DNA of 28,693 nucleotides from a virus. Numbering within the stretch: position 1 is the first letter of the stretch; each line of letters opens with the position of its first letter. The notes under the pieces were generated by a model. That model was given only the letters and a program-made list of their open reading frames with translations. It did not search any database and was not told where the DNA came from. The DNA is taken from IMG/VR virus record IMGVR_UViG_3300032331_001267, positions 1 through 28,693 of that record; one strand, written 5' to 3'. The position numbers and the translations under genes are program-made. This document shows positions 1 through 28,693 of this stretch, piece by piece.

Positions 1-392
1 CCATACAATGCAGTAGCACCAAATGTTGCAGCACTAATGAAGAACACATTAGCAATGCTACCTAACTTGAATATCAGGAAGATGCTACTAAGGCTCAGGC
101 CCATTAAAGCAGAGAAACAATAGAGCATGGTTCTTGCTGTGCTAGACGACATGCTTTCTGCCATGTATGAGAACAGAAACACGAATGCAAGAGGCGCAAA
201 GATAGCAACCCACTTGAACGGTGTTCCCCAAATAGCAGCACCAATCTCAGGTGTAAGACCAATGTATGCGCTGACAACCGCACTGATTAACAATGCGATT
301 CCCATATGATTGAACACACCAACGAGATATGTTCTGAGACCCCAATCAATTACTGGTGCTGGGTATGCTTGTGATTCGTTTTGATAAGACAT
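1..392 (-). CDS. Bax inhibitor-1 (BI-1/YccA-like) family membrane protein, C-terminus cut by window edge
   Basis: The reading frame opens at ATG 392 and stays open to base 1, giving about 130 residues, so the C-terminus lies outside the window. I translated it by hand. It has several hydrophobic segments: a first helix after RTYLVGVFNHMG, a second around FAPLAFVFLFSYM, a third around MLYCFSALMGLSLSSIFLIF, and a fourth ending SAATFGATALYG. The arrangement of an N-terminal R-x-Y-L-x-x-V-x-N-x-M, a mid-protein S-x-S-T-A-R and a late A-A-T-F-G-A-x-x-L-Y-G fits the bacterial TMBIM/BI-1 family (YbhL, YccA). Family members are multi-pass membrane proteins; YccA modulates the FtsH protease. A role in managing host membrane proteolysis is inference. 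An AAGGAG ribosome site lies in the tail of the upstream gene. Confidence 0.8.
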   Translation of the reverse strand, partial: MSYQNESQAYPAPVIDWGLRTYLVGVFNHMGIALLISAVVSAYIGLTPEIGAAIWGTPFKWVAIFAPLAFVFLFSYMAESMSSSTARTMLYCFSALMGLSLSSIFLIFKLGSIANVFFISAATFGATALY

Positions 393-395
393 GCC

Positions 396-698
396 TTACT
401 CCTTATTTAACCAAGGTTCTGAACCTTGCCCATAGTTTTCGGTCCAATCGAGAAGTACCTTTTCATTTTTAGCATATTCATTTTTGGCTATCAAATTATT
501 GTACATATGACCAAGTTTCTCGTAAGCCTTGTGTACATTTTCTAAGCGCCTTTCTTTGTCTGCAATCTCGGCTTCTTTATCAGCGATGGTCTGCTTCATT
601 TCCATGATGCCGCCAGGGCCAGATATAAGTCGTTCATTTTCTTTAGCAACAGCCTCAGCGAATTGCTCAAGTGACATTTCAAGTTTATTTGTCATCAT
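396..698 (-). CDS. Small coiled-coil protein, function unknown
   Basis: About 100 residues and soluble. The middle (roughly residues 33-65) is rich in Lys/Glu/Ala with a heptad-like pattern (KEAEIADKERRLENVHKAY), suggesting a coiled coil. The C-terminus is Trp- and Asn-containing (WTENYGQGSEPWLNKE). Two consecutive ATGs (698 and 695) are possible starts. The first overlaps the TGA of the upstream gene as ATGA, and AGGA lies just upstream. The gene is followed after 3 bases by the BI-1 gene, whose ribosome site sits inside this gene's last codons, so the two are probably translationally coupled. I do not recognise the family. Confidence 0.7.
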   Translation of the reverse strand: MMTNKLEMSLEQFAEAVAKENERLISGPGGIMEMKQTIADKEAEIADKERRLENVHKAYEKLGHMYNNLIAKNEYAKNEKVLLDWTENYGQGSEPWLNKE

Positions 699-1063
699 TT
701 TCCTGCCATCATAATCATCTGCAAATAGCAGACTCGAACCTTAAATGTGCGCTCGGTATTCCATTCATAGATAACGAGCCGTGGGCGCTGTTTGTCTTTA
801 CGCTCAATCTTTATGTCTAAGTCAGGCGGCAGAAAGATGCCGATATGCCTTAGTGCTTTGTGTGGTGCATATTCAAGCCCATGAAGGAGTTCCTTATCGT
901 ACCAGCATCTAGCAAGAACCGCACCAAGGTACTCCATGATACGGTCTTTGATATTCATTGGATCGATGATCGTTTCGATTGGTGGATCTTCTTCACTAAA
1001 ACTCGACTCTGTGTTACTCCGTATTAACTGCTTCGTGTAGATTAGGGTTGGAAGGTTTACCAT
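695..1063 (-). CDS. Hypothetical protein with resemblance to nitrile-hydratase-like (NHLP) leader domain
   Basis: Starting at ATG 1063 gives 122 aa. I chose this start because GAGG sits 6 bases upstream. The frame is open to an ATG at 1081, and a shorter ATG at 958 would give only the conserved-looking core. The core reads like the nitrile hydratase alpha/NHLP leader pattern: an N-terminal A-x-x-W-x-D followed by hydrophobic Leu pairs, then P-x-x-A-L-x-x-x-G-I-x-L-P-x-D-L-x-I-K-I and a final L-V-I-Y-E strand. The catalytic Cys cluster of nitrile hydratase is absent. The C-terminus (KVRVCYLQMIMMAGK) differs from that family. It overlaps the upstream 92-aa gene by 50 bases. The family call is tentative; the gene itself is well supported by its position in the operon. 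Confidence 0.55.
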   Translation of the reverse strand: MVNLPTLIYTKQLIRSNTESSFSEEDPPIETIIDPMNIKDRIMEYLGAVLARCWYDKELLHGLEYAPHKALRHIGIFLPPDLDIKIERKDKQRPRLVIYEWNTERTFKVRVCYLQMIMMAGK

Positions 1064-1292
1064 TTGTGGCCTCAGTTTCATCCCCGCCAGGATGAATGGT
1101 AAGTGTTGCTTCTCTCAGTCTATATCCTAAATCATGCCAACGCTGTATTTTCCTTGAGATATCCTTATCATCATATTGTGATCCGCAGTGTCTTAACCAT
1201 GCTTCATATGCAGTCAGACCAAAGGTTCCATAAGCATAATACCCTTTGGTGTGTGGGCAGTATATTACAAATCCTTTGATCGTCGTTGTCAT
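1014..1292 (-). CDS. Conserved-looking small phage protein, function unknown
   Basis: 92 aa. The first 65 residues look folded: a strand-like start (TIKGFVIYCPHTKGYYAYG) followed by a helix-rich part with many aromatics (AYEAWLRHC, IQRWHDLGYRL). The last 25 residues are polar and probably disordered (GGDETEATNGKPSNPN). The opening pattern, a request-like G-F-V-I-Y plus G-Y-Y-A, resembles small proteins found beside replication genes in T4-like phages, but I cannot name it. The ATG overlaps the TAA of the gp41 helicase gene (TAATG), so translation is likely coupled to the helicase. Confidence 0.7.
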   Translation of the reverse strand: MTTTIKGFVIYCPHTKGYYAYGTFGLTAYEAWLRHCGSQYDDKDISRKIQRWHDLGYRLREATLTIHPGGDETEATNGKPSNPNLHEAVNTE

Positions 1293-2671
1293 TATGCTAC
1301 CTTTAACCTCTTAAACTTATCCTTGTCAGAGTAAGATTTGTTAGATGTGATCTTCTCCGTCTGACCAGAATCCGAGATATCATTCTGTGCAGATTGTTCT
1401 ACATCATACAGGCGCATCTTCGCTCTGTCAATACCCACCACAAATCTTTTGTTGCTTGTTGGATCATTGTAACGGTTCTTTAACTGTTTAATCATAATCT
1501 GACCAAGCGGCTCAAGATTTTCTGTAGAGATCAAGGCAAACATCAAGTCTGCGGTGGCTGGGAGGCCGAAGGACTCTGAGGTGTCTGTGAGTTCGACATC
1601 TGAGCTTGCGTAACCACTTCTGGTGGTTTGAGTTGCACTGACGACTGGTACGTTGAATTCCACTGCCAGGCCTCGTAGCTCTTCTGCGATACTCTTGATG
1701 AGTGTGTAAGAGTTGACATTCGATCCAGCTTTAATGCGAGAAGAACAGCAAATGTTAAGATAATCGATGTAGATAATATCAGGAATAAAGCTTCGTTTAA
1801 GTCTAAGTTCATTGAGTAGATTCCTAAAGTGGTTGGCACCGGCAGCTGCGGTAGGATATTCTTTGATGATTAACTTACCGTGCATCTTAGCTTTTGCAGT
1901 TGCGATCCTTTTATCGAACATATCTTTCGAAAGTTTATCGAGGTCAGAGATATCAACATTGAGGAGATTAGCATCGATACGTTCTGCAATCTTCTCTTCT
2001 GACATTTCCATTGTGATATAGAGTACGTTTGAACCAGCCGCCATATTAGCCGCAGCACAATGACACATGAACAAAGACTTACCAACACCAGTACCAGCAA
2101 GGGCGATGTTCAGGGTTTTCTTAGGCAAACCACCCTTTGTGATCTTGTTGAAGAAATCCAAATCGAATGGAATACGCTCTTCGACACGATGATAGAACTT
2201 ATATCGATCCTCAAAGTTCTCAAAGTAATCGTGACCAATGTTAGGATCAAACGAGACAGAAAGGGCGTCTGTCAGTAGAGATGGGATGGCACCCTTTTGC
2301 AGGGTGCCATCCTTATTGTTCATAATCTCGATTGACTTCATCATTGCAATGAAGATTGCCTTGTCTTGACAAAACTCTTCAGTGCTATTCAGCAGCCAAT
2401 CTTCATTAATTTCTTCTTTGAGATTCCAACCTGTTAGTTCTTGCTTACAGGTTTTGGACTCATCTTCGGTGATATTACGGAGCTTATCAATTTCGATGAC
2501 CAAAGCCTCAACAGTAGGCCTCTGGTTATACTTCTGCATGAAGGCATCGATCTGCTTGAACAGAACTTTGTCTTCACCCGTGAAATACTCATCTCTGATA
2601 AACGGAAGAACTTTACGGGTGAACTCCTCGTTCGTCACCAGGTTCTTCAGAATAGTTTTCTCCAACGTCAC
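1292..2671 (-). CDS. 41: Replicative DNA helicase, T4 gp41-like (DnaB family)
   Basis: 459 aa, similar in length to T4 gp41 (about 475). An N-terminal helical domain (residues 1 to about 140) is followed by a RecA-type ATPase core. Walker A is GTGVGKS (193-199), followed by a DnaB-like NVLYITMEMSEEKIAERID stretch, a Walker B region IIYIDYLNIC, and a VPVVSATQTTRSGY stretch of the sensor/H3 type. It unwinds the lagging-strand template at the fork and loads primase. The start is GTG, with GGAG 9 bases upstream. It overlaps the preceding small gene by 59 bases, more than usual here. It follows uvsX and the small gene, as in the T4 order uvsX-40-41. Confidence 0.95.
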   Translation of the reverse strand: MTLEKTILKNLVTNEEFTRKVLPFIRDEYFTGEDKVLFKQIDAFMQKYNQRPTVEALVIEIDKLRNITEDESKTCKQELTGWNLKEEINEDWLLNSTEEFCQDKAIFIAMMKSIEIMNNKDGTLQKGAIPSLLTDALSVSFDPNIGHDYFENFEDRYKFYHRVEERIPFDLDFFNKITKGGLPKKTLNIALAGTGVGKSLFMCHCAAANMAAGSNVLYITMEMSEEKIAERIDANLLNVDISDLDKLSKDMFDKRIATAKAKMHGKLIIKEYPTAAAGANHFRNLLNELRLKRSFIPDIIYIDYLNICCSSRIKAGSNVNSYTLIKSIAEELRGLAVEFNVPVVSATQTTRSGYASSDVELTDTSESFGLPATADLMFALISTENLEPLGQIMIKQLKNRYNDPTSNKRFVVGIDRAKMRLYDVEQSAQNDISDSGQTEKITSNKSYSDKDKFKRLKVA

Positions 2672-2960
2672 TGCTACTCTCCAATGTTTCTAAGATAAAT
2701 GAGTTGAGCAAAAGCCCAAGATGTTCAACAAAACGCTTATCGGCTCTTAGCTTGGTCTCAAAATGTTCTCCCAACTCAAGGAGATCATAGATGAATTGGA
2801 GAACGGCATGACCATCTTCCTTCTCTTGAACAGCAATTTTGATGTATCTATATATAACATCTTTATAAGGCCCTGTCAAGATTTGAATTGGTACGGTCTC
2901 ACCGCTTTCTTTATTGTATAGGTCATCTCGGAACTTAAAATCTTTACCTACTTCAAGCAT
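2613..2960 (-). CDS. Small protein between uvsX and gp41 (position of T4 gene 40)
   Basis: 115 aa from ATG 2960, chosen because GAGGAGG lies 7 bases upstream; the frame is open a further 8 codons. It begins [20 protein letters not shown], then has helical segments ([26 protein letters not shown], and [16 protein letters not shown]) and an acidic tail. No transmembrane segment is visible. It occupies the same position and has nearly the same length as T4 gene 40, whose product is membrane-associated and linked to prohead initiation, but I see no sequence similarity that would justify that name. It overlaps the uvsX stop by 8 bases and the gp41 start by 59. Confidence 0.75.
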
Positions 2961-4020
2961 CTTCAACCTCCTCAACTTCTTCATTCACCTTTGGTGCGCC
3001 GATGCCATATAGAAACTCTGTCTTACAGAAGTCATCGATTTGATCCAATATATCTTTAGTGAAGAACTTTTCAGGGTTCTTCTTGATGGACTTTTCAAAG
3101 TCTTTTGCACCATTAGGAAATTCATAGCGAGTAGAGACCTTCTTGACGATACCAGCCTGTTCAGCCAAAGCAAGCAAACCATAATACTGGTCAAGCCCAG
3201 CAGCATAGTTCAACCAAGTTTCTACTTTCTTATCTTCAATCGTGAGGCGGGCCTTTTTAGAGTGTGCGGTAATCACAGCACCAGTACGACCATCATCATC
3301 ATCGAGCATCTTATCTTTCTTCTTTGAAAGGTAGATGATTGTGGATGCGGCATATTCAAGACCAGAACCACCACCCATCTTCTTGGTCGGCACATACGAA
3401 CCAATCACATCATACACATGGTTGGTCACAATCAATGGCACGTTCGCTTTACCTAACTTGAGAGTAAGTACACGGAAGGCGCCACGAATTAATTGTGAAC
3501 GGGTCATGTCGCGGGTGTCTTTACCCTCTGCAATATCGGACATCTCTTTCTCGGTCGAAAGATTACCGAGCGAGTCAAGCACGAACATCATTGGCAATCT
3601 CTCACCCTTTTGTTCGAGGTACTTGTCGAGTATCTTCACGGCCTGTGTGCGAAACTCCTGAATGGTAGCAACAGGCATGATAGCAATACGCTTAACATCG
3701 ACGCCACGATCCTGTAGCATTGACTTTGAGATAGCCGATTCGGATTCAAAGTAGAACACGAAAGCTTTCTCATTGTCGCGCAAGAACTGGCGAACCATAC
3801 TCATTGCAAAGAAGGTCTTACCTGTCGAAGGTTCACCTGCTAGTGCAGTAACTTTGTTACCAGGTAATCCGCCGTAGATGGATCCAGAAAGTAGAGCATT
3901 GAGACTATAACTACCAGTTCCAATAAAACTAGTAACGTCGCCAGCCTCCACGCCGTCGTCAACAATCCCAGCATACTCATTGCCTGTTTCTTTCATCAGT
4001 GATGCGAATATATCTGTCAT
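2953..4020 (-). CDS. uvsX: UvsX, RecA-like recombinase
   Basis: 355 aa, against 391 for T4 UvsX. Walker A is GEPSTGKT (62-69), followed by [11 protein letters not shown] and [16 protein letters not shown], with the RecA-type E-S-E-S. Walker B is [13 protein letters not shown], and the L2/DNA-binding region contains [33 protein letters not shown]. UvsX forms presynaptic filaments on ssDNA and drives recombination-dependent replication. The tail ([10 protein letters not shown]) is acidic, as in T4 UvsX and RecA. A strong AAGGAG ribosome site precedes ATG 4020. It follows the cupin gene by 10 bases and overlaps the next small gene by 8. Confidence 0.96.
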
Positions 4021-4030
4021 AAGTTTCTCC

Positions 4031-4396
4031 TTATTGTCCCATTCTTACAATGTCGTTCTCTTCGGTGATCTCACCGCACTGAACTTCTATGATTACTAAC
4101 GGGATGTTTGATATGTTGGTGATTTTATGTATTGACAAAGGTTTCACTACAAAGGTCTCACCACGTTTGACCGTAAACTTCTTATCATCAAGAATGACTT
4201 CACCACGACCTTCTGTGATAGCCCATGTCTCTGATCTATGTATATGATATTGAAGACTGATAGACTTGTCAGGTTGAATGGTTAGCTTCTTTACTTTATA
4301 CCAAGCTCCTTGGTCAATAACTTCCCATTCACCCCAAGGTCTAATAGCAGTCTCTTTCGTTTTGCAGGCACAGTTGCCTCCACATGCACATGACAT
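4031..4396 (-). CDS. Cupin protein of the mannose-6-phosphate isomerase type II / ManC C-terminal family
   Basis: 121 aa. After a Cys-rich N-terminus (CACGGNCAC), residues 19-118 form a complete type II mannose-6-phosphate isomerase cupin. The visible motifs are R-P-W-G-x-[21 protein letters not shown] (metal-binding His and Glu), a late H-K-I-T-N, and V-I-I-E-V-Q-C-G-E with D-I-V-R. In bacteria this domain is usually fused to GDP-mannose pyrophosphorylase; here it stands alone. It could supply mannose-6-phosphate for the GDP-mannose used by Gmd in the glycan island. It sits inside the core between gp43 and uvsX and has an excellent AAAGGAG ribosome site. Confidence 0.85.
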
Positions 4397-4407
4397 TACT
4401 TACTCCT

Positions 4408-6957
4408 TTATGAAAAGAACGCATCAAGCGTACTGATATGCTCAGTCTTCCAGCCGATGCTATCGAGGATAATCTTCAACGGTTCCACAAATGACTTTTC
4501 GTATTGAGTATCATAGTCGATATATTTATGGATGTCAAACTCTTTAGGTATCGAGTTCGGGAAAGAGATGATGTTACTCTGAATGGTATTAGGTTCTCTG
4601 AGATAGATGAACTTGATCTTCTCACCTTCTTTGATTAGCTCATACTTCTTCTCCAGTTTATGCCTCTTGAGAAGATAGTTATAGATGAGAGAACCACGAA
4701 CATGAATAGGTGTGCCCTTACCATACAGTGTTTTCGAGTCGCTAAACTTTGAAAGCCCATTGACACCACGAGGAAACGCAATGTCAACAGGATCACACTT
4801 ACGAAACTCTTCACGGAAATTTTCAATGAATTCGATGACAGCATCTTGATCTTTGTTGAAGATGATATCGATGGCCTCCCATAACTTATCTTTACATGCA
4901 GAAGGAGTGGATGACTTAATCATCTCTAGACCCATGACCTTCAGCTTTGGCTTTGCATACTGAACACCTTCGTTGTTATGTACACGAAGGATATACCTCT
5001 TCTTTGCAGTCCAGATACCTTTATCAGACAAAGCCTCACGCTTCATCATCATTTTTTGTTGATAGGCATGAGTATATTCAGCAAGATCCGAATAAGCTTT
5101 ATCAATAAACGGTTGAATCTTAGCTTCACAGATACGATCCATGAAGGTGATAACGTCCTCTCTAGGCGTATCTTGTCTCCCTTGACAGATAGTTTGGCTA
5201 ACCAGCCTATCAAGAGACAGGTAAATCGAATCTGTATCCGACGCAATAACATAATCTTCACCTTTAGTTTGTAGGATCTTGTTCATGTACTCATTGAGCT
5301 TCTGTTCGATCCAGCGAATAGACAATTGCCCAGCAGTGGTAATACCAGAAGCCTGCCTGATGTCAAAGAAACGAAAGTACTCATTACCCAACGCACCGTA
5401 AGCTGAGTTCAGGCAGACCTTCTTAGCTAATTGCAGATTATTATATCTTGCAATTCGCTTTTCGATATCATACCTAATCACAGGATCTTTTTCAAGTTCT
5501 AGTTCTTTCTTGGCCTCGATAGCCTTCTTCTTGTAGACTGTACGGTCATCATACATCGTCTCCATCATCTCAGGTAGAAAACCCTGCTTGTTGGTACGAA
5601 AGAACTGTCCGTTCGGTGTTAACGTGCAACCAACCAACCCATCTGTAGAAACAGACTGGCTAAGAAGGCTATCGACATTAATGCTGTGAAGAAGGATATC
5701 ATGATGAGCATCTTCATAGTCTTTAGGCTCCAACAGAGTTTCGGGTGAGATATTGTATTGCATAATCAAATGCGGATACAGGCTGTTCAAATCGAATGAA
5801 GCAACCCAGTGGTGCATACCAATAATAGGATCTTTCACATACGCACCAACATAGGCTTCATTCTTACTGTGATGTACAATAGGTGGAAGAACCATATTGC
5901 GCTCACGCAGATGGTTATAGATGAGGGCATCCCACATACGAACCTGTGCGAACACATCGTCATAGTTGGTCTTGCTATCATAGGCCAGAGTGAGAGCCAG
6001 CTCAATCAGTTTCAGCTTATCATCAAGGCGTTCAATCAGTTCAACGTCCTTGATATTGTATTCGATGAATAGCTGATAGTTATCCTTGTAGAGTGTATGG
6101 AGATTGCCATACTCCTCATACGATAACTTACGATCACCAAGTTCAGCACTAGCAATGCTATCAAGCTTATATGATGGTTGAGACTTACCTTCAGGAGCAT
6201 ATCGCTGATACATATCGATATAGTCAAGGCAGGATATACCAAGCAAAACATAGGTTTTGAATTGGCGACCAGGACCAAAGTTTACTTCACGCTCATTGAG
6301 TACATTCCACGGCGAAAGGCGTTTTGCTTCTTCTTCGCCTAATAAGTTCTTGATCCGATTGACAATGTAAGGAATATCAAAGAGTTTTACGTTCCAACCA
6401 GTAATGATGTCTGGATAGTTACCTGTCCACTCATCGATGAACCTCTTGATAAGGTCGATTTCATTACGGCATTTGATATAATGTACATCTTCACGGCTGT
6501 TGACAAACTCACCACAACCAAAGACGATGAACTTATCACCCATCTTGTAGGTGATGGCCGTGATAGGCTCAGACGCATTTGCAGGCTCGGGGAAACCATT
6601 CTCCGAACCTACTTCGATATCGATGTTACAGATGTTTAGATGATCTAAGTCCCAGTCTACTTCTTTGGGGTGCTGGTCGGAGATGAAGGCATATTCATAT
6701 TTCTGATTACCATAAATCTTAAACCCCTGAACATCCTCGTACTGCTTAACAAAATCACGACACTCACGGATGGTACCTGGCTTAATGTCAGATACATGCT
6801 CACCCGTGACGGTCGTGAACTTTGTCGGCTTCTGTGATGGTATGAACAGAGTTGGATGATAGTCAACTCGCTGCCTTACTTTTCTTCCGTTTTCGATACC
6901 TCTATATAGAATTTTAGACCCGTAGACTTGAACATTCGTATAAAATGACTTCGACAT
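4408..6957 (-). CDS. 43: Replicative DNA polymerase, T4 gp43-like (family B)
   Basis: 849 aa, slightly shorter than T4 gp43 (898) and apparently intact with no intein or split. Exonuclease motifs: Exo I DIEV (113-116), Exo II NVKLFD (189-194), Exo III Y-N-I-K-D (300-304). Polymerase motifs: A DLNSLYP (389-395), B with K512 and NSAYG (517-521), C SDTDS (573-577). It is therefore expected to be active for both synthesis and proofreading. The C-terminal tail (LDAFFS) resembles a clamp-binding peptide. AGGA lies 6 bases before ATG 6957, which overlaps the preceding gene's TAA. In T4 gene 43 follows regA directly; here the glycan island lies between them. Confidence 0.97.
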   Translation of the reverse strand: MSKSFYTNVQVYGSKILYRGIENGRKVRQRVDYHPTLFIPSQKPTKFTTVTGEHVSDIKPGTIRECRDFVKQYEDVQGFKIYGNQKYEYAFISDQHPKEVDWDLDHLNICNIDIEVGSENGFPEPANASEPITAITYKMGDKFIVFGCGEFVNSREDVHYIKCRNEIDLIKRFIDEWTGNYPDIITGWNVKLFDIPYIVNRIKNLLGEEEAKRLSPWNVLNEREVNFGPGRQFKTYVLLGISCLDYIDMYQRYAPEGKSQPSYKLDSIASAELGDRKLSYEEYGNLHTLYKDNYQLFIEYNIKDVELIERLDDKLKLIELALTLAYDSKTNYDDVFAQVRMWDALIYNHLRERNMVLPPIVHHSKNEAYVGAYVKDPIIGMHHWVASFDLNSLYPHLIMQYNISPETLLEPKDYEDAHHDILLHSINVDSLLSQSVSTDGLVGCTLTPNGQFFRTNKQGFLPEMMETMYDDRTVYKKKAIEAKKELELEKDPVIRYDIEKRIARYNNLQLAKKVCLNSAYGALGNEYFRFFDIRQASGITTAGQLSIRWIEQKLNEYMNKILQTKGEDYVIASDTDSIYLSLDRLVSQTICQGRQDTPREDVITFMDRICEAKIQPFIDKAYSDLAEYTHAYQQKMMMKREALSDKGIWTAKKRYILRVHNNEGVQYAKPKLKVMGLEMIKSSTPSACKDKLWEAIDIIFNKDQDAVIEFIENFREEFRKCDPVDIAFPRGVNGLSKFSDSKTLYGKGTPIHVRGSLIYNYLLKRHKLEKKYELIKEGEKIKFIYLREPNTIQSNIISFPNSIPKEFDIHKYIDYDTQYEKSFVEPLKIILDSIGWKTEHISTLDAFFS

Positions 6958-7280
6958 TACATTCCTGGAAGTATGAGTTTAGACGAAGGTGCAACGATAC
7001 CACCAAACATGGTGTTATATTGGTTGATGAACTCCTGCACCGGCTTCATTGGTACTATAACATGGGCCTTGTGAATTGTAAAGACCTTGTCATCTGTCCA
7101 TTCGACCCATGGAGCAAAACCCACGGTCGGGGCATTGGCACCATTCTTACTAGGTATGACAACAACACGAACAGGATTCTTGATTGTATATTCTTGACTG
7201 GTTGCATTTGGCTCTGAGATGATTTCCGCCATCACTTCTTCACCGGTGATAATCTTCAAAATGAGGAGATTGGCAGCCAT
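6957..7280 (-). CDS. Conserved small phage protein upstream of gp43, possibly Sm-like fold
   Basis: 107 aa. It begins with a run of beta-strand-like segments (LLILKIITGEEVMAEIIS, then YTIKNPVRVVVIP) and continues with GFAPWVEW, FTIHKAHVIV and a helical F-I-N-Q-Y-N stretch before G-G-I-V-A-P. The L-x-T-G-E-E-V-x-A-E-I opening and the N-P-V-R-V step resemble LSm/Hfq-like small beta-barrels seen in T4-like phages; this fold call is inference. It overlaps gp43's ATG as TAATG, so translation is coupled to the polymerase. Its own ATG overlaps the upstream gene's TGA (TGATG). Confidence 0.75.
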   Translation of the reverse strand: MAANLLILKIITGEEVMAEIISEPNATSQEYTIKNPVRVVVIPSKNGANAPTVGFAPWVEWTDDKVFTIHKAHVIVPMKPVQEFINQYNTMFGGIVAPSSKLILPGM

Positions 7281-7486
7281 CAGTCTTGAAGCTCCAGCAT
7301 ATAGTCATAGACAGCAACAGTAACCCACTTCTCAGGGATCAGGCTGACCTTTTGACCAGACTCGGTGCTATAGGTATACTTGTTCTCATAGTCCATAATC
7401 TTTGCGATTCGTTCCCATTTACCGTCAAACTCACGCTGCTTGAACTGCGTCTCAAGAACATTAAGACCATACTCATAATTTCTCAT
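7280..7486 (-). CDS. Small hypothetical protein
   Basis: 68 aa from ATG 7486, chosen because AAGG sits 7 bases upstream. An alternative ATG at 7501 would add five residues and overlap the preceding stop as ATGA. It reads as one small domain: a charged helix (LETQFKQREFDGKWERIAKIM), a Tyr-rich strand region (YENKYTYSTESGQKVSLIP) and a C-terminal helix (VAVYDYMLELQD). No recognisable motif. It belongs to the string of small early genes that leads into gp43. Confidence 0.65.
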   Translation of the reverse strand: MRNYEYGLNVLETQFKQREFDGKWERIAKIMDYENKYTYSTESGQKVSLIPEKWVTVAVYDYMLELQD

Positions 7487-7497
7487 CAAGTTACCTT

Positions 7498-7773
7498 TCA
7501 TAGATCAATTCCAAAATAGTTAGAGGTTGAGATTAGTTTGAAGTGATACTTTTCTAATCCTGCTTCAATGCAGGGATCACAGATTATACCAGAAGGGTAG
7601 ATGTTTGTCAACACTTCGTAGAGGTAACCATCAGCAATAGTCGAGCCATAATTGCCGGCCAAGTATTTCTTATCACCTCGCTCAAAAACATCCGTTGCAC
7701 AATGTAAACCTTGTGTCTGATTATCTTCGAAGAATGGTTTGAATTCTTTCTTGCAGTTGGTGCAGATTACCAT
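7498..7773 (-). CDS. Small zinc-ribbon-like protein
   Basis: 91 aa from ATG 7773, two bases after the upstream TGA; an in-frame ATG at 7785 would overlap that gene. The sequence has two Cys pairs, C-T-N-C near the N-terminus and C-D-P-C near the C-terminus. Between them lies a Gly/Tyr-rich stretch (YLAGNYGSTIADGYLYEVL). This is the layout of a two-knuckle zinc ribbon and suggests a nucleic-acid- or protein-binding role. No catalytic motif is seen. The function is unknown. Confidence 0.7.
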   Translation of the reverse strand: MVICTNCKKEFKPFFEDNQTQGLHCATDVFERGDKKYLAGNYGSTIADGYLYEVLTNIYPSGIICDPCIEAGLEKYHFKLISTSNYFGIDL

Positions 7774-7775
7774 CT

Positions 7776-8447
7776 TCAGTCCCATAGTGCGCGATAATAT
7801 CTACCGAAAAGCTTAAACGCATTTGCCTTACGCTTATCGAACTTAGCATTTTCTTCGTGATACTTTCCCCACGACATAACATTTTCTGGTGAATCATCGA
7901 AATGGATATTTTCACCTATCTGACGCGAATATGCACTAGGGCTTTCTGGTGCATCAGGATCTTCGTTTGCTTCTTGATAAAACGCCCAAATCATTTCGTC
8001 AAGAATCCAATCCCAACGAGCTTCGTGTAGACTATCGGTTCCGCCATAGTTCTTTTCTTCTTCAGTCAGAGGAGGCGCCGCAGCAGAACGTAAATGCTCA
8101 GGCACATCTTCATCGTCTACGAAAGGAGAACCATGCTTAGTAGCCTTCATCTGAACAAGCATCGGATGAATGATAAGCGATAGCGTATGATCCATTGACC
8201 ATGTGTCATAATGGTCGATTTTAATCTCGACTGTGCGCTTCTTCTTAGATTCGATCCAGTTGCAGAATGTATTCACCCAACTCTCAGCTAACCAATCGCC
8301 GAGCTTTTCGCACGCCTTATAGTCCCAACGATTCCAGCGAGGGTCTTCATCTGGCCAGATACCATGACGATCCGTCCAGAAGAAAATCTTATCAGCAATC
8401 TGATAAGGGCCAATCCATTCGCGATATGGTCCAATCTTAACTTTCAT
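7776..8447 (-). CDS. Conserved phage protein, Trp-rich, function unknown
   Basis: 223 aa and unusually rich in Trp and acidic residues. The N-terminal part (about 1-110) contains IGPYREWIGPYQIADKIFFW and LGDWLAESWVNTFCNWIESKKKR. The C-terminal part contains HEARWDWILDEMIWAF and a basic end (FDKRKANAFKLFGRYYRALW). It looks like a single soluble, mostly helical protein of a type that recurs in T4-like phages of marine and environmental hosts; I know of no assigned function. GGATG lies upstream of ATG 8447, 1 base after the preceding TGA. The next gene begins 2 bases after its stop. Confidence 0.75.
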   Translation of the reverse strand: MKVKIGPYREWIGPYQIADKIFFWTDRHGIWPDEDPRWNRWDYKACEKLGDWLAESWVNTFCNWIESKKKRTVEIKIDHYDTWSMDHTLSLIIHPMLVQMKATKHGSPFVDDEDVPEHLRSAAAPPLTEEEKNYGGTDSLHEARWDWILDEMIWAFYQEANEDPDAPESPSAYSRQIGENIHFDDSPENVMSWGKYHEENAKFDKRKANAFKLFGRYYRALWD

Positions 8448-8448
8448 C

Positions 8449-8658
8449 TCAACATCCTACGTTTGTGTCTACTTCATCAAGAGCCATCATAGCCTTGATA
8501 GAATCCATCAAAGTCTTTTGAAGACCAACTCTCGCAAAGACCTTGACAGCTTGCTCATCCATATCAACGATGACAGTTGCAGTACCATCATCATTTGAGA
8601 TAACATCATTCACGGTGATGAATCCACCTTCGAACTCGATAGGATCATTCTTTTCCAT
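8449..8658 (-). CDS. Small acidic hypothetical protein
   Basis: 69 aa, acidic. It begins with a predicted beta region (PIEFEGGFITVNDVISNDDG, TATVIVDMD) and ends with an amphipathic helix (VGLQKTLMDSIKAMMAL) and NVGC. A GAGG ribosome site is 8 bases upstream of ATG 8658. It lies directly downstream of tRNA-Gly, only 19 bases from its CCA end, so the tRNA and this gene are probably on the same transcript. No family recognised. Confidence 0.7.
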   Translation of the reverse strand: MEKNDPIEFEGGFITVNDVISNDDGTATVIVDMDEQAVKVFARVGLQKTLMDSIKAMMALDEVDTNVGC

Positions 8659-8677
8659 AATATAGCCTCACATGTTT

Positions 8678-8752
8678 TGGAGCGGGCGACAGGATTTGAA
8701 CCTGCGACGAACAGCTTGGAAGGCTGACACTCTACCCCTGAGTTACACCCGC
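8678..8752 (-). tRNA. tRNA-Gly (anticodon UCC)
   Basis: The minus strand folds into a full cloverleaf. The acceptor stem GCGGGTG/CGCCCGC has one G-U pair. The D-stem is ACTC/GAGT. The anticodon loop CTTCCAA gives anticodon UCC, reading GGA/GGG. The T-stem GCAGG/CCTGT encloses TTCAAAT. The discriminator is U at 8681 and CCA is encoded at 8680-8678, so the gene is self-sufficient for maturation. It sits between the helical-repeat membrane protein gene (8 bases away) and a small acidic gene. Confidence 0.95.
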
Positions 8753-8759
8753 AATTGTT

Positions 8760-9092
8760 TTACTTAGCCTTCTTGCCTCTCTTGGCCTTCTTGACTACTT
8801 CTTTGATCTCTTCTTTAACTTCCTTAACTTCTTCGACAACTGCTTCAATCTTCTCTTCGACCTTAGCAACCTCGACTTTAACTTCTTCAACTACAGTCTC
8901 AATCTTCTCTTCGACCTTGACGGTTTCGACCTTAACCTCTTCAACTACAGCTTCGACCTTCACAGCTTCAGCCTTGACTTCAGCCACAAGTGTTTCGACA
9001 GCCTCTTGAGTTTCTTCAACTTTCTTACCAAAGGTCTTGATGATAAAATAAACTATCAGACCTAGTAATCCTAAACCAATAACAACTTCCAT
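8760..9092 (-). CDS. N-terminally anchored membrane protein with 18-residue helical repeats
   Basis: 110 aa. Residues 1-19 are a hydrophobic anchor (EVVIGLGLLGLIVYFII). The rest is almost only Val, Glu, Lys and Ala, and ends in a strongly basic tail (KKAKRGKKAK). Two clear repeats start VEEKIE and run 18 residues, with a third degenerate copy before them. Eighteen residues equal five turns of a regular alpha-helix, so the protein should form one long straight amphipathic helix or coiled coil projecting from the inner membrane. AAAGGAG precedes ATG 9092. It has no enzymatic motif; a scaffold, spanin-like or membrane-remodelling role is only speculation. Confidence 0.8.
   Translation of the reverse strand: MEVVIGLGLLGLIVYFIIKTFGKKVEETQEAVETLVAEVKAEAVKVEAVVEEVKVETVKVEEKIETVVEEVKVEVAKVEEKIEAVVEEVKEVKEEIKEVVKKAKRGKKAK
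8826..8996 (-). repeat. Degenerate 54-nt in-frame coding repeats
   Basis: About three imperfect copies of an 18-codon unit within the membrane-anchored helical protein. The plus strand shows recurring blocks such as cttctcttcgacctt and cttcaactac. Copies differ at third positions and by Ala/Thr swaps, so the unit looks old and selected at protein level. Exact boundaries are approximate. Confidence 0.6.
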
Positions 9093-9104
9093 TTCATTTC
9101 TCCT

Positions 9105-9338
9105 TTAGACTAGATTACTCAAACCATACAACTCTGGATAGATGCGCTCTAGCACAATGAGAGCATCTTTCTTCCTACCATTTCTGAAGTGCCATACAAC
9201 ATCTTCGATTTCTTGGTCGAGATGGTCTTCTGACTTCTTCGTGATAAGATAACCACGACCTTCAAGTTCCTCGATAAGATCATCATCTTCGAAATTGTCG
9301 AGATCCTCTTCATCAACCCAGACTTCTTTGTACGGCAT
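9105..9338 (-). CDS. Small acidic phage protein
   Basis: 77 aa. The N-terminal half is very acidic (VDEEDLDNFEDDDLIEELE). It is followed by GRGYLITKK and a helical C-terminus (EIEDVVWHFRNGRKKDALIVLERIYPEL). Short proteins with this acidic opening recur in tailed phages, but I know of no assigned function; the acidic face could mimic nucleic acid. GGAG lies 8 bases upstream of ATG 9338. It is the first gene behind a candidate early promoter that overlaps the end of fcl. Confidence 0.75.
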   Translation of the reverse strand: MPYKEVWVDEEDLDNFEDDDLIEELEGRGYLITKKSEDHLDQEIEDVVWHFRNGRKKDALIVLERIYPELYGLSNLV

Positions 9339-9362
9339 CCGTTTAGCTCCTCATTGACTCTA

Positions 9363-9370
9363 TACTTATA
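9363..9370 (-). promoter_or_regulatory. Late-promoter-like box TATAAGTA
   Basis: The minus strand reads TATAAGTA, one base from the T4 late promoter consensus TATAAATA. It is 25 bases upstream of the ATG of the 77-aa gene and directly downstream of a candidate early promoter. In an A/T-rich gap a chance match is quite possible. Confidence 0.35.
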
Positions 9371-9398
9371 TATTATACTATCCGGCCGGTAATGTCAA
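9370..9398 (-). promoter_or_regulatory. Candidate host sigma-70-type early promoter
   Basis: The minus strand has TTGACA (9398-9393) and then TATAAT (9377-9372) with a 15-base spacer, or TAATAT (9375-9370) with a 17-base spacer. The -35 is a perfect match and lies inside the last codons of fcl. The expected start point falls about 25 bases before the ATG of the 77-aa gene. It would give the replication block (small genes, tRNA-Gly, gp43, uvsX, gp41) its own transcription start, independent of the glycan island. Confidence 0.6.
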
Positions 9399-10305
9399 AT
9401 TTTTTATACCATTCGTAAGTGTCAATAATTCCTGGCAATAGAAGAGTATTTGGTTTCCAACCTAGAGCTTTGATTTTGTCTATGTTCAGAACCTTACGCA
9501 TTGTACCATTCGGTTTAGTTTTATCCCAGATAATAAATCCTTCATAACCAACAACAGCAGCTACCATATTAGCTAGTTCTCTGATGCTAATATCTATACC
9601 AGTTCCTACATTGATGATTTCACCATCATCATAGTTGTCCATGAGGAATGTACAAGCCTCAGCCAAGTCATCGACATGAAGAAATTCACGCATAGGTGAA
9701 CCATCACCCCAGCATACAACTTCAGGATCATTATTCAACTTAGCCTTATGGAATCTATCAATCAGACCAGGAAGAACGTGTGAGTTCTCAGGATGAAAGT
9801 TATCGCCAGGACCATAGAGATTTGTCGGCATCAAAGAAATGGCATTGAAAGCATATTGCTCTCTGTATGCTTGACACATCTTGACACCTGCAATCTTTGC
9901 GATAGCATAAGCATCATTGGTTGGCTCTAACGAACCTGTAAGCAACTCAGACTCGGTGATTGGAATATTTGATAGCTTAGGATAGATGCAAGATGATCCA
10001 AGAAACACTAGCTTCTTCACATCATATACATATGCAGCATCGATTACATTGGTCTGTATCATCAAGTTCTCATAGATAAACTCGGCCTTGAAATCTTTAT
10101 TGGCCTTGATACCACCAACCTTTGCAGCCGCCAGATATACATAGTCAGGCTTGGTCTTCTCAAAAAAAGCATACACATCATCTTGGATAGTCAGATCAAC
10201 TTGTCTCCTATCTGCAACAATAGGTTCAATACCCTTCTTAATCAAGTTTCGAACAATAGCAGAACCAACAAGCCCTTTATGCCCTGCAACAAATACTTTA
10301 GTCAT
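9373..10305 (-). CDS. fcl: GDP-L-fucose synthase (GDP-4-keto-6-deoxymannose epimerase/reductase)
   Basis: 310 aa, close to the usual 310-320. It converts GDP-4-keto-6-deoxy-D-mannose to GDP-L-fucose using NADPH. The extended SDR signature is complete: Rossmann motif G-H-K-G-L-V-G (8-14), active-site L-G-S-S-C-I-Y-P with the catalytic Ser, and Y-A-I-A-K with the catalytic Tyr and Lys. Family signatures are also present: [19 protein letters not shown], and [10 protein letters not shown]. Start 10305 is preferred over an upstream in-frame start because GAGG lies 9 bases upstream and the N-terminus then matches the family. It overlaps the gmd stop by 8 bases, so the two enzymes are produced together. 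Confidence 0.96.
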
Positions 10306-11302
10306 TTTCAGCCTCACACATTTCTTTGACAAGCTCTTTGAATGTAGTCTTAGGTTCCCAACCTAGTTCTCGTCTAGCCTTGCTATAATCACCAAGAAGA
10401 CTTTCGACTTCAGAAGGTCTATAGTATCTAGTATCAATTTGAATGATAGTTTTGCCAGTGTTTTTATCGACACCAAACTCTTTCTCTCCTTCGCCAAGCC
10501 ATATGATGTCCATACCAAAATATGGTGCAGAGGCTTCAACGAATTCACGAACAGAGTATTGCTCACCTGTAGCGATTACATAATCTTCAGGGTTCTCCTG
10601 TTGCAACATCAACCACATTGCCTCAACGAAATCTCTTGCATGACCCCAATCGCGTTTCGCATCAAGATTACCAAGATGCAATTTATCTTGCTTACCAATT
10701 GAAATCTTATGTAGTGCAGATGTGATCTTCTTGGTCACAAAGGTCTCACCGCGACGAGGAGATTCGTGATTAAAAAGAATACCTGTGCAGGCATACATGT
10801 GATATGCTTCACGATAGTTTCTGGTGATCCAGTAACCATAAAGCTTTGCAACACCATATGGGCTACGAGGATAAAATGGCGTCGTCTCTCTCTGAGGTAC
10901 TTCTTGAACCAATCCAAACATTTCAGATGTAGAAGCCTGATAAACCTTCGTGTAGTCATCAAGCTTCAATGCACGAACCGAATCGAGGATTCTCAGAGTG
11001 CCAAGAGCATCAACCTGACCTGTATATTCAGGCATATCAAACGAAACTCTCACATGGCTTTGGGCTGCAAGATTATAAATTTCAGACGGAGTGATCTCGC
11101 CAATAATCTGTGTCAATCGGCTAGAGTCGGTCATATCACCATAATGCAGATTCAGTTTATCATAGATATGATCGATGCGACCTGTATTGAAAGATGAACT
11201 GCGACGGATAATTCCATGCACTTCATAACCCTTAGACAAAAGCAACTCGGCTAGATATGAGCCGTCTTGACCGGTGATACCGGTAATCAATGCAACTGTC
11301 AT
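10298..11302 (-). CDS. gmd: GDP-mannose 4,6-dehydratase
   Basis: 334 aa, near the family norm. It converts GDP-D-mannose to GDP-4-keto-6-deoxy-D-mannose, the first step to GDP-fucose. Motifs: NADP-binding G-I-T-G-Q-D-G (8-14), the family-typical [15 protein letters not shown], active-site S-T-S-E-M-F-G, catalytic Y-G-V-A-K, and [18 protein letters not shown], which is diagnostic for Gmd. Also present is [21 protein letters not shown] is upstream of ATG 11302. It is immediately followed by fcl, the standard GDP-fucose pair. Confidence 0.97.
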
Positions 11303-11314
11303 TTCAAAGTATCC

Positions 11315-12007
11315 TTATTTCGACCAATTTTGATAGTCGTCACGAATGAGAGAATGTGAAGACCCGTTGTGTGGGCCTGGCGGAAATGGATTGTTCATAT
11401 CTACATAGACGAGGTTTTCACCGACAAGACCATGATGATGTAAGTTAGCAGACATTATATCTTCACCATTCATTGGCACGTTCTGAGAATAGTAATAATC
11501 CAGATAGAGATAAGCTGACATATGCTTAGTCATAACGACAGATGAACCAAAAGCAAACTGGTCATTACCAAAATCTCTTTGAGGAACAATACGACAATTT
11601 GGAATGTATATCTTATCTTTAGCCAACTGACCGAATGGAATACGACCATTCATGGCATAATCAGTTCTTGACCTGATAACGAAATCATAAGGCTGTGTCA
11701 GTACCTCATATCCAATCCTCAATAGTGAAGACTGAAAGATAGAATAGTTTGAAGATACGGTGAAGCGAGCAGGATGCTTTATTGCATCCGGCACTCTTGG
11801 ATATTTCTTATCCATATCTTCATCGAACATAGAGTCCTCAAACTTATAGGCCTTAGGTTTATAAAGGTCGATGATCTCTTGATTGTAATCGGTGTTCCAT
11901 GAATGAATGAATACGTCTACATCCTCATCAAGGAGGTTTCTCTTGTAGAACTCATAACCTTTACGAAACGATCTGGGCTGGCCAGCAAAGCATAGAGCGA
12001 TTTTCAC
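11315..12007 (-). CDS. Glycosyltransferase-like protein of the glycan island
   Basis: 230 aa. It begins MKIALCFAGQPRSFRKGYEF and continues DVDVFIHSWNTDYNQ. This opening (F-A-G-Q-P-R-S ... D-V-F-I-H-S-W) is typical of a family of phage and bacterial surface-polysaccharide proteins thought to be GT-A-like transferases. A middle segment (YDFVIRSRTDYAMNG) carries an R-x-R-x-D that could serve as the metal/nucleotide site. The start codon is GTG 12007, whose GTGA overlaps the stop of the upstream gene. The donor and acceptor cannot be deduced. Confidence 0.7.
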   Translation of the reverse strand: MKIALCFAGQPRSFRKGYEFYKRNLLDEDVDVFIHSWNTDYNQEIIDLYKPKAYKFEDSMFDEDMDKKYPRVPDAIKHPARFTVSSNYSIFQSSLLRIGYEVLTQPYDFVIRSRTDYAMNGRIPFGQLAKDKIYIPNCRIVPQRDFGNDQFAFGSSVVMTKHMSAYLYLDYYYSQNVPMNGEDIMSANLHHHGLVGENLVYVDMNNPFPPGPHNGSSHSLIRDDYQNWSK

Positions 12008-12453
12008 ATTGACCTCAAAGTTTCAACATAGTCTGAACACACACCGATTGTCTTTAGCTTGTGACATTCTTCTAATGACCATTCCAATTCAGGAAGAACC
12101 ATGATGCAGGCACCAGCGGGTTGCTTACCTGGATAAGCCCAAACGAAACCATGACTGGTGATAGTATAGTTATCCGTCTGATGCCAAAAGTAAACGAGAT
12201 TGCTATAGCATAGCTTGTCAAGAGCCTCTGGATTCTTGCAGTGAATCCAGAGGTAGTCTTTACGATCCTTCAACCATTCCATATCAACTTCATATTGACC
12301 TTCGTCATGCCCTAACATAAACTTACCGTCTATGTATCTAAGATCAACTTCTACATGGTAGCCGATATCAATGGCTTTGTCAATAGCCTCAGGTGAATTT
12401 TCTTCACAAGATTTTGGGCCTGTAAGATTGCCTCTATGAGAGATAAGAAACAT
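12004..12453 (-). CDS. Glycerophosphodiester phosphodiesterase-like (short TIM-barrel) protein
   Basis: 149 aa, much shorter than true GDPD enzymes (about 240-350 aa). The opening I-S-H-R-G-N matches the GDPD catalytic H-R-G, followed by S-C-E-E-N-S-P-E-A-I-D-K-A and then V-E-V-D-L-R-x-x-D-G-x-x-x-L-G-H-D, which carry the usual metal-binding E-x-D and catalytic H-D. The later barrel strands are only partly visible (YLWIHCKN). It could be a minimal phosphodiesterase acting on a phosphoglycerol or sugar-phosphate moiety. It overlaps the HAD-nucleotidyltransferase fusion stop as TAATG, suggesting a shared pathway. Confidence 0.7.
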   Translation of the reverse strand: MFLISHRGNLTGPKSCEENSPEAIDKAIDIGYHVEVDLRYIDGKFMLGHDEGQYEVDMEWLKDRKDYLWIHCKNPEALDKLCYSNLVYFWHQTDNYTITSHGFVWAYPGKQPAGACIMVLPELEWSLEECHKLKTIGVCSDYVETLRSM

Positions 12454-13835
12454 TATAGTTCACCACCATTATAGTTTTCAAGGAAGTAATTTAGGTCTTC
12501 TGGTGTACCGATACCCCACATCCTGTCGATTTTCTTGACCCTGATCTTCTTGCCATCAGCGATAGCTTCATTGAATACAGGGCACACATAGAACTCGTTG
12601 TTGGTTCGAATGTTCTTTTCAATCATCTGTTCGGCATACTTCACATAGTCAGAGCCATGCTTCCAGTAATAGACACCAACAGTAGCAATGTCTGAGATAG
12701 GATTCTTCTCAGCCACCTCTGTCACGAATCCATCTTCACCAATCTTTGCGAATGACCACTTAGGATGTGTGGCTCTAAACGTCACAATGCCACCATCAAT
12801 ACCATCGGCAGTGAAAGCATACAGACATTCATTAGAATTCCATTCGATGAATTGGTCTGAGTTTGCCATGAGCAATGGTTGGTCGTTATCAATAAGTTCT
12901 TTAGCCAATAGTGTAGTGCAAGCCGCACCTTCTGTCAACCCATCCACCTGAATGATATCACAACCAGGCTGGATTAGATTGAGCAACTGTTTCAAGTTAT
13001 ACTTCTCATAGTGATCTTTCTGAACGATGAAGATATAGTGAGCTTCAACATTCAAATTATCGGTCACCACCTGGATCATTGGCTTATTATGAACCTCGAT
13101 TAGTGGTTTTGGAAATGTGTAACCAGCCTGTGCAAACCTGCTGCCAGCACCTGCCATAGGAATCAATACATTCATCTTATTATCTCTCCATGAAATCTTC
13201 TTCTTCTTCACACCATTCAATAGCTCAACAGCCTCTCTGACCTTCTCTTCTTTCATATCATAGGAGTCTTTGATAGGAATAAGATGAGCACCAGAGTTCA
13301 ATGCACCTTCACGGCCGATGTGGCTATCTTCAAAAATGACAGTATCTTTCGGCAGAGCATTGAGTGCTGTCATACACTGCCAATACATTTCAGGATATGG
13401 CTTGCTTCTCTTCACATCTTCATTGCTGACATAGTAATCAACATATCGCATGACACCAATTGACAGTAGAGCGAGCTTGACTGTCTCGCGGATAGAATTA
13501 CTAGCCACAGCAATTCGAATGCCTTGTCGATGTAGAAAGCGAAACATAGACACTAACTCATAGTCTATATCAAACATACCCATGAGTTCAAATGTGGCCT
13601 GTTGCTTGTCTTTCCATATGCTATCGTAATATTTTGGATCAAGCCCTTTGTTCAAAGAAAGCATCTCAAGCTTCTTAGTCGTACTCAATCCATCATAGAT
13701 ACTCAGATGCTCTTCACGAGTGATGATATAATCTTCACTGAGATTTCGCAGAGCATCATTCAAAGCCTTATAGTGCAACTCTCGCGAATCGATGAGTACA
13801 CCATCAAGATCAAAAATAACAAGCTTATTCATCAT
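12453..13835 (-). CDS. Fusion of HAD phosphatase and sugar-phosphate nucleotidyltransferase
   Basis: 460 aa in two domains. Residues 1-205 are a HAD-superfamily hydrolase: F-D-L-D-G-V-L (8-14) with the nucleophile Asp, a Ser/Asn motif V-A-S-N-S, a Lys motif K-R-S-K-P-Y-P-E, and I-F-E-D-S-H-I-G-R-E-G. Residues 221-460 are a complete GT-A-type nucleotidyltransferase: LIPMAGAGSRFAQAGYTFPK (224-243), M-A-N-S-D-Q-F (the usual D-x-D place) and a late W-G-I-G-T-P-E-D-L. The natural inference is dephosphorylation and nucleotide activation of a small phosphorylated precursor. Consecutive ATGs at 13835 and 13832 are both possible. An in-frame ATG at 13175 with its own GGAG could make the transferase separately. 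Confidence 0.88.
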   Translation of the reverse strand: MMNKLVIFDLDGVLIDSRELHYKALNDALRNLSEDYIITREEHLSIYDGLSTTKKLEMLSLNKGLDPKYYDSIWKDKQQATFELMGMFDIDYELVSMFRFLHRQGIRIAVASNSIRETVKLALLSIGVMRYVDYYVSNEDVKRSKPYPEMYWQCMTALNALPKDTVIFEDSHIGREGALNSGAHLIPIKDSYDMKEEKVREAVELLNGVKKKKISWRDNKMNVLIPMAGAGSRFAQAGYTFPKPLIEVHNKPMIQVVTDNLNVEAHYIFIVQKDHYEKYNLKQLLNLIQPGCDIIQVDGLTEGAACTTLLAKELIDNDQPLLMANSDQFIEWNSNECLYAFTADGIDGGIVTFRATHPKWSFAKIGEDGFVTEVAEKNPISDIATVGVYYWKHGSDYVKYAEQMIEKNIRTNNEFYVCPVFNEAIADGKKIRVKKIDRMWGIGTPEDLNYFLENYNGGEL

Positions 13836-14452
13836 ACCCTCTTAAAGAAAAGATTTACTTCATTACCATTGATGTCAGCACATTGTTTACCAACACCATC
13901 AGCTTCAACTCTGACTTCAAAACCTTTCGATTCGAGCCAAGGCTTCACAACACTCACCGTATTATCTTCGATATCATACAGTTCGACATGATTTGCAACT
14001 TCACACACACCTTCTTTGACGATACCAATCATATCACCCAGGCTCTTCATAACATTGAAGTCATTACCTTGAGCATCAACATGAAGATAATCGATCTCTT
14101 TGATACCATATAATTTTACGAAATCATCAAGACGAATACACATCATCTTTGAAATCGTTTCATCATAGTTGAATTCACCACGACTCCACTTAGAATGAAT
14201 GTCTGGTGCAAATTGATGAAGACTGCTACAGCCCCAATCACCACCTTTTGAGATATTAAATTGCTTGAATCCATTCTCAACATCAATGGCGGCCATGATA
14301 AGATGAAATTTTGGATTGCTGCCGAAACGATCTATCAAATCTTTGGCCAATTGTGGCACAGGTTCGAATGAGTATAGTTCTACGTCTCTATATGACAAAA
14401 ACCTTTCAGTGTCTTGGCCTTGATTCGCACCGACTTCAATGATAACTGGCAT
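13832..14452 (-). CDS. FkbM-family SAM-dependent methyltransferase
   Basis: 206 aa. The SAM-binding motif is at the very start: I-I-E-V-G-A-N-Q-G-Q-D-T, then L-Y-S-F-E-P-V-P (acidic motif II) and, after a variable loop, I-R-L-D-D-F-V and I-D-Y-L-H-V-D-A-Q-G-N-D-F-N-V-M-K-S, which is the FkbM signature. FkbM proteins O-methylate sugars or polyketides. It overlaps both neighbours (TAATG before, ATGA after). This is one of two FkbM proteins in the island, and they are not close copies of one another. Confidence 0.85.
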   Translation of the reverse strand: MPVIIEVGANQGQDTERFLSYRDVELYSFEPVPQLAKDLIDRFGSNPKFHLIMAAIDVENGFKQFNISKGGDWGCSSLHQFAPDIHSKWSRGEFNYDETISKMMCIRLDDFVKLYGIKEIDYLHVDAQGNDFNVMKSLGDMIGIVKEGVCEVANHVELYDIEDNTVSVVKPWLESKGFEVRVEADGVGKQCADINGNEVNLFFKRV

Positions 14453-15159
14453 TATTGATAATCAAACCTTTCTTTAACCTCTGGATGAATTTGCCCGCCG
14501 CGACCATCAGGAGGTAAGTGGTCACGGCAGCAGGTATAATATGAATTCACATCACTAATCTCATGTACATCCGAGATGAAGTGCATTTCACTCTCAGGTA
14601 TATATTGTGTTAGTTTAACATATAACCCGTGGGTGTCAACCATTGGTTTACCTCTAGGCCACGCATATGTTTCATACATAGCTTTCATCACTGTTGCCGA
14701 CCATCTCTGTGGAAAGATGTAGAAGTTATCGCAGGTAAATCTGGCATTTTCCCACCAACCTTGTTCTCGAAATAGAAAGTTAAATTTGGTGAAGTCTACA
14801 TTACTATCAGCAATCACCTTGCTGAAGTGTATATCATTTCGGCAGAACACAATAGCATCCACACTTTCGTCATGGACAAAATTGACAAACGAAGCACCCT
14901 TTGATGTAAAGGCATCTGAACCTTTCAATTCAGAGAATAGAACCCTATCAGGATTTGTAGTACGATAGAATTCTTCTTGTATCTTCTTATCATCTATATG
15001 GTATGTTGAGAAGTAGATTTTTGCTTCATGACCTTTCGCAACAAAAGGATCAATCAGCATCTTCTTGATGTTTGGCCAGCAATGCCTAAAATCTCTATTG
15101 ATAGGAGTTTTACCTCCTGCGCCGTATGCGATACCATAGAAAGCAAAACCAAGTCTCAA
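14452..15159 (-). CDS. Unknown glycan-island protein, probably glycosyltransferase-like
   Basis: 235 aa. The N-terminus (LGFAFYGIAYGAGGKTPINR) is followed by a hydrophobic strand/acidic pattern, I-Y-F-S-T-Y-H-I-D-D. The middle has V-D-A-I-V-F-C-R-N-D-I-H-F-S-K, which resembles the R-x-D segment of the other glycosyltransferase-like proteins here. Trp-rich C-terminal part. The start codon is TTG 15159 with GGAG 7 bases upstream, and it overlaps the fucosyltransferase stop. I cannot assign a substrate; the call rests on context and pattern. Confidence 0.6.
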   Translation of the reverse strand: MRLGFAFYGIAYGAGGKTPINRDFRHCWPNIKKMLIDPFVAKGHEAKIYFSTYHIDDKKIQEEFYRTTNPDRVLFSELKGSDAFTSKGASFVNFVHDESVDAIVFCRNDIHFSKVIADSNVDFTKFNFLFREQGWWENARFTCDNFYIFPQRWSATVMKAMYETYAWPRGKPMVDTHGLYVKLTQYIPESEMHFISDVHEISDVNSYYTCCRDHLPPDGRGGQIHPEVKERFDYQ

Positions 15160-16040
15160 TTCAAAACTCCATGATATACATTAGCTGCGAACCAGTATGT
15201 AAACAAGTGCATATCGAATACCTTGTTTCTAGTATTCAAAATAGGTTGCTGTAGAAGTCTATTATATTCTGTATCATTCTGGTCTAGATGTTCAATATAC
15301 TTTATCATCTCAGCATCGTTGATGAAATCGTGGTGAGAGATGAAAGCATTCGGATTGAAATCCATTTCGACTGTTGGGCTACCCCAATAGATAGGTACTG
15401 TGTTATAAGAGAGAGCATGGAACAACTTCTCTGTCACATAACCTGGATACGAGGTATTCTCATAGCAAAGATTGAACTTGCGTTTCTCCAAGAACTCTTT
15501 CTTCGATAAATGAAAGTCAGATAGACCATCACGACCGAGTATGTAACCAATGTTATTGAATAGAGGCCCACCACTATCGATCTGCTTATACTTCGATAGC
15601 TGATGGAACATAATGTTTCTGGGTTCACAGCCACCATTCTTCACAACAAAGCTACAGAAGCCAGTCTTGTCTGAGGCTTTAGCATCTCTTTTCACATCTC
15701 TGATATCAGATAGACCCAGCTTCTTGGTATTCACCCAGTTGTCGATAACATATAGTGGAAGCCTATAGTGATTCTTAGAATCTATATGGTCAAATGACAT
15801 TGCAAAGTGGGCAGCATAGTCAGAAGGTCTTGCGTTTTCACCTGTGAAGAATATCTTGATGACCTTCTTATCATTGAACCTATGATTGTCTTGACCGAAG
15901 TTTGCATCGCAGAAGATTAGATAGTCAGGGTTCTCATCATCTCTGATAATTTCAAACGCATCGGATAGAGCATCGATGAAGAATTCGTCTAATGGTTTGA
16001 AGTAGTCTGTGAAGCCTAGTCTGAGAACAGGCTTATTCAT
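15156..16040 (-). CDS. GT10-family (alpha-1,3-type) fucosyltransferase
   Basis: 294 aa. The C-terminal half carries the GT10 donor-binding signature: C-Y-E-N-T-S-Y-P-G-Y-V-T-E-K-L-F-H-A-L (192-210), then N-T-V-P-I-Y-W-G (213-220), where E194, N195 and K205 are the GDP-fucose contacts expected in the family. The N-terminal part has F-F-T-G-E-N (64-69), as in Helicobacter-type FucTs, and F-C-S-F-V-V (128-133). The family transfers L-fucose from GDP-fucose to GlcNAc or similar. Bacterial members are soluble or peripheral; no signal or transmembrane segment is seen. In the same island gmd and fcl make its donor. It overlaps the upstream gene by ATGA. Confidence 0.9.
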   Translation of the reverse strand: MNKPVLRLGFTDYFKPLDEFFIDALSDAFEIIRDDENPDYLIFCDANFGQDNHRFNDKKVIKIFFTGENARPSDYAAHFAMSFDHIDSKNHYRLPLYVIDNWVNTKKLGLSDIRDVKRDAKASDKTGFCSFVVKNGGCEPRNIMFHQLSKYKQIDSGGPLFNNIGYILGRDGLSDFHLSKKEFLEKRKFNLCYENTSYPGYVTEKLFHALSYNTVPIYWGSPTVEMDFNPNAFISHHDFINDAEMIKYIEHLDQNDTEYNRLLQQPILNTRNKVFDMHLFTYWFAANVYHGVLN

Positions 16041-17272
16041 TGCCTGGTCTCCACCTTTGGAAAGTATGTGACATAGCGATCATATTCACTATGAGGATTG
16101 TTTTTACGGAGATTCTTAATCTTAGTTACAATCTCATCGTAGAAATTCCATGCAAGAGGCACAAAGCATACTGCATCATTACACTCAGCCAACTTATCAG
16201 ACGAGTAGATAGGTATACTAGAGCCTGGTGTAAAGCGACCTTGCTTCAATGGATTATCATCGATGATGAAATCGAGTTTTAGACCAGAGTAGTTGAGTAG
16301 TGTCATGCCTTTTGCGGCTGCACCATAACCAACACCATACCAACCAACTTCATTTCTGGTCATCAACCCCACTTCTTCAACCAACTCTTTCACAATCTCA
16401 TTACAACGCTCCGCATACTCTACATACGTTTCAGGATCATAAAGACCATCAGCAGCTTCATCTTCGATTATCTGATTGACCAAATTACCACTTAGATCCT
16501 TCTTAGAGATGATGAAAATATAACTTGTGCCATGAATAGGCATCGTCATCACATCAATCAGATATAAACCTGCTCGTTCACAAAGAGCTTTCATGGACTT
16601 TGTGTTGAAGAAAGAGATATGTTCGTGATAGATGGTATCAAACTCATTGTTCACTATCATTTTAGCCTGTGAGGTCTGAATGAACAACAGGCTATCTTCG
16701 TGCATCACCTTTGAGGCCGTCTTCAAAAACGAAAGTGGATCAGGCCCATGAGCGAAGACATTCTGAGCGGTGATAACGTCGAATGTGGGTTTGGTTCTTG
16801 GGCTGATACAGTCGAAAGCCAAATCATCATTGAAATATCCACACCATACCATATGGTTTTTATTTGACAGATGATATAAATTTCTGGCTGGATCAACACC
16901 ATAAGTATCATAACCAAGTACCTTGAAATAGTCTAGCTGTGTGCCATCATTACAACCAATATCAAGAACTGTTTCTGATTCTGGTGTCATATCATCGACC
17001 AGAGATGCAAAGTCTTCAAAGTGTTGGTGCATAGTCTTTGCTGTACCACTCACATATAGGTAATCATCGAACATGAGTTCAGGTGCAACCGAGTGTGTGA
17101 GCTGCACATGAAAGCAATGGGCACAATGATTGATAGCAAGAGGATATTCCTCCTGAACATCATCACGATTCAACTTGTATGAATTAGCTAGAGGTTGCTT
17201 ACCAAGATCCAATACAGGAACAAGGTCACTACCACCACATGCAACACATTCTAAAAGGGCCGTGCAACTCAT
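16037..17272 (-). CDS. SAM-dependent sugar C-methyltransferase-like protein (zinc-binding N-domain)
   Basis: 411 aa from ATG 17272, chosen because ATGA overlaps the upstream stop; an in-frame upstream start adds eleven residues. The layout is that of NDP-hexose C-3-methyltransferases. An N-terminal Zn domain has C-V-A-C-G-G and C-A-H-C-F-H. A Rossmann methyltransferase core has V-L-D-I-G-C-N-D-G-T and F-D-V-I-T-A-Q-N-V-F-A-H. The C-terminal domain contains G-V-G-Y-G-A-A-A-K-G and I-D-D-N-P-L-K-Q-G-R-F-T-P-G-S-S-I-P, both characteristic. These enzymes act on 4-keto sugars, so the neighbouring 4,6-dehydratase would supply the substrate. The exact sugar is not known. Confidence 0.85.
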   Translation of the reverse strand: MSCTALLECVACGGSDLVPVLDLGKQPLANSYKLNRDDVQEEYPLAINHCAHCFHVQLTHSVAPELMFDDYLYVSGTAKTMHQHFEDFASLVDDMTPESETVLDIGCNDGTQLDYFKVLGYDTYGVDPARNLYHLSNKNHMVWCGYFNDDLAFDCISPRTKPTFDVITAQNVFAHGPDPLSFLKTASKVMHEDSLLFIQTSQAKMIVNNEFDTIYHEHISFFNTKSMKALCERAGLYLIDVMTMPIHGTSYIFIISKKDLSGNLVNQIIEDEAADGLYDPETYVEYAERCNEIVKELVEEVGLMTRNEVGWYGVGYGAAAKGMTLLNYSGLKLDFIIDDNPLKQGRFTPGSSIPIYSSDKLAECNDAVCFVPLAWNFYDEIVTKIKNLRKNNPHSEYDRYVTYFPKVETRQ

Positions 17273-18294
17273 ATCTCTAACCACCTTTGATTCTGTAGAT
17301 ACCAATCCGATACTTGTTTAATGCGCTCTGTCAATGCAATGCGTGGTTCCCATCCAAATGACCTCATCAGGTCACCACTCAAGGCATATCGCATATCATG
17401 GCCAGGTCGCGAAGTGTGAAAGTCTACCATCTCGTAGACCAATTCTTTACCTTGTGCGGCTGCAATCATCTGAGCGAGAGAAAGGTTATCAATCTCTTCT
17501 TTGCCTACAAGGTTGAACTTGGCACAACGAGCATTACCATAGTCAGGTTCAGGTTGTGGTCTATTCATCAATAAGAAGTGAATACCATCAGCCACATCTT
17601 TTGCATGAATGTAGAAGCGGCTGCCAGCCTGTGTCTTTGTGTGGTCAGCATGAATGAAAATCTTCTCACCCTTATGAACACGACGAATACAAAGAGGAAT
17701 AAACTTTTCAGGTGTCTGACGTTCACCAAAGACATTCATTGTATGTGTAATCATCATGGGAATCTTATAGGTATTCTCATAGGCCACACACAACTCTTCT
17801 GCGCCGGCCTTTGATGCTGAATATGGATTCGTAGAGTTATATCTAGCCCTCTCATCATATGCAACACCAGGCGGAGCAACACCGAAGATTTCGTCGGTGC
17901 TAAAGTATAGCATCATCTCAAGAGAGTCAAGGCGACGAGCATATTCAAGCAGATTAGCGGTACCAATAATATTGTCATTGATAAACTCCATAGGATGTGT
18001 AATCGAACGGTCAACATGTGATGCTGCCGCAAGATGCAGAATGATATCAGGTTTACCGATGAAGTTCGATACCAATGGATTGATTTCGGCCTTCAGGTCG
18101 TGGAATACAATGTTCACTCGCTTCTGAGTGGCGGCATCATAGTTCTGCAAGACCTCATGGAGGCGATTGAGATTACCAGAATAGTCAAGGCGATCAAGTG
18201 TGGTGATACGCCAGTCTGTTCGTGTCAATAGCACATCAATCATATGGTGAGCAATGAAGCCACAACCACCAGTAATTAAGACATTTTTACTCAT
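17269..18294 (-). CDS. NAD-dependent nucleotide-sugar 4,6-dehydratase (RmlB-like SDR)
   Basis: 341 aa from ATG 18294, with GGAG about 10 bases upstream. It is an extended SDR with the RmlB layout: N-V-L-I-T-G-G-C-G-F-I (4-14), then H-L-A-A-A-S-H-V-D-R-S, the 4,6-dehydratase active site S-T-D-E-I-F-G, and catalytic Y-S-A-S-K-A-G-A-E. It continues with N-V-F-G-E-R-Q-x-P-E-K-F-I-P and R-x-Y-I-H-A-K-D-V-A. The D-E pair after S-T identifies a dehydratase rather than a simple epimerase. Together with the C-methyltransferase it would make a 4-keto, possibly branched, deoxysugar. The nucleotide carrier (dTDP, CDP or UDP) is not fixed by sequence. It overlaps the preceding gene by 8 bases. Confidence 0.88.
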   Translation of the reverse strand: MSKNVLITGGCGFIAHHMIDVLLTRTDWRITTLDRLDYSGNLNRLHEVLQNYDAATQKRVNIVFHDLKAEINPLVSNFIGKPDIILHLAAASHVDRSITHPMEFINDNIIGTANLLEYARRLDSLEMMLYFSTDEIFGVAPPGVAYDERARYNSTNPYSASKAGAEELCVAYENTYKIPMMITHTMNVFGERQTPEKFIPLCIRRVHKGEKIFIHADHTKTQAGSRFYIHAKDVADGIHFLLMNRPQPEPDYGNARCAKFNLVGKEEIDNLSLAQMIAAAQGKELVYEMVDFHTSRPGHDMRYALSGDLMRSFGWEPRIALTERIKQVSDWYLQNQRWLEI

Positions 18295-18982
18295 CAATAT
18301 ATGCTCCGTTAGGTGCGATGTTACCGCAGACACCTATCTTTTCCACTTCAACAATCTTGTTCAGATGAAGATGCTTATAGTAAGAATGTTCAACATCGAT
18401 GCCATACATCATACAGTCATTTAGTATATTTGGCAAGGCTTCTCTGAATGTCTTCAGCAGAGAATAGTCCATATGCCACGAACGCAGCTTATAGAGTCGG
18501 TCTACACCTGAAGTCCATTTCTGATCTTCTGACATCCATGATGCTTCCGAATTTGCAAAAACAAAAGCACCTTCATATGATTCATCTTCAACCACAAAAT
18601 TTTCATTCAAACGATATCGGCCTGATAGCTTATAGATCCTCTTGGCCTTGATACCTTTCTCTGAGAACCAATCTAAGAAACCTATGAATGCCATGGTCTC
18701 TGCTATGCTTCTTGCACCTGCCCTAGAGAATTTTGCAATATCAGGATTCTCACCGCAATAGACGATTTGCATTCCTCTATCGATCAATTGGTTTATATAC
18801 TCTCGATTAGGATAGTCAGGTGACGAATCAAACATGAACTTCATATTGTTGGGGCAATACTTGTCAATCGAATCGATGGTCTGAATAGTCTGCTGAAATC
18901 TTTCATCTTCATTGTAGACAGATAGCTGTTTGACATTCAACGCATGGTTGATAAAGAAGATACCATCAAGCCCGTCTAGCAT
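18287..18982 (-). CDS. Unknown glycan-island protein, glycosyltransferase-like
   Basis: 231 aa. It begins LDGIFFINHALNVKQLSVYN and has a mid-segment K-R-I-Y-K-L-S-G-R-Y-R-L-N (residues about 135-150) and F-A-N-S-E-A-S-W, then a C-terminal H-S-Y-Y-K-H-L-H-L-N. The K-L-S-G-R-Y stretch recurs in phage and bacterial glycan-cluster proteins thought to be GT-A-like. No DxD metal site is obvious. AGGAT precedes ATG 18982. The function is assigned by context only. Confidence 0.6.
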   Translation of the reverse strand: MLDGLDGIFFINHALNVKQLSVYNEDERFQQTIQTIDSIDKYCPNNMKFMFDSSPDYPNREYINQLIDRGMQIVYCGENPDIAKFSRAGARSIAETMAFIGFLDWFSEKGIKAKRIYKLSGRYRLNENFVVEDESYEGAFVFANSEASWMSEDQKWTSGVDRLYKLRSWHMDYSLLKTFREALPNILNDCMMYGIDVEHSYYKHLHLNKIVEVEKIGVCGNIAPNGAYIDE

Positions 18983-18985
18983 AAC

Positions 18986-19486
18986 TTATCCTTTGATCCA
19001 AAACCAAATAGCAAGATTAGAGATTTGAATAGGTGTACCTATCTTATTACCTCTACGAAAAACATTGAGAGCCTTCTTGACTTCATCGGTATCGTGGTCA
19101 TTACCACAGAAGATTCCACCGATCTTCAATGTGTCGTAGTACTCTTGTAGCTTATCACATGAGCTTCTATGTACACAAACGATATCAGCTTCATTCGATA
19201 GACTACCAACTTCAACTTTATCACCAATCAGGTTTTTGAGATTGGTCTTGAATGGAGTTTCATAGTTAGCATCAGCATCCTTATTGAGAATGTAGACCTT
19301 GTTTACATTAGCACATTGTTCGATGATATCAAAGGTACTCTCACCCTTAAAATCATCAATCATATTAATCGTGATATCTCCACGACGACGCTTGATATAA
19401 GGTATGATACCTCCTGATAGCATGATACCATTTGGCCACAGACCAAACATCTTTAGGTTTTCAATATCGAAAAATTCTGGGTTCAT
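18986..19486 (-). CDS. Class I methyltransferase-like protein, short
   Basis: 166 aa. The order of segments resembles Methyltransf_24-type proteins: an I-N-M-I-D-D strand after residue 40, V-N-K-V-Y-I-L-N-K-D-A (the acidic end of beta-2), A-D-I-V-C-V-H-R, and L-K-I-G-G-I-F-C-G-N-D-H-D-T-D-E-V-K-K-A-L, which is the family's typical late element. A clear glycine-rich SAM loop is missing or degenerate. It may therefore be inactive or bind a different ligand. It overlaps the next gene's stop by ATGA. Confidence 0.55.
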   Translation of the reverse strand: MNPEFFDIENLKMFGLWPNGIMLSGGIIPYIKRRRGDITINMIDDFKGESTFDIIEQCANVNKVYILNKDADANYETPFKTNLKNLIGDKVEVGSLSNEADIVCVHRSSCDKLQEYYDTLKIGGIFCGNDHDTDEVKKALNVFRRGNKIGTPIQISNLAIWFWIKG

Positions 19487-20364
19487 CCGTAGATCCTCTC
19501 AATTTGTTCGCGCAGGCCAGGTACACGATCATATTGATGCACGATGCAATACTTCTCGCCGAGAACATTCTTCACAATACCATCTTCAATGACAGGTTGA
19601 TTATCTTCATAGATTGCTTCATAGTCACTCGGATTTCGCATGAACATTGCACCAAGATCACCCTTGCCAGCCTTCACAGCCTCGATAGTTGTACCAAGCT
19701 GAATAGCCCACTTATCACTATTATTAGTGTAGAAGGTATCATCTTTATATGGTGAGACTGAAAGAATGTAGTTGTAGACGGCCTGATCCACAATCGGGAT
19801 TGGGCGATTGATACTGAGCTGGAAAATCATCAGCATCAGGTCTTTGACATACTCAAAATCGCCACCGATAGTACCAACATTATAGATTGTCCGCTCTTTC
19901 AGTATACCATGAAAGAAAGGCCCAAAAGTCTGTTCGAGATTCTGATTACCCCAAGGCTCATTCTTATATGTCATACCCTCCGAAGAAGCAACGAGGTTGC
20001 TACCAAGAATGTAATCATCAAGCCATAAGGTTGGATCAGACTGAAAAATAACATCGCGAGTATCAGTTGTGACAACGTAGCCATATTTCTCTTTAGTTGT
20101 ATGAAGGAAGTTCCAGATGTGAAAGAAACGCTCAACATGTGGTGCGCTGCTGGTAGGTGAAGTGATATCACCGTTTGGTGTTCGATTACCATAGAGTGAA
20201 AGCTTGACGCCTTCTTGTGACAACTTTTCGATAGTCTCTTTCTTATAGTTAGTTCCTACAAGAACAATATCACCTTCGAAACCGGTCATCTTGATTGAGT
20301 TGACCCAGTACTTCAACTGGTCCCAAGTATAGTTTGATGCTCCGCCTACAATCAGATTCTTCAT
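19483..20364 (-). CDS. Glycosyltransferase-like protein with T-D-T-R-D motif (GT-A fold)
   Basis: 293 aa. The opening M-K-N-L-I-V-G-G-A-S-N-Y-T-W is followed by a nucleotide-fold strand (D-I-V-L-V-G-T-N-Y) and then Y-V-V-T-T-D-T-R-D-V-I-F-Q-S-D-P. The D-x-R-D of that segment takes the place of the D-x-D metal site used by many GT-A enzymes. I-Y-N-V-G-T-I-G-G-D further on matches the acceptor-side motif in the same enzymes. C-terminal C-I-V-H-Q-Y-D-R probably provides the metal His. The overlaps with neighbours are ATGA and TAATG. The substrate is unknown. Confidence 0.75.
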   Translation of the reverse strand: MKNLIVGGASNYTWDQLKYWVNSIKMTGFEGDIVLVGTNYKKETIEKLSQEGVKLSLYGNRTPNGDITSPTSSAPHVERFFHIWNFLHTTKEKYGYVVTTDTRDVIFQSDPTLWLDDYILGSNLVASSEGMTYKNEPWGNQNLEQTFGPFFHGILKERTIYNVGTIGGDFEYVKDLMLMIFQLSINRPIPIVDQAVYNYILSVSPYKDDTFYTNNSDKWAIQLGTTIEAVKAGKGDLGAMFMRNPSDYEAIYEDNQPVIEDGIVKNVLGEKYCIVHQYDRVPGLREQIERIYG

Positions 20365-21092
20365 TATACAACCCTCACATAAAAATCATCCCAACGAGAT
20401 ATCTCAGTAAACTTTCTTGTGTAACCATTCTCGGTCAAAAGCTTATGCAGCTTCTCTCTAATCTCACTACGATTATGCTCGACTGTGATGGCATTGATCT
20501 TATACTTATTTGCGTTCTGGATGAAGAAGGCGTTGAGAATGCCGTACTCTGTACCTTCAGTATCGACAGACAAGAAATCGATAATAGAAGGAGCATCATA
20601 TAATGTAAGCAAATCGAACAGTGAGATCGTATCGACATTGATGAATTCTGCGTTCTTTAATCTAGCTTCTTTGAATTCATCACCTTGACCAAAACCTTTG
20701 ATGGTGGCCAAATCAGGAGCCTCTGTCTTCATAAACTCAACAGTCTCACCACTCTTGGTAAAGAGACACTTGGTCGAGATATTGCAGGAACGATTCTTAT
20801 ACAGGGCTTCATGCCAGACAGGATTAGGTTCAGCAAGAATACCTGTCCAACCATAATCTCTCTCTAAGATATATGAGTTGCTGGTATTCTTACCATCAGT
20901 TGCACCAAATTCAACGAAGAATCCGTCGTTCTTGAAACCATTCTCATAGAGCGCAAAAATATCCTGATAGTTCTGGCTTTCAGATAGCTCTACATGTGAA
21001 AGACAAAATCCGATAAACTTTAGAAGTTCGGATTCCCTGAGAGACTTGAGTTCATCTTTCTTGAGTTCATATAGCAGTTCACCTAAGTTCAT
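20364..21092 (-). CDS. FkbM-family SAM-dependent methyltransferase (second copy)
   Basis: 242 aa. It contains S-Q-N-Y-Q-D-I-F-A-L-Y and F-F-V-E-F-G-A-T-D-G-K-N-T-S-N-S-Y-I-L-E-R-D-Y-G (SAM loop), the acidic L-A-E-P-N-P-V-W-H, and the signature D-F-L-S-V-D-T-E-G-T-E-Y-G-I-L near residue 175. The N-terminal extension of about 40 residues is mostly helical. AAGGAT precedes ATG 21092. The 'SQxyQDxfv' opening is typical of the FkbM subfamily in surface-glycan clusters. It differs from the 206-aa FkbM gene at 14452. Confidence 0.88.
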   Translation of the reverse strand: MNLGELLYELKKDELKSLRESELLKFIGFCLSHVELSESQNYQDIFALYENGFKNDGFFVEFGATDGKNTSNSYILERDYGWTGILAEPNPVWHEALYKNRSCNISTKCLFTKSGETVEFMKTEAPDLATIKGFGQGDEFKEARLKNAEFINVDTISLFDLLTLYDAPSIIDFLSVDTEGTEYGILNAFFIQNANKYKINAITVEHNRSEIREKLHKLLTENGYTRKFTEISRWDDFYVRVV

Positions 21093-21095
21093 TTT

Positions 21096-21860
21096 TTAAT
21101 CCTTTATCCACGGGTATACACCAAAATATCTCTTATACTGTTCTTCATTACCTTTTTCGAAGAATTCTTTGTTGACTGAATTTGGATTACCATCAAGACG
21201 GTAGCAGAGTGTATGCTTACCGTTTGTGTCATGCTCTTCAGTTTTGCGAATGAAATTGTAGAATCGACGGTCACCACCCCAACCATGGTGCCACAGGTGG
21301 GCGCAACCAATCAGAAACTCTCTGCGAAATGCGAATGATGAAGTATCAATCAAATAGTGCTTTTCAGCCGCATCATATGTGAAGTAGATCGGCCACTTAC
21401 CGAGGCTCTCACAGTTGTCATCACAGAGATAGTTCTTATCTTCATCATAGATTTGACGTAGTGAGTATGCAAACTTGTTTGTCTCTAATACCTTGACGAG
21501 GCTTTCGACATGATCTGGTGCATACCAGTTGTCTTCATCGAGGAAGAAGATATAGTCAGAGTTGATTAGATGTGGATAGGCTGCATAGATGCGGTGACCA
21601 TAGAAACCATCACCAACTTTACCTGTATTGTATGGTGATGTTGTCAGAGTTACATGATTTAGCAAATCATCATCGTATGCGAAGTTATGCAAGAATTTTT
21701 TTTGATGTTCTGGACCATCAACGACAATTAGATGGTCGATATGACCATACGTTTGATTCTTGACGCTCAAGATGGCATCTAGAACCTTAGGTGATCCAAT
21801 TGTGGGGGTAATGACCGTTACAGTCTTAGGAGTAGTTGTAGTCACGAAGTTGTATTTCAT
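21096..21860 (-). CDS. Glycosyltransferase family 2
   Basis: 254 aa from ATG 21860; TTG and GTG codons 3 and 6 bases upstream are also in frame. The GT2 pattern is clear: T-V-T-V-I-T-P-T-I-G-S-P-K-V-L-D-A-I-L-S-V-K-N-Q-T-Y at the N-terminus, I-V-V-D-G, and F-F-L-D-E-D-N-W-Y-A-P-D, where the D-x-D-like D-E-D binds metal and nucleotide. A Cys pair near C-D-D-N-C is unusual. The TGA of the preceding membrane microprotein overlaps this ATG (TGATG). It is the first glycan gene of the island in transcription order. Confidence 0.88.
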   Translation of the reverse strand: MKYNFVTTTTPKTVTVITPTIGSPKVLDAILSVKNQTYGHIDHLIVVDGPEHQKKFLHNFAYDDDLLNHVTLTTSPYNTGKVGDGFYGHRIYAAYPHLINSDYIFFLDEDNWYAPDHVESLVKVLETNKFAYSLRQIYDEDKNYLCDDNCESLGKWPIYFTYDAAEKHYLIDTSSFAFRREFLIGCAHLWHHGWGGDRRFYNFIRKTEEHDTNGKHTLCYRLDGNPNSVNKEFFEKGNEEQYKRYFGVYPWIKD

Positions 21861-22009
21861 CACCAATGCCTTATCACGCCAGCTATAATAAACATGTTCG
21901 TTAGTATATAGCTGAAAATTATGACCGTTCGGATGATAGCGACTCTATCAGCCTCAATGTTGTTCTTACCGTTTTTCTCACCAAGAGCCTTAGCCCACAG
22001 TCTCCACAT
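21860..22009 (-). CDS. 49-aa single-pass membrane microprotein (MWRLW type)
   Basis: 49 aa. The N-terminus is basic and Trp-rich (MWRLWAKALGEKNGKNN), then an acidic-hydrophobic segment (IEADRVAIIRTVIIFSYIL) and a hydrophobic end (NMFIIAGVIRHW). It has one predicted transmembrane helix at the C-terminal half. I recall very similar short proteins in other T4-like environmental phages, so this is a real gene, not noise. The TGA overlaps the GT2 start. GGAG is 11 bases upstream, a long spacing. Function unknown. Confidence 0.75.
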   Translation of the reverse strand: MWRLWAKALGEKNGKNNIEADRVAIIRTVIIFSYILTNMFIIAGVIRHW

Positions 22010-22035
22010 AGTATATCATTCTCCACATAAAGGCA

Positions 22036-22057
22036 AGAGGGGGATTTCTCCCCCTCT
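22036..22057 (-). terminator. Strong GAAA-tetraloop hairpin, terminator-like
   Basis: A perfect 9-bp stem (AGAGGGGGA/TCCCCCTCT) with a 4-base loop, GAAA on the minus strand. It begins 2 bases after the DUF1127 stop. The following bases are TGCCTTTA, so the U-tract is weak. It may stop part of the upstream transcript or protect the 3' end of the hsp20-DUF1127 message. Confidence 0.6.
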
Positions 22058-22059
22058 CT

Positions 22060-22239
22060 TTACTTATAATTTTGGGTGGCCTTATAGACGACACCATAGA
22101 TTTCGTGTCGCTCTAGGCCTAAATCTTCCAATTCTTCTTTCGAAAGCTTCATCAGTTCATGTTCAGCATTACGCTGCAAACGAAACTTGTCGAAGAAACC
22201 TTGAAAGGCTTCGGTGAGTTCTTCTGTAAGAAAGATCAT
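22060..22239 (-). CDS. DUF1127-like microprotein
   Basis: 59 aa. ATG 22239 starts one base after the Hsp20 TGA. The sequence MIFLTEELTEAFQGFFDKFR continues into E-L-M-K-L-S-K-E-E-L-E-D-L-G-L-E-R-H-E-I, which fits the DUF1127 (YjiS-like) pattern of R-x-x-x-x-L-x-x-L-s-d-x-x-L-x-D-i-G-l-x-R-x-x-I. DUF1127 proteins are short, mostly alphaproteobacterial, and some bind RNA. This supports an alphaproteobacterial host but does not prove it. Confidence 0.75.
   Translation of the reverse strand: MIFLTEELTEAFQGFFDKFRLQRNAEHELMKLSKEELEDLGLERHEIYGVVYKATQNYK
22061..22068 (-). promoter_or_regulatory. Possible late-promoter-like box TATAAGTA overlapping the DUF1127 stop
   Basis: The minus strand reads TATAAGTA, one base from the T4 late consensus, overlapping the last codons of DUF1127. 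If used, transcription would run into the glycan island through the adjacent hairpin. It is coding sequence, so a chance match is likely. Confidence 0.2.
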
Positions 22240-22240
22240 G

Positions 22241-22720
22241 TCAGTCGTTCAGAAATTGCTTTTCTGAGACACCACCTTCGTTGATCTTGACCTTCTTAGG
22301 TTTCTTCTCTTCAGGAATGAAACGCTCAAGCATGATCTTTAGCATACCATTCATAAGGTCGGCATCCTTGACGATAACGGTATCGGCCAGGGAAAACTTA
22401 CGAGTGAACGCACGATCAGCAATACCTTTGAACAGATATTCAGATGCGGGGAATGTAGAGGCGTTTGTACTACCCTTGACGATAAGGGTACCATTTTCAA
22501 TCTCTACTTCGATATCTTGGCTACCAAAACCAGCCACAGCGATTTCGATGATATACTTATTCTCATCCACTTTGCGGATGTTATAAGGAGGATATGTTGG
22601 AATCTTTGGAAGGTTTTCGGTAATCTCATTCAGCTTTTTGAAGACTTGATCGAATCCGATTGCAGACTTCGAAATGTTAGGGAAGGTGAATGGATCAAAA
22701 TAAGGTATATTGCTAGTCAT
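22241..22720 (-). CDS. hsp20: Hsp20 small heat-shock protein
   Basis: 159 aa. The alpha-crystallin domain occupies about residues 45-140: Y-N-I-R-K-V-D-E-N-K-Y-I-I-E-I-A-V-A-G-F, then I-E-V-E-I-E-N-G-T-L-I-V-K-G, and A-F-T-R-K-F-S-L-A-D-T-V. It continues A-D-L-M-N-G-M-L-K-I, the IbpA-type strand. The N-terminal part (PYFDPFTFPNISKSAIGFD) is also IbpA-like. sHSPs hold unfolded proteins and are frequent in T4-like marine phages. The usual C-terminal I-x-I/V anchor is only partly present (V-K-I). AAGGAG precedes ATG 22720. Confidence 0.93.
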   Translation of the reverse strand: MTSNIPYFDPFTFPNISKSAIGFDQVFKKLNEITENLPKIPTYPPYNIRKVDENKYIIEIAVAGFGSQDIEVEIENGTLIVKGSTNASTFPASEYLFKGIADRAFTRKFSLADTVIVKDADLMNGMLKIMLERFIPEEKKPKKVKINEGGVSEKQFLND

Positions 22721-22758
22721 GTAGATAACTCCTTTTAAGCAAGTTAGGTATGTGTAGG

Positions 22759-22781
22759 ACTCTTCCCATAAGGCGAAGAGT
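22759..22781 (-). other. Stem-loop directly 3' of tRNA-Met
   Basis: A 7-bp inverted repeat (ACTCTTC/GAAGAGT) with a 9-base loop begins immediately after the encoded CCA of the tRNA on the minus strand. It lacks a U-tract, so RNA processing or mRNA 5'-end protection of the hsp20 message is likelier than termination. Confidence 0.5.
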
Positions 22782-22857
22782 TGGTTTCGGAGGCAGGATT
22801 CGAACCTACGATCTCCAGCTTATGAGGCTAGCGAGATGACCACTTCTCTACTCCGCA
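22782..22857 (-). tRNA. tRNA with anticodon CAU (probably elongator Met)
   Basis: Full cloverleaf on the minus strand with encoded CCA. The acceptor stem TGCGGAG/CTCCGAA has one mismatch, G2 against A71. The D-arm is GAGA/TCTC. The anticodon arm CTAGC/GCTGG encloses CTCATAA. The T-arm is GTAGG/CCTGC around TTCGAAT. It lacks the three G-C pairs of an initiator anticodon stem, so it is an elongator; an Ile2 (lysidine) tRNA also has CAU and cannot be excluded. Confidence 0.93.
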
Positions 22858-22862
22858 ACAAA

Positions 22863-22886
22863 GTCAGGACGCATTACTTACCTGAC
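22863..22886 (-). other. Stem-loop between late promoter and tRNA-Met
   Basis: GTCAGG/CCTGAC, a perfect 6-bp inverted repeat with a 12-base loop, lies between the TATAAATA box and the 5' end of tRNA-Met. It could be a leader structure or a tRNA 5'-processing signal. Confidence 0.4.
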
Positions 22887-22890
22887 AAAC

Positions 22891-22898
22891 TATTTATA
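22891..22898 (-). promoter_or_regulatory. T4-type late promoter TATAAATA
   Basis: The minus strand carries a perfect T4 late promoter box (TATAAATA) in the 50-base gap between dUTPase and tRNA-Met. Late promoters of T4 are read by gp55-gp33 polymerase with the gp45 clamp as enhancer. A transcript from here would cover tRNA-Met, hsp20, DUF1127 and, if it passes the hairpin at 22036, the glycan island. Confidence 0.6.
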
Positions 22899-22907
22899 TC
22901 ACTTTTT

Positions 22908-23510
22908 TTAAGCGGCGTCAACTTTTTTTGGTCTGCCGCGACCTCTTTTTACTGGTTCTTCTGAACCATGGATTGTGGCGGTCACAGGTCCAATGCCGTC
23001 AACGGTGATTGTACCTGTAGAACCGAGGCCTCCAATGCGATCAGTTTTTTGAATTGGTGCCACGACCGTTTCAATGAGGTCATATTTCAAACTCTGTACC
23101 AATTCAGCTTGTGCGATACGGTCACCATTGCTGATGGTGATAGGATTCTCAGAGTGATTTGTGAGTAACACGAAGGTCTCTTGAAAGTAATCTGAGTCGA
23201 TGACAGCCTCAAGGTTTGCAAGAACCAGCCCTTGCTTATATGAAAGCCCAGAACGAGGATGGATTCGAAGTGAGTAACCTTGAGGGATATCAAAAATAAG
23301 ACCGGTCGGTACCATGATGCGGTCACCAGGCATTAAGATGGCTTTACCATCTTTCAGTGTTCTGGTGAAGGGTGCATTGAATCCGCTGTAGCCTGCATAC
23401 TCATACTTACCATAAGCCTGGAAAGCAATATCGAAACATGCGGCCTGTTGTGTGCCAAATGTAGGTAGAACCACTTCTGGGTTAGTCTTGAAGATTTTCA
23501 ACTGTGTCAT
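22908..23510 (-). CDS. dut: dUTPase with AT-hook-like C-terminal tail
   Basis: 200 aa, against about 150 for the usual trimeric enzyme. All five motifs are present: 1 A-A-C-F-D-I (23-28), 2 P-R-S-G-L-S (85-90), 3 V-I-D-S-D-Y (103-108), 4 G-D-R-I-A-Q (129-134), 5 R-I-G-G-L-G-S-T-G (158-166). It hydrolyses dUTP to dUMP, limiting uracil in DNA and feeding dTMP synthesis. Two additions explain the length: a loop after motif 1 and a C-terminal tail ending K-R-G-R-G-R-P-K-K. That R-G-R-P core is the AT-hook DNA-binding motif. GGAG precedes ATG 23510. RegA is 24 bases upstream. Confidence 0.95.
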   Translation of the reverse strand: MTQLKIFKTNPEVVLPTFGTQQAACFDIAFQAYGKYEYAGYSGFNAPFTRTLKDGKAILMPGDRIMVPTGLIFDIPQGYSLRIHPRSGLSYKQGLVLANLEAVIDSDYFQETFVLLTNHSENPITISNGDRIAQAELVQSLKYDLIETVVAPIQKTDRIGGLGSTGTITVDGIGPVTATIHGSEEPVKRGRGRPKKVDAA

Positions 23511-23534
23511 AATATAGCTCCAAATTTTAGGTTA

Positions 23535-23939
23535 TTAGTCTTCTCTTCGTTTCTTGCCTATGTTATACTTAGTAACCAGAATCCAGTCATTCTTCTCTTT
23601 ATGAGAAAGTATTTTGATCTGGCTAAGAGGTGAAACTGGATCTCCGCTCTTCTTTGGATCGACCAGTGCTAGAAGATTCCATTCAGCCAATAGGTTTGCG
23701 ATGGTATTTAGACGACCCTTGTCATCATCCGAGAAGTCTGACTTCTTACCATCGAGTAAGAATAATTGCTTAAAGTGTAAGATATAATACTTACCTTGCT
23801 TGTGTAGAATATGACAGGACTGATAAAGAGTCCTGTCTTTTTTTGATGCGACACCAATGCGCGAGAGTGTTTCTCTGATCTTTAGAAAGTCATCTGGTTC
23901 TGGTAAGGTCACCTCTATTAGTTCGCTTAGATTTATCAT
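23535..23939 (-). CDS. regA: RegA, translational repressor
   Basis: 134 aa, slightly longer than T4 RegA (122). The signature is clear: E-P-D-D-F-L-K-I-R-E-T-L-S-R-I-G-V-A, then L-Y-Q-S-C-H-I-L-H-K-Q-G-K-Y-Y-I-L-H-F-K, and near the end D-W-I-L-V-T-K-Y-N-I-G. RegA binds ribosome sites of early T4 mRNAs (44, 45, regA itself) and represses translation. AAGG lies upstream of ATG 23939. The gene overlaps gp62 by 50 bases, and the basic tail KKRRED extends beyond T4 RegA. Order 44-62-regA is as in T4. Confidence 0.95.
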   Translation of the reverse strand: MINLSELIEVTLPEPDDFLKIRETLSRIGVASKKDRTLYQSCHILHKQGKYYILHFKQLFLLDGKKSDFSDDDKGRLNTIANLLAEWNLLALVDPKKSGDPVSPLSQIKILSHKEKNDWILVTKYNIGKKRRED

Positions 23940-24318
23940 TCAAACCACCTTTGTCTAATTTTTTTCTTATCTCATCGATCTGGTCATGGGATAGTATAGC
24001 TAAGGCGTCTTTGGCTTTGTCATTGGAGAAGTGGTAGTATTCTTTGAGAACTTCCAAATCTTCAACAGTTTCTTTCTTGACCCACTGCTGGTAATCCCGC
24101 TTATAAGCTCGTATGGTATTTAGATAAAAATGGTATTGAAGGAGACCATCAGTATTAGGCCGAAGGTTCATCTCATTAGCAAGCAAGACGCAATCCTTGT
24201 GAAAGGAGAGCGCCTTGTTGACGACGAACGGGACATAATCACGCTCGTTCTCTGGTGTCACCATCACCTTCTTTGTCTGAAGGATAGACGGGATGATTTC
24301 TTTGAAAAGTTCAGCCAT
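23890..24318 (-). CDS. 62: Clamp-loader small subunit, gp62-like
   Basis: 142 aa, shorter than T4 gp62 (187) but like those of T4-like environmental phages. N-terminal L-F-K-E-I-I-P-S-I-L-Q-T-K-K and D-Y-V-P-F-V-V-N-K-A-L-S are typical. Further on, I-R-A-Y-K-R-D-Y-Q-Q-W-V-K-K precedes V-L-K-E-Y-Y-H-F-S-N-D-K-A. gp62 joins four gp44 subunits to load gp45 onto DNA. The ATG overlaps the upstream stop by 8 bases with a weak ribosome site, so it probably relies on coupling. Overlaps regA by 50 bases. Confidence 0.9.
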   Translation of the reverse strand: MAELFKEIIPSILQTKKVMVTPENERDYVPFVVNKALSFHKDCVLLANEMNLRPNTDGLLQYHFYLNTIRAYKRDYQQWVKKETVEDLEVLKEYYHFSNDKAKDALAILSHDQIDEIRKKLDKGGLNDKSKRTNRGDLTRTR

Positions 24319-24796
24319 CTAAAATTGCTTTCTCGAAGAAGAAGTCTAAATGCGGTATCATATCAATATTCTGTATCATATACAGTCTTTCATCTTCTTT
24401 GATCCAGAAGTGCCACATGAAGTAGAAAAAATGATTTTCAAACACATGTTGATAAGTCTTGCCATGATGTTTACCAAGAAAAAATTTTGTGAATACAGGT
24501 CTTGGATATTCTTTCTTAGTCTTTGTAGTGAGCTTTTTTATACGATTTCGAAACTTCTTTTCAAACTCTTCCATTGAAAGACAGTTGCTATCTAGATAGG
24601 ATTGATGCACATAGTGTAGCTTATATCCACCTTTGAGAACCTTCAAGTTTTTCTTGATAAAAGGTTCTCGTCTAGTCTCTAGATTATCTATCCGTTCATA
24701 GATTGTAGATAATCTTTCGAGTCTAGATTCTTCCAAATCCATTCTTTCTACCATCAGATTATTTCTATTCTTTTGCCAATCCATCTTTCCAGACAT
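24311..24796 (-). CDS. Unknown 161-aa basic protein inserted between gp44 and gp62
   Basis: 161 aa, rich in Lys, Phe and His. The N-terminal third (to about residue 48) is a coiled coil-like segment (ESRLERLSTIYERIDNLETR). It is followed by a compact aromatic region with H-Y-V-H-Q-S-Y-L, K-F-F-L-G-K-H-H-G-K-T-Y and F-F-Y-F-M-W-H-F-W. The DNA looks more A/T-rich than its neighbours. No nuclease motif found. In T4, 44 and 62 are adjacent, so this is an insertion. TGAACTATG links it to the upstream gene, as at the GIY-YIG junction. Confidence 0.65.
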   Translation of the reverse strand: MSGKMDWQKNRNNLMVERMDLEESRLERLSTIYERIDNLETRREPFIKKNLKVLKGGYKLHYVHQSYLDSNCLSMEEFEKKFRNRIKKLTTKTKKEYPRPVFTKFFLGKHHGKTYQHVFENHFFYFMWHFWIKEDERLYMIQNIDMIPHLDFFFEKAILDG

Positions 24797-24799
24797 AGT

Positions 24800-25249
24800 T
24801 CAATTCCATCCACTTACTGAATAACTCTGGAGTAGAATACACTGTTTCTCTGTCAATGTAAAGAGTTCATCCATATCTTCTTGATCGATAGGCACAGCAA
24901 TCATATCTCTACCGTCTTTTGTCTTGTATGGATAATGCTTCATCTCAGTTGATTTGATGAGATAGACTTTACCATCAGAATGATGTGGCTTCTCTTTGCT
25001 AGGTACCGAGATGAAGATTACGCGGTCAGCATTCTTACACTTACGCAACTGATTAGGTTTGAAGCTGAAAGCGTTCTTATAGATATAAGGCACCTGCGTC
25101 TTAACTTCAACCTTCAGTCCATCGATAATCATATCTTTCTGACTATCATATTGGTCTTCAGATACAGTTACCTTCTGACCAGCGGCCGTGCAGTAGTTGA
25201 CTATGATAGTCTCACCCGCACGACCCATCATTTCAATGCTCTTAGACAT
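24800..25249 (-). CDS. PD-(D/E)XK-type nuclease-like protein
   Basis: 149 aa from ATG 25249; a TTG 12 bases upstream is also in frame. The nuclease core is suggested by an early Glu (G-R-A-G-E-T, E12), D-S-Q-K-D-M-I-I-D-G-L-K-V-E-V-K-T with D43 and E48-V-K50, and then a K-P-N-Q-L-R-K-C-K-N-A-D-R-V-I-F-I-S-V-P beta-helix-beta step. This D...E-x-K order matches the PD-(D/E)XK fold. Possible roles are homing, repair or nicking of DNA; none can be chosen. It overlaps the gp44 stop by 8 bases. Confidence 0.65.
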   Translation of the reverse strand: MSKSIEMMGRAGETIIVNYCTAAGQKVTVSEDQYDSQKDMIIDGLKVEVKTQVPYIYKNAFSFKPNQLRKCKNADRVIFISVPSKEKPHHSDGKVYLIKSTEMKHYPYKTKDGRDMIAVPIDQEDMDELFTLTEKQCILLQSYSVSGWN

Positions 25250-26180
25250 ATTGACACTCAACCATCAGTTCAGTAAGACAGGATACAAGATTGATTTCTT
25301 GGTCAGCCACAAACGCAGACTGATACTGATACCTGGCCAAGATGATTACCGCTTGTGGAATCGAATCAGGTTTGAAGAAGTCATAGAGACTATCATAGAC
25401 CTTACGATAGATACGGGCAGGTTCAATATCCTGATTGATGACAACCCACTTACGCATCTCGGTAAAGTTACCGTTCTTCAAGAAACCTGCAAGCTCAGAA
25501 AGCTTCTTTACATCTGAAATCTGAGCGAGAGTACCAGCATCAATAGAACCGCCGCTACCATATCGCTGAAGCTCATTGAGAGTTCTACGATAGTCAGGAA
25601 AATACTTCTCGACAATCTTGATAAGTACTGGTTTATCATATTTGATATCTTCTTTCAGCAGGATGTTGGATAGTCTAGCAAACAACTGAGACGCCATTTT
25701 AGGCTTCTCATCTTGTTGTAATGTAAAGTCAATTACGGAACAACGAGAGTGCATGGCGTCCATGATGCGCGACTTGAAGTTGCAGGTCAGGATGAAAGAG
25801 CAGTTATCAGAAAACTCTTCAATGGCACCACGCAATGCGGCCTGCGCTTCTGGTGTAAGGTAATCTGCCTCATCAAGGATGATTACCTTACGCCCACCAG
25901 TCAACGAGATACTTGACGCATAACCTTTGATCTTGGTTCGCAGCATATCGATGCCACGTTCCTCAGATGAATTGACAAAGAGATGGTTGCAGCCAATCTC
26001 TTCACACATAGCCTTTGCGATAGTCGTCTTACCAACACCAGCTGAACCAGTCAGCAAGAGATTTGGAATAGAACAGTTATCAACATAAGACTGAAACACC
26101 TTCTTGATACGCTCAGGAAGGATACAATCACTCACAGTATGCGGGCGATACTTCTCGACCCACAAATATTCATCGCTCAT
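25242..26180 (-). CDS. 44: Clamp-loader ATPase subunit, gp44-like
   Basis: 312 aa, near T4 gp44 (319). AAA+ motifs: N-terminal W-V-E-K-Y-R-P, Walker A G-S-A-G-V-G-K-T, Walker B I-I-L-D-E-A-D-Y-L, sensor 1 F-I-L-T-C-N-F and the Arg finger in H-S-R-C. The C-terminal part forms the collar. It drives ATP-dependent loading of gp45. ATG 26180 has AGAGG upstream; a TTG six bases earlier is also in frame. It overlaps the preceding small gene's stop by 11 bases. Confidence 0.96.
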   Translation of the reverse strand: MSDEYLWVEKYRPHTVSDCILPERIKKVFQSYVDNCSIPNLLLTGSAGVGKTTIAKAMCEEIGCNHLFVNSSEERGIDMLRTKIKGYASSISLTGGRKVIILDEADYLTPEAQAALRGAIEEFSDNCSFILTCNFKSRIMDAMHSRCSVIDFTLQQDEKPKMASQLFARLSNILLKEDIKYDKPVLIKIVEKYFPDYRRTLNELQRYGSGGSIDAGTLAQISDVKKLSELAGFLKNGNFTEMRKWVVINQDIEPARIYRKVYDSLYDFFKPDSIPQAVIILARYQYQSAFVADQEINLVSCLTELMVECQYV

Positions 26181-26385
26181 TTTCAAGGTCCTCTAAAACT
26201 TTCACAAAGATTTCGATTGCGCCTTTTTTACCTAACTGATTCTTGAAGATGTTCTTCGAAGTTACCGTCATAATGGAAGCCAGTGCAAACAAATCTTGTA
26301 TATCATCGCACAACATAATCTGCCTGTCAATAGGCCTCATCAATTCTTTCATGCGATCTTTACGGTCAGAAGGATCAAAAGCCAT
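26170..26385 (-). CDS. Small protein upstream of gp44
   Basis: 71 aa. A short helical protein: R-M-K-E-L-M-R-P-I-D-R-Q-I-M-L-C-D-D-I-Q-D-L is followed by L-A-S-I-M-T-V-T-S-K-N-I-F and an amphipathic C-terminus (IEIFVKVLEDLENER). I recall similar small proteins beside gp44 in T4-like environmental phages, with no function known to me. The start overlaps the GIY-YIG gene stop (TAATG), and its stop overlaps gp44, so the block is co-translated. Confidence 0.75.
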   Translation of the reverse strand: MAFDPSDRKDRMKELMRPIDRQIMLCDDIQDLFALASIMTVTSKNIFKNQLGKKGAIEIFVKVLEDLENER

Positions 26386-26870
26386 TATGCTTTCCTTTTT
26401 TTGTTGAATTTAGGACTTAATAATGGTACTACATATTCATCTAGAGGTAAATGGTGATACTGAGGATCAATCTCATTCATATCAACAATCTTCAAATATA
26501 GATTGTCTGTAGGCTTCACACCTCTTTTGCGAGCTTTCTTGGCTCCAGGATGTGACTCATCTTTCCTTGATCTGCCTTCTAACTCTTTCATAAATCGATA
26601 GATACGATATCCAATATTGGAATTAGATTGGCCCACATAAAGACATTCATAGCCATCTCCAATCTTTCTATAGATTGAGTACAGACCAGGTCTATGTAGA
26701 CTAACTTTTTCACCATCTTCATCATAATAAGTCAGTATATTTTCATGTGTTGTAGGATAAGCAGGATGCCTAGAAATGCGAATGAAAGGTTTTGAATATC
26801 CCTTCGTCACAATCTTTCTAGCAATCTCATAGTTACTCGTATATTCACGACCAAAGAGATCATAGGCCAT
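26385..26870 (-). CDS. GIY-YIG nuclease-like protein
   Basis: 161 aa. The GIY-YIG signature is present as G-L-Y (62-64) and Y-V-G-Q-S (78-82), with the conserved Arg (R89) in G-Y-R-I-Y-R-F and the conserved Glu (E145) in L-D-E-Y-V-V-P-L-L-S-P-K-F-N-K-K, where N156 completes the family pattern. The 60 residues before the domain are not a known module. Family members include homing endonucleases of T4-like phages. It follows the upstream gene by three bases (TGAACTATG) and lies in the clamp operon. No intron or split gene is visible nearby, so a free-standing homing role is inference. Confidence 0.8.
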   Translation of the reverse strand: MAYDLFGREYTSNYEIARKIVTKGYSKPFIRISRHPAYPTTHENILTYYDEDGEKVSLHRPGLYSIYRKIGDGYECLYVGQSNSNIGYRIYRFMKELEGRSRKDESHPGAKKARKRGVKPTDNLYLKIVDMNEIDPQYHHLPLDEYVVPLLSPKFNKKRKA

Positions 26871-26873
26871 AGT

Positions 26874-27143
26874 TCATCCAATTTTGAGTTTCGTATAGCC
26901 ATCAGGATCAGTAGAGTATTTGATAAGATCCAAGTCTGCGCTAAACTTTAGTTGACAACCTTCACATTCAAGTGGGCAGATTCCGCGTAACCAATTACGG
27001 CGCACGGATCTGATATCATCATCATTCCAGCCTGATGACCTATTCTGGTGCATAGAGCAATCCATATTAGACATCCAGGGGGCAGGACAGAAATCTTCGA
27101 TGTTATCTCGAATCTCCGACTCTGCCACCCTTCGTCTAAACAA
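26874..27143 (-). CDS. Cys-rich small protein with CX3CX2C motif
   Basis: 89 aa from a TTG at 27143; the start is uncertain. An in-frame TTG at 27224 would add 27 residues overlapping the upstream gene. The visible features are E-D-F-C-P-A-P-W-M-S-N-M-D-C-S-M-H and, near the C-terminus, I-C-P-L-E-C-E-G-C-Q. The second has the CX3CX2C spacing of radical-SAM clusters, and the first resembles the C-P-x-P-W of SPASM/twitch domains, yet no radical-SAM barrel is present. A metal- or Fe-S-binding role is likely; the function is unknown. Confidence 0.6.
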   Translation of the reverse strand: MFRRRVAESEIRDNIEDFCPAPWMSNMDCSMHQNRSSGWNDDDIRSVRRNWLRGICPLECEGCQLKFSADLDLIKYSTDPDGYTKLKIG

Positions 27144-27168
27144 CTCATCAGCAACCTTTGCTGCCTGA

Positions 27169-27459
27169 TTATGATTCTTTGATGATGCTATCGTAGAAAT
27201 CCTGAAAGTTCTTCTCTTCTTCAACGATGGTGTTATAGTTGGCCATATAATAAGCCTTCGCCATCTTGCGAACCAGTTTCTTGTCTACGCCAAGCTCATC
27301 GAAGATTTCGGCGATAGCCTCTTTCTGCAAATCACGTTCGCCAGCCACACGGGTCATGGAGTCATTGATTGCAAAGATTGCGTTCTTGAGCTTCTTCTTC
27401 TCATCATTCGAAAGAGAATTGGGAGAAACGAAAGGCTTATTGTGCCCAATCATAGACAT
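27169..27459 (-). CDS. dsbA: DsbA-like dsDNA-binding late-transcription protein
   Basis: 96 aa from ATG 27459, chosen because TAATG overlaps the upstream stop and GGAG lies 11 bases upstream; T4 DsbA has 89. The pattern is L-K-N-A-I-F-A-I-N-D-S-M-T-R-V-A-G-E-R, then I-F-D-E-L-G-V-D-K-K-L-V-R-K-M-A-K-A-Y-Y and a C-terminal acidic helix E-E-E-K-N-F-Q-D-F-Y-D-S-I. This agrees with my memory of T4 DsbA, which binds near late promoters and assists late transcription. Here it is beside gene 45, itself a late-transcription activator. In T4 dsbA lies elsewhere, near gene 33. Confidence 0.6.
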   Translation of the reverse strand: MSMIGHNKPFVSPNSLSNDEKKKLKNAIFAINDSMTRVAGERDLQKEAIAEIFDELGVDKKLVRKMAKAYYMANYNTIVEEEKNFQDFYDSIIKES

Positions 27460-27650
27460 TACTTCTTCTCCGTGACGATAAGCTGGTCGTAACCAGTAGC
27501 CACTAACCAAGTGTTAAGGTTACTGACGATCTCTTCAGCAGAACGGTTTTCCCAATTCATGCTGACACAGCGGATATCATCACTGGTATCCTTGTCACGA
27601 AAAGTGTAGCTGACATTCCAGCTTTCGTTTGTCTGTTGCTTCTTAGCCAT
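27459..27650 (-). CDS. Small protein between gp45 and DsbA-like gene
   Basis: 63 aa. A basic start (MAKKQQTNESWNVSYTFRDK) is followed by T-S-D-D-I-R-C-V-S-M-N-W-E-N-R-S-A-E-E-I-V-S-N-L-N-T-W-L. The likely arrangement is two strands, one helix and one strand. No motif recognised. ATG 27650 is 2 bases after the gp45 stop; the ribosome site GGAG is 11 bases upstream, within the gp45 end. The TAA overlaps the next ATG. Confidence 0.7.
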   Translation of the reverse strand: MAKKQQTNESWNVSYTFRDKDTSDDIRCVSMNWENRSAEEIVSNLNTWLVATGYDQLIVTEKK

Positions 27651-27652
27651 GA

Positions 27653-28309
27653 TTACTTCTTCTCCAATGCAATGAAATACTTGAGTGTGCCTGACTTGTT
27701 AGTCCATGAGGTGAAACCACCAATCTTCAATACGACCTTGTAGTCATCAGAGATCATCTTGAGATTATCGACCTTGATGAGAGACTTGAAGTCTGCACCA
27801 TCATAATCTGCAACACGAAGGCTGACAGAATTTGAAGTGTCGTTCTTGACAGCCAAGGTCTGAAGATAGATACCACCATTCTTGTTAGAGATGGAGATAT
27901 GTGTGAGATCGTTCATAGCCGCGAGACGCAAAAGCTTTTGCAGATTGGACTGAGAAATATCAAACGATACATCAGGGTCCTTCATTGCAATGCTCTTATC
28001 TTCAGGCGGTGAGACAATCAGATTGAGAGACGAAGCCATATAGTTGAATTCGATATCACCGTCTTTCATCAAGACGCTCTCAGAAGTGAATGTGAGTTCA
28101 GGGTTCGTCAGTGTAGTTACGTTACCGAGAAAGTCATTAAGCTCATAGATGCCGAATGTCTCGGTGAAATCCTCGTCAACATTAGCCTCAGCGAGGATGG
28201 TGTTTTCGAGAGAAACGGTCCGAAGGGTCTTACCCTTACGAAGGACAATACCAGAATTGATCTGAGCAAAGTTCTTCAAGACCGAAAGTGTGCGTTCACT
28301 TAGCTTCAT
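27653..28309 (-). CDS. 45: Sliding clamp, gp45-like
   Basis: 218 aa, close to T4 gp45 (228). It forms a trimeric ring that tethers gp43 to DNA and, in T4, activates late transcription. Features match the clamp: N-terminal K-L-S-E-R-T-L-S-V-L-K-N-F-A-Q-I-N-S-G-I, then L-R-T-V-S-L-E-N-T-I-L-A-E-A and F-G-I-Y-E-L-N-D-F-L. The second half has I-S-Q-S-N-L-Q-K-L-L-R-L-A-A-M-N-D-L and ends with Y-F-I-A-L-E-K-K. AGGAG precedes ATG 28309. It opens the clamp operon, 17 bases after the kinase gene. Confidence 0.95.
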   Translation of the reverse strand: MKLSERTLSVLKNFAQINSGIVLRKGKTLRTVSLENTILAEANVDEDFTETFGIYELNDFLGNVTTLTNPELTFTSESVLMKDGDIEFNYMASSLNLIVSPPEDKSIAMKDPDVSFDISQSNLQKLLRLAAMNDLTHISISNKNGGIYLQTLAVKNDTSNSVSLRVADYDGADFKSLIKVDNLKMISDDYKVVLKIGGFTSWTNKSGTLKYFIALEKK

Positions 28310-28326
28310 AATTTAAACTCCTAGTT

Positions 28327-28693
28327 TCAAGCTACAGATTGGATCATAGCAGAGTTTGTTGGCCCTGTAAAGACCTTTAGCATATGTTTTAGGTCAGATT
28401 CTAACATCACCATACTTCCATTATTGTCGATGGTATAGTCACGATGATAACCAATCCATGCCCACTCTGAGTAATGGATCGGATGGTTTACCATAAGGTC
28501 GGTGTTGTTGTCTTTGTTTGCTTGTGCTGCGACATCATACCACTTTGGATTTTTACCTCGGTTTACCTGTATGACATATCCACCATTCTTTCGAATGAAA
28601 TCGATCTCATTTGGAAATCGTACATCAGGAATAACCACATTCTTGTGGTCTTTCAGACGCCTTGCTACAGTATGAATCCAGATTTCATCATCG
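28327..28693 (-). CDS. 1: dNMP kinase, T4 gp1-like, N-terminus cut by window edge
   Basis: The frame runs from the window edge (28693) to the stop at 28327, about 121 codons. The fragment begins D-D-E-I-W-I-H-T-V-A-R-R-L-K and continues N-V-V-I-P-D-V-R-F-P-N-E-I-D-F-I-R-K-N-G-G. The V-x-P/T-D-V-R-F-P-N-E motif is a signature of the T4 gp1-type deoxynucleoside monophosphate kinase. The N-terminal P-loop lies outside the window. The kinase converts dNMPs to dNDPs for DNA synthesis; it fits beside gp45 and the dUTPase as a nucleotide-supply function. Confidence 0.85.
   Translation of the reverse strand, partial: DDEIWIHTVARRLKDHKNVVIPDVRFPNEIDFIRKNGGYVIQVNRGKNPKWYDVAAQANKDNNTDLMVNHPIHYSEWAWIGYHRDYTIDNNGSMVMLESDLKHMLKVFTGPTNSAMIQSVA

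Follow-up and report, generated by a model that had tools for sequence, protein, structure and literature searches.

The sequence analysed here, hereafter the window, is a 28.7-kb fragment (28,693 nucleotides) of a T4-like phage carrying DNA polymerase, UvsX, clamp and clamp loader genes. Midway through this T4-like replication region, some 12.5 kb (window 9373-21866) consist of sugar-nucleotide, glycosyltransferase and methyltransferase genes, and no close nucleotide match to this block was found among the phage records searched. Within this glycan block, a gene encoding a HAD-nucleotidyltransferase fusion lies together with genes for GDP-mannose dehydratase, GDP-fucose synthase, glycosyltransferases and methyltransferases. 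The features considered below are as follows.

12004..12453, minus strand: small GDPD-like protein, 149 aa, with the invariant residues HR...EN...ExD...HD
12453..13835, minus strand: HAD-nucleotidyltransferase fusion gene, 460 aa, a single open frame with a start possibly at 13832
13278..13820, minus strand: HAD-IA phosphatase/phosphomutase-like domain, residues 6-186 (PF13419, E 3.7e-25)
13176..13214, minus strand: linker, residues 208-220, ending in (I/V/L)PW(R/K/E)xxK
13184..13189, minus strand: candidate internal Shine-Dalgarno (SD) GGAGAG, made of Trp216 TGG, Arg217 AGA and base 1 of codon 218
13173..13175, minus strand: internal in-frame ATG, Met221; ATG in 121 of 166 representative relatives and Leu in the other 45
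12453..13175, minus strand: predicted transferase-only product, 240 aa, with PF00483 at fusion residues 227-448

An FkbM methyltransferase gene adjoins the fusion upstream, its stop overlapping the ATGATG at the start of the fusion (window 13830-13835). The spacing of the AGAGGG element suits the second ATG (13832) better than ATG 13835, to which it lies too near, and the alignments with many relatives begin at residue 2, so the fusion may start at 13832. The overlap of the two genes and the AGAGGG spacing suggest that translation of the fusion is coupled to that of the methyltransferase, with a start at 13832.

The preliminary description of this DNA had recognized a phosphatase fused to a nucleotidyltransferase, and profile searches bear this out: one 460-aa frame passes the curated cut-offs of both HAD_2 (89.5 bits against 23.8) and, at E 6.9e-12, NTP_transferase (45.9 bits against 21.2). 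In an alignment of 57 diverse proteins, D9, D11, K145, E169 and D170 of the HAD domain and K243 and D327 of the transferase are invariant; both activities are therefore probably real. The nearest solved relatives of the HAD domain are TM_1254 and beta-phosphoglucomutase (beta-PGM), with which it shares the HAD-IA fold with a cap domain and the five catalytic residues; in addition, H21 and K77 correspond in the alignment to beta-PGM residues H20 and K76. On the other hand, the cap Arg49 of beta-PGM is not kept in the fusion alignment, and the score lies far under the family cut-off (TIGR01990, 70.8 against 189.4 bits). The closest solved structure to the transferase domain is 4evw from Vibrio cholerae; like RmlA-type nucleotidyltransferases, the domain has the same fold, the nucleotide-binding Gly-rich motif and the catalytic Asp (D327). 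It differs from them in its score for glucose-1-phosphate thymidylyltransferase (TIGR01208), 52.6 bits against a cut-off of 320.25; this name is given in some phage records.

The HAD-nucleotidyltransferase fusion is already known and is not new. It is annotated as a single CDS in the Synechococcus phages S-CAM9, S-PRM1, B23, DSL-LC03 and S-8S53/55, about 67-68% identical to that of the window over the full length. Hundreds of viral contigs carry it, and it is common in aquatic viruses; it also occurs in Legionella, Pelagibacter, SAR86, Prochlorococcus, Methylophilaceae and archaeal assemblies, some contigs of which may be viral. A search of an open-access library of papers returned nothing specific on a HAD-NTP fusion with a name of its own or on the substrate of such a fusion. 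Some other arrangements of the transferase domain were noticed among these loci. One viral lineage has two extra nucleotidyltransferase paralogues of 36% and 26% identity (L032:2893-3582 and L032:6081-6773, and the same in L033), which flank the fusion up- and downstream and bring the locus to three related transferases. In the Synechococcus phages SynMITS9220M01, Bellamy and S-SM2 (L087, L088 and L089) the transferase domain is N-terminal in proteins of 385-522 aa, and the S-SM2 ORF has a second, weak NTP match.

A GDPD-like family accompanies the fusion in 121 of the 171 loci examined, Pelagibacter included, 37 of them cellular. The 149-aa member in the window matches Pfam GDPD only at E 0.25, and its length probably does not suffice for a complete TIM barrel. 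In its place, CPR and archaeal loci have full-size GDPD genes; such a gene is present in 13 cellular loci, mostly with separate HAD and NTP genes. Judged from this gene content, HAD, NTP and GDPD seem to form one module, so that the substrate may be related to glycerol phosphate; phosphoglycerol, tentatively suggested in the preliminary description, agrees only loosely with the conserved GDPD-like neighbour.

At the border of the two domains, the minus strand reads TGG AGA GAT AAT AAG ATG AAT. As the preliminary description had noted, ATG 13175 is in frame, being codon 221 of 460, with GGAGAG (13189-13184) upstream of it and 8 bases between them. The anti-SD duplex energy at this site is -6.4 kcal/mol; over the 32 genes of the window that start with ATG, the median is -5.6. 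Among other internal in-frame ATGs of the window, only 3 of 182 (about 1.6%) reach the same energy, although their occurrence also agrees with chance. Taken alone, the site in the window is unusual yet not beyond chance, given that the whole window was read. In E. coli, one report states that SD strength alone predicts translation poorly (PMC7043885), which counts against an internal start. In the clade of the window, the internal SD is stronger than the SD at the fusion's own start in 96% of members, and the internal site is less structured than the remaining gene in 87%. Accessibility of the mRNA favours the internal site in the clade with Arg at residue 217 but not in the clade with Glu.

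The predicted product of such a start would contain the NTP domain intact, since residues 227-448 lie wholly downstream of Met221. Standalone homologues begin at the equivalent of Met221 or at an adjacent residue. The AlphaFold model of the fusion has a mean pLDDT of 91 and a pTM of 0.57, both domains being confident and their relative placement uncertain, and the linker is its lowest-confidence part (pLDDT 76-79). In this model the first strand of the transferase, residues 216-226, spans Met221, so the short product would lose the beginning of that strand, a point against the internal start.

It is the comparison across relatives that takes the internal site beyond chance. The sample comprised 382 viral fusions, of which 225 were unique, reduced to 166 representatives at 93% nucleotide identity. 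The codon of Trp216 is TGG in 166/166 representatives; this invariance fixes the GG, and the codon of residue 217 alone thus decides whether an SD is present. In the non-redundant relatives with ATG221, Arg217 is encoded by AGA or AGG in 52 of 53 cases; at seven other conserved Arg columns of the same sequences AGR makes up 21-68%, and in W-R pairs elsewhere in the same loci 37 of 72 (51%). The Synechococcus phages S-PRM1 and S-8S55 both read TGGAGG...ATG here. Relatives with Leu221 have a mixed Arg217, 24 AGR versus 19 CGN. A further ATG clade, AWESKTMNV, has Glu at residue 217, encoded by GAG in 33/35 compared with 20/92 (22%) for W-E pairs elsewhere. Together, 85 of the 88 representatives of the Arg and Glu clades have both the ATG and an SD-forming codon.

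Because the relatives are not independent, a tree was made with the boundary codons left out. By parsimony, Arg217 accompanied by ATG underwent a single AGR/CGN change on this tree versus 5-12 at the seven control Arg columns. In a two-state tree simulation of codon change with rates taken from the control columns, P was 0-0.0004 for the Arg clade, even using the slowest or the most AGR-rich control column, and 0.0008-0.002 for the Glu clade. The Leu221 group, by the same parsimony count, shows 7 changes at residue 217, within its control range of 1-9, and its simulated P is 0.27-0.65. This last result bears on the idea that the SD-like stretch pauses ribosomes at the domain border, letting the HAD domain fold first, with no translation start. 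The position of the stretch, at a domain border within a single chain, agrees with pausing; yet pausing does not need an ATG, and the Leu221 clade, which carries the same fusion, is free of the codon constraint, which makes this explanation decidedly improbable.

Synonymous shuffling gave a concordant picture: SD pairing at Met221 is 1.5 kcal/mol above expectation, and at 10 other Met columns the difference ranges from -0.13 to +0.73 kcal/mol, none of them being enhanced. Other causes of the codon pattern were considered and rejected. Arg/Lys toggling does not account for AGR, since most toggling columns have 10-83% AGR; two small ones (n=19 and n=11) are also 100% AGR, which counts against the internal start. 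Codon-pair bias was set aside, as W-R and W-E pairs elsewhere have no excess of AGR or GAG, and an SD that is a mere Trp-Arg codon artefact, missing in many relatives, was dropped after the codon tests.

The site is not universal in the family. In the Lys217 clade (32 representatives) the ATG is retained but the SD is not enhanced; the Leu221 clade (45 representatives) has no ATG and an unconstrained SD codon, and most cellular fusions lack the SD, reading TGGCAN, TGGACN and similar. It follows that about half of the family can do without the short product. The internal ribosome site proposed in the preliminary description, which had named relatives without the SD as evidence against it, therefore stands in part: these clades and most cellular fusions, about half of the relatives, lack it, and the Arg and Glu clades retain it, the SD codon being kept synonymously only in clades that keep the ATG. 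On these comparisons, only certain lineages have the internal start, that of the window included, and the lineage changes behind this reading of gain and loss are ATG/Leu and AGR/CGN/AAR.

The same distribution could be attributed to chance combined with protein constraint, the Trp codon TGG being fixed, AGA being common and Met opening the first strand of the transferase, with no internal initiation at all. The TGG found at every W216 and the lack of SD or ATG in about half of the relatives agree with this explanation. Protein constraint, however, leaves unexplained the AGR:CGN ratio of 52:1 and the GAG:GAA ratio of 33:2, as well as the relaxation of the same codon upon loss of the ATG. Since relaxation of the SD codon coincides precisely with loss of the ATG, a lineage-specific functional site fits better than chance, which we regard as unlikely.

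Among the cellular fusions, those of the Pelagibacter contigs L413-L416, L418, L420, L422 and L441 read TGG-GAR-GAT-AAT-AAR-ATG, and three of them have TGGGAGGAT, which makes a strong SD in genomes that are very rich in AT. Judging by these codons, an independent internal start in Pelagibacter is possible.

Two further explanations assign the SD-like element another role or none. It could stimulate programmed frameshifting of the kind known from dnaX or prfB, by which the HAD domain would be released on its own: the element lies about 10 bases upstream of A-rich codons, and the -1 frame reaches a stop after a median of 11.5 codons. However, a -1 slippery heptamer near the site was found in 0 of 165 relatives checked and the spacer sequence is unconserved, so that a frameshift is hardly credible. 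Alternatively, the site could be the fossil start of a formerly separate transferase gene, unused since the fusion. Indeed, HAD and NTP are separate adjacent genes in Bacillus phage G and separate neighbours in about one third of cellular loci. Nevertheless, at this divergence the synonymous sites of other Arg columns are randomised, and an unused SD would have decayed; moreover, the SD is mostly absent in the nearest cellular fusions and thus looks gained rather than inherited. We therefore consider a fossil start very improbable.

We conclude from the codon comparisons that selection appears to keep the internal ribosome site in the clade of the window, and it is probable that one gene encodes a nested in-frame pair, the fusion and the predicted transferase alone. 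Ribosomes starting at 13835 or 13832 would produce the HAD-nucleotidyltransferase of 460 or 459 aa, and those entering at GGAGAG and starting at ATG 13175 would produce the 240-aa nucleotidyltransferase, the stop codon being common to both. A second entry point for the transferase would place it in excess over the phosphatase; such an unequal ratio is plausible, the stronger internal SD pointing in this direction. We infer that selection acts on internal initiation itself, that the short product could fold and work alone, and that the ratio would be unequal. The HAD domain would probably dephosphorylate or isomerise a phosphorylated precursor, and the RmlA-like domain would probably make an NDP-activated compound for a phage-encoded modification of surface glycans. 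More tentatively, and with somewhat less than even confidence, a family of T4-like phages may have evolved the internal start inside an older fused glycan-precursor enzyme; lineage-wise gain and loss would then tune stoichiometry by translation, and the short form may join the fusion in a complex.

As a rule, internal in-frame starts come to light singly through bench work, or they are predicted from the strength of the SD, an approach with many false positives. In the present family the Trp codon is invariant and some lineages have lost the ATG; this provides a natural experiment, in which the SD-forming synonymous codon is fixed only with the ATG. It amounts to comparative evidence that a gene of many aquatic viruses encodes a second, hidden protein, and the codon test is simple and applicable to other fused genes. 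If the nested pair is real, databases miss one protein per such genome and translation sets the dose of two fused enzymes; its gain and loss among lineages would then be a natural series of translation-tuned enzyme stoichiometry in a phage biosynthetic pathway.

Comparable coding arrangements are known. T7 gene 4 (63- and 56-kDa primase-helicase) has an internal in-frame start that is served by a separate ribosome binding site and yields a shorter C-terminal form (PMC12593628). Both are phage genes with two fused catalytic units and an internal start, but T7 gene 4 encodes a DNA replication enzyme and is biochemically proven, whereas the evidence for the present internal start is evolutionary; besides, the short T7 form is an N-terminally truncated primase-helicase and not a clean single domain. 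The two-polypeptide endolysins LysP7951, CTP1L and LysIME-EF1 have in-frame overlapping ORFs with a common stop and an internal RBS that yields a C-terminal product (PMC9430671, PMC4777826, PMC7098653), in one case at a subunit ratio of 1:5 (PMC9430671). These enzymes serve in lysis; their short form is either a binding domain or a portion of the enzyme, and in several cases it multimerises with the long form. Unlike theirs, the predicted short form of the fusion comprises an entire catalytic domain and belongs to a biosynthetic enzyme. For Cas11, an internal in-frame start within cas8/cas10 genes gives a C-terminal protein in excess (PMC11899642), although this is a CRISPR subunit and not an enzyme domain. 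The HAD-nucleotidyltransferase fusion would thus be a further case of an established coding trick, in this instance in a biosynthetic enzyme.
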